NCBI GenBank assembly: GCA_030691505.1
Contig: JAUYEG010000014.1
Coordinates: forward strand, 1 to 64,000
Length of the DNA stretch: 64,000 nt
Direction: 5' to 3'
DNA from: Bacillota bacterium
GTDB taxonomy: Bacteria; Bacillota; Sulfobacillia; JAUYEG01
Shown here: positions 1 through 64,000 of the stretch, one piece after another
How the letters are laid out: each line of letters opens with the position of its first letter
Numbering within the stretch: the first letter of the stretch is position 1
Translations under genes and position numbers: made by a program
The notes under the pieces: generated by a model
Seen by the model: only the letters and a program-made list of their open reading frames with translations
Databases searched by the model: none
Told to the model about the DNA's origin: nothing

Positions 1-1
1 C

Positions 2-196
2 GAGCAGGACATGCGCTGCCCCATCGAGCAGGGAGAGCAGTGGTACGTGGCCCTCAAGCGCCTCGGCAACTGCCCCGTGGAGTTCGTGCGCTACGCCGGC
101 GAAAACCACGAGCTCTCACGCTCCGGCAAGCCCCGCAACCGCATCGACCGGCTGTGGCGGATTGCGGACTGGTTCGCGAAGTACCTGAAGGCGTAG
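2..196 (+). CDS. S9 family (prolyl oligopeptidase-like) peptidase, C-terminal end
   Basis: The open frame enters from the left edge and stops at 194-196, so only the last 64 residues are visible. They match the extreme C-terminus of acylaminoacyl-peptidase-type S9 serine peptidases: a CPIEQGEQWYVALKRLG stretch, then VEFVRYAGENHELSRSG, which carries the catalytic His (NHELS), then the closing amphipathic helix IDRLWRIADWF. The Ser and Asp of the triad lie outside the window. Family assignment rests on this short but characteristic segment; the substrate cannot be judged. Confidence 0.8.
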   Translation, partial: EQDMRCPIEQGEQWYVALKRLGNCPVEFVRYAGENHELSRSGKPRNRIDRLWRIADWFAKYLKA

Positions 197-250
197 GGGG
201 CTGATGGCCTACAGGGCCCGGAAGGGGCCCGCTTTCTGGAGGCGGCGGAC

Positions 251-733
251 ATGACCACATCCGACTGGCGCAACTCACTGGTGTGGGGCCTGCGCGGCTT
301 AAGTTCGCACGTCGAGCCAGCCCGGGCGGTCAGGGGGCTGACGGCAGAGGCGGCGGCGGCCGCGCTTCCGCGCGGGCTGCACAGCGCCCACCGGCTGCTG
401 CACCACATTGTCTACTGGCAGGATCTGATGCTGGCTCCGGCGGCCGGCGAAAAGGTTCAGTGGCCGCAGGGCCCGGAGGACTGGGATTGCCCGATGGCGC
501 CGTGGGGCGAGCTGGTGGGGCGGTTCGAGGCCGGGTTGGCAAAGGCCGAGCGGCTCGCCCGCGAGGCCGACCTCAGCGTGCGAATCCCCGAGTGGGGACC
601 CGAAATGACGGTTGGCGGCGCGCTGGGCGTTCTGGTCACGCACAACTCATATCATATCGCCCAGCTTGTGGATGTCCGCAAGGCAGCGGGGCACTGGCCG
701 CCGCCCGCGGCCCCTCAGTCAACTGAGACCTGA
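251..733 (+). CDS. DinB-like four-helix-bundle protein
   Basis: 160 residues, the usual size for DinB/YfiT-like metal-binding proteins. The ATG follows GGAGGCGGCGGAC. Two signatures support the family: a His in the second helix region (SAHRLLHHIVYW, about residues 46-56) and the late HNSYH motif (131-135), which together would form the three-His metal site of the DinB superfamily. Members include putative metal-dependent thiol transferases and stress-induced proteins of unknown substrate. It starts 54 bases after the S9 peptidase and is followed by a strong terminator, so the two may be one transcript. Exact function is unknown. Confidence 0.72.
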   Translation: MTTSDWRNSLVWGLRGLSSHVEPARAVRGLTAEAAAAALPRGLHSAHRLLHHIVYWQDLMLAPAAGEKVQWPQGPEDWDCPMAPWGELVGRFEAGLAKAERLAREADLSVRIPEWGPEMTVGGALGVLVTHNSYHIAQLVDVRKAAGHWPPPAAPQSTET

Positions 734-754
734 TCTAGCAGAGGAAACGTAGAC

Positions 755-797
755 GGCCCCAGACGGCCCGTGCCGACGGGCCATCTGGGGCCTTGTG
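755..797 (+). terminator. Rho-independent terminator after the DinB-like gene
   Basis: GGCCCCAGA (755-763) pairs with TCTGGGGCC (784-792), with an inner GGCCCG/CGGGCC pair, giving a nearly unbroken 15-16 bp stem around a short loop, followed by TTGTGT. The stem is strong but the U-tract is weak. It lies 22 bases after the stop codon of the upstream gene. Confidence 0.7.
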
Positions 798-890
798 TAG
801 TTGTGCAACTATGTGCCATGTGCCGTCCAGGCGGCCCAGTCCCAACGGAGGGCCCTGTGTGACCCCTATTACTTGCGGAGGGCTTCGGGG

Positions 891-1073
891 ATGAGTTTCA
901 GACAAGATCAGTGGTTGGAGGCGATGGACGTCTTCGAGGACCACATTGCCGACGACAGCGACCCGAGGGAAGCGCAGCGGGAACTCGACGAGCTCGCCAA
1001 GATCGATGCAGACGACAAGCCTCATAGGGAGAAGTGCGCTTCCGTGTGGCGGATCATCAAACAGGGCGTGTAG
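891..1073 (+). CDS. Small hypothetical acidic protein (60 aa)
   Basis: ATG at 891 follows GCGGAGGGCTTCGGGG, an acceptable ribosome binding site. The 60-residue product is rich in Asp and Glu (VFEDHIADDSDPREAQREL region) with no Cys pair, signal peptide or membrane segment. An upstream in-frame GTG would add 30 residues but lacks a binding site and runs through the terminator region. No family recognised; it could be a small regulatory or adaptor protein. Confidence is limited by its size. Confidence 0.4.
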   Translation: MSFRQDQWLEAMDVFEDHIADDSDPREAQRELDELAKIDADDKPHREKCASVWRIIKQGV

Positions 1074-1177
1074 CCCGTGCCTCCAGCAGGCATAAGAGTA
1101 GCCTTCGCAAATGGGTTCATGGCCGAGGCGAGGGATGCTGACGACATGCGAGGAGACACTCGCGTCTCTTGAGTTAA

Positions 1178-1915
1178 TCAGCCAAAGCGGCCTTCGGGCT
1201 TGCAGGGACCTGAACTCTCCAGTTCCTTGACACGTTCCTGAAGCACCGAAACCCTAAGTTGCAGCTCCTCCATCTTGGCACGTTCACCCCAAGCAGTAGG
1301 ACCGACGAGCCGTTCACACAGCTCCTCAAAGCTCTGATATCTAACGGCCTTCATTTTCCTTACAAGGCATTCTGCGGTCTTGACTGCGTGGTCGTTTGGA
1401 TTCGCCACTAGGAATCCACGTAACCGCTTGTTGCGAGCCAGAGCCCGAGCAAACATGGTCCGGGCGTCAGCATCGGCCTCGGGAAAGGAGTATCCGATGA
1501 TCGACAAGGTGTCAGCGCACTCCAAGAGGGCAGAAGCCCGGTCCCATATAGGTTTCACGATGCATAGGTGCGAGCTCTTGTCTATCCGCGGGGGGAATGA
1601 GAACCGGGACCAGTTGACATCCACAGGCGTTGCACTTGTGGCAGTATCGTTCCCGCCAGATGGGCTAAGAGACTGTGAGACCCATGGCCTAGTGCAAGTC
1701 CCAGTAGGGGTTCCGATGGTAGTACTCGTTGTAGGATGCAAGATCACTGTACTCGACTTGTGTCGGGTACTCCCACCAACTGGCTCCCTGGCGTAGATAG
1801 AGGCGGCAAGGGCTTTCCTTGTCCGGGCAATAGAGGAGTAGCTCATCAGTGGATACCACCGACCCGGCATACCCGGCCGGCAGGACACATCGGTTGAGCA
1901 CGCGCGCCCAGCCAA
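1178..1915 (-). pseudogene. Remnant of a SIR2-like domain protein
   Basis: The C-terminal half of this frame has the late SIR2-like signature: a PP...K stretch, IWDRASALLECADTL, then IIGYSFPEADADAR and a NKRL...VANP segment, typical of SIR2_2-type NAD-binding proteins found in defence and stress genes. It ends in a heptad-like coiled coil (LQLRVSVLQERVKEL). The N-terminal Rossmann part is missing. Between about 1690 and 1900 a different minus-strand frame looks more protein-like (STDELLLYCPDKE, YNEYYHRNPYWDLH), suggesting at least one frameshift. The DNA is visibly less GC-rich than its neighbours. I infer a decayed, perhaps transferred gene; an intact short protein is not excluded. Confidence 0.45.
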
Positions 1916-2154
1916 CCTGCGGCCCAGAATGCCGTCCAGTTCCAGCTCGATGTGCTACCTGAAAACGGGCTGCGGGTCGAGCGCAACACCAGATCTGAGG
2001 TGGTCTCGGCGCGGTCAGCCTGTGCCATCCTACAGACGGTTGCGCAAAGATCGCCCAGCCGAGGATCTACTCCGGTAGGGACTAGACAGCAGAAACCGAA
2101 GCGCCTCCCGCAAGAGTGAGGAAGCGCACGGAGACGGGCTCAATGAAACCGGGC

Positions 2155-2493
2155 TCAGCTCGCCTCTGCCCTGGCCACGAGCAGAAAGAGCACTTGGGTG
2201 GCCGTCAAGCCAACGAACCACAAGGAACTCGAGGCACTACCAGGGACCGTTACCATCAAGTTCGCTAACCAGCCTGCCATGGAGAGCAAGGTCCCAATGC
2301 CAGCAAGGACGCAGGCTAGTCGGCTGATCCGTCGTGTTGGCCAATCCACCCAGCCCGACCAGACCAGGAGAATGCCGACGGGCATTAGGAGGGATGCCCA
2401 TCCTCCTCGCCATGAACCCACTGCGTAGAAGACGCAGCCCAATAGGTTACGTACACCTCGATTAGTGGAACTCCGTAGCCAAGGTCTGTCCAC
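2155..2493 (-). CDS. Small integral membrane protein of unknown function
   Basis: 112 residues starting at GTG 2493, with a perfect AAGGAGG about nine bases upstream, which decides the start. Three or four hydrophobic segments are visible: around residues 18-48 (LLMPVGILLVWSGWV), 60-82 (LACVLAGIGTLLSMAGW) and 90-108 (WFVGLTATQVLFLLV). No enzymatic motif is seen. It lies in the same less GC-rich patch as the SIR2-like remnant and the secreted protein and may share its transferred origin. No family recognised. The 239 bases between this gene and the SIR2-like remnant hold nothing I can identify. Confidence 0.6.
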   Translation of the reverse strand: MDRPWLRSSTNRGVRNLLGCVFYAVGSWRGGWASLLMPVGILLVWSGWVDWPTRRISRLACVLAGIGTLLSMAGWLANLMVTVPGSASSSLWFVGLTATQVLFLLVARAEAS

Positions 2494-2566
2494 TGCGGGA
2501 ATGCCTCCTTCTGTTGGGAGGTATCAAGTTCGGCTGGCCGACTTGCGTCATCTACTACTACGTCAG

Positions 2567-3220
2567 TCAGGGGCAGATAGCGATATCCAGCCCGCGATGT
2601 GGCTGCACCGCGCTGCTAGTCGAATCCGTTGCTGGTATGTTGTGGGAGAAGTTGATCTGGGGCCATAGCTCCGTACTGCCACTGCGGATTGGGCTTTTCA
2701 CCTGGGAAGCTATATTCGAGAGATTCACCCCGTTCATGTAGCCGCCGTTATAGTCGAGATCGTAGAACCATCTCGTTGATAAGAGGAGAGCCTGGGTTCC
2801 CTCCAGCTGGCTGTCTCCAAGGGCAGCACTGTCTGAGACGGCTCTGACACTGACATTGAAACGCGCTCTCTCCGATTTCTCCTGCTGTTCGTCTGTCGCA
2901 ACCATGACAAGCTCGATCACTCCTGGTTTCGTGAAAAGGTTCCCGGGTACTCTCATAGTTGACCACGAGTGACCTGCCTTGATGAGATCGCTTTCGGCGG
3001 CGACGATTGCATTATCTGCTCCGTTCCTTATGAAGATCTGTACGTTCGAAAGGCCCGGATGGTGGATAATGAAAGATGCGTCGGTCCCAACGCAGACATC
3101 TGGTGGACCATAGATCCTTGCTTCGGTCACCGCTGAAGCAGCACTGACAGACAGGGGTGCGAAGAGCGAGAAGACCAGGAATGGGATTGCAGCGCGAAGC
3201 AAACTGACTCGTCTAGGCAT
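2567..3220 (-). CDS. Secreted protein of unknown function
   Basis: Start chosen at ATG 3220 because AGGTTGGAGGAA immediately precedes it; a longer in-frame start at 3292 has no comparable site. The 217-residue product opens with a signal peptide (MPRRVSLLRAAIPFLVF, then a hydrophobic core and a likely cut after SVSA). The mature part looks like beta-rich extracellular sequence (VCVGTDASFIIHHPGLSNVQ; FTKPGVIELVMVATDEQQ), perhaps an Ig-like fold, with an Asn/Gly/Tyr-rich C-terminus (DYNGGYMNGVNLSN). Composition is less GC-rich than the surroundings. No family recognised. Confidence 0.6.
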   Translation of the reverse strand: MPRRVSLLRAAIPFLVFSLFAPLSVSAASAVTEARIYGPPDVCVGTDASFIIHHPGLSNVQIFIRNGADNAIVAAESDLIKAGHSWSTMRVPGNLFTKPGVIELVMVATDEQQEKSERARFNVSVRAVSDSAALGDSQLEGTQALLLSTRWFYDLDYNGGYMNGVNLSNIASQVKSPIRSGSTELWPQINFSHNIPATDSTSSAVQPHRGLDIAICP

Positions 3221-3495
3221 TTCCTCCAACCTCCCCTGGTTCCTGTTGCCAAGGGAGTTATGGGAAGGTGTGCAAGGTTCCTCCACCAACACTATGCCTT
3301 ACCTTTGTTGAAACCACTGTCCGCCCGGCCGCACGCCGCGGCAACCAGAGGGGGGAGTCGACATGGATAACCCCACAGCTCCGGGCCGCGTTGAAGGGGA
3401 GAAAGCATCAGCTCGGCGCGGCCCAGTCCTCTACCTCAGCAACAAGTGCGTGACCCATATGCATCTGGAGCATGCGACCGGGACAGGCCGACGCC

Positions 3496-5175
3496 CTAAC
3501 CCCCATACTCCTCCCGCAGCCGTGCGATCTCGGTCTCCTCAATCCGCCTGAAGAGCAGCGGCGGCACATCAAACGGCCGCTTACCGCCAAGGCGCGTCAG
3601 CAGCCGCGGGTCAGAGGGGTGAGCGGTCCGCTCCTCAGGCTCAAGGTGGAGGGCCTCAAACACGGCTTCCGCGGTGAAAGGGATGAACGGCCACGCAGCA
3701 ACTGCGAAGACCCGGGCTAGGTTCACGGCCGTGCGCAGGACAATTGAAGCTTGCTCCGGGTCCTCTTTAAGCAGTTTCCAGGGTGCCCGTTCGTCGACGT
3801 ACACGTTCCCCAATGACCAGAGCCGGCGAAGCGTGCTGACCGCCTTCCTGAACTCCATAGCGCGCAGCTGCTGCCGGCACTCGCCAAGCACCTCCGAGCA
3901 CTCGCCGGTTAGGCGTGCCTCACGGTCTCCAGGAGCGCCGCCTACCGGGATTCTGCGGCCGACCCGTGATTCGATAAGCTTCAGGGTACGGTTGACGAAG
4001 TTGCCGAAGTTGCCTACCAGATCTTTGTTGATCGTGGCGGCAAAGAGCTCCCAGGTGAAGTCAGAGTCGTCCGTTTCCGGGGCGTGAGCCATCAGGAAGT
4101 ATCGCCAGTAGTCGGGTGGCAGAATCTCCAAGGCCTTGTCCATGAAGACTCCCCGTTTCTGGCTGGTGGAGAACTTGCCGCCATAGTAGGTCAGCCAGTT
4201 GAAACCCTTGATGTATGACGGTAACGTCCACGGCTCGCCTGTCCCCAGTATGCTCGCTGGCCAGAAGACGGTGTGAAACGGCAGGTTGTCCTTCGCCATG
4301 AACTGCACGTAGTAGACGTCGTCGGCGTCGAGCCACCACCTGGGCCAGTCACGGTCAGAAGGCCGGAGGTCGGACCATTCCTTGGTCGCCCCGACGTAGC
4401 CAATTGGCGCGTCAAACCAGACGTAAAAGACCTTGTCTTGGAACCCGGGCCGGGGGACCCGAACTCCCCAGGTCAAATCGCGTGTGATACACCTGTTCTT
4501 CAGTCCCTCGTCGAGCCACTTGAGGGCGATGGAGGTGGTCAGGCGGGGCCACTCGGGATGAGATTCAACCCAAGACCGCACCCGGCCGCTCAGTACCTCA
4601 AGATCCAAGAAGAGGTGGTCGGTGGCCCGGAACTCGATCACCGTGCTCCCTGACACGGCCGAACGCGGGCCAACCAGTTCCGTGGGCTCCAGGAGGCACG
4701 TGCAGTTCTCGCACTGGTCGCCTCGCGCGGCGTTGTAGCCGCAGCGGGGACAGGTGCCGATGACGTACCGGTCCGGAAGGAAGCGGCCGTCATCCGGCGA
4801 GTAGCACTGGAGTAGTTGCTTCTCCTCGATGAAACCGTTCCGCTCAAGGGCAAGGTAAAACCGCTGGGTTACCTCATGGTTCTGGGGCGCCGAGGTTCGT
4901 CCGAAGTGGTCGAAGGAAAGCCCAAATCGCCGGTAGACGTCCGCCTGGAGCCGGTGCTGGCGTTCGCAATAGTCCGCGACGTCCAGGCCTGCTTCCAGCG
5001 CCGCGATCTCCGCGGGGGTCCCGTGTTCGTCCGTGGCGCAGATCAGCAGGACCTCCTCACCCTCGGACCGTAGGAACCGCGCATAGACATCTGCGGGGAG
5101 CATCGACCCCACTAGGTTGCCTAGATGTTTCATCCCGTTGATGTATGGAAGAGCGCTTGTGATCAGATACCGCAC
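3496..5175 (-). CDS. metG: Methionine--tRNA ligase
   Basis: Charges tRNA-Met with methionine. The 559-residue product has the class I signatures in order: the HIGH-like HLGN at 17-20, a four-Cys zinc knuckle in the connective domain (C142, C145, C155, C158), and the KMSKS equivalent KFSTS at 334-338, followed by the alpha-helical anticodon-binding domain. It ends soon after that domain and so lacks the C-terminal tRNA-binding extension of many bacterial MetRS; this short form is common in Bacteria. Start is GTG 5175 behind a perfect GGAGGTGATC. Upstream, CGTTGC...GCAACG (near 5204-5221) can form a small hairpin, but no T-box core sequence was found there. Confidence 0.95.
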   Translation of the reverse strand: MRYLITSALPYINGMKHLGNLVGSMLPADVYARFLRSEGEEVLLICATDEHGTPAEIAALEAGLDVADYCERQHRLQADVYRRFGLSFDHFGRTSAPQNHEVTQRFYLALERNGFIEEKQLLQCYSPDDGRFLPDRYVIGTCPRCGYNAARGDQCENCTCLLEPTELVGPRSAVSGSTVIEFRATDHLFLDLEVLSGRVRSWVESHPEWPRLTTSIALKWLDEGLKNRCITRDLTWGVRVPRPGFQDKVFYVWFDAPIGYVGATKEWSDLRPSDRDWPRWWLDADDVYYVQFMAKDNLPFHTVFWPASILGTGEPWTLPSYIKGFNWLTYYGGKFSTSQKRGVFMDKALEILPPDYWRYFLMAHAPETDDSDFTWELFAATINKDLVGNFGNFVNRTLKLIESRVGRRIPVGGAPGDREARLTGECSEVLGECRQQLRAMEFRKAVSTLRRLWSLGNVYVDERAPWKLLKEDPEQASIVLRTAVNLARVFAVAAWPFIPFTAEAVFEALHLEPEERTAHPSDPRLLTRLGGKRPFDVPPLLFRRIEETEIARLREEYGG

Positions 5176-5345
5176 GTGTCAGATCACCTCCGCAGTTCCG
5201 GCGTTGCCTGGTTGCAACGAGGTCCTCCGGATGTACCTGCCTGGCCGAGGTGCTCAGCGATGGAGACCCAGTCTCAATCGGCACAGCAAGCGTGTCTTCT
5301 CCACTCCCACCCGAAATATGCATTGCTCTCCGGCCGTCCAGCTAC

Positions 5346-5933
5346 CTAGCCCGGCGCTCCCCCGCGCCTGAACTCCTTCTGAATCATCTCCATCACTGCC
5401 CGGAACCCTTTGCCGTCGATGCCCGCGACGGCCTGCAGCATTGCCTGGACTTCGGGTTCCAGAAGCAGCCGCCGCACGTCCGGGGTGAGGTTGGCGAGGA
5501 GGGTCTCCGGGTCGGGTCCCTCGACCAGCAGGTGGCACGGAGTGACGCACAGGGCGCGCGCCAGCCGTTCCACGGTTTCGAGCGAAGGCCGGGTGGCTCC
5601 AGCCTCAATCTGCGAAATCATCCCGGCTGAAAGGCCCGCCCCCTCCGCCAGCTCGTCCTGCGCCATGCCCATGCGCTCTCTTGCGCGCCGGACGCGCGCA
5701 GGCAGGTCGGGCGCGTCGAGGCCGGCGCCGGGAGGCGGGATAAGGGAATTGCGGGTAATGCCGAGGGCCGCTGCGATCCTATCCAGGCTTGCGAGCGACG
5801 GGAGTTTCTTGCCCTGTTCGATCTCACTGACAAAAGAGGGCGACAGGTGGGCCTTTGCCGCTAGGGCGCTAATGGTCAGCCCGAGGTCCTGACGGCGGCG
5901 GCGCAGCTCACAGCCAAGCAGTCTGGCCCGCAT
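5346..5933 (-). CDS. Transcriptional regulator with two tandem XRE-type HTH domains
   Basis: About 195 residues from ATG 5933. Two complete Cro/C1-type helix-turn-helix units lie in tandem: one near residues 8-62 (LGLTISALAAKAHLSPSFVS, EIEQGKKLPSLASLDRIA) and one near 78-135 (MGMAQDELAEGAGLSAG, ISQIEAGATRPSLETVERLA), followed by a C-terminal helical region (LTPDVRRLLLEPEVQAML) that may serve in oligomerisation. A longer frame extends to 6050, but it would translate the palindrome at 6009-6030 and has unnatural Gly/Arg-rich sequence, so the shorter start is preferred. Likely a DNA-binding repressor, possibly autoregulated; its targets are unknown. Confidence 0.8.
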   Translation of the reverse strand: MRARLLGCELRRRRQDLGLTISALAAKAHLSPSFVSEIEQGKKLPSLASLDRIAAALGITRNSLIPPPGAGLDAPDLPARVRRARERMGMAQDELAEGAGLSAGMISQIEAGATRPSLETVERLARALCVTPCHLLVEGPDPETLLANLTPDVRRLLLEPEVQAMLQAVAGIDGKGFRAVMEMIQKEFRRGGAPG

Positions 5934-6008
5934 GAAACCGTCATGCTCTCCGCTGCCCCGCTCTCCGCCGCCCCGCTGGCGCTGCCCGGCACCCACGGCC
6001 ATCCCCCC

Positions 6009-6030
6009 GGTACAGTGTACCATGTACCAT
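6009..6030. promoter_or_regulatory. Palindromic site, candidate operator of the double-HTH regulator
   Basis: GGTACAGTGTACC (6009-6021) is a perfect 6-bp inverted repeat around one base, and a third half-site TGTACC follows at 6023-6028. It lies about 75 bases upstream of the preferred start of the double-XRE regulator, a usual position for an autoregulatory operator, and the 13-mer is AT-richer than its surroundings. Binding is inferred only from position and symmetry. Confidence 0.45.
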
Positions 6031-6115
6031 CCAGCGCGCAGGGAGTGCATTGGGCGCAGGCAGGCAACCCGTCAGGGCGGACACCTTGCCGGACAGGCAG
6101 ATTCCGGTCGATCGT

Positions 6116-6901
6116 CTACCTATTCGGCAGGAGCCCGATCACCAACGCGGCGATATGGAGCGGCACGACCGCCGGAAGCCCCAGCAACAGCCTGCCCCAG
6201 GCTCGCGGCGTGTCGAGGACGCCAGCGTAGTCCTGCAGCCAGTAGGATCGCACGGACCGGAACAGGATCGGCACGTCGACCGCCGACCGCCGCGCCGTGG
6301 CGGCGGGGTCCAGGTTGATGCGGTCAAAGGCCCCGAGGATGCGGTCCTGCTGATCGCCTGTCAGGTCGCGGCGGTAGACCGCGACCAGCGAGCCCCGCGG
6401 GCCGTCGCGGCGCGCCGATTCGACCGGATCCGCCGGACCCGGCGGCAGCTGGTTGACGCCCCGCCAGAAGTAGGACACAGTTGCCCGCGTACTCTCGTCG
6501 CCCGGGCCGAGCGAATACGCAAACCACCCGCTACCGATTCTCGCCGAGGCCAGGGGCTCCCCGGTGGTCATCAGTTCCGATGACACGGCCGCCGCAACCG
6601 ACGACGCGTTGGCGCGGTAGTCCATGGCATCGGCGATGTAGGTGTGCCAGAGCGGCCGCCCAAAGAAAGCCAGGGTACCCACGATAAGCACCAGCAGCAG
6701 AAGCCACGCCGTGGCCGTAACGGGGTCGCCGGGCATGGTGACCGGAAGCCGGCGGGCCCTCACAATCCGGCGCGGCCGGAACCGCCGCAAGGTGGCCCGA
6801 AGTGCGAGCAGCAGCGACACCCATGGCAGCACAGCAGCGGCGGTGACCAGAAACGCGACTATGACGCCTCGCGTGGCCCATCCCTCCCTGCCGCTAATCA
6901 T
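6116..6901 (-). CDS. Membrane protein of unknown function
   Basis: 261 residues from ATG 6901, preceded by CAGGGAA. Two N-terminal membrane segments (GVIVAFLVTAAAVLPWVSLL and TATAWLLLLVLIVGTLAFF, about residues 12-34 and 62-85) are separated by an Arg-rich cytoplasmic loop. Then comes a roughly 130-residue soluble region (probably extracellular, with SRVR and DLDP-like turns) and a last hydrophobic segment at the C-terminus (LLLGLPAVVPLHIAALVIGL). This layout suits a membrane-anchored sensor or envelope protein. No family recognised. It may be cotranscribed with the double-HTH gene 66 bases downstream of its preferred upstream end. Confidence 0.6.
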   Translation of the reverse strand: MISGREGWATRGVIVAFLVTAAAVLPWVSLLLALRATLRRFRPRRIVRARRLPVTMPGDPVTATAWLLLLVLIVGTLAFFGRPLWHTYIADAMDYRANASSVAAAVSSELMTTGEPLASARIGSGWFAYSLGPGDESTRATVSYFWRGVNQLPPGPADPVESARRDGPRGSLVAVYRRDLTGDQQDRILGAFDRINLDPAATARRSAVDVPILFRSVRSYWLQDYAGVLDTPRAWGRLLLGLPAVVPLHIAALVIGLLPNR

Positions 6902-7001
6902 TCCCTGTTTGAACGCAAGGCTGGCATGCAGACCATAGCCAAGACCAACTCAGTTGGCAGATGAACGGTTTGATGCCATTCTTTTTTTCTGCAGCAGGTA
7001 G

Positions 7002-7030
7002 TTGACAAAACCACAGGCCCAGCATATCTT
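7002..7030 (+). promoter_or_regulatory. Sigma-A-type promoter for the ilv-leu leader
   Basis: A consensus TTGACA (7002-7007) and TATCTT (7025-7030) are separated by exactly 17 bases. Transcription would start near 7037, about 645 bases before ilvN, so all the structured leader described next is transcribed. This is the best housekeeping promoter match seen in the window. Confidence 0.75.
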
Positions 7031-7186
7031 TAGACCCAATACCTGCTCCGCTTGATTCGACCGCCCTCGGCGGATCCGATGACGGCGCCGTGACAGCGGC
7101 AAGAGGGCAGCTACAACCTCAAACGAGAGGTCAGGAGGGCACCTAGGGTTCCGGTGCGGCGCACAGCGGCCGTGCGACAGGTCCGA

Positions 7187-7280
7187 GCGGTGCCAGGCGC
7201 GCCGGTAGGCGCGCCACACCGTGGGTACAAAAGACCCCAGCGGCAATTCCGGACAACGGGAAGCGCCGCTGGTTTGTTTT
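7187..7280 (+). promoter_or_regulatory. Upstream structured leader element ending in an intrinsic terminator
   Basis: A long hairpin is formed by CGGTG (7189-7193), GGCGCGCC (7196-7203), loop GGTA, GGCGCGCC (7208-7215) and CACCG (7217-7221). Directly after it, CCAGCGGC (7237-7244) pairs with GCCGCTGG (7265-7272), followed by TTTGTTTT: a clear terminator. This precedes the T-box by about 60 bases, so transcripts meet two terminators in series. A 42-codon frame from GTG 7154 ends at TAG 7280-7282 within the U-tract, but it is Arg-rich and has no run of Leu, Ile or Val codons, so classical leader-peptide attenuation is not obvious. The class is not recognised. Confidence 0.5.
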
Positions 7281-7339
7281 AGTCAGAGTGGGTTTGTGAG
7301 CAGGAGTGTCCCGCAGGAGTGTCTCAACGGCATATCGAC

Positions 7340-7648
7340 ACAGGCGATGAGGGAACCAAAGCCGGGACAGGTCGCGCCAAAAGAGAGCCGGGTAAGGTGT
7401 AAGCCGGCGCGTTGACCTCCGGAATGCTCGATCCCGAGCCGGTCGCGTGAACAGGCCACAAGGGCCCCAGTAGCCCGACCCGGGCACTGCCCGTTAGAGC
7501 ACTATCCCCGCAGAGTTGGGCAGAGCTGGGCACGTCTCGGCTGAGCCCAACTCCGGGGAGGCGAGGACCGCGCCGCAAGGGGCGGTCGAAACCGGGGTGG
7601 TACCGCGCACCCGTGCCTCCGGAACCGGAGGCTCGGATGCGCTTTTTT
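7340..7648 (+). promoter_or_regulatory. T-box riboswitch controlling the ilv-leu operon
   Basis: The conserved T-box core GGGTGGTACCGCG is at 7595-7607. The terminator that competes with it pairs GCGCA with TGCGC and GCCTCCGG with CCGGAGGC, followed by TTTTTT (7643-7648). Stem I is recognisable: AGGTC-GCGCC (7369-7378) with GGCGC..GACCT (7406-7418), the AAAAGAGAG bulge and the GCCGG...CCGGC tip enclosing GGTGTAAG. Stem III is the perfect pair GAGTTGGGC (7513-7521) with GCCCAACTC (7545-7553), extended by CCCCG/CGGGG. After GGAAT the specifier region reads GCTCGATCCC; CTC (Leu, 7427-7429) suits the pathway, with ATC (Ile) as the alternative. Uncharged tRNA would stabilise antitermination and allow transcription of the biosynthetic genes. 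Confidence 0.9.
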
Positions 7649-7682
7649 GTTTGTGATTTCACAGGACAAGGGAGGACGGCTG

Positions 7683-8273
7683 ATGAGGCACACGCTTTCC
7701 GTGCTGGTAGAAGACAAACCGGGGGTCTTGACCCGAATTGCGGGCCTCTTCGGCCGCCGGGCGTTCAATATCGACAGCCTGACCGTCGCGGGCACGGAAC
7801 GGCCGGGCTACTCCAGGATGACGATCGTCACCCGCGGCGACCGCCACGTCATGGAGCAGATCGAGAAGCAGCTCTACAAGCAAATCAACGTGCTTAAGGT
7901 CAGTAACCTCACCTCGGCGCCTGCGGTTGAGCGCGAACTCGTCCTCATCAAGGTGCAGGCGGACGGCCAGAGCCGCGCGGCGGTCACGCAGATCGTCAAC
8001 ATCTTCCGCGCCCGCATAGTGGATGTCGCACCGCGCTCGCTGGTGGTCGAGGTGACCGGGGACCGCGAAAAGATCGAAGCCATCCTGTCGATGCTCCGCC
8101 CCTTCGGTATCAAGGAGGTCGTGCGGTCCGGCCCCGTGGCCGTGTCGCGCGGCCACGGGTCGCTGGCGATGCCGGACGAAACCCCCTCGCCGCAGGCCCC
8201 GTCGCTGGATGATCGCGATGTCCCGGCAGCCGGGGACGTCGCCGCCGAATCGAGTTTTGCGGGCATGAAGTAG
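7683..8273 (+). CDS. ilvN: Acetolactate synthase, small regulatory subunit
   Basis: Regulatory partner of the catalytic subunit IlvB; in this family it confers valine feedback inhibition. Start ATG 7683 follows AAGGGAGGACGGCTG. The 196-residue protein opens with the ACT domain (RHTLSVLVEDKPGVLTRIAG, FNIDSLTVAGTE), and the second ALS_ss_C domain follows (ELVLIKVQADGQSRAAVTQI, SLVVEVTGDREKIEA, LRPFGIKEVVRSG). The family normally ends there, near residue 160; here a roughly 38-residue Pro/Asp/Ala-rich tail is added. It is the first gene after the T-box terminator, while its partner ilvB is last of the nine genes. Confidence 0.95.
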   Translation: MRHTLSVLVEDKPGVLTRIAGLFGRRAFNIDSLTVAGTERPGYSRMTIVTRGDRHVMEQIEKQLYKQINVLKVSNLTSAPAVERELVLIKVQADGQSRAAVTQIVNIFRARIVDVAPRSLVVEVTGDREKIEAILSMLRPFGIKEVVRSGPVAVSRGHGSLAMPDETPSPQAPSLDDRDVPAAGDVAAESSFAGMK

Positions 8274-8363
8274 GCGCGGACGGCACGCGCTGCCCGTCGG
8301 GTACGGCGTTTCGTTATCGTTCGTCGCCAATCGCATGACGCGAGATTCGGGAGGGAGATCTAC

Positions 8364-9476
8364 TTGACAGACACACAGCAAAAGCCGGGCACCAGCTCCG
8401 GCACCAGCTCCTGCTGCGGCTCCGGCTTCGGGGCCGGCCAGGCGCGGATGTACTATGACAAAGACGCCGATCCCCAGCTGCTTTCTGGCAAGACCGTGGC
8501 GGTCATCGGCTACGGCAGCCAGGGCCACTCCCAGGCGCAGAACCTCCGCGACAGCGGCGTCAGCGTTATTGTCGGCCTGTACGAGGGCAGCCGCTCCTGG
8601 GCCCAGGCCAAGGCGGACGGTTTCGACGTGCGCGTCGCCGCCGAGGCCGCCGAGGCCGCCGACATCGTTCAGATGCTGATCCCCGACGAAAAGCAGCCCC
8701 CCGTCTATCACCGCGACCTGCTGCCGCCGCTGCAGCGCAAGGCCGCCGCCGCCAAGGCCGCCGGGGACCCGGCTGCGGCGCCCGCGTATTGCTGCTCGCA
8801 CGGTTTCAACATCCACTTCGGGCAGATCCAGCCCCCGGCCGGCGTTGACGTCTTCATGGTCGCCCCCAAGAGCCCGGGCCACCTGATGCGGCGCGTCTAC
8901 ACACAGGGCGGCGGGGTGCCGGGCCTGCTGGCGGTGGCTCAGGACGCGTCCGGGCAGGCCCACGCGCGCGGCCTCGCCTACGCCTGGGGCATCGGCTGCA
9001 CCCGTGCCGGTGTGATCGAGACCACCTTCAAAGAGGAAACCGAAACCGACCTCTTCGGTGAGCAGTCCGTGCTCTGCGGCGGCGTGAGTTCGCTGGTCAA
9101 GATGGGTTTCGAAACCCTTGTTCAGGCGGGCTACCAGCCGGAGATCGCCTACTTCGAGTGCCTTCATGAGCTCAAGCTCATCGTCGACCTCATGTACGAG
9201 GGCGGGCTGGCCGGCATGCGTTACTCGGTCAGCGACACGGCCACCTACGGCGACCTGACCGTGGGCCCCAAGGTCGTCGGCGAGCCGGTCCGCCAGGCCA
9301 TGGCCCGGTGCCTCGAAAACATTCAGAGCGGCGTGTTCGCCCGTGACTGGATCCTTGAGAACCAGGCCGGCAGGCCCGTCTACCGGGCCCTTGAGCGCCG
9401 CGACGCCGAGCACCAGATCGAGCTCGTCGGCGCCAGGCTGCGCGGGATGATGTCCTGGCTCAAGAAAGGCAAGTGA
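8364..9476 (+). CDS. ilvC: Ketol-acid reductoisomerase (class I)
   Basis: Converts acetolactate or acetohydroxybutyrate to the dihydroxy acid with NADPH and Mg2+. TTG start at 8364 behind GGGAGGGAGATC. The Rossmann loop is [17 protein letters not shown], the coenzyme-selecting loop GLYEGSRSW, and the KARI signatures [35 protein letters not shown] and [17 protein letters not shown] are intact. At 370 residues it is longer than the usual 330-340. It has an N-terminal Gly/Ser extension with a Cys pair ([13 protein letters not shown]) and an Ala-rich insertion ([20 protein letters not shown]) just before HGFNIHF. Its stop overlaps the leuA start. Confidence 0.96.
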
Positions 9477-11146
9477 GCGCTGCGATGGCTACTCAGGCGG
9501 GCGGCGAGCGCCGCATCTTCATATTTGACACCACCCTGCGCGATGGCGAGCAGTCGGCGGGCGTGAGCCTTAGCCACAGCGAAAAACTCGAGCTAGCCGC
9601 GCAGCTGGCCCGCCTCGGCGTGGATATCATCGAGGCCGGCTTCCCGATTTCGTCGCCCGGCGATTTCGCCGCGGTACACGCCATCGCCGGGGCCTCGTGC
9701 GGATGGGCCGACAACCCGGTGATCTGCGGCCTGTCCAGGGCCATCTCCGCCGACATCGACGCGGCCTGGCGGGCGGTGCAGCCCGCGCGGCGGCCGCGTA
9801 TCCACACCTTCATTTCCACCTCGCCGGTGCAAATGCAGTACCAGCTGCGCAAGGGACCGGCCGAGGTCCTCGAGCAGGCGGTCGCGGCCGTGCGCCGCGC
9901 CAAGAGCTACTGCGAGGACGTCGAGTTCTCGGCGATGGACGCCTCGCGCAGCGACACGGCCTTTCTCAAGGAGGTCTTTGCGGCGGCGGTCGAGGCCGGC
10001 GCGACCACCATCAACATCCCTGACACCGTGGGATATGCGCTGCCTGACGAGTTCGGGCAGCTCGTGTCGGACATAATCGCGGCACTGCCGGCGGCCGCGG
10101 TCCCGGTGGTCGTCAGCGTGCACACCCATGACGATCTCGGCCTGGCCACGGCCAACGCTCTCGCGGCGGTGCAGGCCGGCGCGACCCAGATCGAGTGCAC
10201 CATCAACGGGATCGGGGAGCGGGCCGGCAACACGTCCCTCGAGGAGTGCGTCATGGCCCTCTACACCAGGCGGGCCCTGCTGCGGACATTCACCGGGGTG
10301 CGCTCCGTGGAAATCTACCGCACCAGCCGGCTGGTGAGCGCCCTCACGGGCTTCGTCGTTCCGCCAAACAAGGCCGTGGTCGGCGCGAACGCGTTTGCGC
10401 ACGAGTCGGGCATTCATCAGGACGGCGTGCTCAAGGCTCCGCAAACATTCGAGATCATGGACCCGACCACCATCGGCCGCCCCGACCGCCAGCTCGTGCT
10501 CGGCAAGCTGTCGGGGAGCCACGCGTTCCGCAACAGGTTGGAGCAGCTCGGCATCAGGCTGCCGGAAGAGCAGGTCCAGGCGGCTTTCCGCCAGTTCAAG
10601 GAGCTTGCCGACCGCAAGAGCGAGATCACCGACGAGGACCTCGAGGCCATCGCGGGCGGCGCGCTGGTGCCGGTTCAGGAGACGTTCACCCTCGACTATT
10701 TCCAGATCAGCACCGGAAACCGCAGCGTGCCCACGGCCACGGTGCGGCTCCGCATGGCCGACGGACGGGAGGCCGAGGAGGCGGCCACGGGCGACGGCCC
10801 CGTGCATGCAATGTATCATGCGGTGGACCGTGTCACCGGCGTCCCCGTTGCCCTGCGGGACTACTCCCTTAACGCCGCCACCTCGGGCAAGGACGCCCTC
10901 GGCGAGGTCAGCGTCAAGGTCGAGTACAAGGGACACGTCTACTCCGGCCGCGGCGTGAGCACCGACGTGCTCGAGGCCAGCCTCAGGGCGTACATCCACG
11001 CCCTCAATAAGATCATGGTCAACGGCGGACGCGCGGTGTCGGGCGGGGAGCAACGGCCCGCCGCCGCCGCCGCCGCCGGGGGCGGCGCGGCCGCCAGTAC
11101 CCCCATCTCCGGAAAGGGGAACGTTTCCGATGGCCACGCTGGCTGA
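9473..11146 (+). CDS. leuA: 2-isopropylmalate synthase
   Basis: Condenses acetyl-CoA with 2-ketoisovalerate, the committed step of leucine synthesis. The GTG at 9473 overlaps the ilvC stop; ATG 9485 is an alternative start. The TIM-barrel has the divalent metal and acid/base signatures DTTLRDGEQ, the HTHDD motif and [14 protein letters not shown], then the [12 protein letters not shown] linker and the C-terminal leucine-sensing domain (about residues 390-520). The final 40 or so residues are Ala/Gly-rich ([17 protein letters not shown]) and unlike other LeuA C-termini. The end overlaps leuC by 17 bases. Homocitrate or citramalate synthase are relatives, but the operon argues for LeuA. Confidence 0.95.
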
Positions 11147-12431
11147 GAAGATTCTCGCAGCGCACGCCGGGCTTGACGCGGTCAGACCCGGGCAACTGAT
11201 CGAGGCCGACCTGGATTTGGCTCTGGCGAACGAGATAACAGCGCCTCTAGCTGCGCAGGAATTCGCACGCACGGGCGCTAAGCAGGTCTGGGACCGCGGC
11301 CGCGTCGTGCTGTTGCCCGATCACTTTACGCCGTGCAGCAACATCAAGGCCGCCGACGAGTGCCGCAAGATGCGCGAGTTTGCCGCTGAGCAGCAGATCG
11401 AGCTGTACTACGAGGTCGGCCGCTGCGGGATCGAGCACGCGTTTCTGCCGGAGCAGGGCATCGTCCGGCCGGGCGACCTGGTCATCGGCGCGGATTCGCA
11501 CACCGTGACGTACGGCGGCATCGGGGCGTTCTCCACCGGCGTCGGCAGCACCGATCTCGCCGCGGGCTGGGCGACCGGTCGGAGCTGGTTCCGCGTGCCG
11601 GAGACGCTGCGGTTTAACTTCCACGGCAGGTTGCCGCGCTGGGTAGGCGGCAAGGACCTGATCCTGTACTGCATCGGGCAGATCGGGGTCGACGGCGCCC
11701 GCTACGCTGCAATGGAGTTCGGCGGCGAGGCGATAGCCGCGCTTTCGGTCGAAGGGCGCCTGACCATGTGCAACATGGCCGTCGAGGCCGGGGGCAAGGC
11801 CGGTCTGGTGGCCCCGGACGCGCTCACCTGGGCCTACGTGGACTCCCGCCCCCAGCGCCGCTTTGGCCAGCGCGGGCGTCTCCTCGGGCGCGATGACCTG
11901 CGCCCGGACCCCGGGGCCGAGTACGCCCAGGTTTGCGACTGGAACGTGGGCGATCTCCGGCCCCAGGTCGCTTGCCCGCACCTGCCGTCCAACGTGAGGA
12001 GCGTCGACGAACTCGGCGGCGTCCGGCTGGATCAGGTCTTTATCGGGTCTTGCACCAACGGCCGCTTCGAGGACCTGGCCGTCGCCGCCGGTGTGCTGGC
12101 GGGCCACAAGGTTGCGCCGCACACACGTCTGATCATCATCCCGGCGACGCCGGAAATCTGGCGTCGGGCAATGCGCGAAGGGCTTTTTGAGATCTTCCTC
12201 GATGCCGGCGCGGCGATAGGGCCGCCGTCGTGCGGGCCGTGTTTCGGCGGCTCGCTCGGCGTGCTGGGGCCCGGCGAGCGCGGCCTGGCAACGACCAACC
12301 GCAATTTCGTGGGGCGCATGGGCCACGCGACAAGCGAGCTTTACCTGGCCGGACCGGCGGTCGCCGCCGCTTCCGCGGTGGCCGGGGAGATCACCGCGCC
12401 GGAGTCCGTTGCCGGCGTAAGGGGAGCGTAG
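11130..12431 (+). CDS. leuC: 3-isopropylmalate dehydratase, large subunit
   Basis: Aconitase-family iron-sulfur subunit that isomerises 2- to 3-isopropylmalate together with LeuD. The 433 residues include DHFTPCSNIKAAD, GADSHTVTYGG and the three cluster ligands in FIGSCTNGRFEDL and GPPSCGPCFGG, plus the conserved NRNFVGRMGH end motif. ATG 11130 starts inside the end of leuA, indicating translational coupling; leuD follows four bases after the stop. Length and motifs are those of the bacterial/archaeal 420-residue LeuC form. Confidence 0.95.
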   Translation: MATLAEKILAAHAGLDAVRPGQLIEADLDLALANEITAPLAAQEFARTGAKQVWDRGRVVLLPDHFTPCSNIKAADECRKMREFAAEQQIELYYEVGRCGIEHAFLPEQGIVRPGDLVIGADSHTVTYGGIGAFSTGVGSTDLAAGWATGRSWFRVPETLRFNFHGRLPRWVGGKDLILYCIGQIGVDGARYAAMEFGGEAIAALSVEGRLTMCNMAVEAGGKAGLVAPDALTWAYVDSRPQRRFGQRGRLLGRDDLRPDPGAEYAQVCDWNVGDLRPQVACPHLPSNVRSVDELGGVRLDQVFIGSCTNGRFEDLAVAAGVLAGHKVAPHTRLIIIPATPEIWRRAMREGLFEIFLDAGAAIGPPSCGPCFGGSLGVLGPGERGLATTNRNFVGRMGHATSELYLAGPAVAAASAVAGEITAPESVAGVRGA

Positions 12432-12435
12432 GGCA

Positions 12436-13014
12436 ATGGCAACAGGCAAGGACGATACGGCCGGAGGCGAAATCGCCTTCACCGGCCCCGCCCGGGTCCT
12501 CGGCAACAACATCAACACCGACGATATCGTGCCCGGACGCTACCTCAACACGACCGACCCGGCCGAGCTGTCCTCCCACCTGTTCGCGGACTTCAGGCCC
12601 GAGTTGGGACGCACGCTGCAAAGCGGCGAGGTCATCGTCGCCGGGGGCAACTTCGGCTGCGGCTCATCGCGCGAGCACGCTCCCATCGCCCTCAAAGCCC
12701 GCGGCGTGACCTGCGTCGTGGCCGACTCGTTTGCGCGTATTTTCTTCCGCAATGCGCTTAACATCGGGCTGCCCATCCTCGAATGTCCGGGCGCCGCGGC
12801 CGCGTGTGCGGACGGCGACGTTGTGACGGTCGACGTTTCCGCCGGAAAGGTGACCATTGGAGCAGACGGGCCCACACTTGACGCGACCCCGTTCCCGCAG
12901 TTCATGCGGGACCTCATAGTGGCAGGCGGCCTGATCAACTACGTGGCCGCCCGGCTTGCGCCCGGGCTGGCTGGACAGGCCGGACAGGCCGGACAGGATG
13001 GGCGCAGCGCATGA
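12436..13014 (+). CDS. leuD: 3-isopropylmalate dehydratase, small subunit
   Basis: Swivelling domain partner of LeuC. The signature stretches NNINTDDIVPGRYL and GGNFGCGSSREHAPIALK are intact and the core (to about residue 180) has the length of the 160-170-residue family plus a short N-terminal extension. The C-terminus ends in PGLAGQAGQAGQDGRSA, encoded by three copies of the 9-bp unit GGACAGGCC, which is not part of the fold. ATG 12436 lies four bases after leuC; the stop overlaps the leuB start in ATGA. Confidence 0.95.
   Translation: MATGKDDTAGGEIAFTGPARVLGNNINTDDIVPGRYLNTTDPAELSSHLFADFRPELGRTLQSGEVIVAGGNFGCGSSREHAPIALKARGVTCVVADSFARIFFRNALNIGLPILECPGAAAACADGDVVTVDVSAGKVTIGADGPTLDATPFPQFMRDLIVAGGLINYVAARLAPGLAGQAGQAGQDGRSA
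12968..12996 (+). repeat. Three copies of a 9-bp in-frame repeat (leuD tail)
   Basis: GGACAGGCC is repeated three times (the last copy partial) near the 3' end of leuD and encodes the Gly-Gln-Ala repeats of the protein tail. A related array at 60158-60200 lies at the 3' end of the PEP-synthase-like gene and also encodes Gly-Gln-Ala repeats. Confidence 0.7.
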
Positions 13015-14177
13015 TGGCCACCACAGCTGCCGGTTCGGGTGCGGGGATCTGCGCATGCGGCGCGGCCCGCACCGTCGCTGTCCTCGCCGGCGACGGCATC
13101 GGGCCGGAGGTGACGGCTCAGGCTGTGCGGGTGCTCCAGCTGGCCGCGGGGCTGGCCGGGGTGCGGCTGACCCTATCGCCGGGCCTTATCGGCGGGCAGG
13201 CGATCGATGCCTGCGGCGAGCCGCTGCCGGCCGCCACGCTCGACCTGTGCCTTGGCGCCGACGCATGCCTGCTGGGGGCTGTCGGCGGCCCGGCCTGGGA
13301 CGGCCTCGCACCCGCCAGGCGCCCGGAGGCAGGGTTGCTCGCGCTGCGCAAGGGGATGGGCCTCTACGCCAACATCCGGCCCGTCGCGTGCCATCCGGCC
13401 CTGGCGGCCTCGTCGCCGCTGCGGCCGGACCTGGTTGCCGGGGCGGATTTGGTCGTGTACCGCGAACTCGGCGGCGGGATCTACTACGGCCAGCCGCGCT
13501 TCACCGAGACCCTTCCGGACGGCGGCGGGGAGCGCGCGGTCGACACCATGGTCTACACAACTCCGGAAATAGAGCGTCTTGCCCGCCTCGGCTTTGCGGC
13601 CGCCCGCAGCCGGCGCGGGCGCCTGACGTCGGTGGACAAGGCCAACGTGCTTGACTGCTCCCGGCTCTGGCGCCGCACGGTGCAGCAAGTGGCGGCGGAG
13701 TACCCCGATGTGCACGTGGATCACGCCTACGTGGACAGCTGCGCGATGGCCATCGTCGCCGCCCCGCGCGGTTTCGACGTCCTGGTCACCGGCAACATGT
13801 TCGGCGACATCCTATCCGACCTGGCGGCCTGCATCGCGGGGTCGCTGGGCATGCTCCCGTCCGCCAGCCTCGGCGAAAGGGGCGGCCTGTACGAGCCTGT
13901 CCACGGTTCCGCGCCGGGCATCGCCGGCCAGGACCGGGCCAACCCGCTGGGGGCGATACTCTCGGCGGCGATGCTGCTGGATCTGTCGCTTGGGCTGCAC
14001 CAGGCCGCGCAGGCCGTGAGAGGGGCTGTGTCGCGCGCGTTGGAGGATGGCTACCGGACGGCGGACATCTCGTCCGGGCGCGCCGGAGAGAGGCTCGTGG
14101 GCACGGCTGAAATGGGAGAGGCGGTGGCCGAGCGAATCCCGGCCGCCTGGAACGAAATGGGGAGGAATCAGCGATGA
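13011..14177 (+). CDS. leuB: 3-isopropylmalate dehydrogenase
   Basis: Oxidative decarboxylation of 3-isopropylmalate to 2-ketoisocaproate with NAD. Signatures of the isocitrate/isopropylmalate dehydrogenase family are present: LAGDGIGPEV, GAVGGPAW, GLYANIRPV, RELGGGIYYG, DKANVLDCSRLWR, the metal-binding VTGNMFGDILSDLA and YEPVHGSAPGIAGQ. The 388 residues exceed the usual 355-360 mainly through an N-terminal Ala/Gly/Cys stretch (TTAAGSGAGICACGAA) before the first beta strand and a short C-terminal extension. Start ATG 13011 overlaps the leuD stop; a second ATG follows directly. Confidence 0.95.
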   Translation: MMATTAAGSGAGICACGAARTVAVLAGDGIGPEVTAQAVRVLQLAAGLAGVRLTLSPGLIGGQAIDACGEPLPAATLDLCLGADACLLGAVGGPAWDGLAPARRPEAGLLALRKGMGLYANIRPVACHPALAASSPLRPDLVAGADLVVYRELGGGIYYGQPRFTETLPDGGGERAVDTMVYTTPEIERLARLGFAAARSRRGRLTSVDKANVLDCSRLWRRTVQQVAAEYPDVHVDHAYVDSCAMAIVAAPRGFDVLVTGNMFGDILSDLAACIAGSLGMLPSASLGERGGLYEPVHGSAPGIAGQDRANPLGAILSAAMLLDLSLGLHQAAQAVRGAVSRALEDGYRTADISSGRAGERLVGTAEMGEAVAERIPAAWNEMGRNQR

Positions 14178-15238
14178 AGTACGACCGGACAGCGTATACC
14201 CGTAACCGTCCCTCGCCGGCCGCCGGGCGTCAGGTGTACCTCGACGGCACCTTTGTGCCCGCCGAGCAGGCTACCGTAAGCGTCTTTGACCACGGCCTGC
14301 TCTATGGCGACGGTGTGTTCGAGGGCATCCGGGCCTACAACGGGCTGGTGTTCCGCCTCGACGAGCACGTCGCCAGGCTCTACGACTCGGCCAAGGCCAT
14401 CGGGCTGCGAATCCCGCTTACCCAGGCCGAGATGGGGGAGATCGTATGCGACACGGTCCGGGCAAACGGGCTCCGCGACGCGTACATCCGCCTCGTGGTC
14501 ACCCGCGGCCCGGGCGACCTCGGGCTGGACCCCCTGAAATGCCCGGCGCCAAGCGTGATCTGCATCGCCGATGCGATCAAGCTCTTTCCGGAGGAACTCT
14601 ATGACCGCGGGCTGCGGATCATCACCGCGGCGACGCGCCGCAACGTGCCCGAGGCCCTGAACCCGCGCATCAAGAGCCTCAACTACCTCAACAACATCCT
14701 GGCCAAGATTGAGGCCAACCAGGCCGGAGTGCTCGAGGCGCTGATGTTGACCCACGACGGGTTCGTGGCGGAGGGAACGGGTGACAACCTCTTTTTCGTC
14801 AAGGACGGGGTTGTGTGCACGCCCGCCATCAGCCAGGGGATCCTGCACGGGATAACCCGCGCCTGCATTATCGAGCTGGCCCGCAAGCGGGGGATTGCTG
14901 TCGCGGAGATGACGGTTGCCCGCTACGACCTCTTCACGGCCGATGAATGCTTCCTGACCGGCACGGCGGCCGAGGTAATCCCGGTGGTCGAGATAGACAG
15001 CAGGGTCGTCGGCACCGGCCAGCCCGGGCCGGTGACCCGCGCCCTCATCGCCGATTTCCGGGCGCTCGTCGTTAGCGAGGGGACGCCTGTGTACACCGCG
15101 GCCGAGGCGGCGGCCGGCGGGGCCGCGGCAGCCGGCGAAACCGCGGCGGCCGCGGACCGCGCGAGCGGCGGATGCTGTGCCGGCGGCGGCTCCTGCGCCG
15201 GCGGCTGCCCGGGCGGCGAGGGCAGCCGTGATGAGTGA
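14174..15238 (+). CDS. ilvE: Branched-chain amino acid aminotransferase
   Basis: Fold-type IV PLP enzyme that aminates the three branched-chain 2-oxo acids with glutamate. Motifs in order: [35 protein letters not shown], the PLP-lysine context [14 protein letters not shown], the Glu region [15 protein letters not shown], and the phosphate-binding [15 protein letters not shown]. The core (about 300 residues) matches the family. It is followed by a 45-50-residue tail rich in Ala, Gly and Cys ([18 protein letters not shown]), which carries four Cys. Starts in an ATGA overlap with leuB, and the tail overlaps the ilvD start. Confidence 0.93.
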
Positions 15239-16940
15239 CGCCTGCTCCCGGCCCCGGCGCAGCCAGGTCGTAACCACGGGGCCGGAACGCGCGCCGCACC
15301 GCTCGCTGTTCCGGGCGCTCGGTTTCGACGATGTCGACCTCGCCCGCCCGCTGATCGGCCTGGTCAACACGCAGAGCACCCTGATCCCGGGGCACATGCA
15401 CCTTGACCGGCTGGCCCTGGCGGCCCACGAAGGGATCTGCGCGGCGGGCTGCACGGTGGTTGAATTCGGGACAATCGGCATCTGCGACGGCATTGCGATG
15501 GGGCACGGCGGGATGCGCTACTCCCTGGCGAGCCGCGAGCTGATCGCCGACGGTATCGAGGCCATGGCCCAGGCCCACGCCCTGGACGGGCTGCTTCTGC
15601 TGGCCAGCTGCGACAAGATCGTGCCCGGCATGCTGATGGCCGCCGCCCGCCTGGACATCCCCTGCGTGCTCGTCGGGGGCGGTCCGATGCTGTGCGGCCG
15701 GATCGGCGACGAACCCCTCGACCTGATGGATATGTTCGAGGCGGTCGGCGCCTACCGCGCCGGCCGCATCGACGCCGCACGCCTGCGGGCGATGGAGCTT
15801 GAGGCCTGCCCCGGGCCCGGCTCCTGCGCCGGGATGTTCACCGCCAACTCCATGAACTGCCTCGCCGAGGCCCTTGGTATGGCGCTGCCCGGCAACGGCA
15901 CGATACCCGCCGTGCACGGACGGCGGGTAGCCCTTGCCCGCGCGGCAGGGCGCGCCCTGGCCGGCCTGGCGCTCCAGGGCGGCCCGACGCCCCGCCAGAT
16001 CATCGACCCGGCCAGCGTGCGCAACTCGCTGGCACTCGACATGGCTCTGGGCTGCTCATCCAACACGGTCCTGCACCTGGCGGCCATCGCGCACGAGGCC
16101 GGCGTGGAGTTTGACCTCAACCTGGTTGAAACCATGAGCAGACAGGTCCCACAGGTCTGCCTGCTCAGCCCGGCGGGCGAAGACCGCCTCGAGGACCTCG
16201 ACCGCGCCGGGGGTGTGCCGGCCGTGCTCCGGCAGCTGCTGGAGGCCGGCCTGCTGCAAGGCGGCACGCCGACTGTCACCGGCAGGACCATCGGCGAGGA
16301 TCTGGCGGCCTGCGGACCAGGGGCCCCATGCAGGGTGATGGGCCGCACGGGGCAGCCGGTCATCCGCCCGATGACGGACCCGGTCGCTCGCGAGGGTGGG
16401 CTGGCCGTGCTTCGCGGCAACCTTGCCCCGGACGGCGCGATGGTCAAGGTTGGCGGGGTATCCCCCGGCATGCGCAGCCACCGCGGACCGGCGCGTGTTT
16501 TTGAGGGCGAGGAAGCTGCGGCGCGAGCGATTCTTGACGGACTGATCCAGCCGGGCGACGTCGTGGTCATCCGCGGCGAGGGGCCGGCCGGCGGACCCGG
16601 GATGCGCGAGATGCTCGCGCCGACCGCGGCGCTGGTCGGGGCGGGGCTCGGCCAGCGTGTTGCCCTGATCACGGATGGGCGCTTTTCGGGAGCGACGCGC
16701 GGCCCATGCATCGGCCACATCTGCCCTGAAGCCGTCCACGGCGGACCGATCGGCCTGGTCCATGACGGCGACATGATCTCCTTTAACATCGCCGAAAGGT
16801 CGCTGCGGCTGGAAGTGGACGATCTGGAACTGGCCCGGCGCCGCGAGGGCTGGTTCCCCGGAGCGCCGCGGGTATCCGGCTATCTTGCCCGCTATGCCCG
16901 CCTGGTCGGGCCGGCCAACAAGGGAGCTGTGCTATCGTGA
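15231..16940 (+). CDS. ilvD: Dihydroxy-acid dehydratase
   Basis: Iron-sulfur dehydratase giving 2-ketoisovalerate and 2-keto-3-methylvalerate. Start ATG 15231 follows GGCGAGGGCAGCCGTG; the open frame extends 54 bases upstream, but only through the ilvE tail. The 569-residue protein shows [43 protein letters not shown], the late [17 protein letters not shown] and the [12 protein letters not shown] end region, matching the IlvD/Edd family at normal length. IlvD and sugar-acid dehydratases are close relatives; the operon settles the choice. The stop overlaps the ilvB GTG. Confidence 0.95.
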
Positions 16941-18724
16941 CGTTGTCTGGTGCCGCCTACGTCGTCAAGTTCCTGCGGGAGCAGGGCGTGGAGGTCGTCT
17001 TCGGTTACCCTGGGGGATCGATCCTGGAGATTTTCGACGCCATGGCCGCCGACGGCATCCGGTTCGTGCTGACCCGTCACGAGCAAGGGGCGGTCTTTGC
17101 CGCCGACGGGTACGCGCGCGCTACCGGCAAAGTCGGGGTCTGCATGGCCACCTCGGGACCGGGCGCCACAAACCTCATTACCGGCCTGGCCTGCGCCCAC
17201 ATGGACAGCGTGCCGATCGTGGCCATCACCGGACAGGTCTACTCCCACCTGCTGGGGACCGACGCGTTTCAGGAGGCGGATACCTTTGGCATAACGATGC
17301 CGGTCACCAAGCACAACTTCCTGGTGCGCGGCGCCGGGGAGCTCCCGTCGGTGCTGCGCCAGGCGTTTCACATCGCGGGCACCGGCCGCCGCGGCCCCGT
17401 CCTGGTCGACATCCCGCGGGATGCGGCGCAGGGCGTGGTCCGCTCGGAAAAGGCGGACCTTGACCTGCCCGGCTACCGGCCGACCGAGGAGGGCCATCCG
17501 CTGCAGCTGCGGCGGGCCGCCGAAGCCCTGGTGGGGGCGCATAAGCCGGTGATCTGGGCCGGAGGCGGCGTGGTCGCCGCAGGCGCCGCCGCTGAGTTGC
17601 GCGCCCTGGCGGAGGCGCTTGGGGCCCCGGTGATGACCAGTCTCATGGGCCTTGGGGTCATGCCCGCCGATCACCCGCTCAACCTGGGTATGGTCGGGAT
17701 GCATGGGACGCCCTGGGCCAACTGGGCGGTCCACCGCTGCGACCTGCTCTTCGCAGCCGGGGTCCGCTTCGACGACCGTGCCACCGGCAAGCTGGAGCGG
17801 TTCGCCCCGGATGCGCAGTTGGTGCACATCGACATCGACCCCGCCGAAATCGGCAAGCTGCTCAAGGCGGTTGTTCCCGTTGTCGCCGACCTGGGCACGG
17901 CGCTCCCCGCCGTGCGGGCGCTTGTTGTGCAAATACTTAACGGTAACCAAAGGCTAATCGGCAGGAGCGGCACAGGCCCCGCAGCCGACGCGGGCACAAC
18001 CGCTGGCGCTGAGCCCGGTGCCGCTTCTGAAGCCGCCGCCGCTGCCGACCACAGCCGAAAGGAGTGGCTTGCGTCAATCGCCGCGTTCCGGGCCGGAAGC
18101 CGCTGGCCCCCCATCACCCACGCGGGCCCCGGAATGCACCCCGGCGAGGTCATGCTGGCCTTGGCCCGGGCATCCGAAGGAAAGGCAACGCTCGTGGCCG
18201 ACGTCGGCCAGAACCAGATGTGGGCCGCCCAGCTGTACCCGGTGCATGCCCCCCGGCGCTTCCTAACCTCGGGCGGCCTCGGCACCATGGGCTACGCGCT
18301 CCCGGCGGCGATCGGCGCGCAGATGGGCACGCCGGACGAGCAGATCATCGTGATCGCCGGCGACGGCGGGCTGCAGATGACGTCGCCCGAACTTGCCACA
18401 ATCGCCGAGCACCGGCTGCCGATCAAGATCTTCCTCATCAACAACGGCCACCTGGGGATGGTGCGGCAGTGGCAGGAGCTCTTCTTCAAGGAACGCTACA
18501 TGGCCGTCAAGATTGCCGGACCTGATTTCGTCAAGCTCGCCGGGGCCTACGGTCTGACGGGGATGCGCGTCGACTCCGTCAAGGATCTCGACGCGACGAT
18601 CGCCTCGGCACTGTCGACACCCGGCCCCGTCCTGGTCGACTGCGTGGTGCAGCCGACAGCAAACGTCTTCCCGATCGTGCCGCCGGGCAAGGGCGTTGAC
18701 CAGATGATCGACAAGGCGGAATAA
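16937..18724 (+). CDS. ilvB: Acetolactate synthase, large catalytic subunit
   Basis: TPP enzyme condensing pyruvate with pyruvate or 2-ketobutyrate. Motifs: [17 protein letters not shown], the catalytic Glu in [28 protein letters not shown], the FAD/central domain [15 protein letters not shown], and the TPP/Mg motif [12 protein letters not shown]...[12 protein letters not shown]. The 595 residues include an Ala/Glu-rich insertion encoded by about 17965-18057 ([17 protein letters not shown]) between the central and TPP domains. GTG 16937 overlaps the ilvD stop. It is the last gene of the pathway block, far from its regulatory partner ilvN at the front. Confidence 0.95.
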
Positions 18725-18783
18725 TGGGCGTATTTGGCGGCCGGAGAAACAACCGACGCCCGAAGCGACAAAGGGGAGGGTAC

Positions 18784-19257
18784 ATGCCCATGCCGATCGA
18801 TCCATCCCGCTGGGCAGCCCTGATGCGCGGCGAGGATTGCCCGTTCTGCGCGGAGATAGCTGATGACAATGAGTACTCGCTTAAGGTCGCTGATCTGACG
18901 GTTTCGACGCTAAGGCTGGAGAAGGACCAGCGTTTCCGTGGTTACTGCGTCCTCGTGCTCAATCGCCATGCGACCGAGTTGACGGAACTGGGCGATGACG
19001 AAGGGGCGGCGTTCTACGCCGACCTGCGCCGGGTGGCTCGGGCGATCCAATCTGCGCTGCATCCTGACAAAATGAACTACTGCCTGCTCGGGAACACCGT
19101 GCCGCACCTGCACTGGCACATTACACCGCGCTACGTGGACGACCCGCGCTGGAACGAACCGCACTGGGCCGACTGGGACCGCCGCGGCGAGGTGGCGGTG
19201 AGGTTGCCGGACCGCCAATACCACCAGATAGCCGCGGCGATCAGGGAGCGGTTGTAG
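18784..19257 (+). CDS. HIT family protein
   Basis: Histidine-triad nucleotide hydrolase or transferase of 157 residues. The HIT motif HLHWH is at residues 108-112 inside GNTVPHLHWHITPRY, and CPFC at 19-22 probably contributes to a zinc site. The start at ATG 18784 follows AAAGGGGAGGGTAC; the open frame reaches back to the ilvB stop at 18724 but without a better site. The ending (PDRQYHQIAAAIRERL) is that of the HIT group often annotated as diadenosine tetraphosphate hydrolase-like. Likely cotranscribed with the ilv-leu genes; a pathway link is not evident. Confidence 0.88.
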   Translation: MPMPIDPSRWAALMRGEDCPFCAEIADDNEYSLKVADLTVSTLRLEKDQRFRGYCVLVLNRHATELTELGDDEGAAFYADLRRVARAIQSALHPDKMNYCLLGNTVPHLHWHITPRYVDDPRWNEPHWADWDRRGEVAVRLPDRQYHQIAAAIRERL

Positions 19258-19264
19258 GCCTGCC

Positions 19265-19819
19265 TCACGGCCTGTACTGTCCTGCGGCTTCGTAGCCCGC
19301 CCAGTAGGCCGCCACGGGCTCCGGCCGGCGAAAGCGCGCCTGGATCTCACCCGCCAGGGCGTCCGCGGGGACGACCGGAGCAAGCGCCACAAGAGCGCCC
19401 AGTGCCGCCAGGTTGGCTGATTGCCTTGAGCCCGCCTCGGTTGCCAGACGGCTGAGGGGCAGGGCGACCACGCGAAACCCCTTCCCGCTGGAGCACTCCA
19501 CCCCTTCGTCCAGGATTGCCAGGCCGTTTGGAACAAGCCTGCCTTCCTCGTGCCGCAACCCCAGTGTAGCGAGGGCAAGCACAACATTGAGGTCCTCCGC
19601 GAGCGGGCAGGATACCGGGGCGTCGGCCACCAGCACCTCGCTGCAGGCCAGCCCTCCCCGCGCGGCAACCGTGTAAACGGCTGTCTGGCTGGCCCACCGC
19701 CCCGCCGCAACGGCAGCCTGGCCGAGGAGCACTCCCGCGAGCACTGTGCCCTGGCCGCCAAGTCCTGCAATGGAGATGGCACAAACTCCCGGTTGCCTAC
19801 CAGGCAATTGTGGCTTCAT
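19265..19819 (-). CDS. 2-oxoacid:acceptor oxidoreductase, gamma subunit
   Basis: 184 residues with the POR gamma-domain signature AGLGGQGTVLAGVLLGQAA, the QTAVYTVAARGG stretch and a short Rossmann-like core, the normal length for KorC/PorG subunits. It joins the alpha and beta subunits encoded just upstream on the minus strand: its ATG at 19819 overlaps the beta stop by four bases. Together they oxidise a 2-oxo acid to acyl-CoA and reduce ferredoxin. No delta (ferredoxin-like) subunit is encoded nearby, as in 2-oxoglutarate or branched-chain types that recruit a separate ferredoxin. Confidence 0.88.
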   Translation of the reverse strand: MKPQLPGRQPGVCAISIAGLGGQGTVLAGVLLGQAAVAAGRWASQTAVYTVAARGGLACSEVLVADAPVSCPLAEDLNVVLALATLGLRHEEGRLVPNGLAILDEGVECSSGKGFRVVALPLSRLATEAGSRQSANLAALGALVALAPVVPADALAGEIQARFRRPEPVAAYWAGYEAAGQYRP

Positions 19820-20640
19820 CTGGTCTCCCCCACGCGACCGTCCGCCGCCTTCCTCGCCGTCTGCAGCGCCCGGTACTTGCTGCTGAAACCAGCCGTCTCA
19901 CGCCTGAATAGCACGCCCGTCTTGCCCCGGTAGGCTTCGGCTATGCCCCTCATCATCTTTGGCGCGTCACCCTGACGGTTGGCTCGCCCATAGTGGGTGG
20001 GGCAGGCGGTCATGACCTCGACAAACGCGAACCCCGGGTGGGCCAGCGCCTCGTCAAAGAGCCGCCGCAACAGCGCCGGCTGCCCGCAGGTGCCCCTGGC
20101 CACGAAACTCGCCCCGGCGCCCTGGACCAGGGCGCAGAGATCAAAGGCGGGCTCAACGTGGCCGTATGGCGAAGTTGAGGTGATGCTCCCCTCAGGGGTG
20201 GTGGCCGAGAACTGCCCCCCGGTCATCCCGTAGTTGAGGTTGTTGCTGACCACCGCAAGCACGCCGATGTCCCTGCGGCAGGCGTGGATGAGGTGGTTTC
20301 CACCGATGGTTGCGCAGTCTCCGTCGCCCATCAGCGCGATGACCACAAGTTCCGGCCTTGCGGCCTTGATCCCGGTGGCGAAACCCAAGGCCCGCCCGTG
20401 CGTGCCGTGCAGGCTGTGCGTGGTCAGGTAGTCGTCCGCCTTGCCGAAACACCCAATCCCGGTTACCACGGCGACCTGCTCCGGCGCAGGGCCGCGCGCC
20501 GCCAGGCTGCGCGCCAGGGCCTGCATGATGACTCCGTTGCCGCAGCCGGCGCACCAGAAGGTAGGAAACGTGTCGCTGCGCAGGTACCGCAGCCAACCGC
20601 GGTCACGCGGACCTGCGATGTCCTTAGCGGTCAAAACCAT
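19816..20640 (-). CDS. 2-oxoacid:acceptor oxidoreductase, beta (TPP-binding) subunit
   Basis: 274 residues. WCAGCGNGVIMQALARSL supplies cluster/TPP-associated Cys, and MGDGDCATIGGNHLIHAC followed by NNLNYGMTGGQFSATTP forms the TPP/Mg site, all hallmarks of KorB/PorB. It overlaps the alpha gene by 17 bases and the gamma gene by four, so the three are translationally coupled in the order alpha-beta-gamma. Subunit sizes and the GMTGGQ.S.TTP motif suit 2-oxoglutarate or branched-chain 2-oxoacid:ferredoxin oxidoreductase rather than pyruvate oxidoreductase, but substrate is not decided by sequence reading alone. Confidence 0.9.
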   Translation of the reverse strand: MVLTAKDIAGPRDRGWLRYLRSDTFPTFWCAGCGNGVIMQALARSLAARGPAPEQVAVVTGIGCFGKADDYLTTHSLHGTHGRALGFATGIKAARPELVVIALMGDGDCATIGGNHLIHACRRDIGVLAVVSNNLNYGMTGGQFSATTPEGSITSTSPYGHVEPAFDLCALVQGAGASFVARGTCGQPALLRRLFDEALAHPGFAFVEVMTACPTHYGRANRQGDAPKMMRGIAEAYRGKTGVLFRRETAGFSSKYRALQTARKAADGRVGETR

Positions 20641-21757
20641 CTCCGGCCACCTCCCCGGCCCGTCTGCATATATCGCCGGGCAGCAGCGGCCGCCCGTCGC
20701 TTTGGGCGATCAAATGCACTGGGGCATGTCCCATAACCGCACGCTCGACCTCGCCCACAAGCTGTCCCAGGCTCAACTCAACCACAAACACCCCGCGCGC
20801 GTTCCGGCAGACCTCGCGAACAAGGTCACGCGGGAAAGGCCAAACCGTCTGAATCTGAAGCAGGCCCGCCGCGACGCCCCGGCTGCGCAGCCTCTCCACC
20901 GCGGCTAGGCTGGCGCGGGCCGAGATTCCAAACGACACGAACACCCACTCCGCATCGTCCAGATACCAGCGCCGCTGGGGAAACTCCGCCGAGCGCGCCG
21001 TAACCTTGTCTTGCAGGCGGCGGATGAGCGCCAGCGCCGTGTCGCGCCGGGTGGTGGGCTGCCCCGCCGCGTCGTGCATTGAGCTGTTGGCGTGGACGAT
21101 GTGCGGCCCGCCGAAGAAGCCCAGCGGGGGCACATCGCCCGCAGAGGTGTCGTACGTGCCGTAATCCCCCGGCGGACAGGAGGGCAGGGGCCGGGACGCG
21201 ATCGGCGTGCCCACAGGGACCTCCAGCGGCTCGCGCAGGTGGCCGATGATTTCGTCGGCAAGGACCGTGACCGGCATTCTGAGCTGCTCGGAATACGTGA
21301 AAGCCAACGCCGACAGCTCAAAGCACTCCTGCACGCTTGCCGGGCACAGCGCCAGGGCCGGATGATCGCCGTGCGTCCCCCAGCGGGCCTGCATGACGTC
21401 GGCCTGTGCCGGCATTGTCGCCAGGCCCGTGCTGGGGCCGCTGCGCATCACGTTGATGACCACACAGGGGATTTCGGCCATGTAGGCGACGCCGAGGTTT
21501 TCCTGCATCAGCGAGAAACCCGGCCCGCTGGTGGCGGTGAAAGCCGGCACGCCGGCCAGCGAGGCGCCGATGACCGCGGCGATGCTGGCCAGCTCATCTT
21601 CCATCTGGAGGTACACGCCACCGAGCTTGGGCAGCTCCTGCGCCGCCAGCTCGGCGATCTCCGAGGACGGCGTGATGGGGTATCCGGCGTAGAACCGCCC
21701 GCCGGCGGCGACGGCCCCGCGAAAGAGGGCCTCGTTTCCCTGCATAAACACCGGCAA
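20624..21757 (-). CDS. 2-oxoacid:acceptor oxidoreductase, alpha subunit
   Basis: 377 residues. Start TTG 21757 is set by GGGAGGAGG upstream; ATG 21745 is a four-codon shorter option. The pyrimidine-binding domain is clear: GNEALFRGAVAAGGRFYAGY, PITPSSEIAELAAQELP, QMEDELASIAAVIGASLAG and TATSGPGFSLMQENLG, then a transketolase C-terminal-like domain (WVFVSFGISARASLAAVERL, LLQIQTVWPFPRDLV). This is the KorA/VorB architecture without a fused gamma domain. Divergently placed from an M28 peptidase gene. Confidence 0.9.
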   Translation of the reverse strand: MPVFMQGNEALFRGAVAAGGRFYAGYPITPSSEIAELAAQELPKLGGVYLQMEDELASIAAVIGASLAGVPAFTATSGPGFSLMQENLGVAYMAEIPCVVINVMRSGPSTGLATMPAQADVMQARWGTHGDHPALALCPASVQECFELSALAFTYSEQLRMPVTVLADEIIGHLREPLEVPVGTPIASRPLPSCPPGDYGTYDTSAGDVPPLGFFGGPHIVHANSSMHDAAGQPTTRRDTALALIRRLQDKVTARSAEFPQRRWYLDDAEWVFVSFGISARASLAAVERLRSRGVAAGLLQIQTVWPFPRDLVREVCRNARGVFVVELSLGQLVGEVERAVMGHAPVHLIAQSDGRPLLPGDICRRAGEVAGDGFDR

Positions 21758-21796
21758 CGGCGTTCCTCCTCCCGCGCGCCGCTGTAGCAGCGACTA

Positions 21797-21811
21797 TTGC
21801 CTATTTGGCAA
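21797..21811. promoter_or_regulatory. Small inverted repeat between divergent operons
   Basis: TTGCC-TATTT-GGCAA is a perfect 5-bp inverted repeat with an AT-rich centre in the 158-base divergent gap between the oxidoreductase and peptidase genes. A second small palindrome (GCTG-TAG-CAGC) lies at 21781-21791. Position and symmetry suggest a regulator site; nothing identifies the regulator. Confidence 0.3.
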
Positions 21812-21915
21812 GACACGTCCCAGAACCTCCTCGCTGCCCACGCCCCGAGGGAAAGGGCGCCCGGTTAGCGAAAAGGGGGTAAACGGGCTTGCCCGGAGCG
21901 GAAAGGAGGCTCGAC

Positions 21916-23292
21916 ATGTCCCTGCGCGACATCGACAAGAGCATCATCGGCGAAATCTGGACGTCAACCGAGGCGATCGACAACCTGACCAACCTGTGCT
22001 CGTTCGGAAGCCGCTTTGGCGGTTCCGAAAGCGAGCGGCTCGCCGTCGACTACATGGTCGACAGGTTTGGCGGGTACGGGGTGGACAGGGCGGCCAAGGA
22101 GCATTTTCACCACCTGGGCTGGGTGCGCGGCACCGCGCACGTCAGCACGGTCTTTCCGGTCGCAAAGGACTACGACTGCATCTCGCTGCCCCATGTCGGC
22201 ACCGCCGACGTCACAGGTGATCTGGTCTACGTTGGTCACGGGACCTCACACGAGTTCGACGCCCTTAGCGACCAGATCCGCGGAAAGATCGTGATGATCA
22301 ACACCAGGTCCCCGTCCTACTTCCCGCGGCCAATCCACCGCAAGGAGAAGCTGGGCAGGGCCATCGCAGGCGGTGCGGTGGGCATCGTCTTCATGCGTTG
22401 GGAGCCGGGGATGCTGCCGGAGACAGGATCCACCTACCACGACCGCGAGTGCCCGATCCCGGTGATCGGCGTCTCCCGCGAAGTGGGTGAGGAATGGCGA
22501 CGCTTCGGCAAGGGCGGACAGGCCGTGACATTGTGCATCAGCCTCCGCAACGAGTTCAGACCCAACGCTGACTCCTGGAACGTGGTCGGGGAGATCGCCG
22601 GCCGGGATAAGCCGGATGAGATTGTCGTGGTTGGTGCGCACTACGACGGTCACGACATCGCCCCAGGAGCCATGGACGATGGGGCGGGTGCGGCCGTGGT
22701 CATGGAAGCGGCCCGTGCGCTGGCAATGCACAAACAGAGCCTGAAACGCACTGTGCGTTTTTGCTGTTTTGGAATCGAGGAGATCGGGCTTCAGGGATCG
22801 ACCGCCTATGTCAAGGCGCACCGGGATGAACTCGATCGCATCATCTTCATGCTCAACCTCGACGGCGCCGGGCGCGGCGACCAGGCACGGGACCTCGCGA
22901 TCCAGGGATCGCTCGAACTAATCCCGTATTTCCGCCGGCTGGCCGCAACCATGAACGAGCCGATGGCGGTGGACAACAACATCGTCCTCTTCACTGACTG
23001 CTATCCGTTTCTCGCCGTCGGCGTTCCCGCGGCGACCTGCGCCAATCTCGGCGGCCAGTCCACCGGTACCCGTGGGTTTGGCCACACGCCCGCCGACACG
23101 CTCGATAAGGTGGCCCTTCGCGATCTGCAGAGCGCGGCGATCCGGGTCGCGCGGCTCATCCTCCGTGTCGCCAACGCAGGGGACTGGCCGGCGAAACGGA
23201 TGTCGCCGGACAAGGTCAGAGAGGTTATCGGCCCCACGGGTCTTGAGGTCCTGCGCCTGGCGGGCAGGCACGAATTTACCTCTTCCCGTTGA
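21916..23292 (+). CDS. M28 family zinc aminopeptidase
   Basis: 458 residues from ATG 21916, set by GGAAAGGAGGCTCGAC. The di-zinc peptidase ligands appear in order: GAHYDGHD, GAMDDGAGAAVVMEAAR, CFGIEEIGLQGS, MLNLDGAG and the late FGHTPADTLDKV. A PA (protease-associated) insertion lies ahead of the metal domain (about residues 100-190, VYVGHGTSHEF...IPVIGVS). There is no signal peptide, so it is probably cytoplasmic and works on imported peptides. It precedes an acyl-CoA dehydrogenase and an aminotransferase on the same strand, consistent with peptide catabolism. Confidence 0.88.
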   Translation: MSLRDIDKSIIGEIWTSTEAIDNLTNLCSFGSRFGGSESERLAVDYMVDRFGGYGVDRAAKEHFHHLGWVRGTAHVSTVFPVAKDYDCISLPHVGTADVTGDLVYVGHGTSHEFDALSDQIRGKIVMINTRSPSYFPRPIHRKEKLGRAIAGGAVGIVFMRWEPGMLPETGSTYHDRECPIPVIGVSREVGEEWRRFGKGGQAVTLCISLRNEFRPNADSWNVVGEIAGRDKPDEIVVVGAHYDGHDIAPGAMDDGAGAAVVMEAARALAMHKQSLKRTVRFCCFGIEEIGLQGSTAYVKAHRDELDRIIFMLNLDGAGRGDQARDLAIQGSLELIPYFRRLAATMNEPMAVDNNIVLFTDCYPFLAVGVPAATCANLGGQSTGTRGFGHTPADTLDKVALRDLQSAAIRVARLILRVANAGDWPAKRMSPDKVREVIGPTGLEVLRLAGRHEFTSSR

Positions 23293-23370
23293 CTCAGGAG
23301 GACATGACGCAGGGGCTGGACATCGCGACCCAGCCTCCGCGAGCGATTCGATCGAAGAGGGGGCAATCGG

Positions 23371-24570
23371 GTGATCAGTTTCGAGCTCACCGAAGACCAC
23401 GAGATGATCCAAGAGATGGTACGCAAGTTTGCCGAGCGCGAGCTCGCGCCCAACATCAAGGAGTGGGACGTGCAAGGCGGCTTCCCGCGGTCGGTGTTGA
23501 CCAAGATGGGCGAACAGGGCATTCTCGGCCTGTGCTTTCCTGAGGAATACGGCGGGGGCGGGATGGACTACATCAGCCTCGCTATTGCCTGCGAGGAACT
23601 CGAGCGCGTCGACACGTCTTTTCGGGTCCCTCTGTCGGTACATATCGGCCTATGCGGACTCGGTATCCTCCAGTGGGCGACCGAGGAGCAAAAGGAGAAG
23701 TATCTCGTACCGCTCGCCACCGGCGAGAAGGTCGGCTCATTCGGCCTGACCGAGCCCAACGCCGGCTCTGACGCCGCGAGCCTGCAGACGACCGCCCGTC
23801 TGGATGGCGACAACTACATCCTCAATGGCGAGAAAATGTGGATATCGCTAGCCGACGTGGCCGACACGTTCCTGGTCTTCGCACGTACAGGAACGGCGGC
23901 CTCCCGTGCTCGCGGGATCTCGGCTTTCATTCTCGAACGCGGCACGCCCGGTTTCGCCTCGGACACCATCCACGGCAAAATGGGAATCCGCGCGGGCAAC
24001 ACCGGTTCGTTCTCGCTTGTTGACTGCCCAGTCCCCAAGGAAAACCTCGTGGGGGAGGAGGGCGAAGGGTTCAAGATTGCTATGAGCTGCCTGGACGGCG
24101 GGCGATACACCGTTGCGGCCGGCTCCGTCGGCCTGATCCGGGCCTCCCTCGAAGCCAGTGTCAAGTACGCTCACGAGCGCGAGACCTTCGGACGCCCCAT
24201 CGCCGAACACCAGCTGGTGCAGCAGATGATCGCGAGGATGGTCCGGGGCATGGACGCCAGCAGGCTCCTGGTGTACCGGGCCGGGTGGCTCAAGAACCAG
24301 GGCATCCGTAACACACGGGAGACCGGCCTGGCCAAATGGGTGGCCTGCGACGAGGCCTACCAGGCGGCTACCGACGCCATCGAAATTCACGGCGCGTACG
24401 GGTACTCAAACGAGTATCCCGTGGAGCGGTACTTGCGTAACTGCAAGGCTGCGGTGATCTACGAGGGCAGCGCAGAGATTCAGACGCTGCTGGCCGCCGG
24501 ATACGCGCTCGGAACAAGAAAAGACAACCCGCTGCGCAAGGAACTGCCCTCCTGGCCCTTCAAAGAGTAG
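23371..24570 (+). CDS. Acyl-CoA dehydrogenase
   Basis: FAD enzyme introducing an alpha-beta double bond into acyl-CoA. GTG 23371 follows AGAGGGGGCAATCGG. The 399-residue protein has the N-terminal helical domain (EDHEMIQEMVRKFAERELAP), the FAD-binding middle (FGLTEPNAGSDAASLQTTA, GEKMWISLADVAD), RETFGRPIAEHQLVQ, and the C-terminal YEGSAEIQTLLAA with the usual catalytic Glu position. Length is standard. The neighbouring 2-oxoacid oxidoreductase would supply branched or straight short-chain acyl-CoA, so a short- or branched-chain substrate is plausible but inferred. Confidence 0.92.
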   Translation: MISFELTEDHEMIQEMVRKFAERELAPNIKEWDVQGGFPRSVLTKMGEQGILGLCFPEEYGGGGMDYISLAIACEELERVDTSFRVPLSVHIGLCGLGILQWATEEQKEKYLVPLATGEKVGSFGLTEPNAGSDAASLQTTARLDGDNYILNGEKMWISLADVADTFLVFARTGTAASRARGISAFILERGTPGFASDTIHGKMGIRAGNTGSFSLVDCPVPKENLVGEEGEGFKIAMSCLDGGRYTVAAGSVGLIRASLEASVKYAHERETFGRPIAEHQLVQQMIARMVRGMDASRLLVYRAGWLKNQGIRNTRETGLAKWVACDEAYQAATDAIEIHGAYGYSNEYPVERYLRNCKAAVIYEGSAEIQTLLAAGYALGTRKDNPLRKELPSWPFKE

Positions 24571-24624
24571 GGTAGGTAGACCGGGCGACGCAGCTGGAGC
24601 ACCGCGGAGCAAGGGGGGCTTTGT

Positions 24625-25776
24625 TTGCGCATTCCTCCGTTCGGGGTCGAACGCTGGTTCGTCCAATACGAGTTCAAGGTCTCGCACAACATCGCCGAGA
24701 GCTGCATCCAACCATTCACGATTCGGGAGCTCTGCGAGCTGTGTGGCTCTGACCCGGCGGAGTTCCTGGATACGCGCGTCGGGTATGCGGACGGTCTCGG
24801 GGGCATCGAACTGCGCGAGGCCATCGCCGCGTTGTATCCGGACACCGGTCCGGACAACGTTCTCGTGACCACCGGCGCCATAGAGGCCAACTTCCTGGTT
24901 GCGCAGGCCCTGCTGCGCCCGGGAGACCGGGCGGTCGTCGAGTTTCCCGCATATCAGCAGCTCTACTCCGTGCCCGCCTCGACGGGAGCGGAGGTGCGGC
25001 TGTGGGAGTTGCATGAAGACAGGGGCTACCGGCCGGATTTCGACTGGTTGGAAAGCCTGGCACCCAAAGGTGAGAAACTGCGCCTCCTGACCGTAAACCA
25101 CCCGCACAACCCCAGCGGGGCCGGGCTGGACGCCGACGGCATGAGCCGGCTCGTGGCGATGACGGAGGCGCGTGGGGCCTACCTGCACAGCGATGAGGTC
25201 TACCGGGGGCTCACGCTGGACCAGGGCACAGTTCCGACCCCGTCCGCGCGCGAGTTCAGCGATCGTGCAATTGTGGTTGGGAGCATGTCCAAGGCCTGGG
25301 GGCTGTCGGGGGCGCGCATAGGATGGATTGCGGGGCCGGCGGACGTGGTCAGGCGTTGCGGTGAGATACGCGATTACGTGTCCATCTGTCCGTCGGCCTG
25401 CGGCGAACGTCTCGCACTCATGGCTCTCCGCAACGGCGGCCCGGTGATGGATCGCAACCGCCGTCTGGCCCGGCGCAACTTCGCCCTCTTGCGCGGCTTC
25501 CTGGAGCGCAACTCGGACATTCTCGCTTGCCCTTTGCCGGCCGAGGGCGTGGTGGCGTTCCCCAGCTACGCGGTCGCCGCCTCGCCCGGCCGCCTGCTGG
25601 CTTCGCGCGCTCTCTGCGGCCGGCTGGCTGATCAACACGGCGTGCTGCTGGTCCCCGGGGAGTGCTTCGAGCGCGAGTACCATTTCCGCATAGGCTTCGG
25701 CTACGAGACCCGCATCCTGGAAGAGGGGCTGGAAAGCCTCGAGCGGTTCCTCAGGTGTCTGCTATCCGGACAGTGA
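24625..25776 (+). CDS. PLP-dependent class I/II aminotransferase
   Basis: 383 residues; TTG start at 24625 behind AAGGGGGGC. Fold-type I signatures: GIELREAIAALYP, VTTGAIEANFLVAQALL, NHPHNPSGAGLDADGM, the Asp/Tyr strand LHSDEVYRGL, and the PLP-lysine motif VGSMSKAWGLSGARIGWI, then the Arg near HFRIGFGYE. It is similar in style to the aminotransferase subgroup that includes capreomycidine-synthase-like proteins, but the substrate is not determined. Placement after an acyl-CoA dehydrogenase and peptidase suggests deamination of a released amino acid. Confidence 0.88.
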   Translation: MRIPPFGVERWFVQYEFKVSHNIAESCIQPFTIRELCELCGSDPAEFLDTRVGYADGLGGIELREAIAALYPDTGPDNVLVTTGAIEANFLVAQALLRPGDRAVVEFPAYQQLYSVPASTGAEVRLWELHEDRGYRPDFDWLESLAPKGEKLRLLTVNHPHNPSGAGLDADGMSRLVAMTEARGAYLHSDEVYRGLTLDQGTVPTPSAREFSDRAIVVGSMSKAWGLSGARIGWIAGPADVVRRCGEIRDYVSICPSACGERLALMALRNGGPVMDRNRRLARRNFALLRGFLERNSDILACPLPAEGVVAFPSYAVAASPGRLLASRALCGRLADQHGVLLVPGECFEREYHFRIGFGYETRILEEGLESLERFLRCLLSGQ

Positions 25777-25991
25777 TGTCCACCAAATTGCAGCGGGCGG
25801 GCCAAAGCGGCCCAATCCGCGCTGACTTGACAGCATTCGGCCAGCTACGCCGGGCTCTAATGCCGAATTGCGCGGTGCTCAACGGCGAATCGGGCGATTT
25901 CGACACCGTTGGCAACTGGGCTTGATGAGCTCGGGTTCTCGGCTGGCTGGAGGCTTGACCGATGATCCAAGGCTCGATAAGGAGGTGCGCC

Positions 25992-26261
25992 ATGCGTAGA
26001 TCCCGTGCGATCCTGGCCGTGTTGGTATCCGCGCTGCTCATCATACTCCCGACTGCGGCACTGGCCGCGGAACGCACCGTGCAGACGCCTGCGCTTAACC
26101 TCAGCATCCAAAATCACACAGATGGCTACAAGGTGATACTCGACGTGGATCCGATGGGCATGCTCCGGGCCAAGACCGGCCGCGAGACATATTCCTTCAC
26201 GCCGGTGGACAACGGAAAGGCCAAAGTGACCGTCGATCCCATCTTCGTGGTTGGCAGCTGA
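25992..26261 (+). CDS. Small secreted protein (89 aa), unknown function
   Basis: The start ATG 25992 is fixed by a very strong TAAGGAGGTGCGCC. The product opens with a textbook signal peptide (MRRSRAILAVLVSALLIIL, cut after ALA) and leaves a mature chain of about 60 residues that looks like a single small beta domain (LNLSIQNHTDGYKVILDVDP; GRETYSFTPVDNGKAKVTV). No Cys in the mature part. It directly precedes a cupin/HD-GYP protein and may be cotranscribed with it. No family recognised. Confidence 0.65.
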   Translation: MRRSRAILAVLVSALLIILPTAALAAERTVQTPALNLSIQNHTDGYKVILDVDPMGMLRAKTGRETYSFTPVDNGKAKVTVDPIFVVGS

Positions 26262-26337
26262 GGTCATAAAAGGACCAATAAACAACGAAAATTGTCTATG
26301 TCGGAACCTGTTGACGTTGGGAGCCTCCAGCCAGCCA

Positions 26338-27291
26338 ATGCACATCACCGGACTTTCTATCCTCGGTCCCGGCGAGGCACTTGACCGGGCGGAAAAGAAG
26401 AGCACGGAGCTGCTGCTCTTGGCCAAGAGCGGCGGGGTGGAGTTGATGCACCAGACGATCCGTGCGGGCTCTCTCTTCGGGCTGTCGCCGGCCGGCGACG
26501 GAGTAGCGGAGTTTATCTACATACTCAGCGGCGAGTGCCTGCTGCAGAACGGCAACGGGGCGCCCCAGCAAACGCTGGGGCCTTCGACTTGTGTGGCGTC
26601 AATGGGGCTCGCCGAGAACGTGTATTTCAAGGCGGTCTCTGAGATCACCCTCATCTACGTGTCAACTCAGCCCGTTTTCTCGTACCTGAGCGACCAGATC
26701 GCGGAGCTGGTCAACATCGCGCAGGGAGTTGAGGAAAAGGACCACTACACCGCGCAGCACTGTGAAAGACTTCAGAGGTATTCAACCCTTGTCGGAGAGC
26801 GTCTTGGGCTGCCTCCCCACCGCATGGAGCACCTGATCCATGCCGCTCTCCTGCACGATGTGGGCAAGGCAGGAATACCGGCGCATACGCTGGGCAAGCC
26901 CGGGCCGCTCACCGAGGAGGAGCTCAGGCAAGTCAGGAAGCACTCCGAGATTGGCGCGGAAATGGTGGCCCGGACCTACCTTAAGGATGTGGCCCGAATC
27001 ATAGCGCAGCATCACGAACGGTACGACGGCCTGGGCTACCCCGCGAGGATCGCCTGGCCCGAGTTCACCCTTGAGGCGGCCATAATCGGCTGTGTGGATG
27101 CCTACGATGCGATGACCACCGACCGCCCGTACCGGCGGGCGATGCCGCCGGAAGAGGCCGTTGCCAGGCTCAAGGCGGAAAAGGGCAAGCAGTTTCATCC
27201 GCACGTGGTCGATGTCCTCGTCGCCGTGCTGCGTCAAGAGGGCCTGATACGGGTACCTGCCCGCAGGGCGGCCGGCCGCAATCGCTCCTAG
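26338..27291 (+). CDS. Cupin-like sensor fused to an HD-GYP domain (probable c-di-GMP phosphodiesterase)
   Basis: About 317 residues from ATG 26338; the open frame reaches back to a TTG at 26251 overlapping the preceding gene, and the true start is uncertain. Residues 1-120 resemble a cupin beta-barrel (ELMHQTIRAGSLFG; FIYILSGECLLQNG). The rest is a complete HD-GYP domain: HCERLQRYSTLVGERLGL, LLHDVGKAGIP (HD), ARIIAQHHERYDGLGYP (the HHE and GYP elements) and DAYDAMTTDRPYRRAMPPEEA. Members hydrolyse cyclic di-GMP; the cupin may sense a ligand. No receiver domain is present. Next gene is a response regulator, 84 bases downstream. Confidence 0.85.
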   Translation: MHITGLSILGPGEALDRAEKKSTELLLLAKSGGVELMHQTIRAGSLFGLSPAGDGVAEFIYILSGECLLQNGNGAPQQTLGPSTCVASMGLAENVYFKAVSEITLIYVSTQPVFSYLSDQIAELVNIAQGVEEKDHYTAQHCERLQRYSTLVGERLGLPPHRMEHLIHAALLHDVGKAGIPAHTLGKPGPLTEEELRQVRKHSEIGAEMVARTYLKDVARIIAQHHERYDGLGYPARIAWPEFTLEAAIIGCVDAYDAMTTDRPYRRAMPPEEAVARLKAEKGKQFHPHVVDVLVAVLRQEGLIRVPARRAAGRNRS

Positions 27292-27375
27292 CGCTACTCC
27301 CCTCGATCAGCCTGCCTAGCCCACCAAGGCAACTCGGCCGTTTCCGGAGAAACTTCCCTCAGGTGGTGAGCCTTC

Positions 27376-28104
27376 TTGGACAAGGTCCGCGTTTTGCTCG
27401 TTGACGATGAGCCTTCCCTGCTCAAGGGAGTCAAGCTAAGCCTGGAGCTCGAGGGGTACGAGGTACTGACTGCAGCTGACGGGAACCAGGCCCTGACTGT
27501 GTTCTCTGCCTCCGATCCGGACCTGATCGTGCTCGACCTGATGTTGCCGGGAGTGGACGGCCTGACCGTCTGCCGGCGGATCCGCGAGACATCCACCACG
27601 CCGATCATCATGTTGACGGCCAAGGCCGACGATGTTGACAAGGTGGTAGGCCTCGAAGTCGGCGCCGACGATTATCTGACCAAGCCTTTCAACACACGCG
27701 AATTGGTCGCAAGGGTGCGCGCTGTCCTGCGCCGCGTCCAATTTGACCGCCAGGCGGCGGCCGGCGCCGGCGAGGAGCATGTTCTGGTGCTCGGCGATCT
27801 CACCATTGATGTACACCGGCGCCGCGTCCAGCGCGGGGACAGGCCGTTTGACCTCACCCCGACCGAATTCGACCTGCTCGCCCATCTTGCGGCCCATCCT
27901 GGCCGCGTTTTCTCCCGCGAGGAGCTCCTGCGAAACGTGTGGGGCTACGAGTACTTCGGCGATGATCGCACGGTGGACGTACACGTCAGCCGGCTGCGGG
28001 ACAAGATCGAACCGGACGCCCAGAGCCCGGTCTATGTCCTCACGAGTTGGGGAAAGGGCTACTATGCCGCCGAGTCCGGGCCCCAGTCCAGGCCGCGCCG
28101 ATGA
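27376..28104 (+). CDS. OmpR/PhoB-family response regulator
   Basis: 242 residues, TTG start at 27376 after AGGTGGTGAG. Receiver domain: acidic pair D10/D11, phospho-acceptor D54 in VLDLMLPG, T81 and K103 (LTKPF). The winged-helix Trans_reg_C output domain ends with the DDRTVDVHVSRLRDKIE and VLTSWGKGYY signature. It is followed in an ATGA overlap by its sensor kinase, so the pair acts as a two-component system. Similar to PhoP/WalR-type regulators of envelope or phosphate responses; the actual signal is unknown. Confidence 0.93.
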   Translation: MDKVRVLLVDDEPSLLKGVKLSLELEGYEVLTAADGNQALTVFSASDPDLIVLDLMLPGVDGLTVCRRIRETSTTPIIMLTAKADDVDKVVGLEVGADDYLTKPFNTRELVARVRAVLRRVQFDRQAAAGAGEEHVLVLGDLTIDVHRRRVQRGDRPFDLTPTEFDLLAHLAAHPGRVFSREELLRNVWGYEYFGDDRTVDVHVSRLRDKIEPDAQSPVYVLTSWGKGYYAAESGPQSRPRR

Positions 28105-29516
28105 AACTGCTGAGCCGCCTGCTGGTGCTGGTGATCGGGGTCGTGATCCTCGTCCTCGCACTGGTAGGTGTGCTCGTCATCAGCTCGCTGGAGAGCTACT
28201 ACCTGCGCGAACGGCAGGTGACCTATTTCTCTCAAGCAAGCGTCGTCGGCGGCCTGGCCCTTGAGACGTTGCGCGAAGGCCCCCCGGACAGCATCGGGTC
28301 GGTGCGCCTCGGGCAGATCGCGGGTGACTACGGGAGGCAGTTGGGCCTGCGGGTTCTGATTCTTGATCCGGGCGGGGTCGTGCTTGCCGATAGCTTCGCC
28401 GACCCGCGTCTGCTCGGCTCGACGCTGCGTCACCCTGAAGTGCTGAGCGCGCTGGGCGGCCAGGCAACCGCGGCGCAGCACTATCTGCAGGACGCGGGAT
28501 GGGTGATGTATGCCACGAGCCCGGTTTTCGTCGCGCGCCGCGTGGTAGGGGCCGTTCTCGTTTCCGCCTCGATTGACGATGTCTACCGTGCGCTGATCGA
28601 AATTGCCCGGCGGCTGGCCTACGTGGGCGGGCTTTCGCTGGTTGTCGCCTTTATGGTCAGCTACGTGCTCGCCCGCAGCCTGACGCGGCCCATCGCCGGC
28701 CTGGGCGATGCGGCCCGCCGCATGGCCCAGGGGGATTTCGGAGTGCGGGTGCCGGCCGGCGGCGCGAGCGAGCTCGCCAGGGTGGGCAGGGATTTCAACA
28801 CCATGGCGGAGCGCCTCGACCGCCTGGAGGAGGCGCGACGGACCTTCGTCGCGGATGCCTCGCACGAACTCCGGACGCCGCTGTCCGCCCTCAAGGCGCT
28901 GATCGAACCCCTCATCGGCGAACACAGCGACCGCGTTGGGGAGTCCGTCCGCACCGAGTTTCTCCGGGACATGGCGGCGGAAGTCGACCGGCTGGACCGC
29001 CTGGCGGGCGACCTGCTCGACCTGGCCCGGCTCGACGAGTCCGGGCGGCTGAAACGCGTGCGAGTCAACCCGTCAACCCTCGCGCGCGAGGTCGGCGAAC
29101 GGATGGCGCCGCTGGCGCTCAAGGCCGGCGTGGCTCTTGAGGTTCTCGATCTGGGCGCGCCGGCCGTCGAGGTGGACGAGCTGCGGCTGGGCCAGGCGCT
29201 GCAAAATCTGGTCGACAACGCGCTCAAGTTTACCCCGCCTGGGGGCCGCGTGACGATTGCCGCCCGAGCGGAGCGTGGCAGTGCGATTATCGAGGTCAGC
29301 GACACCGGAATCGGAATCCCGGCCGAGGAGATTGCGCATCTCTTTGAGCGTTTTTACCGCGTTGACCCGGCGCGCACACGCGAGCGCGGAGGAACTGGCC
29401 TTGGTCTGGCCATCGCCAGACGGATCGTGGAACTGCACGGGGGCCGGATCGAGGTTGAAAGTCACCCCGGCCAGGGGAGCACGTTTCGGATAAAGCTGGC
29501 TGAGCCGGGAATGTAG
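28101..29516 (+). CDS. Membrane sensor histidine kinase
   Basis: 471 residues; ATG 28101 overlaps the regulator stop by four bases, which fixes the start. Layout: membrane segment 1 (about 6-30, LLVLVIGVVILVLALVGVLV), an extracytoplasmic sensor of about 140 residues, membrane segment 2 (about 170-192), HAMP (ARSLTRPIAGLGDAARRMA), HisKA with H255 in DASHELRTPLSALKAL, and HATPase with N (LVDNALKFTPPGG), G1 (SDTGIGIPAEEI) and G2 (RGGTGLGLAIARRIV) boxes. Orthodox PhoR/WalK-like kinase. A hairpin follows the stop codon. Confidence 0.93.
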   Translation: MKLLSRLLVLVIGVVILVLALVGVLVISSLESYYLRERQVTYFSQASVVGGLALETLREGPPDSIGSVRLGQIAGDYGRQLGLRVLILDPGGVVLADSFADPRLLGSTLRHPEVLSALGGQATAAQHYLQDAGWVMYATSPVFVARRVVGAVLVSASIDDVYRALIEIARRLAYVGGLSLVVAFMVSYVLARSLTRPIAGLGDAARRMAQGDFGVRVPAGGASELARVGRDFNTMAERLDRLEEARRTFVADASHELRTPLSALKALIEPLIGEHSDRVGESVRTEFLRDMAAEVDRLDRLAGDLLDLARLDESGRLKRVRVNPSTLAREVGERMAPLALKAGVALEVLDLGAPAVEVDELRLGQALQNLVDNALKFTPPGGRVTIAARAERGSAIIEVSDTGIGIPAEEIAHLFERFYRVDPARTRERGGTGLGLAIARRIVELHGGRIEVESHPGQGSTFRIKLAEPGM

Positions 29517-29520
29517 AGGG

Positions 29521-29540
29521 GCCCGCTACGAGCGGGCTTC
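29521..29540 (+). terminator. Hairpin after the sensor kinase gene
   Basis: GCCCGCT-ACG-AGCGGGC is a perfect 7-bp stem with a 3-base loop, followed by TTCGCT. It lies five bases after the kinase stop codon and before a convergent gene. Stem strong, U-tract poor. Confidence 0.5.
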
Positions 29541-29563
29541 GCTACAACTGCCAGTGCGGTCGC

Positions 29564-29926
29564 CTATCGTTGGTGCCCGGTCGCCACAGCGGGCAGGAGA
29601 ACCTCTACCTCAGCCGGCTTGCGGACGACGATCCTGCGCACTCCAGGCCAGAGACGCAATGCGCCGTACACCGCCGGGACGTCGCGATGCAAGTTGGTCG
29701 ACAGCACAACAAACGGCTTTGTCGACTCCACCAGCAGGCCCAGGTCACGCGTCAAGCAGTCCAGCACCTCTGAGCTGAGCGGTCCCTCGTAGTCGATCTC
29801 GATGGTTCCCACAACAGCCACCTCCAGTTCTATGCCGCCGTTGTCGCGCCTCTTGGTCCTCACTAACCGAGTGTAACCCCAGTCCTCATGGAAGTCAATG
29901 CCCGCCTTCAAGATGTATGAGGTCAA
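29564..29926 (-). CDS. Hypothetical protein (120 aa)
   Basis: Starts at TTG 29926, the only in-frame start after an upstream stop, without a visible ribosome binding site. The sequence looks like a globular alpha/beta protein (GIELEVAVVGTIEIDYEGPL; LVESTKPFVVLSTNLHRDVP; VRRIVVRKPAEVEVLLP) with hydrophobic strands and no membrane segment. It might be a STAS-like or similar small domain, but I do not recognise a family. It is convergent with the kinase gene. The 224 bases between it and the GerMN gene hold no clear promoter. Confidence 0.45.
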   Translation of the reverse strand: MTSYILKAGIDFHEDWGYTRLVRTKRRDNGGIELEVAVVGTIEIDYEGPLSSEVLDCLTRDLGLLVESTKPFVVLSTNLHRDVPAVYGALRLWPGVRRIVVRKPAEVEVLLPAVATGHQR

Positions 29927-30150
29927 CTGTCATAACATAGAGCATGCGCGCTCGGCGGAGCCTTGGGTCCTGCGGGCACAAGGCTGTATGACGTGCGAGA
30001 GGCCGGAATGTTCCCGCCCGCTGGCCGATTGTAGCCGCAGGTTTCGCCAATCCGTCCTGTAACAAATCTGTAAGCAGCCGCAACGTCCAGGCAAAAACCG
30101 CGTGGTACGCTTAAGGAGCAGGTAAAAAGGGGATGGGTGGGAGCTTCGCG

Positions 30151-30756
30151 GTGAAGAGCAGGCACGGTCGACGCACGACATCGATGAGTTACGGTGTTTT
30201 TGTCTTGACGGCGGCGCTGTTGCTTTCGCTGGTGAGCGGCTGTGTCCTCGCCGGCGGTGTGTCCTCGCTGTTCAGAAGGCCGGCGCCCGGGTTGCCCGGC
30301 GACGGGCTCGGTCCGATAACCCCCAATCCGGACGGGACGCCGGTCAAGCTCACGCTATACTTTGGAGACACCCAGGCGCTGAGCCTGATGCGTGAGGAAC
30401 GCACCGTTGTCCAGCGCGGCGAAAGCGCGGAGGAGCTTGCCGTCTGGGAACTCATCAAGGGACCGGCTCAGGAGGGCCACGTCCGGACCGTGCCCAAAGA
30501 GACGAGGCTCCTTTCGTTGCAGGTGGTGGAGGGGATCGCCTACGTCAACTTCGCCCGCGAGATCCAGACCAGGCATCCCGGCGGTACTACCGGTGAGATG
30601 TTCACGGTCCAGGCGATCGTCAATACCCTGATTGACAACAACCCGCAGATCAAGAAGGTCCAGTTTCTGCTGGAAGGCAAGGTTGAGGACTCGATTTGGG
30701 GTCACGGGATCACCTCGGAGCCCATCGGCCCCGTCAGGGACATGATTGCCAAGTAG
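30151..30756 (+). CDS. GerMN-domain lipoprotein
   Basis: About 201 residues. GTG 30151 has GGGTGGGAG eight to nine bases upstream and is preferred; ATG 30133 sits directly against AAAAAGGGG, too close for initiation. The N-terminal hydrophobic stretch ends in a lipobox (LLLSLVSGC), so the protein is probably anchored outside the membrane. Residues about 60-190 form a GerMN domain (VKLTLYFGDTQALSLMREER, ELAVWELIKGPAQEGHVRTVP, VEGIAYVNFAREIQ, TVQAIVNTLI, VQFLLEGK). GerM of Bacillus acts in sporulation and germination; single-domain relatives also occur in non-spore-formers. Confidence 0.88.
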   Translation: MKSRHGRRTTSMSYGVFVLTAALLLSLVSGCVLAGGVSSLFRRPAPGLPGDGLGPITPNPDGTPVKLTLYFGDTQALSLMREERTVVQRGESAEELAVWELIKGPAQEGHVRTVPKETRLLSLQVVEGIAYVNFAREIQTRHPGGTTGEMFTVQAIVNTLIDNNPQIKKVQFLLEGKVEDSIWGHGITSEPIGPVRDMIAK

Positions 30757-30858
30757 TCTTGCGGTGCCGCTTGACGCGCAGCGTAACTGCGTGCGTGTTA
30801 GAACCAGTGCCTAAGACAAGTGAATACCCCTCCCAGGGACGAAATACCGGGCACCGCA

Positions 30859-30890
30859 GCGGGGCAGTAAAGAATGCCCCGCCTTTTCTT
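30859..30890 (+). terminator. Rho-independent terminator after the GerMN gene
   Basis: GCGGGGCA (30859-30866) pairs with TGCCCCGC (30875-30882) around GTAAAGAA, followed by CTTTTCTT. It ends against the stop codon of the convergent aldo/keto reductase gene. Confidence 0.85.
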
Positions 30891-31707
30891 ATCCGTGCGG
30901 GCTTCTGACGGTCTGCAGCAAGGCCAGGTCCGCCCGCGCCTCGTCGAGATCGTGAAATCCGATGTTGAAGGCATCCGCCACGCCGGACGTGAAGGCAAAG
31001 CGGAGCGCCTTTTCGACTTCAGCCGGGCCTGTCGCGAGCTGGCCGTGAGCCAGGAGCTTGATTATGTAGACGCCCTTGCCCGCCTCCCGTGCGTGCACCA
31101 GCGCGGCCCGCATCTCCTCCTGACTTCCCTCGTCAAACCACAGGCCGCAGGAGTTGTAGGTTGCGCAGATCACGTCGATCTCGGGAACCATGGAGGCTGC
31201 CCGGACAACCGACGGCGAGTGGGTGGACAATCCGATCGCCCGCGTCAAGCCCGCGTCGCGTGCGGCGACGAAGCCGGGCAAAGCCCTCAGGCGGTCCCGC
31301 AGCGTCCCCGGCTTGACGATGTGCACGAAGGCGAGATCGAGGTAATCCGTGCCCAGGTCGGCTGCCAGGGCCGCTATCGCCTCCCGGGCAGCGCCTGGGT
31401 CGGCGGCTTGGGTTTTGCTGGCCACCTGAACTTCGTGCCGGCACACCGCCCGGAGCCCCTCACGAACGTGAGGATGGCTTCCGTACGGCGGCGCGGTATC
31501 CCAGAAGGTCAGGCCCAGCTCTTCGGCGGCCCGCACCAGCAGCCGGCCACCCTCCGGGGGTGTTCTGTCGACGATGAACTCTGTCCCGAAAATGAGTTCC
31601 GGGGCATCCAGCCGCGCCGGCCGGCCCAACCTCACCCGTCGTGCGTGGAGGCGCCCGGCTTCCGGGCTCTGAGCTTGAGCATGCGCGTCCTGACCGTCTC
31701 GAACCAT
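30889..31707 (-). CDS. Aldo/keto reductase family protein
   Basis: 272 residues from ATG 31707, which follows GGTGGGGGGGCTCC; the frame can be extended 13 codons. A TIM-barrel NADPH oxidoreductase: LIFGTEFI, the catalytic Asp/Tyr strand FWDTAPPYGSHPHVREGL, Lys in EVQVASKTQ, and the His strand YLDLAFVHIV, with ATYNSCGLWFDEGSQEEM later. The C-terminal NADPH-binding part ends early (VADAFNIGFHDLDEARADL), which fits the shorter bacterial AKRs related to 4Fe-4S-containing homologues but without their Cys motif. Substrate unknown. Converges with the GerMN gene. Confidence 0.88.
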   Translation of the reverse strand: MVRDGQDAHAQAQSPEAGRLHARRVRLGRPARLDAPELIFGTEFIVDRTPPEGGRLLVRAAEELGLTFWDTAPPYGSHPHVREGLRAVCRHEVQVASKTQAADPGAAREAIAALAADLGTDYLDLAFVHIVKPGTLRDRLRALPGFVAARDAGLTRAIGLSTHSPSVVRAASMVPEIDVICATYNSCGLWFDEGSQEEMRAALVHAREAGKGVYIIKLLAHGQLATGPAEVEKALRFAFTSGVADAFNIGFHDLDEARADLALLQTVRSPHG

Positions 31708-31881
31708 CCTGGAGCCCCCCCACCGGAAAGCCATTTGGTGCAGCACGGGCCTGGCACCTGCTTGAGCTGACGTAGCAGGGTTGCCCGGCCCGGAGGAGCG
31801 CTTGGGTCAGGCGGAGAACCATGTCTAGATACCCACGTATTTGCGGTTTTGTGGGCTCAAACCTGCCTAAGGGGGATGGCG

Positions 31882-33174
31882 ATGGACAAGCGCCGGGCGA
31901 TCGAGCTTCAGAAACGCTATCTTGTGCCGGCAATCGGCACGTATTACGAGGAGCCCCTGGTGGTCAGCCATGGACAGGGGCACTACCTGTACGACATCGA
32001 GGGCCGGGAGTACCTGGACTTCTTCGGCGGCATTCTGACCGTCAGCATCGGCCACGCCGACCCGCGTATCAACGCCCGGATTCACGACCAGGTTGATCGG
32101 GTCGTTCACACGTCCACCCTGTACGTCAATCTCCCTCAGGTCGAGCTAGCAGAGCGGTTAGCCAAGCTGGTCCCGGGTGGGCTGAGCCAGTGGTTCTTTA
32201 CCAACAGCGGCACCGAAGCCAATGAAACGGCGGTGACGTTCGCCCGCGCCCACACCGGGCGGGACGAGGTCATCGCACTCCGGCATTCCTATAGCGGGCG
32301 GTCAACGCTGGCAATGGCCCTCACCGGCCAGTCGGTCTGGAGATTGCCGGGCTCCAACCAGCCGGCGATCAGGCACGCTCACAACCCGTACTGCTATCGT
32401 TGTGCCTTGGGCCAGAAGTATCCGGCGTGCGACCTCCTGTGCGCCCGCGACATCGAGGAAGTCATCAGGACCTCGACGAGCGGCCGTATCGCGGCGTTCA
32501 TCGCCGAGCCGATTCAGGGGGTGGGCGGCTTCATAACCCCGCCGCCGGGGTACTTCCAGACTGCGGTCGAGATAATACGCCGCTACGGAGGCCTTTTCAT
32601 CTGCGATGAGGTGCAGACCGGGTGGGGGCGGACCGGCGGCAAAATGTTCGGCATCGAGCAATGGGATGTGGTCCCTGACCTGATGACATTTGCCAAGGGG
32701 CTGGCAAACGGTCTGCCGATCGGCGCCACGGTGACCACCGAGGAAATCGGGGCGAGCCTGCGCGGGCTGACCATCTCCACGTTTGGCGGAAACCCGCTCA
32801 CGATGGCCGCGGCATCCGCAGTCCTGGACGTAATCGTGGACGAGGGCCTCCCGGCCAAGGCAGTGGTGACCGGCGGTCACCTGCGAGCGGGGCTGGAGGC
32901 TCTCGCGCAGCGGTTCCCTGTGATCGGTGATGTACGTGGTATGGGCCTGATGCAGGGAGTTGAGCTCGTTCGCGACCGTAAGACCAAGGAGCCCGCTCCT
33001 GAGGTGGTCGCCCGGCTGTTTGAGGAAACCCGCCGTCGCGGACTGCTCATCGGCAAGGGCGGCATGTACGGGAACGTGTTGCGGATCACGCCCATGCTCG
33101 ACGTGCAGATCGGTGAGATCGACACCGCGCTTCGGATTCTGACGGAGGCTTTCGAAGCCCTTCCATCGAGCTAG
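31882..33174 (+). CDS. Class III aminotransferase (alanine--glyoxylate aminotransferase 2-like)
   Basis: 430 residues; ATG 31882 is preferred over ATG 31876 because AAGGGGG ends at 31875. Features of the class III family: YDIEGREYLDFFGGILTVSI, FTNSGTEANETAVTFAR, ALRHSYSGRSTLAMALTG, IAEPIQGVGGFITPP, LFICDEVQTGWGRTGG and the PLP-lysine stretch LMTFAKGLANGLPIG. A Cys-containing insert (YCYRCALGQKYPACDLLC) is typical of the AGXT2-like subgroup. Probable amino donors include alanine or beta-amino acids; the reaction is inferred from the family. Followed by a strong palindrome shared with the convergent ytfJ operon. Confidence 0.88.
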   Translation: MDKRRAIELQKRYLVPAIGTYYEEPLVVSHGQGHYLYDIEGREYLDFFGGILTVSIGHADPRINARIHDQVDRVVHTSTLYVNLPQVELAERLAKLVPGGLSQWFFTNSGTEANETAVTFARAHTGRDEVIALRHSYSGRSTLAMALTGQSVWRLPGSNQPAIRHAHNPYCYRCALGQKYPACDLLCARDIEEVIRTSTSGRIAAFIAEPIQGVGGFITPPPGYFQTAVEIIRRYGGLFICDEVQTGWGRTGGKMFGIEQWDVVPDLMTFAKGLANGLPIGATVTTEEIGASLRGLTISTFGGNPLTMAAASAVLDVIVDEGLPAKAVVTGGHLRAGLEALAQRFPVIGDVRGMGLMQGVELVRDRKTKEPAPEVVARLFEETRRRGLLIGKGGMYGNVLRITPMLDVQIGEIDTALRILTEAFEALPSS

Positions 33175-33199
33175 CGTAGCGTAGACCGGGAGTTGCTGT

Positions 33200-33237
33200 A
33201 GAGCCCCGGGCCGGGCGCGCGCCCGGCCCGGGGCTCT
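33200..33237. terminator. 38-base perfect palindrome, probable bidirectional terminator
   Basis: AGAGCCCCGGGCCGGGC (33200-33216) is mirrored exactly by GCCCGGCCCGGGGCTCT (33221-33237) around GCGC, so the whole 38 bases are one perfect palindrome. It sits between the convergent aminotransferase and ytfJ genes, 25 and 15 bases from their stops. Without a U-tract on either strand, it would be a rho-assisted or structural terminator. Confidence 0.65.
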
Positions 33238-33252
33238 GGGCTGTGCCAGCCC

Positions 33253-33663
33253 CTATTCCACCTTGTCGCACTCGCACGACTTGCTCTCCTGAGCCGCCTC
33301 CTGGGTGACTTTGGCCTTGATCTTGTCGCCAAACTTGCTCGCCAGGTTTGGCATGACCTCGACGAGCTTTTCGAGGAAAGAGCCTCTGCGGCCGATAGGC
33401 AACAGCGTCACGTCGTCGCCCTTGATTACGATGAAGCCGATCGGGGTGACGCGGAATCCGGCCCCGATGCCCTCCCCGATGCCTCCCGGCTGGTCCTTGC
33501 CGGCGGTGCCCTCTCCCCCGCCGCCGCCGATGCCGACCATGGCGCTGGTGATCGGTATAAGGGTCACGTTGCCGACTGTGAACGGCTCACCCACAACCGT
33601 CCTGGTGCCTATCATCCGCTCGAATTCGCTCGTCAGTAGTTCCAGCGTGTCGCGGAAACCCAT
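33253..33663 (-). CDS. ytfJ: GerW/YtfJ family sporulation protein
   Basis: 136 residues from ATG 33663, or one codon earlier at GTG 33666; both overlap the stop of the DUF2953 gene and share GGGAGGCTGAGA. The family signature is clear: TRTVVGEPFTVGNVTLIPI, a Gly-rich loop GIGGGGGEG, GAGFRVTPIGFIVIKGDDV and LLPIG. It ends in a Cys-containing tail (SKSCECDKVE). In Bacillus the homologue is needed for germination of spores by certain triggers; here it is the last gene of a sigma-factor operon. Confidence 0.92.
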   Translation of the reverse strand: MGFRDTLELLTSEFERMIGTRTVVGEPFTVGNVTLIPITSAMVGIGGGGGEGTAGKDQPGGIGEGIGAGFRVTPIGFIVIKGDDVTLLPIGRRGSFLEKLVEVMPNLASKFGDKIKAKVTQEAAQESKSCECDKVE

Positions 33664-34610
33664 CACTTCTCAGCCTCCCTTTGATTGCGGGCCCGAGTTC
33701 GTCCGGGCCACCATAGTCTGCGTACATCCCGGCTCAGCGCCAGCCTCAGCCACGGCCGCAGCAGGGCCTGGGCGCTGGTGCGGCCATAGAGCTCGACGTC
33801 GCCGGCGACCACCTCGCGGTCGAAAACGGGCGTAAGCCGTATGTCCAGCCCACGGCGTCCCACCACGGCCGATAGCGGAGGCGAGGTGCGCATCGCGCCA
33901 ACCATGCCCGCCATCATCGCAGTCGCGGCGGGGTCGTCGAGCCCTAGCGTGAGCCGCATGTGGACCGTAAGGCGCAGCCTCGCCCAGGTCTGAGCCAGCG
34001 CTCTTTTAGCCTTGGGCCACAGCCTGCGGATTGTCGCCAGGTCCAGCCGCCTCAGGCGGCGAGCCTGGCCCCGCGCCCGCCGCAACCTTCGTACCCGCCG
34101 TCCGGCGCGAACGCCCTTTTCCCCGTCTTCAGGACGGTCCTTGCCGCGGCTTTCGGCAGAGTCCGGGCCAGTCCGAGCCCGCCCCCCGCCGCCGAGCCTC
34201 CGGCCTAGGAGTCGCACCCCGCGCTGGTCGGCCCTCAGCATGCCGCCAAGCCAGCGCGCACGGAACTCAAGCCGCGCCCACACCTGCGCGGCCTCTCCGG
34301 CCGCTCCGGCCGTGTCCCCCCGGGAATCCCCCAAGGGCTTGCCCGCACTTTCCACGGACGTCAGCAATGCGAGCAGATACTCGTCGGACGGCTCCTGGAC
34401 CTCGCTGGGGGCCTCCGCCCGAAACGCGGCTCTGGCCTGGAACGAGACCGGCGACCACAGGCAGACAGCCAGAGCCAGCAACACCACCAGCAGCAGCCCG
34501 GCGAGCGCACAACCCACGATTGCGAGCAGGAGCAGGACTACCCCAAGGCCAAAGCACCCCTTTCGGTCACGCGGCGGGCGATTGCGGCCGACCTTGCCAG
34601 CAGGGACCAC
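33663..34610 (-). CDS. DUF2953 domain membrane protein
   Basis: The protein has one strong N-terminal membrane segment (GLGVVLLLLAIVGCALAGLL and following) then SPVSFQARAAF, a long Arg/Gly-rich middle, and the conserved C-terminal DUF2953 part (HMRLTLGLDDPAATAMMAGM; LDIRLTPVFDREVVAGDVEL). DUF2953 genes are regularly found directly before ytfJ in spore formers, as here. The open frame extends to 34805, but that would overlap the anti-sigma gene by 268 bases; the start is placed at GTG 34610 as a compromise and is uncertain, since no good ribosome binding site is seen. Confidence 0.78.
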   Translation of the reverse strand: MVPAGKVGRNRPPRDRKGCFGLGVVLLLLAIVGCALAGLLLVVLLALAVCLWSPVSFQARAAFRAEAPSEVQEPSDEYLLALLTSVESAGKPLGDSRGDTAGAAGEAAQVWARLEFRARWLGGMLRADQRGVRLLGRRLGGGGRARTGPDSAESRGKDRPEDGEKGVRAGRRVRRLRRARGQARRLRRLDLATIRRLWPKAKRALAQTWARLRLTVHMRLTLGLDDPAATAMMAGMVGAMRTSPPLSAVVGRRGLDIRLTPVFDREVVAGDVELYGRTSAQALLRPWLRLALSRDVRRLWWPGRTRARNQREAEK

Positions 34611-35116
34611 GCACGCCGCGGCAACGCGGACCTGGACCGGGGAGCCGTGTGCGGTTTCGCAAGCCTGCCCGCAGGAACGACGTTTCGCGTCCTTTGCACG
34701 CGGACAAACGACCACCCCGCCCGCGCTGCGGCCTTGCCCCCGCGTGCCAGCGCACCCAACATGAACCGGGGAACGGGGCGCAACCGGTCGACCAGAACCC
34801 CCCACGGGGATTTTCGCGGGGCTCTGGGGGCGCCTGCCGGTGCCGGGCCGCCAGCCTCCGGGTAGCAGGCTCTGTAGTAGGCCGCCAAAGGCTCCTGCCG
34901 TGCCTCAATGAGTGTATGGTCAGCGCTTGTCAGCGTCGGCCACCCCGCGAGAGAGGAGTACACCGCAGTCAGCTCAACCACCGTTCGAGCGCAATGGGTG
35001 CACTCCCGGAGATGCGCTTCCACGCCTGCCGCCAGGACCTCCGGGAGATCCCCGTCCGCGTAGGGCTCAAGCAGGGGCGCCACTCTTGCGCAGTCGGTGC
35101 GATCCATTGTGCTCAC
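34538..35116 (-). CDS. Anti-sigma factor with N-terminal zinc finger
   Basis: 192 residues. The N-terminal zf-HC2 domain has C9 and the HLRECTHC zinc motif (H-x3-C-x2-C, about 35-42) followed by VVELTAVYSSL, the typical ZAS/anti-sigma layout. The C-terminal half is Arg-rich with no clear membrane segment, so it may act in the cytoplasm, or its membrane anchor may be lost. GTG 35116 overlaps the stop of the sigma gene (GTGA); ATG 35107 is an alternative start. Immediately downstream of its cognate sigma factor gene. Confidence 0.82.
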   Translation of the reverse strand: MSTMDRTDCARVAPLLEPYADGDLPEVLAAGVEAHLRECTHCARTVVELTAVYSSLAGWPTLTSADHTLIEARQEPLAAYYRACYPEAGGPAPAGAPRAPRKSPWGVLVDRLRPVPRFMLGALARGGKAAARAGWSFVRVQRTRNVVPAGRLAKPHTAPRSRSALPRRAWSLLARSAAIARRVTERGALALG

Positions 35117-35691
35117 TCTCCCCCCGATGTCGCATGCCGTAATCGCGTGCGCGCCCGGGATAGATGGCTCTTGACCGTACCCTGGGGCAGGTCGAGGATT
35201 CGGGCAATATGCCCGTGGCTGAGCCCGTCCACCGCCTTGAGGATAACCACGGCGCGCTGCACGGGGCTGAGCGACTGCATGGCAGCGGCAACCCGGCTGA
35301 GGCGTTCGCGGGCCATGACGGCCTGGGCCACCTGATCCACCCTGTCCCGTGCCCCGAACTCACCATCGCCATCTTGCCCGTTCACGCACACCTCGGCCTG
35401 ACCGATGCGTCTGCGGGCCGACAGGGCACTGAGACACAGGTTGAGCGCCACGCGACGCAGCCAGGGCCGCAAGGACGGCTGGGGTTGGAGCCGGGGAAGT
35501 GAAGTGATCAGGCGAGTGAAGACCTCCTGCGTCAGATCCATGGCCTCGTCGCGGACGCCGGTCATGCGCCAGCACAGTTTGAGGACGTACACGTAGTGCC
35601 GGTCGAGAAGAGCGCGATAGGCGTTTTCCGCACCATCCCGGCACAAGAGCACGAGGTCCCGGTCTGGCAGTACGGGCTCGCTGACGGACAC
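35113..35691 (-). CDS. ECF-type RNA polymerase sigma factor
   Basis: 192 residues from GTG 35691, with GGGAGGAG upstream. Region 2: GAENAYRALLDRHYVYVLKL...DEAMDLTQEVFTRL (the DxxQEVF signature); region 4: LSPVQRAVVILKAVDGLSHG, ARILDLPQGTVKSHLSRAR. The linker is longer than usual (VCVNGQDGDGEFGARDRVD). Coupled to a zf-HC2 anti-sigma gene, a DUF2953 gene and ytfJ, so the regulon may concern envelope or spore functions. It is divergent from plsY, with 274 bases between the two genes. Confidence 0.92.
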   Translation of the reverse strand: MSVSEPVLPDRDLVLLCRDGAENAYRALLDRHYVYVLKLCWRMTGVRDEAMDLTQEVFTRLITSLPRLQPQPSLRPWLRRVALNLCLSALSARRRIGQAEVCVNGQDGDGEFGARDRVDQVAQAVMARERLSRVAAAMQSLSPVQRAVVILKAVDGLSHGHIARILDLPQGTVKSHLSRARTRLRHATSGGE

Positions 35692-35888
35692 GTGTCACAG
35701 CACTCCTCCCGCTTCGTGTGAACTGGCGCGTCGCCCCTGCCGGCTGACCACTAATACAGACTAGCCGTCAATTGGTTGCGGCCTGTCGGCAGGAACATTC
35801 GACAAGGTCCCCTTTCGACCGCCGGCCCGCAGGTATCTACGGGCATCACGGAAATGGATGTCTTATGTGACCTCGGTTCGCGACCGGT

Positions 35889-35908
35889 AAGACTGATATA
35901 ATAGTCTT
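35889..35908 (+). promoter_or_regulatory. Extended -10 promoter inside an inverted repeat, upstream of plsY
   Basis: TGATATAAT (35894-35902) is an extended -10 element with a perfect TATAAT at 35897-35902. It is flanked by AAGACT (35889-35894) and AGTCTT (35903-35908), a perfect 6-bp inverted repeat, so a protein binding it would block the promoter. The -35 region is poor (TCGGTT-like), as is common with extended -10 promoters. The start would fall near 35909, followed by a small hairpin GCCGT-GTATAT-ACGGC. Confidence 0.6.
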
Positions 35909-35965
35909 GGCCGGGTAACCCAGCCGTGTATATACGGCCCGGCATCACCGGAAGGGGGGACCCGA

Positions 35966-36643
35966 ATGCTGAGCGCCGCGGTTTCCAGTTACCTCGTTGG
36001 ATCGTTTCCGACTGCCCACCTCCTGGCCAAGTGGCTTCGTAAGGTAGACATCCGCAAGGTCGGGGTCCGCAACATGGGTGCCCTGAACGCTTACCGGGTA
36101 CTCGGACCGTTCTGGGGTGTGACGACATTCTGTGTTGATGCCGGCAAGGGAGCCCTCGCCGTGGTGCTGGCCCAGGCCAACGGGCTTGGTGCGCAGGCTA
36201 TGGCGTTGTGCGGCGTGCTGGCCGTTGCCGGGCACAACTGGCCGGTCTTTGCCCGCTTTCGGGGGGGCAAGGGAGCAGCCACCGGTATCGGCGTAGTGGT
36301 AGCACTCGGCGGCGACGTGGTCCTATGGATGGTTGCCATAATCGGGCTCCTGTACTTGCTCACCCGCAACGTGTCGTTTGCGCTCGGGGTGACCTTCTTT
36401 GCCCTCCCGGTTATGTATCTGCAGGAAGGGCGCTCCGCGGAGGCCTCGGCGATGGCTCTTGGCATATTGGCCCTCATCGCCGTCAAGATGAAATCCTCAA
36501 TCAAGGATCTTCAGTACGCCAGCCAGGGGCGTGTTGCTTTGGTCCTCAGGTACCTCGCCTTTGGGGTACCGGCGGAGAAGGTCGCCGAACGCCGCGGCTG
36601 GGCCGGGGTGGGGGACACCGGCAGATCTGAAACGGAGCCCTAG
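35966..36643 (+). CDS. plsY: Glycerol-3-phosphate acyltransferase PlsY family protein
   Basis: Membrane enzyme transferring acyl from acyl-phosphate to glycerol-3-phosphate, the first step of phospholipid synthesis. 225 residues from ATG 35966 after GGAAGGGGGGACCCGA. Family motifs: YLVGSFPTAHLLAKW, VGVRNMGALNAYRVLG, DAGKGALAVVLAQ, GHNWPVFARFRGGKGAATG. Five or so hydrophobic segments are visible. Compared with orthodox PlsY the serine/asparagine motif (GS-x-N-x-G-A-T) reads NMGALNA, so it may be one of the divergent second copies found in Bacillota. A Gly/Glu-rich tail follows the last membrane segment. Confidence 0.87.
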   Translation: MLSAAVSSYLVGSFPTAHLLAKWLRKVDIRKVGVRNMGALNAYRVLGPFWGVTTFCVDAGKGALAVVLAQANGLGAQAMALCGVLAVAGHNWPVFARFRGGKGAATGIGVVVALGGDVVLWMVAIIGLLYLLTRNVSFALGVTFFALPVMYLQEGRSAEASAMALGILALIAVKMKSSIKDLQYASQGRVALVLRYLAFGVPAEKVAERRGWAGVGDTGRSETEP

Positions 36644-36665
36644 CCCAACCCATAGGTCTAGGGCT
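36636..36665 (+). terminator. Possible terminator overlapping the plsY stop
   Basis: AGCCCTAG (36636-36643) pairs with CTAGGGCT (36658-36665) over a 14-base loop. There is no U-tract, and the stop codon lies within the first arm, so this is a weak call. Confidence 0.3.
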
Positions 36666-36692
36666 TGGGCCCCGGGGAGCGGGAGGCTGCCT

Positions 36693-37859
36693 CTAGTCCT
36701 CGGCGGCGGCATTGGCGGCACGGTTCAGCATTTCTGGCGTCAGCCGTGTCATCAGCGTGGTCATCGCCTGGGCTGCGACCAGTGCGGACGAGAGACGCGC
36801 AAGAAGCTCAGGCCATGCGTCGGCCGGGCCATGGCTGTTCCCCGGCTCGATCCCGCACACCGCCAGGTACGCCGGGTCCGAGTGCAGTTCGCGGGCCATC
36901 TCCCCTCGTAGCAGGACCAACGCGATTTCCGCGTCGTCGGCCACCAGCCGTTTGTAGTAGGCTGCCAGCCGTCGTATTTCCTTGCCGTCGCCCTGCTTGT
37001 TGCGCGACAGGGCGTCAGTCGCGACGTCCACCGCCTCCATGGCCGCGAGGGTGAGCCGGGTTCGGAGCTCCCCCTGATTGGCGCGTTCTCCCACCTCCTC
37101 CATGTGCTGGGAGTACCGTATCCCGCAGAAAGGGTTGGCCACGCCGCATAGCTCCAGCCTGCGTGCGACTTCCTGGGCCGCGGCCCAGAGGCCCGCGCGG
37201 CCAGGCTGTACATCGCCGATCTGACAGAGCAGTACCAGGACGAGCCCGCACAGTCCGCGGAAAGCTTCCCGATCGGCCAGCGAGTAGATCCCGGTTGCCA
37301 CCGGGAGCGCGGCCCGGTTTCGCCCTTCACGGTCAGCGATGCCGACGAGACCGGAAAGCCTGCGCGTTAGCATTCGGAGCTGGAGTTCTGTTGCTCTTAG
37401 CCGTGCCATCCGGGCCTCGTGGCCGGCGAGGAATTCGCCCGAGCGTTTGCGGGCCGCGTCGAGAGCCCCCTGCGGATCGTGGAGGATCTGGGCAGACCGC
37501 AGTTCCCACAGTTGATCGTTCGTGGCTAGCTTGGCACGCCCCCATGGCGTGCTCAGCATCCGCTCAATTCTGACTCCGTAGAGTTGGGGGCGGTGGAGAT
37601 GAAGGACCACGCGTTGCGAGCCTTGCCAGAGGTATCGGGGGGGTGGACTGCCCATAGGGGGCGGGGTGACGACCACCAGCTCAAGATCTACGTCGGACGA
37701 AGGCGGGGACCCGATGGCCATGAGCCCCGTCGCGCTCGGAAACAGCGAACGCACCCGCGTCAGGGTCGCGTCGTCTATCGTGGCGGTCTCGCGGACCAGC
37801 GCTTCCGAGTCGGGCAGCCCATTTACCCTCCACACCTCACATCGAACGGCGGACGGCAT
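36693..37859 (-). CDS. Hypothetical protein with a nucleotidyltransferase-like N-terminus
   Basis: 388 residues from ATG 37859. Near residues 45-66 MAIGSPPSSDVDLELVVVTP resembles the GS-x(n)-SDxDL signature of minimal nucleotidyltransferase domains (GSxxxxDSDLDL type). The rest is mainly helical, with LRATELQLRMLTRRLSGL, a DREAFRGLCGLVLVLLCQIG segment and an Arg/Ala-rich C-terminus (AAQAMTTLMTRLTPEML), and could be a HEPN-like or substrate domain. Whether the second metal-binding carboxylate is present is unclear. Function is not recognised; nucleotide transfer is inference from a short motif only. Confidence 0.6.
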   Translation of the reverse strand: MPSAVRCEVWRVNGLPDSEALVRETATIDDATLTRVRSLFPSATGLMAIGSPPSSDVDLELVVVTPPPMGSPPPRYLWQGSQRVVLHLHRPQLYGVRIERMLSTPWGRAKLATNDQLWELRSAQILHDPQGALDAARKRSGEFLAGHEARMARLRATELQLRMLTRRLSGLVGIADREGRNRAALPVATGIYSLADREAFRGLCGLVLVLLCQIGDVQPGRAGLWAAAQEVARRLELCGVANPFCGIRYSQHMEEVGERANQGELRTRLTLAAMEAVDVATDALSRNKQGDGKEIRRLAAYYKRLVADDAEIALVLLRGEMARELHSDPAYLAVCGIEPGNSHGPADAWPELLARLSSALVAAQAMTTLMTRLTPEMLNRAANAAAED

Positions 37860-37889
37860 GCCTCCGCCGCGGTGGGTTTCCAGGTATTA

Positions 37890-38326
37890 TCCAGACTACC
37901 TCGTTCTTCCCTGCCGCTCTCCAGGGGTGTCGCTCGACTCACGCAAGATATCCGGCGCCTATTCCCAAAACTCCCACCGCGTGCCGGACCTTGCGGCGAA
38001 TCGCATCCCTGGGGTAAACGCGCTGGTAGAGGTCAATCTTGCGAGCCTCGGGCTCATGGCGGCCGGGGCCAACGGCAACCTGGTCAGGCTCGTCTTTGGG
38101 GATTTCCTGGCAAACGGTGTCGAGCTTTGGCGAAACGAATTTCAGGCATTTGGAGCGCCCCGGGGGCGTCGGCGTGGTTTTCGAGGCCGCCCTCTGCGGC
38201 GACGCCGGCCCGGTACGCCGGTTTCTGGCAGGACACGGTTTCGACGAGTATCCGAAGCAGTTCATGGGGCGGGAGCTCATGCGGCGAACGGTCATCTGCG
38301 TATTCAGCTTGCCTGGCGCTAACTGA
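37890..38326 (+). pseudogene. Frameshifted remnant resembling the C-terminus of an aminoglycoside-phosphotransferase-like protein
   Basis: Two plus-strand frames together read as one protein: the first with ALVEVNLASLGLMAAGANGN, LVRLVFGDFLANGVELWRNE and FQAFGAPRG, the second, from about 38160, with GVGVVFEAALCGDAGPVRR, FLAGHGFDEYPKQFMGREL and MRRTVICVF. The switch falls in the run CCCCGGGGG near 38158-38166, so a single-base indel (biological or a sequencing error) explains it. The last part resembles the end of APH-type phosphotransferases (RRFLAGYG...LM). The 5' portion is missing. The family call is tentative. Confidence 0.35.
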
Positions 38327-38566
38327 CACCCGGTCTTCTCGATGCGGGCAGCCCCAGTGCCGAGGTCTCAGGTGCGGCTGGAGAGCTAGCCAACCCCTCC
38401 CTTGGTGTCTGAAGGCGTCTGGAGGCAGGTGTTATCCTCCATGGGTTGAACTCTACCCCAACCCCTTAGGAGCGCGAAGTATGCCAAGCGGGTTGTCCTT
38501 GGGTTGGGTCGGGCATGGTTCGGGCCCGGGGCGGCGCTCAAGCGTGGATAATTGGGAGGTGCGCCA

Positions 38567-40207
38567 TTGCTGGATGTCATAATCGCCGGCGGCATGGTCC
38601 TTGACGGCACCGGCAACCCCTGGTTCAGGGCGGATGTAGGTATTGCCGGCGACCGGATCGCGTGCATCGGAAACCTGGACTCCGCCGAGGCGCGGCTGAC
38701 GATACGGGCCGCCGGCAAAGTGGTCTGTCCCGGATTTATCGACATCCACTCTCATTCGGATGGATCGCTGCTCCAGCACAATCTGGGGCTGGGCAGCCTT
38801 CGCCAGGGGCTCACGACCCAGGTTGTCGGCAACTGCGGGCATAGCCTGGCGCCCATCCGCGACCCCGATACCACACTCCCCAAGCTGGCCCGCGAGTGGG
38901 AGCTGGAGGATTTCGAACTGCGCTGGTCCGGGTTCGCGGAGTACCTTGAGTGCCACCAGCGCCGGGGTCTCGGAATCAACATTGCCCCTCTGGCAGGCCA
39001 CGGCACGATCCGCCGCTACGCGCTCGGACCGGAAGGGGCCGGCGGCGAGCGCAGCAAGGTAACGGCCACAGAGCAACTGGCGCTCGAACGCGAGGTGGCT
39101 GCGGCCATGGAGGCCGGGGCGTGGGGCCTCTCCACAGGCCTGGAATACCCGCCTGGGCGCAACGCGCGCATTGAGGAGATCATCGGGATGTGCCGGGTGG
39201 TTGCCCGGTACGGCGGCATCTACGCCACGCACATGCGTAGCGAGGGCCAGGCGCCCGGCATTGAGTGGCTGGGGGCGGTCCTGGAGGCCCTTGAGATCGG
39301 CGCGCGGGCCGGGGTTCCGGTCAACATCGCGCACCTCAAGGCGGACCAGCGGGACGCCTGGTGGAAGGCCCCGGTTGTCCTGCGCCTGCTTGAAGAGGCC
39401 AGGGCTCGTGGGGTCCAGGTCACCGCGGACGTGTACCCATATCCATTCGCCGCCGTCGGCTATCTGTACAGCGTTCTTCCGCCGCAGGCAGCCGAGGCGG
39501 GGGTTCCGGAACTGCTGATGACCCTCCGTGACCCTCAGCGAAGGATGGCCCTGCGCGAGCAGATCGACCGCGGCGTGCCGGAATGGACCAATCCCGCGAT
39601 CAGTTTCGGCTGGGGCGCGATCGGCATCGTCGAAACCCTGCACCCCGAGGACGTGGGCAAATCCGTCGAGGACCTTGCGGCCGAGCGTGGCGCCGATCCT
39701 TTTGCCGTATGTTTAGACCTGCTTCTCCAGGACGAGGGGCTGACCCGGTCCTCGGTCGGGGTCATGAGCGAGGACAATATCCGCCTTATGCTAAAGCACC
39801 CCCTGACAATGGTGTCCACCGACGGCACGACCGTGGACTCGTTCCCCAGCGCCGCGGAGCCCGGCTTCCCGCTGCGCAAGCTTCATCCGCGTTGCCTGGG
39901 CACCTACCCGCGCGTGCTGGGCAGGTACGTGCGTGAGGAGAGGCTGCTGCCCATCGGGGAGGCCGTACGGAAGTTCACCTCCATGCCCGCCGCGACGGTC
40001 GGGCTCCGCGACCGCGGGCTCCTCAGGGCGGGCATGTACGCCGATGTGGTGGTGTTTGACCCCGCCGTCATCGCCGAAACCGGCACGTTCGCCGACCCCC
40101 ACCGCAGCCCGGCCGGGATCGAGCACGTCCTGGTAAACGGGCAACTCGCGGTGACTGAGGGGCAGGCCACGCGAGCCCTGGCTGGGCGGGTGCTCCGGCG
40201 CAGCTGA
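38567..40207 (+). CDS. N-acyl-D-amino-acid deacylase (D-aminoacylase family)
   Basis: Zinc amidohydrolase that releases D-amino acids from N-acyl-D-amino acids. TTG 38567 follows GGGAGGT by six bases, which decides the start over TTG 38552. The 546 residues begin with the beta-sandwich (VIIAGGMVLDGTGNPWFRAD), then metal-binding DIHSHSDGSLL, VVGNCGHSLAP, WGLSTGLEYPPG, YATHMRSEG, VNIAHLKAD, VSTDGTTVDSFPS and the closing LRDRGLLRAGMYADVVVFDP, in the order of D-aminoacylases and related N-acyl-D-glutamate/aspartate deacylases. It precedes an oligopeptide ABC operon by 146 bases. Confidence 0.9.
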   Translation: MLDVIIAGGMVLDGTGNPWFRADVGIAGDRIACIGNLDSAEARLTIRAAGKVVCPGFIDIHSHSDGSLLQHNLGLGSLRQGLTTQVVGNCGHSLAPIRDPDTTLPKLAREWELEDFELRWSGFAEYLECHQRRGLGINIAPLAGHGTIRRYALGPEGAGGERSKVTATEQLALEREVAAAMEAGAWGLSTGLEYPPGRNARIEEIIGMCRVVARYGGIYATHMRSEGQAPGIEWLGAVLEALEIGARAGVPVNIAHLKADQRDAWWKAPVVLRLLEEARARGVQVTADVYPYPFAAVGYLYSVLPPQAAEAGVPELLMTLRDPQRRMALREQIDRGVPEWTNPAISFGWGAIGIVETLHPEDVGKSVEDLAAERGADPFAVCLDLLLQDEGLTRSSVGVMSEDNIRLMLKHPLTMVSTDGTTVDSFPSAAEPGFPLRKLHPRCLGTYPRVLGRYVREERLLPIGEAVRKFTSMPAATVGLRDRGLLRAGMYADVVVFDPAVIAETGTFADPHRSPAGIEHVLVNGQLAVTEGQATRALAGRVLRRS

Positions 40208-40353
40208 TGCCCTAGCCCGGATGTCCTACGGCCGCGTCGGACTCCGGTGATGGAGAGGGCTGTGAAAGGGTGTGCGGACTCCATAGTGATGGTCCGCGAG
40301 GTGCCGTAATATAGACCGAATGGTAAGTTCACTCGAAGGAGGAAGATTGAGGA

Positions 40354-41919
40354 ATGAAAACCCCCTGGTTGCGGTTGACAGCCGTGCTCGTACTGGTCAT
40401 GACCTTGATTGCCGGTCTCGCCGCAGGGTGCAGCAAGCCCGACCCAAAGAAGACCACACTAACCTATGCAATTACGTCAGAACTCGACGGGACGGACATC
40501 CAGCAGGTCTTCACGTCCAACATCATTCAGACGCTCGCCTCCCCGGCGATGGTCGTGCTGGACCTGGAGAACAAGAACGTGGTGCCCCAGCTCGCGAAGT
40601 CCGTGAAACTCGAGGGGAACTCGATCATAATGGAGTTCCCCGCCAATCTGAAGTTCGCGAACGGCAAGGCCTGCACGGGCGCGGACATCAAGGCCTCTAT
40701 CGAGCGGTATATCGAGATCAGCCCCTACAGCTCGGACTGGGGCGAGTTGGATCACATTGACGTCAATGGGCAAACGGTCACCCTGGTGTTCAAATCCCCG
40801 CCCGCTTACTTCATCGCCGTTCTGACCTCCGACTACTCGGGCATCGTGGACGTCGCCACGGCGAAGCAGGTCGGAGATGAGGCTTTCAACCGGAAGGTCG
40901 TCGGCGTTGGACCCTACCTGCTGACCGAGTGGGTCCAGGGATCGCATCTCACCTTCAAGCGCGATGCCGCTTATCAGGACTTCAAGCCCTTTGTGCAGAA
41001 CAAGGGCCCCTGGAAGTTCGAAACCGTTGTTGTCCGCGTGATACCCGATCACCTCACCCGAATCAGTGAACTTGAGGCGGGCAACGTGGACTACGTCGCC
41101 GAGGTCCCGCTCGAGTTTGTTGACCGCGTCGCCAACAACAGCAAGCTGACGTTGGTCAAGTCACCCGTCGCGGGGGAGTCCTACCTGCGTTTCAACACCG
41201 CGAAGGCCCCCTTCAACGACATCCGGTTCCGACAGGCGGTCAACTACGCAATCAACAAGGAAGAGATCAAGACAGCGCTAAAGAACACCGTTGAACCGAT
41301 CTATGGCCTGCTGTGTCCCGCACAGCTCTGCCATTCAGCTCAAACCGAGGCGGCCCTCAAGCAGGCTTTGTCGTACAACCAGCAAGAGGCCAAGGACTTG
41401 CTCGCCGAGATGGGGTACAAGGACACCAACGGCGACGGGATTCTCGAGAAGGGCGGCAAGCCACTCAAGTTGACCATCCTTACGACCCAGGACGTGGCGT
41501 CGCACAAGATGTCGGCCCCCGTGATCCAGCAGCAGCTCAAGCAGGTTGGGATCGACGTGGAGCTGCAGGAGCAGGGCCGTTCCTATGTGCGCGAGCTGGT
41601 CAACGCCGGCAACTTCGACATCGCCTTTGCCCGCTGGATGTGGCCGGACCCGGACATCTGGTACTACTCGTTCCACAGCTCCAACGCCAACCCAATCTGG
41701 TCCACGCCCGAACTCGACGCGATTCTCGACGGCGGACGGTCGATCATGAACATGGCGGAGAGGACCGCCAAGTACGCGGAGCTCTCTGAGGCCGTTGCCG
41801 GGGAAATGGCGATTGTCTCGCTGTTCTACGACTATAACTTCTCGGCTCACGTCAAGACCCTCACCGGGCTTCACCGTGCAGTCAGCGGTGAGACGTACTT
41901 CAACGACGCCGCCAAGTAA
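40354..41919 (+). CDS. Oligopeptide/dipeptide ABC transporter substrate-binding lipoprotein
   Basis: 521 residues from ATG 40354, with CGAAGGAGGAAG upstream. The signal peptide ends in the lipobox LAAGC, so the protein is anchored on the outer face of the membrane. Family SBP_bac_5: YAITSELDGTDIQQVFTSNI, LANFANGK-type strands, VVGVGPYLLTEWVQGSHLTF, RFRQAVNYAINKEEI and FDIAFARWMWPDPDIWYYSF. It carries the ligand-binding fold of peptide and nickel transport proteins. First gene of a five-gene importer operon; a large hairpin after it probably raises its expression over the rest. Confidence 0.93.
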   Translation: MKTPWLRLTAVLVLVMTLIAGLAAGCSKPDPKKTTLTYAITSELDGTDIQQVFTSNIIQTLASPAMVVLDLENKNVVPQLAKSVKLEGNSIIMEFPANLKFANGKACTGADIKASIERYIEISPYSSDWGELDHIDVNGQTVTLVFKSPPAYFIAVLTSDYSGIVDVATAKQVGDEAFNRKVVGVGPYLLTEWVQGSHLTFKRDAAYQDFKPFVQNKGPWKFETVVVRVIPDHLTRISELEAGNVDYVAEVPLEFVDRVANNSKLTLVKSPVAGESYLRFNTAKAPFNDIRFRQAVNYAINKEEIKTALKNTVEPIYGLLCPAQLCHSAQTEAALKQALSYNQQEAKDLLAEMGYKDTNGDGILEKGGKPLKLTILTTQDVASHKMSAPVIQQQLKQVGIDVELQEQGRSYVRELVNAGNFDIAFARWMWPDPDIWYYSFHSSNANPIWSTPELDAILDGGRSIMNMAERTAKYAELSEAVAGEMAIVSLFYDYNFSAHVKTLTGLHRAVSGETYFNDAAK

Positions 41920-41929
41920 GGTATGCGAG

Positions 41930-41977
41930 CGAGAGCGCAGGCCCCGGCTTGTTTGGGGCCGGCGGCCTGCGCTCTCG
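41930..41977 (+). terminator. Large hairpin between substrate-binding and hydrolase genes (attenuator or mRNA-stabilising stem)
   Basis: CGAGAGCGCAGGCC (41930-41943) pairs perfectly with GGCCTGCGCTCTCG (41964-41977), with an inner CCGGC/GCCGG pair, giving about 19 bp. No U-tract follows. Such stems after the first, binding-protein gene of ABC operons commonly allow partial readthrough or protect upstream mRNA. Confidence 0.65.
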
Positions 41978-42021
41978 GCTTCCCGGCAACGGCATCAGTC
42001 CGGAGGAAGGGCGATCAAGAC

Positions 42022-43365
42022 ATGAGCACAGGCAAGGAAGCAGAAGCCAGGATTGACTCGATCGTTAATGAGTATGTCTCGCCCGATGGCCCCGGCTTCT
42101 CGCTGCTCGTTGGACGTGACCGGCGGATCATCGTCAACAAGGGCTACGGCATGGCGGACGTGGAGAAGCGGATTCCGATGGCCGTGGATTCGCGGACGGT
42201 GATCGGCTCGGTCACCAAGCAGTTCACGGCGACGGCCGTGATGATGCTCAAGCACCGCGGGCTGCTCGATTACGACGAGTCCATCGCGCGCTTCTTCCCT
42301 GACTTTCCCGCGTACCGGGATCGGGTGTCCGTGCGTCACCTATTGCATCACTTGAGCGGTATCCCGGAGTACCTCACCGACGAGTTCTGGCAGGGGTCGG
42401 CGGACGGCCGTTACCCCGAGCTGAGGTCGGTTTTCGAGCTGATCAAGAGCATGGGCGACCTCGAGTTCGAGCCTGGGCGGCGATGGCGGTACTGCAACTC
42501 GGGGTACATCATGCTCGGCTCCATCATCGAGCAGGTATCGGGGCAGAGCTTCGCCAGCTTCATCAAGGCCCATATCTTTGACCCGCTGGGCATGGGCGAC
42601 TCGCTTGTCGGCGAGAACGACAATCGTGTTCCACGCATGGCCGTCGGGTACGAGTACACGGGCAAGACCGAATTCAAGCCGGCCCCCTGGCATTTCGTCG
42701 TCGTCGGGTGGGCGGACGGCAACATCATCTCCTGCGCCCAAGACCTTTTCACCTGGGGTCAGTCGCTCTACACCGACCGGCTGCTCCCCTACGAGGTCGC
42801 CGCCGAGGCTTTCGTGCCCTGCCGCCCGCTGGACCCGTCGTTCTCGCGCTATGGATTCGGGCACACAATCACCGAGCGCCGGGGGGTCCGCGAGATCCAC
42901 CACGGCGGTGGTACGCTCGGGTACACGACCTGGTTCACCCGCTTCCCGGACGAGAGGCTGACGATCGCGATGCTCTCCAATGCGGCCGGAATCGCCAACA
43001 CCGAGATCGCCGGCAGGATCGCCGAGCTGTTCATCGGCGAAAAGCTTGCCCCGCTGGCGGCTATCGCCCTGCCACCGTCCCAGATGGCCGAGAAGGCCGG
43101 CCGGTACAGCTCCGTGCCTCGCGGCAAGGAGATCTGGGCAGAGGTCAGGGTGGAGGCCGGTGAACTCGTGATCGAGGCGGATTTCCCGCCGCCGGGCGGC
43201 AAACGTTCGGTGTTGCTGCCGCTATCCCGGGACCTTTTCTGCGAAAACCGGCACACCGACAGCTACGTGCAGTTTGTGTGGCGCGACGGGGCCGTCGTGG
43301 GCCTCCGCTTGGTGACGGGCGGGGGGGTCATGAACTTCACGCGCGTGGACGATTCCGGTGCTTAA
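42022..43365 (+). CDS. Serine hydrolase of the class C beta-lactamase / D-aminopeptidase fold
   Basis: 447 residues from ATG 42022, after CCGGAGGAAGGGCG. The active-site motifs are SxxK in IGSVTKQFTATAVMM, YxN in WRYCNSGYIMLGSIIEQ, and HxG in EIHHGGGTLGYTTWF. There is no signal peptide. The C-terminal 120 residues (from AEKAGRYSSVPRGKE) form a beta-rich domain as in D-aminopeptidase DAP-type and EstB-type proteins. Being inside a peptide importer operon, 8 bases before the permease gene, it probably hydrolyses imported peptides or their D-amino ends; this role is inferred. Confidence 0.85.
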   Translation: MSTGKEAEARIDSIVNEYVSPDGPGFSLLVGRDRRIIVNKGYGMADVEKRIPMAVDSRTVIGSVTKQFTATAVMMLKHRGLLDYDESIARFFPDFPAYRDRVSVRHLLHHLSGIPEYLTDEFWQGSADGRYPELRSVFELIKSMGDLEFEPGRRWRYCNSGYIMLGSIIEQVSGQSFASFIKAHIFDPLGMGDSLVGENDNRVPRMAVGYEYTGKTEFKPAPWHFVVVGWADGNIISCAQDLFTWGQSLYTDRLLPYEVAAEAFVPCRPLDPSFSRYGFGHTITERRGVREIHHGGGTLGYTTWFTRFPDERLTIAMLSNAAGIANTEIAGRIAELFIGEKLAPLAAIALPPSQMAEKAGRYSSVPRGKEIWAEVRVEAGELVIEADFPPPGGKRSVLLPLSRDLFCENRHTDSYVQFVWRDGAVVGLRLVTGGGVMNFTRVDDSGA

Positions 43366-44299
43366 CTACGCCCTGCGCCGCATGGCTTTTGGATTGCTGG
43401 TGGTGTTCGCCGTAACCATCGTTCTCTTCAGCGTCATGCAACTCATGCCCGGCGATCCCATCAGGCTGGTGGCGGACCCCTCGCGAATCCCGGCGTGGCG
43501 GATCGAGGAACTGCGCCGGTCGCTCGGGCTGGACAAGCCCGCGTACATTCAGTACTTTTACTGGCTTAACAGGCTGCTGCACGGGGATTTTGGGCATTCG
43601 ATCGTGAGTGGCCAGTCCGTGAGCTCGCTGATCGCCGCCCGGCTGCCCTACACCCTGCTTCTAGCCCTCGGGTCGCTGGTGTTGCACTATGTCATCGCCG
43701 TGCCGCTTGGGCTGTTCGCTGCCCTGCGGGCCAACTCGCGGATTGATCGGACCATCGTGCTGGTCGTCACGGTGCTGCGAACCCTGCCCGGTTTCTGGCT
43801 TGGCATCCTGATGATGATCCTGTTCGCCATCAAGCTCAAGATCTTCCCGATCTCGGGCTATCAGGGGCCGCTCTCGGCCGTTCTTCCTGTACTGACCCTG
43901 ACTCTGCCGGCCCTGGGCGGCACGGTCAGGCTGACGCGCTCGGAGGTTCTGGAGACTATCCGTGAGCCGTTCGTACTCACCGCCTACGCCAAGGGGCTGC
44001 CGGGAAGGACCGTGCGGGTCCGGCACATACTTCGAAACGCGCTGATCCCTGTTACGGTTATGTTCTTCCTGTCACTGCCCTGGATAGTCGGCGGCTCGGT
44101 GATAATCGAGAACGTGTTTGCCTGGCCGGGGATGGGCCGCCTGCTCTGGAAGGCGATAACCAACCAGGATCTACCGATCGTTCAGGGCATCATCGTAATC
44201 ATCGCCGTGCTGACGGTGATCTCCAACACGATCGGGGACATCATCTCCGGCGTGCTCGACCCGCGGATCCGCATCGAGCTGGAGGAGGTCGGCGGTTGA
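43358..44299 (+). CDS. ABC transporter permease (DppB/OppB type)
   Basis: 313 residues; GTG 43358 overlaps the hydrolase stop by eight bases. Six membrane segments with the family opening FGLLVVFAVTIVLFSVMQLMPGDP, the LGLDKPAYIQYFYWLNRLLHGDFGHS-type periplasmic loop, and the ATPase-contact (EAA) loop around TVRLTRSEVLETIREPFVLTAYAKGLP. It forms the channel with the next gene, which overlaps it in TTGA. Confidence 0.93.
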   Translation: MLNYALRRMAFGLLVVFAVTIVLFSVMQLMPGDPIRLVADPSRIPAWRIEELRRSLGLDKPAYIQYFYWLNRLLHGDFGHSIVSGQSVSSLIAARLPYTLLLALGSLVLHYVIAVPLGLFAALRANSRIDRTIVLVVTVLRTLPGFWLGILMMILFAIKLKIFPISGYQGPLSAVLPVLTLTLPALGGTVRLTRSEVLETIREPFVLTAYAKGLPGRTVRVRHILRNALIPVTVMFFLSLPWIVGGSVIIENVFAWPGMGRLLWKAITNQDLPIVQGIIVIIAVLTVISNTIGDIISGVLDPRIRIELEEVGG

Positions 44300-45132
44300 A
44301 ACTCCCCGCCCAGCTCCGCCCGGTTCTCCGAAATCCCCAGTTTGTCGCGGGGGTTATTCTGCTGCTGGTGGTGTTGTTCAGCGCCTTGGGCGCGGACATG
44401 ATCGCCCCGAAGTCTTTCGAGGAAATGGACATCCCCAGTTCGCTAGCTCCCCCGAGCCGCCAGTATCCCCTGGGGACCGACCATTACGGGCGGTGCATCT
44501 TCAGCAGGGTCGTGTACGGCTCGAGGATCGCCCTGCGTGTAGGCTTAATTGTGGTGACCATCGAGACGGTCATCGGTGTGTCGCTCGGGCTGCTCGCCGG
44601 CTACTACGGCGGGCGCGTGGACCGCGTGATCTCGTTCGTCACCGATTTGACCTGGGCGCTTCCCCCGATTGTGCTGGCGCTTGCGATCGTGACCGCGCTC
44701 GGCCCCAGCCTAAACAACGTCGTCATCGCGATTGCCCTGGTGAGCTGGGCCGGATACTCGCGGCTGATCCGCAGCAAGGCCCAAAGCCTCAAGAACATGC
44801 CTTATGTTGAGGCGGCCCGGGCACTGGGAGAGAGCGACTTCTCGATCATGTTCCGGTACATCCTGCCCAACACGTACGGACTGATCATAGTGCTGGCGAC
44901 GCTCTCCGTCCCGGCGGCGATCCTTTCCACTACCGCGCTGAGCTTCCTGGGGCTTGGTTCGCAGCCCCCCGCACCTGACTGGGGAGTCATTCTCAACGAG
45001 GGGATTGCCTACATGCACTCCGCTCCCTGGATTTCGATTTTCCCGGGGCTTGCGCTGGTCTGCACGGCGCTCGGTTTCAACCTGCTGGGCGAGGGTCTCC
45101 GCGACCTCCTCGACCCGAGGATGAAGGTGTAG
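44296..45132 (+). CDS. ABC transporter permease (DppC/OppC type)
   Basis: 278 residues; TTG 44296 overlaps the previous stop. The DppC signatures are PLGTDHYGRCIFSRVVYGSR, six predicted membrane segments, and the EAA-like loop YSRLIRSKAQSLKNMPYVEA, ARALGESDFSIMFRYILPNT. The end GLALVCTALGFNLLGEGLRD, LLDPRMKV is standard. Second channel subunit of the peptide importer. Confidence 0.93.
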   Translation: MKLPAQLRPVLRNPQFVAGVILLLVVLFSALGADMIAPKSFEEMDIPSSLAPPSRQYPLGTDHYGRCIFSRVVYGSRIALRVGLIVVTIETVIGVSLGLLAGYYGGRVDRVISFVTDLTWALPPIVLALAIVTALGPSLNNVVIAIALVSWAGYSRLIRSKAQSLKNMPYVEAARALGESDFSIMFRYILPNTYGLIIVLATLSVPAAILSTTALSFLGLGSQPPAPDWGVILNEGIAYMHSAPWISIFPGLALVCTALGFNLLGEGLRDLLDPRMKV

Positions 45133-45136
45133 GGGC

Positions 45137-46129
<993 letters not shown>

Positions 46130-46135
46130 GCGCCG

Positions 46136-47140
46136 ATGCAGAGCCGGGACGCAAGCGATCTGGTGGTCCTTGACCGGGCGCAGAAGCACTTCGTGATCAC
46201 CAAAGGCCTGATCCGCAGAAGCCATCGCGCGATCCGGGCCGTTGACGACGTGAGCCTTTCGATCCACAGGGGCGAGACCTTCGGATTGGTTGGCGAAAGC
46301 GGCAGCGGCAAAACCACACTTGCCAGGCTCATTCCGCGGCTCACGAGGCTGACCGGGGGCAGGGTGAGCTTTGACGGGCGGGACATCGACACGGTAGGAG
46401 GCAGTGAGTTGACCCGCATCCGCCGGCGGATGGGGATCGTTTTCCAGGATCCGGCCTCGTCGCTCAGTCCCCGGGCGACCGTCCGCGGGTCGGTCATCCG
46501 GCCGCTGCAATTGCAGGGGGCGGGCGCGCGGGAGGCCGCGGGCCGGCTTCTTGAGACGGTGGAGCTGGTCAATCTGGGCCCGGAACTCCTGGAACGCTAC
46601 CCGCATCAGCTCAGCGGCGGGCAGCAACAGCGCGCCAGCATCGCGCGGGCCATCATCCTGCGGCCTGAGTTACTGATACTCGACGAGCCGACGTCGGCTC
46701 TAGACGTCTCGGTTCAGGCCCAGATCCTCAACCTGCTCCTTGAACTGCAGCGCGAGTTCGGCCTGACGTACCTCTTCATCACCCACAACCTCTCGGTCGT
46801 TCGCTATATGAGCGACCGGATCGGCGTCATGTACCTCGGCAAGCTTGTGGAGGTAGGCCCTGCGGCCGAGCTCTACGCGCGCCCACTGCACCCCTATACG
46901 GCTGCGCTGCTGTCCGCGTCGCCGCCGCAAACCCCGCGCCTGCGCCAAAGGCGCAAGTTTGCCCTCGCCGGCGACCCGCCGAGCCTGATTGATCCCCCGG
47001 CGGGGTGCCACCTTCACCCCCGTTGCGCCTTCACCCGGGATATCTGCCGGCAGGAGCGGCCGGCCCTGCGCGCGATAGGCCTTGCGCGCTTTGTTGCCTG
47101 CCACTTTGCCGAGCAGCTTGCCCTTCAGGTGGGGGACTGA
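46136..47140 (+). CDS. Peptide ABC transporter ATP-binding protein (DppF/OppF type)
   Basis: 334 residues from ATG 46136. Walker A GESGSGKTTLARLI, Q-loop MGIVFQDPASSLSPRATV, signature LSGGQQQRASIARA, Walker B LLILDEPTSALDVSVQAQ, and ITHNLSVVRYMSDRIGVMYL. The C-terminal extension again carries the Cys pattern GCHLHPRCAFTRDIC. It pairs with the preceding ATPase. The next gene starts six bases after its stop, suggesting one operon. Confidence 0.94.
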   Translation: MQSRDASDLVVLDRAQKHFVITKGLIRRSHRAIRAVDDVSLSIHRGETFGLVGESGSGKTTLARLIPRLTRLTGGRVSFDGRDIDTVGGSELTRIRRRMGIVFQDPASSLSPRATVRGSVIRPLQLQGAGAREAAGRLLETVELVNLGPELLERYPHQLSGGQQQRASIARAIILRPELLILDEPTSALDVSVQAQILNLLLELQREFGLTYLFITHNLSVVRYMSDRIGVMYLGKLVEVGPAAELYARPLHPYTAALLSASPPQTPRLRQRRKFALAGDPPSLIDPPAGCHLHPRCAFTRDICRQERPALRAIGLARFVACHFAEQLALQVGD

Positions 47141-47145
47141 CCGGA

Positions 47146-48108
47146 GTGGCCGGCACCACCATCACCCTGGAGCGCATCATCGAAGCGCGGGATCGCATCC
47201 GCCCTCACGTCCGCCGCACGCCGCTCGTGCGGTCTCACTTCCTTTCCGATGTCACCGGCGGCGGCGTCCACCTCAAACTTGAGTCGGAGCAGATACTCCG
47301 TTCGTTTAAGCTGCGAGGCATGGCCAACCGCATCCTGACCATGACTCCGGACGAAAGGGCGCGCGGCATCATCGTCGCCTCGTCGGGCAACCATGGCGCC
47401 GCCGCGAGCTACGCAGGCCGGCGCTGGGGCGTACCGGTCGAGGTCTGGGCGCCTGCCTCGACGCCTGTCCCGAAGGTGAGCAAGATTGAGCGCTACGGAG
47501 CTCGTCTCCACCTGGTGGGTCAGAACTACGACGAGGCGGCGGCGGCCGCGTGCAGAGCTGTGGGGGGGCAGTCAGGCATCTGGGTGGATTCCTCCTCGGA
47601 CGAAGCCGCAGTCGCGGGGCATGGCTCGGTGGGCCTCGAGATCATCGAGGATCTTCCTGCGGCAGACGCGGTGCTGGTGCCGGTCGGCGGCGGCGGACTG
47701 CTGACGGGCATTGCCGTCGCGGCAAAGGCCCTGCGGCCCGCGATCGAAGTTATCGGGGTCCAGACCTCGGCTTGCCCGGCGATGATCGCGTCCCTGCGTG
47801 ATGGGGTGTGCCACGAGCAGTACCCGACCGGGCCGTCGCTCTGCGATGCGCTGGTGGGAGGCATCGGCAAGCTGGGCTTTGCCTATGCTCCCGAGTATGT
47901 CGACCGCGTCGTCGAGGTGGGCGAGACGGCGATAAGGCAGGCGGTATTGGAGCTGATCGATCACGACCAAGTCTTGGCCGAACCATCCGGCGCGGTGGGG
48001 GCGGCGTATCTGCTGCAGAGCCCGGAGGAGTTTCGCGGGCGCACCGTCGCCGTGATTGTCTCCGGGGGCAACATCAGTCTCCACACGCTGCGCAGGCTGC
48101 TTGGCTAG
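47146..48108 (+). CDS. PLP-dependent threonine/serine dehydratase-like protein
   Basis: 320 residues from GTG 47146, with AGGTGGGGG upstream; the frame is open further back but only through the ABC gene. Fold-type II features: the PLP-lysine in LRSFKLRGMANRIL, IVASSGNHGAAASYAG, the Gly-rich phosphate loop VPVGGGGLLTGIAVA, and the late VIVSGGNISL. It lacks an ACT regulatory domain, as in catabolic threonine dehydratases, serine racemases and related enzymes. Last gene of the peptide importer operon, suggesting deamination of serine or threonine freed from peptides. Converges with a second member of the family. Confidence 0.88.
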   Translation: MAGTTITLERIIEARDRIRPHVRRTPLVRSHFLSDVTGGGVHLKLESEQILRSFKLRGMANRILTMTPDERARGIIVASSGNHGAAASYAGRRWGVPVEVWAPASTPVPKVSKIERYGARLHLVGQNYDEAAAAACRAVGGQSGIWVDSSSDEAAVAGHGSVGLEIIEDLPAADAVLVPVGGGGLLTGIAVAAKALRPAIEVIGVQTSACPAMIASLRDGVCHEQYPTGPSLCDALVGGIGKLGFAYAPEYVDRVVEVGETAIRQAVLELIDHDQVLAEPSGAVGAAYLLQSPEEFRGRTVAVIVSGGNISLHTLRRLLG

Positions 48109-48153
48109 CCGCGCCGCCCCCAACCCGCGGTGCGCGGGCCTTAGATGGCCGGC

Positions 48154-49158
48154 TCAGCTCTCCCCGGCCAGTATATCCCGCAGCACGTCGAGCGGCAGGT
48201 TGCCGCCGCTGAGCATCAGCCCCACTTTGCGGCCCTTCACCTCGTTGCGGTGGCGGAGGGCGGCCGCGGTCGCCGCCGCGCCCGCGCCCTCGGCCACGAC
48301 ATGCAGGGCGCGGGCCAGCAACCGGATGCCTTCCTTCATGTCTTCCTCGCCGACCAACCAGAAATCGGCCAGCTTGGCCCGCATTATCCGCAGGGGCATG
48401 ATGAAGGGCTGCCGGGTCGCCAGCCCGTCCGCGAAGGTCGGGGCGCTCTCGTAGCTGACGAGGCGTCCCTTACGCCATGACTCGGCGACGGACGGGGCCT
48501 GGGCGGCCTGGACGCCGATGACCCGGGTGCTCGGGCTGAGCCCGTCGCGGGCCAGGCAGGCGCCGCTGGCGCCGCTCCCGCCGCCGACCGGGACGATGAC
48601 CATGTCCAGACCGGGCACGTCCTCGAGGAGCTCAAGGCAGGCGGTGGCCACTCCTGCGATGAGGTGGGGCTCGTCACCGGACGAAATGAAGATCATTCCC
48701 TCGCGCCTGGCGTGCTCCTCGGCGATTACTTTGGCCTGGTCGAAGTCCTTTCCGGCCATCACGATCTCGGCGCCCAGGCGGGAGATCGACTCTACCTTGA
48801 GCGGGTTGGCCCGCTCCGGTACGTGGATGATCGCGCGCAGGCCAAAGAGGCGGGCAGCGTAGGCGACGGACTGGCCGTGGTTTCCGGTTGATGCCGTGAC
48901 GACTCCGCGGGCGCGCTGCTCCTCGGTCAGGCGCGACATGAAGTTGATCCCGCCCCGGATCTTGAAGGCCCCTATCGGCTGCAGGTTCTCGCATTTGACG
49001 TACGCCTCGCAGCCCAAAGACTCATCGAGCGCGGGGGTCCGAACGACAGGCGTGCGCCTCAGGTAAGGAGCGATACGCGCGCGGGCGTCCAGAACGTCCT
49101 CGAAGGTCAGGTCGCAGCCCGGCTCGACTGCTTCGCCCAGCTTGGGTTTTGTGGCCAT
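48154..49158 (-). CDS. PLP-dependent threonine ammonia-lyase-like protein
   Basis: 334 residues from ATG 49158, which follows AAAGGAGCCGTGCC. Features: PIGAFKIRGGINFMSRL with the PLP lysine, TASTGNHGQSVAYAARLFG, VPVGGGSGASGACLA, and LMLSGGNLPLDVLR. No ACT domain. The region around IFISSGDEPHLIAGVATACLELL is typical of the threonine dehydratase / serine racemase group. Reads toward the homologous gene that ends the ABC operon, and the two show only moderate resemblance, so they are not a recent duplicate. Confidence 0.9.
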   Translation of the reverse strand: MATKPKLGEAVEPGCDLTFEDVLDARARIAPYLRRTPVVRTPALDESLGCEAYVKCENLQPIGAFKIRGGINFMSRLTEEQRARGVVTASTGNHGQSVAYAARLFGLRAIIHVPERANPLKVESISRLGAEIVMAGKDFDQAKVIAEEHARREGMIFISSGDEPHLIAGVATACLELLEDVPGLDMVIVPVGGGSGASGACLARDGLSPSTRVIGVQAAQAPSVAESWRKGRLVSYESAPTFADGLATRQPFIMPLRIMRAKLADFWLVGEEDMKEGIRLLARALHVVAEGAGAAATAAALRHRNEVKGRKVGLMLSGGNLPLDVLRDILAGES

Positions 49159-49257
49159 CCGATGGCACGGCTCCTTTCGTGGTGGACCGATGAAGCCAGA
49201 GCTTGCCCTGGTAACGCGCCAAGCCCTGGATGCTGTGGATTTGCGCGCGCCGGGCGT

Positions 49258-51060
49258 TTATCCTGCCAGCCACAGCGGGACGTGGGCGAAGCGGCCCACG
49301 TCCACCAGCCCCCGGTCGGTCAGCTTAAGCTCCGGGATCACCGGCAGGGCCATGAAGCTGAGCGTCATGAACGGGCTGTCAAGGGGGCAGCCGAGGCTTC
49401 GCGCCGCAGCGTTGACGGCCCCCAGCATGGAGGCGACGCCCGCCACCGGGAGATCGGACATAAGTCCCGCAACGGGCAGGGGCAGGGCGGCAAGGACCTT
49501 GCCGTCACGGACGGCCACGAAGCCGCCGCCGAGCCGGGCCAGCTCCCCGGCCGCGAAACGGATGTCCGCGGCGGCCGCGCCCGCCACCACCAGATTGTGC
49601 GAGTCGTGGGCGACGCTCGAGCCAATCGCCCCCGCCCGGAGGCCCATCCCGGCGATCAGCCCGAGGCCTGCCCGACCTTTGGTCTTGCCGTGCCTTTCGA
49701 TCACAGTCAGCCAGGCGAGGTCGGGCCCATCGCCCGAACGGGCCCGCCCGTCGGCCCCGATTTCCACATCCAGGACAAGATTCCGCGTGACTATCTGCCC
49801 GGGGACGATGCCGATGACCCTGGCCCGGCCGCGCCGTGCCGGCACATCCAGGCATCCGAGCGACGCCTGGTCAAAGTGGACTGTGCTGCCCGCATGAGGC
49901 GTCACGCACGGCGCTCGGGGGTGCTTGCCGGCTCCAGCCAGCCGGCCCGACTTGACCACGGCGCGGGCGCGGAAGCAAGCGAGGTCCTCCGCGACCCAGA
50001 GGTCGGCGACGCGTCCCGGCGCGACCAGCCCGCGATCCCGCAGGCCGAAATAGATCGCCGGGTTGAGCGTGGCCATGCGCACCGCGTCGACCGGGCTTAC
50101 GCCGGAGGCCACGGCCAGGCGCAAGACGTGATCGAGTTCGCCCGCACAAAGCAGGTCATCGGGGTGCCGGTCGTCGGTCACGAGCATCATGCGCTCGCCG
50201 CGCCGGCGTGCCGCAAGCGGCGCCAGAGCGGCGAGGTTGCGGGCAGCGGACCCCTCGCGGACCATGATCCACATGCCGAGACGCATCTTCTCCTCGGCTT
50301 CGGCGAGGGTGGTGGACTCGTGGTCGGAGGTGATTCCCGCCGCCGCGTAGCGGGCCAGCCCCTCGCCTCTGAGCCCCGGCGCGTGGCCGTCGGCCGGCTT
50401 GCCGGCGCGCCTGGCGAGGGCCAGTTTCGCCAGAACATCGGGGTCTCCGGCGATCACCGCCGGGTAGTTCATCATCTCGCCAAGCGCCACCACCCGGGGC
50501 TCGGCCAGGAGGCGCTCGATTTCGGCGGTGCCGACGCTTGCGCCGGCGGTCTCCAGCGGGGTGGCCGGGACGCATGACGGCGCGGCGAAGAAGAAATCGC
50601 AGGCTGCGCCCAAGCTCATCTCCAACATGTGCCGCACGCCGCTTTCGCCCAGCACGTTCGCGATTTCGTGAGGGTCGGCGACAAGCGTCGTTGTGCCGCG
50701 GGGGAGCACGGCAGCGGCGTACTCGCAGGGGGTGACGAGGCTGCTTTCCACATGCAGATGCCCGTTGATCAGCCCGGGCAGCACGTATCCGCCGCGCGCG
50801 TCCACCAGGGCCGCTCGGGCCGCTCGGGGCGCTCCGGGCGCTCGGGGCGCTCTGGGCGCTCCGGCCACTCCGGGCCGAGTCGTCGCGTCCGCGGCGCCGC
50901 TTGCCGCGGGGCGTGCTCCCTGCCGGATCACGTCCACGATCAGCGGGCCGCGGCAGAGAACATCGGCATGATATATCTCGCCCGTGAACACATCGACGAC
51001 CTGGCCGCCCGCAACCAGCAGGAGGCCACCGTCAGTGCCCTCGTCAAACACTGCGGACAT
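49258..51060 (-). CDS. ade: Adenine deaminase
   Basis: Converts adenine to hypoxanthine and ammonia in purine salvage. 600 residues from ATG 51060, with GAGGGGGAGGGCT upstream. Metal-dependent amidohydrolase: LINGHLHVESSLVTPCEYA, TTTLVADPHEIANVLGESG, DGHAPGLRGEGLARYAAAG, TSDHESTTLAEAEEKMRLG, VTDDRHPDDL, and the Ade C-terminal domain (GIGSSVAHDSHNLVV-like stretch GSSVAHDSHNLVVAG). Between the N-terminal strand and the barrel lies an Ala/Arg/Pro insert encoded by a 9-bp repeat (GAPRAPRAPGAPRAARAA). Confidence 0.94.
   Translation of the reverse strand: MSAVFDEGTDGGLLLVAGGQVVDVFTGEIYHADVLCRGPLIVDVIRQGARPAASGAADATTRPGVAGAPRAPRAPGAPRAARAALVDARGGYVLPGLINGHLHVESSLVTPCEYAAAVLPRGTTTLVADPHEIANVLGESGVRHMLEMSLGAACDFFFAAPSCVPATPLETAGASVGTAEIERLLAEPRVVALGEMMNYPAVIAGDPDVLAKLALARRAGKPADGHAPGLRGEGLARYAAAGITSDHESTTLAEAEEKMRLGMWIMVREGSAARNLAALAPLAARRRGERMMLVTDDRHPDDLLCAGELDHVLRLAVASGVSPVDAVRMATLNPAIYFGLRDRGLVAPGRVADLWVAEDLACFRARAVVKSGRLAGAGKHPRAPCVTPHAGSTVHFDQASLGCLDVPARRGRARVIGIVPGQIVTRNLVLDVEIGADGRARSGDGPDLAWLTVIERHGKTKGRAGLGLIAGMGLRAGAIGSSVAHDSHNLVVAGAAAADIRFAAGELARLGGGFVAVRDGKVLAALPLPVAGLMSDLPVAGVASMLGAVNAAARSLGCPLDSPFMTLSFMALPVIPELKLTDRGLVDVGRFAHVPLWLAG
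50812..50880 (-). repeat. Eight near-identical 9-bp units inside adenine deaminase
   Basis: On the plus strand the units read CGGGCCGCT, CGGGCCGCT, CGGGGCGCT, CCGGGCGCT, CGGGGCGCT, CTGGGCGCT, CCGGCCACT and a partial copy. The 9-bp period keeps the frame and produces the Ala/Pro/Arg repeats in the protein. Such arrays can change copy number without breaking the gene. Confidence 0.75.
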
Positions 51061-51488
51061 AGCCCTCCCCCCTCGGTCTTGCCATCTCACCGGCGAGCCC
51101 CTCGTAGGATTCGAGTCCGGTCAGGCCCGCCCTTCTGCAGGGCGAGCCTGGTGCAGGCGCGGGGGCCCAGATTGAGCCCGGGGATAGCCGAGTGTCCTGC
51201 AGAGACCGTTTCCCAGCAAAATCGGCTTCCCCAGAGCCGTTTAGCAACTCCGCTCTCCACAGCGCAATGGGCTGCCCAAATCGTCCCCTTTGGCTCCAGA
51301 AGGGCGATGCGGCGACAAAACGGTCCCCAGAGAAGTGGGTCGTCCGTCAATCGGTCTCCTCAGATACGGAGAGTCCACCCCTGCCCGCGCAGGAAAAGGC
51401 GGCTGCCCGGCTGGAAGTAGCATGTCGGGCGCCGGGCGCCAGACGAGCCCGGCGCTTGCTCTGCTGACGTAGGGGAAGGAGGTTCTCT
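51061..51488. other. Divergent intergenic region between adenine deaminase and amidohydrolase genes
   Basis: 428 bases with no gene I can support. It holds the ribosome binding sites of both flanking genes (GAGGGGGAGGG and GGGGAAGGAGG), a small hairpin GCCCT-TCTGC-AGGGC near 51130, a GATTCGAGTC that looks like a T-loop but lacks paired flanks, and CTGAGGAGACC on the minus strand, only superficially like a B12 box. The minus strand from 51350 is open for 87 codons without a recognisable protein. A regulatory leader is possible but not recognised. Confidence 0.3.
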
Positions 51489-52733
51489 ATGCTGGCAATT
51501 GTAGGGGGAAAGGTCCGCACCGCCTGCCGTGATGGCGGAGCCGTGGCGCCCGAAATCGACGACGGCGTTATCCTGATCGAGGGCGGCAGGATAGCGGCCG
51601 TGGGTGGCCCCGACCTGCCGGTCCCGGCCGGATGCCAGGTAATCGACGCGCGCGGCGGCATCGTTACCCCGGGCCTCGTCGACGCGCACAGCCACATCGG
51701 CATCTGGGAGGACGGGCTCGGCTGGGAAGGCGATGATACCAACGAGGGCACGGACCCCAACACCGCCGACGTCAGGGCTCTGGACGGCATCAACCCGGCC
51801 GATACCGCGTTTGCCGAGGCGCTTGAGGGAGGAGTCACGACCGTCCAGGTCATGCCGGGCAGCGCCAACGTCATCGGCGGCGAAATCGTCACGATCAAGT
51901 GCGCCGGCAGCATAGTTGACGACATGGTCCTGCTGCGCCCATCAGGCCTCAAAGCCGCTCTGGGCGAAAACCCCAAGCGGCACTACCGCGCACAGCACAA
52001 GCGTCCGTCCACGCGCATGGGCAGCGCCGCCGTGCTGCGCGCGGCGCTCACCAAGGGCCGGGACTACCTGCGCAAGCAGGAGGCCGCCGCGGCGAAGGGC
52101 GACCGTGCGCCGGATGCCGATCTCAAGCTTGAGATGGTCGGACGGGTGCTGCGAAAAGAGATTCCGCTGCGGGTACACGCCCATCGCGCCGACGACATCC
52201 TGACCGCCGTGCGGATCAGGGACGAATTCGGAATCGACATCAGCATCGAACACGCGACTGAAGCCGACCGGATCGCCCCGATCCTGGCGTCCAAGGATAT
52301 CCCCTGTCTCGTCGGTCCGATCGGGGGGCCGCGCAGCAAGCTCGAGAACAAGGACCGCGGCCCGCACACACCCGCAGCCCTGGCGGCCGCGGGCGTGAAG
52401 TTCGGGCTGATCTGCGACCACGCCGTGATTCCCCAGCAGTGGCTGCGCATCGGCGCCGGGCTTTGCATACGCGAGGGCCTGTCCGACCGGCGGGCCCTTG
52501 AAGCCTGCACGCGCGACGCAGCCGAGATTATCGGTGTCGGCGGCCGGGTCGGCACCCTCGAGCCGGGCAAGGACGCGGACATCGTGATCTGGGACGGCGA
52601 CCCGTTTGAGTACCTGACAAGGGCCAGGTGCGTCCTGGTGGACGGCCGCGTCGCCCACTGTACTTGCGGGCATCCGTGCGCGGAGCAGCACACGGGCGCA
52701 GCGGACAAGGCGGGGAGGTGCTGCGGATGCTGA
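51489..52733 (+). CDS. Amidohydrolase (imidazolonepropionase-like), copy 1
   Basis: 414 residues from ATG 51489 after GGGGAAGGAGG. A metallo-dependent hydrolase: the beta-sandwich strands [11 protein letters not shown] and [14 protein letters not shown], metal motif [59 protein letters not shown], and [14 protein letters not shown], ending with [16 protein letters not shown]. The last 30 residues are Cys-rich ([19 protein letters not shown]), absent in the neighbour. Substrate unknown; relatives include imidazolonepropionase and prolidase-type enzymes. Overlaps copy 2 by seven bases. Confidence 0.88.
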
Positions 52734-53902
52734 TCGCGGTCAAGGGAGCCACGGTTTACCCCATCAGCGGGCCGGCTATAGAGGGCGGCGTGCTGGTGGT
52801 GCGGGACGGCAAGGTCGCGGCTGTCGGCCCGGCGGGCGAGGTAGAGGTGCCGGACGGAGCGGAGGTCATCGGCGCGGCCGGCAAGGTCGTAACGCCGGGG
52901 CTGGTGGATGCCCACACCCACGTGGGGCTGTGGGGCGAGTGGTATGGGGATGCCGGTTCGGACGGCAACGAGGGCGGTGACCCGGTCACCCCTGAGGTAC
53001 GGGCCATCGACGCCGTGTGGCCGGACCATTTCAGCTTCGCGGATGCCAGGGCGGGCGGCCTTACCACCCTGCAGACCACTCCCGGCAGCGGCAACGCGCT
53101 CGGCGGCGAGATGATCGTGGTCAAGACGGACACGGCCGGCCGCACGGTGGACGACCTCATCGTGCGCTGGCCCAGCGGCATGAAGGCGGCCCTCGGCGAG
53201 AACGTCAAGCGTTTCTACGGCCAGATTCTGAAGAAGGCCCCCTCGACCAGGATGGGGATCGCGGCAGCAATCCGGGCGGCGCTGTACCGGGCGCGCGACT
53301 ACGAGCGCAAACTGGCGGCGGCCGGCGAGGATCCTGCGCGCCTGCCGGACACGGATCTCGGCCTGCTGCAGCTCATTCGGGTACTGCGGCGTGAAATGCC
53401 GCTGCGTGTCCACGCGCACCGCGCAGACGACATTGTGACGGCCGTGCGCATTGCGGAGGAGTTTGACCTGGACTACTCCATCGAGCACTGCACAGATGGC
53501 GCGGCGGTCGCCGCCTTCCTCGGACGGCGCCGGGCACGGGTCAATCTGGGGCCGACGTTTGGCGGCAGGTCCAAGATCGAGACCCGCGCGCTGCACTTCC
53601 GCAATGCCGCGGTGCTGGCAGAGGCTGGCTGCCGGGTGAGCATCATCACCGACCACCCCTTCGTGGCCGTGCAGTACCTGACGGTCTGCGCGGCTCTTTC
53701 CTGCGCCGGCGGGCTGCCCGAGGCGGAGGCGCTGCGGGCGATAACCCTGACACCAGCCGAAACCCTGGGCGTCGCCGACCGTGTCGGCAGCCTGGAAGTG
53801 GGCAAGGATGCGGACTTCGTCGTCTGGAGCGGCCATCCGTTCAGGATAAGGAGCAGGCCGGAAGGGGTCTATGTGGAGGGACGGCTGGTGCACGCGGGCT
53901 GA
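52727..53902 (+). CDS. Amidohydrolase (imidazolonepropionase-like), copy 2
   Basis: 391 residues from ATG 52727, set by GGGGAGG eight bases upstream inside the end of copy 1. It shares the order and wording of copy 1 throughout: [103 protein letters not shown] and [17 protein letters not shown]. The two are tandem paralogues that have diverged considerably, possibly forming a heteromer or handling related substrates. Follows adenine deaminase on the opposite strand. Confidence 0.88.
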
Positions 53903-53915
53903 TCCCGCCCCCTCG

Positions 53916-53945
53916 TTTTCCGCCCTGGAGCGGGTCTGATACAAT
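53916..53945 (+). promoter_or_regulatory. Possible extended -10 promoter for the TGS GTPase gene
   Basis: TGATACAAT (53937-53945) contains TACAAT with an extended TGn element; the -35 is weak (TTTTCC, 18-base spacing). It lies 38 bases before the GTPase start and after the amidohydrolase stop. Confidence 0.4.
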
Positions 53946-53982
53946 TGATGGTGCTTGTGCTGCTGCAACCGGAGGTGACCTC

Positions 53983-55140
53983 TTGCCGGCTAATCTGACC
54001 CCTGACTACCACGCGGCGGAGCGTCGCTTCCGCGAGGCCGAAACCCCTGATGCCAAGCTTGCTGCCCTTCACGAGATGATGGCCACTATCCCCAAACACA
54101 AGGGCACCGAGAAAATGCAGGGGGACATCAAGCGCAGGATCGCGAAGCTCAAGCAGGCTTCCGAGCGCAAGTCCGGCGCCGCGCGCCAAAAGCCGTTCTG
54201 GCATGTGGAGCGCGAGGGGGCCGGACAGATCGTCCTGCTCGGCCCGCCCAACTCGGGCAAGTCGGCCATTCTGCGGGAGCTGAGCCGTGCCGAGCCCGAG
54301 GTGGCCGATTTCCCGTTCACCACCCGCGTGCCCCTGCCGGGCATGGTCAGCTATGAGAACGTGCAGATCCAGCTGCTGGACCTTCCCCCGCTGGCGCCGG
54401 GGCGCACGCCGCCGTGGATTCGCGGGCTGGTGAAGGCCGCCGACGCCGTCCTGGTGGTCCTCGACCTCGGGAGCGATGAGCTGCTCGACCAAACCGAAGG
54501 CCTGCTGGCGGAGATCGACGGTTACCGGGTGGACCTGTACCCGGTGCAGGGTGGGCCTGAAGTGCCCCAAGCGATCGTGACCGCCACCGGGCAGGTCTCC
54601 GCGCCGGCGACGGAAGCGGCCCCGGCGGCGGAAGCCGGTGCCGCCCGGCGACAAGTCCTTGCGCAGGATGAGGATGAGGTCAGGGCCGAGGACGAAGACG
54701 AGGACGAGGATGACGCCGGGGCAGCCCCGAGAGCCCTCAAGCCGGCGGCCGTCGTGGGGGCCAAATGCGATGACGCCGACGCGGTTTTCCGGCTTGAGCT
54801 TCTGCGCGAATCGCTGGCCGGGTCCCCGTTGCTGCGGCTGCCGCTTGTCGAGGTTTCCACGCTGGACGGCCGGGGACTGGACAAGCTGCGGCGGCGGATG
54901 TTCGAGTTGCTGGAGATCATCCGGGTGTACACCAGGGCGCCGGGCAAGAAGCCGGACTTTGAAACGCCGTTCGTGCTCCCGCGCGGGAGCACCGTGATCG
55001 AGGCCGCTTCCCAGGTGCACAAGGACTTCGCCCGCGATCTGAAGTTCGCCCGCGTATGGGGTGCAAAGGTCTTTGACGGCCAGATGGTGCCGCGCGACCA
55101 CATCTTGCAGGACGGGGATGTCATCGAGTTTCATGTCTAG
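53983..55140 (+). CDS. DRG/Obg-like GTPase with TGS domain
   Basis: 385 residues; TTG 53983 follows CCGGAGGTGACCTC. An N-terminal helical segment (ETPDAKLAALHEMMATIPKH, KGTEKMQGDIKRRIAKLKQ) as in DRG proteins, G1 at 87-94 (GPPNSGKS), the G2 Thr in FPFTTRVPLPGMV, a G3 that reads DLPP instead of DxxG, a degenerate G4 (GAKCDD), and a C-terminal TGS domain (GSTVIEAASQVHKDFARDL; DGQMVPRDHILQDGDVIEF). Between G3 and G4 lies a roughly 70-residue insert with the acidic run DEDEDEDD. Ribosome association is inferred from the family. Confidence 0.88.
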   Translation: MPANLTPDYHAAERRFREAETPDAKLAALHEMMATIPKHKGTEKMQGDIKRRIAKLKQASERKSGAARQKPFWHVEREGAGQIVLLGPPNSGKSAILRELSRAEPEVADFPFTTRVPLPGMVSYENVQIQLLDLPPLAPGRTPPWIRGLVKAADAVLVVLDLGSDELLDQTEGLLAEIDGYRVDLYPVQGGPEVPQAIVTATGQVSAPATEAAPAAEAGAARRQVLAQDEDEVRAEDEDEDEDDAGAAPRALKPAAVVGAKCDDADAVFRLELLRESLAGSPLLRLPLVEVSTLDGRGLDKLRRRMFELLEIIRVYTRAPGKKPDFETPFVLPRGSTVIEAASQVHKDFARDLKFARVWGAKVFDGQMVPRDHILQDGDVIEFHV

Positions 55141-55156
55141 CGCGGGAGTGCGGTCC

Positions 55157-56053
55157 GTGGCCCGGTTTGACTATCATCTGCACCCGGACTTCTCGATTGA
55201 CGCTTCGGGCACGGTGCGCGAATTCTGCGAGGCGGCTTTGGCGCGCGGCCTCGTTGACATCTGTTTCACCACGCACTGCGATACCAATTCGGCCCACGCG
55301 GCCGAGGATGCCTGGGTGTCCGTCGGCGGCAAGGTCCGGCCGCTATCGGAGCCCTGGCTGCCGGACTACCTCGCCGAAATCGAGGCTGCCCGGCGCACTT
55401 TCGCCGCGCGTGGACTGAGGGTGCGCGCCGGCCTTGAGGTGGACTTCTTCCCCGGCGCCGCGCGGGCTCTGGATGCGCTCCTGGCCGGCGTGCCGCTCGA
55501 CTTCGTTCTAGGCTCTGTCCACAGGGTGGAGGGTTATGCGCTCTCCGACCGGGCGGGTGTGCGGGCATGGCTTGAGCGGTTCGGCCCGCGCGACGCCCTC
55601 GTGCGCTACTACGACCTGGTGGGCGAGGCGGCCGGCAGCAGCCTGTTTGACTGCATCGGCCATCTCGACATCTACCGGCGTTCCGCGGGGCTGGCCGGCG
55701 AGGAGCAGCTCGCTCTCCCCGGGGTAATGGACGCCGTAACGCGAGCTCTCGCTGCACTCGTTCAGTCCGGAACGGGCCTTGAGATCAACACCCGCGGCAC
55801 CTACCGCGCCGGGGCCGCGCACGTGAGCCCCGGCCCGGTCCTGCTCCGTCTCGCCGCCGCCGCAGGGGTACCTCTGCTCACGCTCGGAAGCGACGCGCAC
55901 CAGCCAAGGGACGTCGGGCTGGGGCTTGACCTGGGCATCGCCGCCGCGTGCGCCGCCGGTTTCCGCGTGCAGCACACCTTCGAGGGGCGCCGGCCGCAGG
56001 CGCAGCCGCTGTCAGCCGAAACCGCCGGAGACGCCGTAGCACGGTCACGGTAG
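55157..56053 (+). CDS. PHP-domain phosphatase (histidinol-phosphatase family)
   Basis: 298 residues from GTG 55157, with GGGAG eight bases upstream; ATG 55133, overlapping the GTPase stop, is an alternative. Metal-binding PHP motifs: FDYHLHPDFSIDASGT, CFTTHCDTN, GLEVDFFPG, FVLGSVHRVEGYALSD, DCIGHLDIYRR, LEINTRGTYR and TLGSDAHQPRDVGLG. This arrangement matches HisK-type histidinol-phosphatases, but many members hydrolyse other phosphate esters and no his genes are nearby. Function by family only. Confidence 0.86.
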   Translation: MARFDYHLHPDFSIDASGTVREFCEAALARGLVDICFTTHCDTNSAHAAEDAWVSVGGKVRPLSEPWLPDYLAEIEAARRTFAARGLRVRAGLEVDFFPGAARALDALLAGVPLDFVLGSVHRVEGYALSDRAGVRAWLERFGPRDALVRYYDLVGEAAGSSLFDCIGHLDIYRRSAGLAGEEQLALPGVMDAVTRALAALVQSGTGLEINTRGTYRAGAAHVSPGPVLLRLAAAAGVPLLTLGSDAHQPRDVGLGLDLGIAAACAAGFRVQHTFEGRRPQAQPLSAETAGDAVARSR

Positions 56054-56093
56054 CAGGTCTTCCGGTCCGGCCCGGCCCCTGACTGAGGCTGGT

Positions 56094-56486
56094 CTACTTC
56101 TTTTCCCGCAGCAGGTAACGAAGGGATCGGACGCTGACCCCCAGGGCATCCGCCGCCGCCTGCCGGTCGCCTAGCGTGTGCGCAAGGGCGCGCCGGATGA
56201 CCTGCTGAGCGAGATCCAGCCGGAAATGGGCCGCATCCTGGAGTATTGCCTCAAGATCGACGGACGCGCCGCCGCGCATCCTCTCGCGGTCCCCGTTGTC
56301 CCAGGCCGTGGGCGACATATCCAGGGCGAAACTACGGGCGAGCCGGTTGAGGATCTGCAGCTGCAAGTTGCGCAGCTGAGTCTCGCGGGCGCGCTCCTTG
56401 AGCTCCACGTAGTAGGTACGGCGCGAGGAATGAACGCCGGTAAACCGCTCCAGGAGTTGCTCCTTGCGTGTGATCGTATGCCGCAC
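56094..56486 (-). CDS. Small protein with C-terminal Fis-type helix-turn-helix
   Basis: 130 residues from ATG 56486. The N-terminal part is helical with a probable coiled coil ([20 protein letters not shown] and [19 protein letters not shown]). The C-terminal 45 residues ([37 protein letters not shown]) form a Fis/HTH_8 DNA-binding domain, as found at the end of sigma-54 activators. No AAA+ domain is present, and no such remnant is seen nearby, so this is a stand-alone regulator or the end of a lost activator. Targets unknown. Confidence 0.65.
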
Positions 56487-56576
56487 CCCCCGGCCTGCCG
56501 CCGCCCGCCTGCAGCCCCGCCGGCGGCCGTGTCCCCGGCTGGGTTTCCGCCAACTGCGCCTCGCCGGGCGCCGAGC

Positions 56577-57200
56577 CGGTCATCGCGGCCCGGAAGAGGC
56601 CCTCGATCTCTTCTTGGCCCATGTCGCGCGGGTTGGTTATCAACAGGCGTCCTGAGGGGCGTTGCGTGCCAGGTGCTGGATTGGCTCTTCGCTGAGGCCG
56701 AGGCCGGCAAGCCGGTGCGGGATGCCGACATCGGCCGCGAGCTGCATGACCAACTCGATCACGTATGGCAGCAGTATCGCGTTGGCCGCGCCGTGCGGCA
56801 TGTCCAGGACCCCCCCCAACTGATGGGTCATGGCGTGGACGGCGCGCAGTATCGCGTTGGAAAACGCGAGCCCGGCGTGCAGGCTGGCCATCGCGGTTTT
56901 GGCGTCGGCGTTGGTCTGGCTGGCCACCGAGGCCGGCAGGTGCCGGGCCACCAGGCGGATCGCCGCAAGGGGCGTGGACGTCCGTCAGCGGGGTCGCGGC
57001 CAGCGAGACATAGGCCTCGATGGCGTGCGTCAACACGTCCATCCCCGTGTCCGCCGTCAGGCGGTGGGGGAGGGTGGACAAGAGCAGCGGGTCGCAGATG
57101 GCGATGTCCGGGATGAGGGGCCCATACGCCCCCGCAGAGCTCGCCTGCGGCGGTTTCCGGCCGGGTTCATCGTCCGGCGTGCCGGGAATTCGGCACAGGC
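56577..57200 (-). pseudogene. Iron-containing alcohol dehydrogenase, truncated and frameshifted
   Basis: Three minus-strand segments in two frames together spell the C-terminal half of a Fe-[51 protein letters not shown]; then, in another frame, [45 protein letters not shown]; then back to the first frame with [19 protein letters not shown]. The breaks lie in two C-runs: CGCCCCT near 56974 and CGCCCCT near 56655. The iron-binding His residues ([16 protein letters not shown]) are still there, so decay is recent or the shifts are sequencing errors. The N-terminal GGGS domain is missing. Confidence 0.75.
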
Positions 57201-57313
57201 GGTCGCAGAAATGCCTGGGAGCGATGCCCCGGCCTTTGCACAGGTCAGACGCGCCGCGGCCGAGAAGGAGCAAATGCGCGGCAGACTAGCCGGCAGAAGG
57301 TGGTGAGGGGCTC

Positions 57314-60283
57314 GTGCCGGTCGTGCCGCTCGAGACCGTGGCCGCGGATCTGTCTCGCTGCGGATCAGGTCAGGAAATGTCCCGCCTGCGCGTCCGTTTC
57401 GGCGGCAAGGCCCTGGGCCTGGCCGCCCTCGCCGCTGCCGGCCTGCCTGTTCCCGAGGCGGTTCTCCTTGAGAGCGAGCTCTTCAGCGAAACGCTCGCCC
57501 ATGACGCTACGTTGTCGTCCCTGGCCCCGGCCGCGGAGACGGCGGTGCGGGCGGCGTGGGAACACATGCGGCGCAGGGGCAGGCGCCTGCTCGCCGTGCG
57601 CTCGTCAGGCGCAGTCGAGGACCTGGAGGGCGCGTCGTTTGCCGGCCAGGCCGAAACCGTGCTGGGCGTGACCTCGCTGGAGGCCCTGCGGTGTGCCGTC
57701 CTGAGTTGCTACCGTTCGGCGTGCGGCCCCAGGGCGCAGGCATACCTGGTCGCGGTCCAGGGTGGGGCGGAGAATGCCCCCGAAGCCCGCGGAGCCCCCG
57801 AAGCCCGCGAGGCGTCCGCAGCCCGCGGCCCTGAGTCCCCCGCCGCGCCGCCGATGGCGGTCATTGTCCAGGCTCAGATCCGTCCGGAGGTGGCCGGCGT
57901 GCTGTTCACCGCCGACCCCCGCAGCGGCGAGCGGGCGCTGCTGATCAACGCGAGCTACGGCGCAGGTGAGGTGCTGGTGTCCGGGCTGGTCTCACCTGAC
58001 GCGTACGCTCTGGCGCCACTGCCCACGGGCCCGGTCATCAGGGGCAGGCGGCTCGGCACCAAAGCCACCGCGGTCAGGTTTGACCGCCGGGGGCGTCGTC
58101 TTGCCCGGCAGGTGTCCGTAAGAGCACGGCAGCGTTTTTGCCTGAGCGACCGGGAGATCATCGCGCTGGCGGATGGCGCGGCGCGGATTGCTGCGGCGGC
58201 AGGCCGGCCCCAGGACGTCGAGTTCGCTGCCGCACGGGGCAAGGTCTGGTTTCTGCAGTCGCGGCCGCTGACGGCACTGCCTCCGGAGCCCGGTCCGACG
58301 GCGGGCGTGATGGGCAACGCCGGCGGTCTGCCGGATCCATGGGGCTACAACGATTCCCTCTCGGGGGACTTCCTTTGGACCAACGTCAATATCGGCGAAG
58401 GCCTCCCGGGCGTGTTGACCCCGTTTAGCTGGGGCCTGGTCAGGGTGTTCTTTGACAGGGCCGCGCGGCAGGTGTTTGGTGTGCTTGCCGAGGGGGTGCC
58501 GCTCTTTGGCAACGTATTCGGGCGCCTGTACCTCAACCTGAGCGGCCGCGCGTCGGTCGTCAGGTCGGTGGCGTGGGTGCTGCCGGGCCCGCTCTTTGAA
58601 AAGCTCGCCAAAACGGCCTGGGAGGATATCTGGGGTCTTGTGCCGGACGGTCTTGGGCTGCCTCTCGTTCCCGTTTCACCCGTGGCGACCTACGCCCGCC
58701 TGCCGAGATCGGCGTTCCTCTTCGCCCGGGCGCTGTGGCGGCACCAGACCCGTTTCCGCCGGTTCCGCGCTCGCTCCGCGGGGGACGTGAGGATGCTCCG
58801 GGAGCGGCTTGCAGGTGCAACGGATCCAGGGGCGCTCGCTGATCTGTGGGCGGCGGAAATCGAGCCCCGGTTGTTGCTGGCCGGGATGATGGTCATGTTC
58901 ACCGCGGCTGCGACCGCCGCGTCGCAAAAGCAGCTGGTCCTGAGCCGGCCGTTGCTGCGCTACGGCGATGAGGCTTCGATGTCCCGGATCATGGCCGGGG
59001 TAGGGGGGCTCGAGAGCGTCGCCCCGACCCTTGAGCTCTGGGAGCTTTCCCGGGTGGCTACGGCCTCGCCGGCGATTGTGGACCTGCTGCAGGCCGGTGA
59101 GCCTGACGGGCGGCTGGCGGATGGCGGCTTTGTTGGCCGGGTGCGGGCGTCAAGCGGCGGTGAGCAGTTCGCGGCGAAACTGGCCGGCTTCCTCGACCGC
59201 CATGGGCACCGGAGCGATACGGAGTTCGAAGCGGCCAGCCCCGGCTGGGCGGAAGACCCCTCGCCGGTGCTTGCCGCCCTACGGCTCTACCTCCAACTGC
59301 CGGAGGCTGAGGGGCCGGTCGCGGCGCAGGCCGCGCGCGTCAGCGAGGCCCGTGCGGAGCTGGCGCGGATCCGCAGCAGGGCCGGGTGGCGGGCCGGGAC
59401 GATCGCCAGACAGATGGTCCAGATACACCACGCCAACCTGCTGCGCCGGGAGGAGGCCCGAAGTCTGCTCGTACTGTGGGCCAGTCTTGGGCGTCCGTTT
59501 GCCCTGGCCGCCGGCCGTCTCCTGGCTGAGCGGGGCTGCCTGTCACATGATGAGCAGGTCTTTCACCTTGAGCTCGGCGAAGTGCTGGCCGCGCTCCGCG
59601 GGGCGGGTCGGCCCGGAGCGGCCGGCTGGGCCTACGTCGCGGCCAGGCGGGGGGAACGATACCGCTTCTACGGCAAGCTTCCCGACCCGCCCAGCGTTTT
59701 TCGCGGTCAGGTGCTGGCGGACGCGCTCGGCCGCCCGGACGGTGGCACCCGGGATCCCGGCCGCCACCGCGACGAGCTCGGAAGGACCGTCCTGCGCGGT
59801 CTGCCCGCCAGCCCGGGACGTGTGCGGGGCCTGGTCCGGCGGCTCGACAGCCCGCGTCAGGCAGGGCTTGTGCGGCGCGGCGACATTCTCGTGACCAGGT
59901 CGGCCAACGTCGGGTGGACGATCATCTTCCAGACCCTCGGCGCGGTGGTGACCGATGTCGGCGCGCCTTTCTCGCATGCGGCGATAGTCATCCGCGAGCT
60001 CCATCGCCCGGCCGTGGTCGACACCAAGCGGGCAACGGCGGTCCTGGGCGACGGGGATCTGGTGCTTGTCGACGGGGACCGGGGCCTGGTGACCCGGCTG
60101 CTGCGGCGGAGGCTGCGGCGCAGGGGACAGCGGCGGGGGCGGACGCAACGGCAGTCGGAGCAGGCAGGTCAGGTAGGGCAGGCCGGACAGGCAGGGCAGG
60201 AGGCCGCGTCTGAACCGGGGGCCGGCTGGGTCCGTTTCGGCCGTGCGCGGCGGACGGCGCGTTCGCGCAGCGGAGGCATATAG
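57314..60283 (+). CDS. PEP synthase-like protein (pyruvate phosphate dikinase, PEP/pyruvate-binding and PEP-utilising domains)
   Basis: 989 residues from GTG 57314. N-terminal PPDK ATP-grasp: FGGKALGLAALAAAGLPVPE, LLAVRSSGAVEDLEGASFAG, QAQIRPEVAGVLFTADPRSG, INASYGAGEVLVSGLVSPD, WFLQSRPLTALP. A long middle (about residues 340-800) includes FLWTNVNIGEGLPGVLTPF and resembles rifampicin-phosphotransferase-like proteins. The C-terminal swivelling domain has SANVGWTIIFQTLGAVVTD and the catalytic His in GAPFSHAAIVIREL. The PEP-binding barrel of true PEP synthase is not seen, so the substrate is open. Two low-complexity repeats are present. Confidence 0.82.
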   Translation: MPVVPLETVAADLSRCGSGQEMSRLRVRFGGKALGLAALAAAGLPVPEAVLLESELFSETLAHDATLSSLAPAAETAVRAAWEHMRRRGRRLLAVRSSGAVEDLEGASFAGQAETVLGVTSLEALRCAVLSCYRSACGPRAQAYLVAVQGGAENAPEARGAPEAREASAARGPESPAAPPMAVIVQAQIRPEVAGVLFTADPRSGERALLINASYGAGEVLVSGLVSPDAYALAPLPTGPVIRGRRLGTKATAVRFDRRGRRLARQVSVRARQRFCLSDREIIALADGAARIAAAAGRPQDVEFAAARGKVWFLQSRPLTALPPEPGPTAGVMGNAGGLPDPWGYNDSLSGDFLWTNVNIGEGLPGVLTPFSWGLVRVFFDRAARQVFGVLAEGVPLFGNVFGRLYLNLSGRASVVRSVAWVLPGPLFEKLAKTAWEDIWGLVPDGLGLPLVPVSPVATYARLPRSAFLFARALWRHQTRFRRFRARSAGDVRMLRERLAGATDPGALADLWAAEIEPRLLLAGMMVMFTAAATAASQKQLVLSRPLLRYGDEASMSRIMAGVGGLESVAPTLELWELSRVATASPAIVDLLQAGEPDGRLADGGFVGRVRASSGGEQFAAKLAGFLDRHGHRSDTEFEAASPGWAEDPSPVLAALRLYLQLPEAEGPVAAQAARVSEARAELARIRSRAGWRAGTIARQMVQIHHANLLRREEARSLLVLWASLGRPFALAAGRLLAERGCLSHDEQVFHLELGEVLAALRGAGRPGAAGWAYVAARRGERYRFYGKLPDPPSVFRGQVLADALGRPDGGTRDPGRHRDELGRTVLRGLPASPGRVRGLVRRLDSPRQAGLVRRGDILVTRSANVGWTIIFQTLGAVVTDVGAPFSHAAIVIRELHRPAVVDTKRATAVLGDGDLVLVDGDRGLVTRLLRRRLRRRGQRRGRTQRQSEQAGQVGQAGQAGQEAASEPGAGWVRFGRARRTARSRSGGI
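57773..57812 (+). repeat. About two copies of an 18-bp in-frame repeat in the PEP-synthase-like gene
   Basis: The unit, roughly GCCCCCGAAGCCCGCGGA, occurs twice with a third partial copy and encodes APEARG-type repeats in the ATP-grasp region, in a loop that differs from family members. Confidence 0.6.
60158..60200 (+). repeat. Gly-Gln-Ala repeat array at the 3' end of the PEP-synthase-like gene
   Basis: Imperfect 9-bp units (CAGGCAGGT, CAGGTAGGG, CAGGCCGGA, CAGGCAGGG) encode QAGQVGQAGQAGQ. The GGACAGGC core is the same as in the leuD tail repeat at 12968-12996. Confidence 0.65.
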
Positions 60284-60321
60284 TGAGAAGCCTAGATGCA
60301 GCCAAGCAGGAGGGATGCGAC

Positions 60322-61536
60322 ATGGGCGGATTGTCGGCGGCCGGCGGAATGAAGCAAGGGCTACTTCACTTCCTGCATGCCAGCGAAGGCGAGATGATCT
60401 CGCTGCTCGAGCGCGTCGTCAATGTCGACTCAGGCACCGGTCAGGTTGAGGGGCTTAACCAGGTAGCGGACATCTACCGCGCGGAACTGGAGCGGTCCGG
60501 CGTACGGGCGGAGATAGTGCAGGCCGCGCAGGGAAACCACGTCTTGGGCAGGAGGCCAGGCGAAAACGGCAAGGCAGACCCGGCCGGCCCCTCCGGCAAG
60601 CCGGCCATATCGCTGGTCATCGGGCACATGGACACGGTGTTTCCAGCGGGAACCGTGGCCCAAAGGCCGTTTCGGATCGAGGGGCGGTGCGCGTTCGGGC
60701 CGGGCGTGGAGGACATGAAGAGCGGGCTGGTGTGCGCGGTCTTTGCTGCACGGGCTCTTGAGCAGCTTGGACTGTGGCCGGGGCATGACGTCCGCTTTTT
60801 CTTCAATGCTGACGAGGAGGTCCGCTCGCCGACGTCGGCACACATCTTTGCCCGCGAGGGCGGGCTTGCGGATGAGGTGTACGTGCTTGAGGGCGCCCGC
60901 GACGATGGGTCGGTTGTGACAGCGCGCAAGGGCAGCGCCCGTTTTCAGCTCACCGTCTCCGGACGCCCGTCGCATTCCGGGGCCAACCATGCCGCCGGGC
61001 GCAGCGCCGTCAAGGCCCTGGCCCATAAGATCCTGGAGCTCGAGGCCCTGACGGACTACGGCCGAGGAATCACCGTGAACGTCGGCGTCGTGAGAGGCGG
61101 AATGACGTTCAACACCGTGCCCGCCGAGGCGTGGTGCGATCTCGACGTCCGCGTGCCCGACCCCGAGATAGCCGCTCAGACGGTCGAGGCGGTGCGCCGC
61201 ATCGCCGCCGCGGAGCACGTCCCGGGCACGACCACACGGCTCGAAGGGGGAATCACGCGTCCGCCCATGGTCCGGACGGACAAGATCGCCCGGTTGTTTC
61301 TGGCCGTGCGCGGGCTGGCCGCGCTGATCGGGCGCGACCTTACCGAGAGCACCACGGGAGGCGGGTCCGACGGGTGCCTGACGGCGGCCGCCGGCGCGCC
61401 TACGCTGGACGGTCTCGGCCCCAAGGGCGGTTGGGCGCACACGCCTGACGAGTACCTTGAGCTCGACTCGCTGGTGCCATGCGCGGCGCTGCTGGCCATG
61501 GCCCTGGCGACCGGGCCCCACGTCCGCCGCGCCTGA
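60322..61536 (+). CDS. M20 family metallopeptidase (glutamate carboxypeptidase-like)
   Basis: 404 residues; ATG 60322 follows AGGAGGGATGCGAC, preferred over the GTG at 60283 overlapping the preceding stop. Metal and catalytic motifs: SLVIGHMDTVFPAG (H and D), GPGVEDMKSGLVCAVF, FFNADEEVRSPTS (E-E pair), a dimerisation domain with RPSHSGANHAAGRSAVKAL, and the late TGGGSDGCLTAAAGAPTLDG, HTPDEYLELDS. This fits carboxypeptidase G2-like peptidases of cytoplasmic type (no signal peptide). Probably trims glutamyl or acyl amino acids. Confidence 0.88.
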   Translation: MGGLSAAGGMKQGLLHFLHASEGEMISLLERVVNVDSGTGQVEGLNQVADIYRAELERSGVRAEIVQAAQGNHVLGRRPGENGKADPAGPSGKPAISLVIGHMDTVFPAGTVAQRPFRIEGRCAFGPGVEDMKSGLVCAVFAARALEQLGLWPGHDVRFFFNADEEVRSPTSAHIFAREGGLADEVYVLEGARDDGSVVTARKGSARFQLTVSGRPSHSGANHAAGRSAVKALAHKILELEALTDYGRGITVNVGVVRGGMTFNTVPAEAWCDLDVRVPDPEIAAQTVEAVRRIAAAEHVPGTTTRLEGGITRPPMVRTDKIARLFLAVRGLAALIGRDLTESTTGGGSDGCLTAAAGAPTLDGLGPKGGWAHTPDEYLELDSLVPCAALLAMALATGPHVRRA

Positions 61537-61663
61537 GCCCGAGGGCGCTCGGTCCGGTCCGCGCAGGCACGAGTTGCAGCGATGCAGCGGCGCCGCGGAT
61601 CGCGGCCGCGTGCCGAATGCTCCGTCTCGCCCGGGTAGACACTAGCCCGGGCGAGGTGAGTTC

Positions 61664-63499
61664 TTGGCGGGCATACTGGCCGATCCCACCGCTCTGCTTG
61701 AGCGCTGGGCCAACTACATCTGGTCGCCACCAATGCTCGTGCTGCTGCTCGGCACGGGTCTCTTTCTGACGCTCAGGCTGCGGTTTCTGCCGCAACGGTG
61801 GCTGCTGCCCGCGGTCCGGATGCTGATCCTGTGCGGCCGGGAGGGCCGGCGACGGCCCGCGGTTCCGTGGCCTCGCACGCCCGCGCCCACACCCACGCCC
61901 GCGGCCGGCCAACCGGTGCCAAGGGAGCGTCCCATCGAAAGGGCCCGCCGGATAGCTTCGGCGCTGGCGCCGGTCCTGCACGCCCAGCCGGGCACGGTGT
62001 CCGCTCTCGCCGCCTGCCGCGCGCCGGAGCGCGCCGAGGGGGATATCTCCAGTTTTCAGGCCTTGAGCACCGCGCTGGCGGCCACGGTCGGCACCGGCAA
62101 CATCGTCGGGGTGGCGACCGCGATCTCGCTCGGCGGACCGGGTGCGGTGCTGTGGATGTGGGTCACGGCGGTCCTCGGCTCGGCGACCAAGTTCTCGGAA
62201 GCGGTGCTGGCCTTGGCGCACAGGCGGCGGCTGCCCGGCGGGACGTTCGCCGGTGGGCCGATGTACTACATCCGCGAGGCGGTGCCGGCCCGGCTGGCGT
62301 GGCTCGGCGGGGCGTTCGCCCTGGTGACCTCGTTCGCGGCCTTCGGCACCGGCAACATGGTGCAGGCCAATGCGATCGCCCAGGGCCTGCTCGCGAGTTT
62401 CCGCATCCCGCTCGCCGCCACGGGTATCGCGCTCGCCGCGCTGACCGGGGTGGTCATACTCGGGGGGGTACGGCGCATCGGCCGCGTGGCTGCCACGGTG
62501 GTGCCTGCGATGACCCTGCTCTATGCCCTGGCAGCGTTTTGGGCGATATGGCGCGGCAGGGCGCTGCTGCCCCCCGCAGTGGCGTCCATATTCCGCGGCG
62601 CTTTTACCGGCACGGCGGCGCGGGGCGGTTTCGCCGGGGCCACGGTTGCCCTCACGCTGCGGGCCGGCGTGGCCCGCGGGCTGCTGTCCAACGAGGCGGG
62701 CCTCGGGAGCTCGCCGATCGCCCACGCGGCGGCGGTTGCCAGCGAGCCGGTCGAAGAAGGCATGGTCGCGATGCTGGCGACATACCTTGACACGCTCTTT
62801 ATCGGCACGTTGACGGCGATGGTCATCCTGACCTCCGGCGTGTTCGGGACGGGAGCCAACGGCTCGGCGCTGAGCGCATCGGCGTTCCGGACGGCGCTGC
62901 CCGGTGCCGGCGACCTGGTCGTGACGTTGGGGCTGGTTTTCTTCGCCTTTACGACCATCATCGGGTGGGCCTACTACGGCGAGCGCTCGGTCGAGTTCCT
63001 GTTTGGCGAACGTGCGACCGTTCCATATCGCATACTCTGGACTCTGGTGGTTTTCGTCGGGGCGTCGAGCCAGGTCCGCGCGGTCTGGGCGGCGGCGGAC
63101 ATCATGAACGGCCTCATGGCCCTGCCGAACCTCCTCGGGCTCCTGCTGCTTAGCGGCGCGGTCGCGTCGGCCGCGCGGGCGTACGAAGCCGGGCGGGTCG
63201 GCCGGGGTGGCGGTGGGGACGGGGGCGGCCGAACGCAGGGGACGCCGGGCCGCGGCGAGAAGGACGTGACATGGCTAGGCGAGGCTCATCGAATAGAGGA
63301 ACCAGGCCCAGGCCGCCGGGGCGACGGTCCGCAGGCGACGTGGGGCGGGCGCACCGAGGGCCGCCGGCGGGGCGCGCGCGCGACCCGCTGCCGGCCGGCG
63401 TGGTCGCAGATCCCTGGCCGCATCTCCTTTCGGCAACGAAGAAGCAGCTTCACGGCTGGCCGGCCGGCAAGCGCGACTGCACCGCGGAAAGGCTGCTGA
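61664..63499 (+). CDS. Alanine/glycine:cation symporter (AGCS) family protein
   Basis: TTG 61664 follows CGAGGTGAGTTC. The AGCS signature ALAATVGTGNIVGVATAISL and the downstream GPGAVLWMWVTAVLGSATKF, GGPMYYI and LLSNEAGLGSSPIAHAA are intact, with about ten hydrophobic segments, so a Na+-driven uptake carrier for alanine or glycine. It has an unusual Pro/Arg-rich loop between membrane segments 1 and 2 (about 60-135) and, at 611 residues, is about 120 longer than usual. The extra C-terminus (from about 63190) is Gly/Arg-rich, not membrane-like, and overlaps the next gene; the real end may be before 63270. Confidence 0.85.
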   Translation: MAGILADPTALLERWANYIWSPPMLVLLLGTGLFLTLRLRFLPQRWLLPAVRMLILCGREGRRRPAVPWPRTPAPTPTPAAGQPVPRERPIERARRIASALAPVLHAQPGTVSALAACRAPERAEGDISSFQALSTALAATVGTGNIVGVATAISLGGPGAVLWMWVTAVLGSATKFSEAVLALAHRRRLPGGTFAGGPMYYIREAVPARLAWLGGAFALVTSFAAFGTGNMVQANAIAQGLLASFRIPLAATGIALAALTGVVILGGVRRIGRVAATVVPAMTLLYALAAFWAIWRGRALLPPAVASIFRGAFTGTAARGGFAGATVALTLRAGVARGLLSNEAGLGSSPIAHAAAVASEPVEEGMVAMLATYLDTLFIGTLTAMVILTSGVFGTGANGSALSASAFRTALPGAGDLVVTLGLVFFAFTTIIGWAYYGERSVEFLFGERATVPYRILWTLVVFVGASSQVRAVWAAADIMNGLMALPNLLGLLLLSGAVASAARAYEAGRVGRGGGGDGGGRTQGTPGRGEKDVTWLGEAHRIEEPGPGRRGDGPQATWGGRTEGRRRGARATRCRPAWSQIPGRISFRQRRSSFTAGRPASATAPRKGC

Positions 63500-64000
63500 T
63501 CAACCCCTATAACGGCTGCAGTCACGACTGCGGTTTCTGCTATGCCCATGCCATGCCCGGCCGGTTCGCGACCTTTGTCCAGCACGGCGTTGTGACCGTC
63601 TGGGAGGGCTTTGACCGCCAGGTGGCGAGCCAGCTGGACTCGTTGCTGGTGGCAGCGTGCGGCTATCTGTCGCCGGTCACGGACCCGTTCCAGCCGGTTG
63701 ACCGCCGGTACGGCCTCAGCGTGGCCGTCATCCGCGAGTTTGTCCGCCGCGGGCTGCCGGTGGAGTTCGTGACCAAAGCCGCGGTGCCGGACGAGGCTCT
63801 CGAAGCGATGCACGGCCACCCCCACTGCTTTGGCCAGGTGTCGCTCATGACTTTGGACGAAAGGCTGCACCGCGCGCTCGCCCCCGGCGCTGCCGGCCCC
63901 GGCGTGCTCCTGGACAACCTGCGCCGCATGCGGCAGGCCAGGCTGTACGCGGTGGTCCGGGTGGATCCGGTGGTCCCGGGACTGACCGATGATCCCGACC
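63271..64000 (+). CDS. SPL-family radical SAM protein, 5' part
   Basis: Runs off the right edge; 243 codons visible. ATG 63271 follows AGAAGGACGTGAC. After a Gly/Arg-rich N-terminus of about 55 residues comes LHGWPAGKRDCTAERLLINP, then YNGCSHDCGFCYAHAMPG, the CX3CX2C cluster motif of radical SAM enzymes, and VVTVWEGFDRQVASQL, CGYLSPVTDPFQPVDRRYGL, VEFVTKAA. This wording is that of the spore photoproduct lyase-like subfamily. The frame begins inside the overlapping end of the AGCS symporter gene, 229 bases before that gene's stop codon. Confidence 0.85.
   Translation, partial: MARRGSSNRGTRPRPPGRRSAGDVGRAHRGPPAGRARDPLPAGVVADPWPHLLSATKKQLHGWPAGKRDCTAERLLINPYNGCSHDCGFCYAHAMPGRFATFVQHGVVTVWEGFDRQVASQLDSLLVAACGYLSPVTDPFQPVDRRYGLSVAVIREFVRRGLPVEFVTKAAVPDEALEAMHGHPHCFGQVSLMTLDERLHRALAPGAAGPGVLLDNLRRMRQARLYAVVRVDPVVPGLTDDPD

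Follow-up and report, generated by a model that had tools for sequence, protein, structure and literature searches.

The leader of the ilv–leu operon in the 64,000-nt stretch of DNA analyzed here (the window) is very likely a two-input transcription-attenuation device, where a (p)ppGpp-dependent ON riboswitch of ykkC subtype 2a is followed by a leucine-specific (CUC) T-box. The assignment of the first element to its family and subtype, the presence of two terminators, the overlap of the aptamer with the first of them, the conservation of these parts, and the order of genes are read from the sequence. The coordinates of all features are given in Table 1.

Table 1. Features of the ilv–leu leader and operon. 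R1 and R2 are models of ppGpp-type and PRPP-type aptamers, respectively; C153 is a contig carrying the second copy of the locus.
Feature	Position	Strand	Evidence
Sigma-70-type promoter, TTGACA-17-TATCTT	7002–7030	+	Promoter scan; both hexamers identical in the diverged C153 copy
ykkC subtype 2a (ppGpp-type) riboswitch aptamer, predicted	7125–7256	+	RF00442, 51.4 bits; R1, 79.9 vs. R2, 52.7 bits
P1, 5' strand GUC-A-GGA, pairs with 7248–7254	7130–7136	+	Sequence, constrained fold; P1 covaries in relatives
P2 domain: GGCACC (7138–7143) with GGUGCC (7189–7194), conserved segments CUAGGGUUCCGG and GGUCCGAGCGG	7138–7194	+	RF00442 and R1 alignments
Diagnostic pyrimidine C (A in guanidine-I aptamers)	7188	+	RF00442 alignment; rule from PMC6031431
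P3, the GGCGCGCC hairpin, 7196–7203 with 7208–7215	7196–7215	+	Sequence, R1 alignment, fold
P4 (CCGUGGGU/ACCC-CA-GCGG)	7219–7243	+	ppGpp-type and PRPP-type alignments, R1
P4/P1 junction CAA-UU, without G just before the P1 3' strand	7244–7248	+	Aptamer alignments
Terminator 1, riboswitch expression platform	7237–7280	+	Folding; 96% identity in C153
T-box leader: Stem I kink GAUGA (about 7346), AGAGAG (7382), Stem II AGUA (7469–7472), CGUUA (7492–7496)	7338–7607	+	RF00230, motifs, C153 identity
Specifier triplet CUC (Leu)	7427–7429	+	By eye; CUC at the same position in C153 and in 9 of 12 relatives' T-boxes
T-box sequence GGGGTGGTACCGCG / GGGGUGGUACCGCG	7594–7607	+	Sequence; UGGU (7598–7601) fits ACCA of a tRNA with A73
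Terminator 2, T-box expression platform, T6 run	7606–7648	+	Folding, z = –5.75
ilvN, acetolactate synthase small subunit, first gene	7683–8273	+	NCBIfam TIGR00119
ilvC, leuA, leuC, leuD, leuB, ilvE, ilvD, ilvB	8364–18724	+	Same strand, gaps <100 nt or overlaps

The original prediction of a promoter about 645 nt before ilvN is borne out: the scan of both strands yields a sole sigma-70-type site in the 6000–9000 region (0.2 are expected from shuffled sequences), with TTGACA at 7002–7007 and, after a 17-nt spacing, TATCTT at 7025–7030, ahead of the first element. Given a transcription start near 7037, the leader extends for approximately 646 nt up to the ilvN ATG at 7683. A start after position 7280, named beforehand as an observation that would speak against two elements in series, was rejected, as no promoter-like site was found in that region, and the spacer at 7281–7340 is just 39% conserved. 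In the gene cluster itself, the acetolactate synthase subunits are separated by about 8.7 kb, ilvN being the first gene and ilvB (16937–18724), the last one. Upstream of the promoter, divergent genes on the minus strand (5349–6050 and 6116–6901) encode a double helix-turn-helix protein and a likely membrane protein, the latter without a NCBIfam match. The source assembly is of the metagenome type (2.88 Mb in 177 contigs).

The first element had been noted as an unclassified one, possibly a different RNA sensor adding a second input to branched-chain synthesis. The second input stands, and the element can be classified: by its sequence it is assigned to ykkC subtype 2a, that is, to ppGpp-type riboswitches. 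The Rfam scan of the whole window at the gathering threshold yields nothing. The covariance check recommended for this element produces, in a permissive scan, a match to the Guanidine-I family (RF00442) at 7132–7245 (51.4 bits, E = 1.7e-7, model positions 1–107, that is the whole model), falling under the curated (gathering) cut-off of 63 bits. The score is weak because the aptamer belongs to subtype 2a: within the ykkC family, of which Guanidine-I is the parent, subtypes 2a, 2b, and 2c bind (p)ppGpp, PRPP, and nucleoside diphosphates, respectively (PMC6031431, PMC7266159). C stands here in place of the guanidine-type A of GGUCCGAG-A-G, and relatives retaining this A score 81.6–90.1 bits with RF00442.

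For finer classification, ykkC loci were gathered from genomes of the same class and from named genomes, and two models were built, R1 from 24 ppGpp-type aptamers mostly adjoining branched-chain amino-acid genes, and R2 from 14 PRPP-type aptamers mostly adjoining purine genes; the window and its second copy in contig C153 were left out of both. The relatives searched included no member of the host's own family or order. The window scores 79.9 bits with R1 (model positions 1–122) and 52.7 bits with R2, a gap of 27 bits, and the C153 copy, 81.4 and 51.1 bits, respectively. As a check of this classifier, we considered loci outside the training sets. Among those with genes read, all loci but one with R2 exceeding R1 are associated with purine permease, purB or purE genes, and the loci with R1 exceeding R2 are mostly found beside ilv/leu, livK or amino-acid transporter genes, as identified by Pfam run on part of the gene list. 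The exception (L177), which is PRPP-type by score, precedes a glutamate-synthase-like gene, a context of the ppGpp type.

Relatives of the aptamer covary strongly, whereas lack of conserved covariation had been named as evidence against a structured first element: in the ppGpp-type alignment, 18 of the 33 pairs are changed on both sides, with 112 such cells compared to 38 in shuffles, a level reached by none of 500 shuffles and far over the slid controls. The amino-acid gene context expected of subtype 2a (branched-chain or glutamate) is present here in its branched-chain form, and both a RelA/SpoT enzyme (775 bits) and CodY are encoded in the genome.

The P1–P4 architecture can be traced in the window, where P1 may form with one mismatch (A7133/G7251) and has a possible second pairing register. 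The very stable GGCGCGCC hairpin noticed at the outset is real, and is the aptamer helix P3. At the position of G96 of PRPP aptamers the window has A7239, as do most ppGpp-type aptamers, and in the segment ACACC (7216–7220) the equivalents of C75 and A74 are kept, the mapping to the published numbering being our own.

Two independent terminators in series before ilvN, as originally suggested, are confirmed by the folding z-scores and conservation in C153. Terminator 1 consists of a stem (7237–7244/7265–7272) and an inner stem (7247–7250/7259–7262), followed by TTTGTTTT at 7273–7280, with the energy of –23.4 kcal/mol (z = –4.5 compared to dinucleotide shuffles). Terminator 2 comprises 7606–7642 and the T6 run at 7643–7648, with the energy of –25.7 kcal/mol (z = –5.75 compared to shuffles). 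A simple terminator scan listed neither of them, because it allows a narrower set of loops and tails. The segment 7237–7250 (CCAGCGGCAAUUCC) is shared by two structures: in the aptamer it supplies the 3' sides of P4 and P1, and in terminator 1 it serves as the 5' arm. Binding of the ligand should therefore cause antitermination. The unconstrained fold of 7125–7284 results in the terminator (–77.1 kcal/mol), and the fold constrained to the aptamer has –65.3 kcal/mol; these model energies are as expected for a ligand-dependent ON switch. The native aptamer is missed by thermodynamic folding unless constrained. Probing of another ppGpp riboswitch has demonstrated that the ligand stabilizes P1 against folding of the terminator (PMC10687018).

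The second element, described initially as a well-defined T-box with its own terminator, is genuine, as follows from its motifs, the T-box sequence with alternative antiterminator and terminator pairing, and terminator 2. The RF00230 match at 7338–7505 has 33.1 bits with the gathering cut-off of 93, which is an annotation threshold and not a defining feature of T-boxes; all 19 T-box matches of this genome fall short of it. The tRNAs and T-boxes of the genome were located by family search, and tRNA-Leu(GAG) with discriminator A73 is encoded. Comparison by eye with relatives reveals one extra A in the specifier loop, 3' of CUC and before the helix. The element is best read as a Leu (CUC) T-box.

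A syntenic second copy of approximately 5000–8098 of the window is present in a 3.7 kb contig from the same bin (C153, G000:C153:1-3703; locus L190), which could be either a contig of a sister species binned together or a duplication. The identity between the copies is 91% in the aptamer, 96% in terminator 1, 39% in the spacer 7281–7340, and 89% in Stem I of the T-box; the upstream ORF is 83% identical, and ilvN is closely similar. Since islands of identity flank the poorly matching spacer, each sensor is retained together with its terminator, while the spacer drifts freely. In a DNA search of 154 genomes of the class, no close homolog of the element was identified besides C153.

We infer the identity of the ligand, the ON direction, and the AND behavior from these features, and the regulation could proceed as follows. 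Transcripts would begin at about 7037. Without the ligand, 7237–7250 would pair forward into terminator 1, and transcription would stop near 7280; (p)ppGpp binding would stabilize P1 and P4 and hold this segment in the aptamer, allowing for read-through. Further downstream, uncharged tRNA-Leu(GAG) would stabilize the T-box antiterminator, and otherwise terminator 2 would form near 7648. As each signal releases one of the two terminators in series, full expression of ilvN-ilvC-leuACDB-ilvE-ilvD-ilvB would require both, approximating an AND gate.

One feature of the aptamer is unusual. Both the window and C153 (CAA-UUCC) lack a G that lies beside the predicted ligand pocket, directly before the P1 3' strand; this G is invariant in the alignments of 24 ppGpp-type and 14 PRPP-type aptamers (AAGUUCC, AGGUUUC and similar) and, C153 excepted, present in every other subtype 2a or 2b aptamer compared. 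Because two pairing registers are available to P1, either a deletion or a G-to-U substitution may account for the change. In the crystal structures of the PRPP riboswitch and the G96A variant, G104 and G105 contact the ligand beta-phosphate, and by our own alignment the missing nucleotide appears to be G105, an apparent beta-phosphate contact. Its loss may lower the affinity, be compensated, or change the selectivity for the 5'-phosphates. An improbable alternative is thus a ykkC aptamer recognizing a ligand other than ppGpp or pppGpp, e.g., pGpp, or having altered 5'-phosphate selectivity. It agrees with the absence of the G in both copies and with the structural contacts, and the aptamer, being 91% conserved between the copies, is probably under selection; according to a 2023 review, pGpp binding by RNA effectors had not been studied. 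Still, the other pocket residues examined are standard, the operon is a classic ppGpp context, and, with the G105 mapping dependent on our alignment, the change could simply lower the affinity. The same loss of an otherwise universal G, along with the P1 mismatch, could be a sign of a ppGpp riboswitch that has decayed and lost ligand binding, with terminator 1 acting as a constitutive brake. We consider this quite unlikely, as the aptamer core and the terminator are 91 and 96% identical, respectively, compared to 83% in the neighboring ORF and 39% in the spacer, and all other conserved positions examined are retained.

The other explanations concern the class of the element. A guanidine-I riboswitch would be the outcome of annotation by Rfam only, RF00442 being the top match, and was assumed for such tandems in PMC12452182; with a pyrimidine at the discriminating site, a sub-threshold score far from the 81.6–90.1 bits of relatives with the guanidine-type A, and a biosynthetic context, it is highly improbable, and membership in this class was rejected. 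A PRPP riboswitch (subtype 2b) would share the scaffold, and R2 does match at 52.7 bits, but this is 27 bits under R1, A7239 stands in place of the near-invariant G96, and the ilv–leu operon contains no purine genes, leaving this reading with next to no probability; PRPP membership was rejected as well. A degenerate T-box or a peptide-coupled attenuator, both raised in the original prediction, is extremely unlikely. The T-box-like GTGGGTAC is indeed present, at 7221–7228; however, it is no T-box relic, being a strand of P4 in a full-length ykkC aptamer that aligns with the ykkC model end to end, and the degenerate T-box was rejected for this reason. The 42-codon frame also exists (7154–7282, plus strand), but, as was already clear, has no Leu/Ile/Val run, and in C153, the diverged copy, this GTG opens an unrelated peptide, so that the translation is not conserved and the role of a leader-peptide attenuator was rejected. 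We therefore retain the ppGpp-type riboswitch followed by the Leu T-box.

To see whether this arrangement recurs, we considered the ykkC loci of 101 genomes, requiring a T-box sequence 340–600 nt downstream of the aptamer start. Apart from the window and C153, 12 more loci with a ppGpp-type aptamer followed by a T-box were found in 11 genomes of the same class. By eye, the specifier is CUC in nine of them (L019, L020, L022, L024, L031, L163, L183, L185, L189) and GUC (Val) in three (L028, L030, L158). The locus L087 of Desulfofundulus australicus has the reverse order, with the T-box before the aptamer. In L022, a c-di-GMP-I-GGC riboswitch (1849–1936, plus strand, 79.6 bits) adjoins the ppGpp/T-box leader, the two being on opposite strands.

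The two-input arrangement itself has already been published, and the present locus is a further case of the ppGpp/T-box tandem. Sherlock et al. presented such tandems as AND gates in 2018 (PMC5912903); another account calls the two elements “often found in tandem,” each having its own expression platform (PMC6031431), and the 2022 catalog lists 15 ppGpp-first and 16 T-box-first cases, all Leu and all predicted AND gates (PMC9481103). A 2025 survey took T-box/Guanidine-I tandems to put ilv/leu operons under guanidine control (PMC12452182). This reading is doubtful, because our loci belong to the ppGpp type; judging from the loci fetched in this work, the “guanidine” tandems of that survey on ilv–leu operons are probably ppGpp riboswitches. 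Our analysis places a published two-input RNA gate where the default Rfam scan gives nothing and a relaxed one would say “guanidine.” In one little-studied class of Bacillota, at least 12 more loci are added to those with this gate, three of them apparently combining ppGpp with a Val T-box. Moreover, the missing G provides a natural variant for probing the discrimination of 5'-mono-, di-, and triphosphates by ykkC aptamers; if its loss did change the 5'-phosphate selectivity, for example so that pGpp is accepted or preferred over ppGpp and pppGpp, the first input to the AND gate would be another alarmone.

Compared to the published ppGpp/T-box(Leu) tandems, the locus has the same two elements in the same order, separate terminators, a branched-chain amino-acid operon, and a predicted AND gate, and differs by its occurrence in a deep Bacillota lineage and by the lack of the G before P1. 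In the 2022 catalog ppGpp tandems are Leu only, whereas three of the 12 further tandems of this class have the Val (GUC) specifier by eye. With ykkC subtype 2a riboswitches the element shares the fold, the conserved core, the pyrimidine at the guanidine site, the absence of G96, and the terminator overlapping P4/P1, the differences being the CAA junction without the following G and the P1 mismatch. The ykkC architecture is also common to Guanidine-I (RF00442) and PRPP (2b) riboswitches, while the discriminating bases and gene context differ. Finally, the second element resembles T-boxes of leucine operons in Stem I, the Stem II S-turn, CGUUA, the T-box sequence, and the terminator, and differs from them in the specifier loop, which lacks the usual 5' AGUA and has an extra nucleotide 3' of CUC, and in the low Rfam score.
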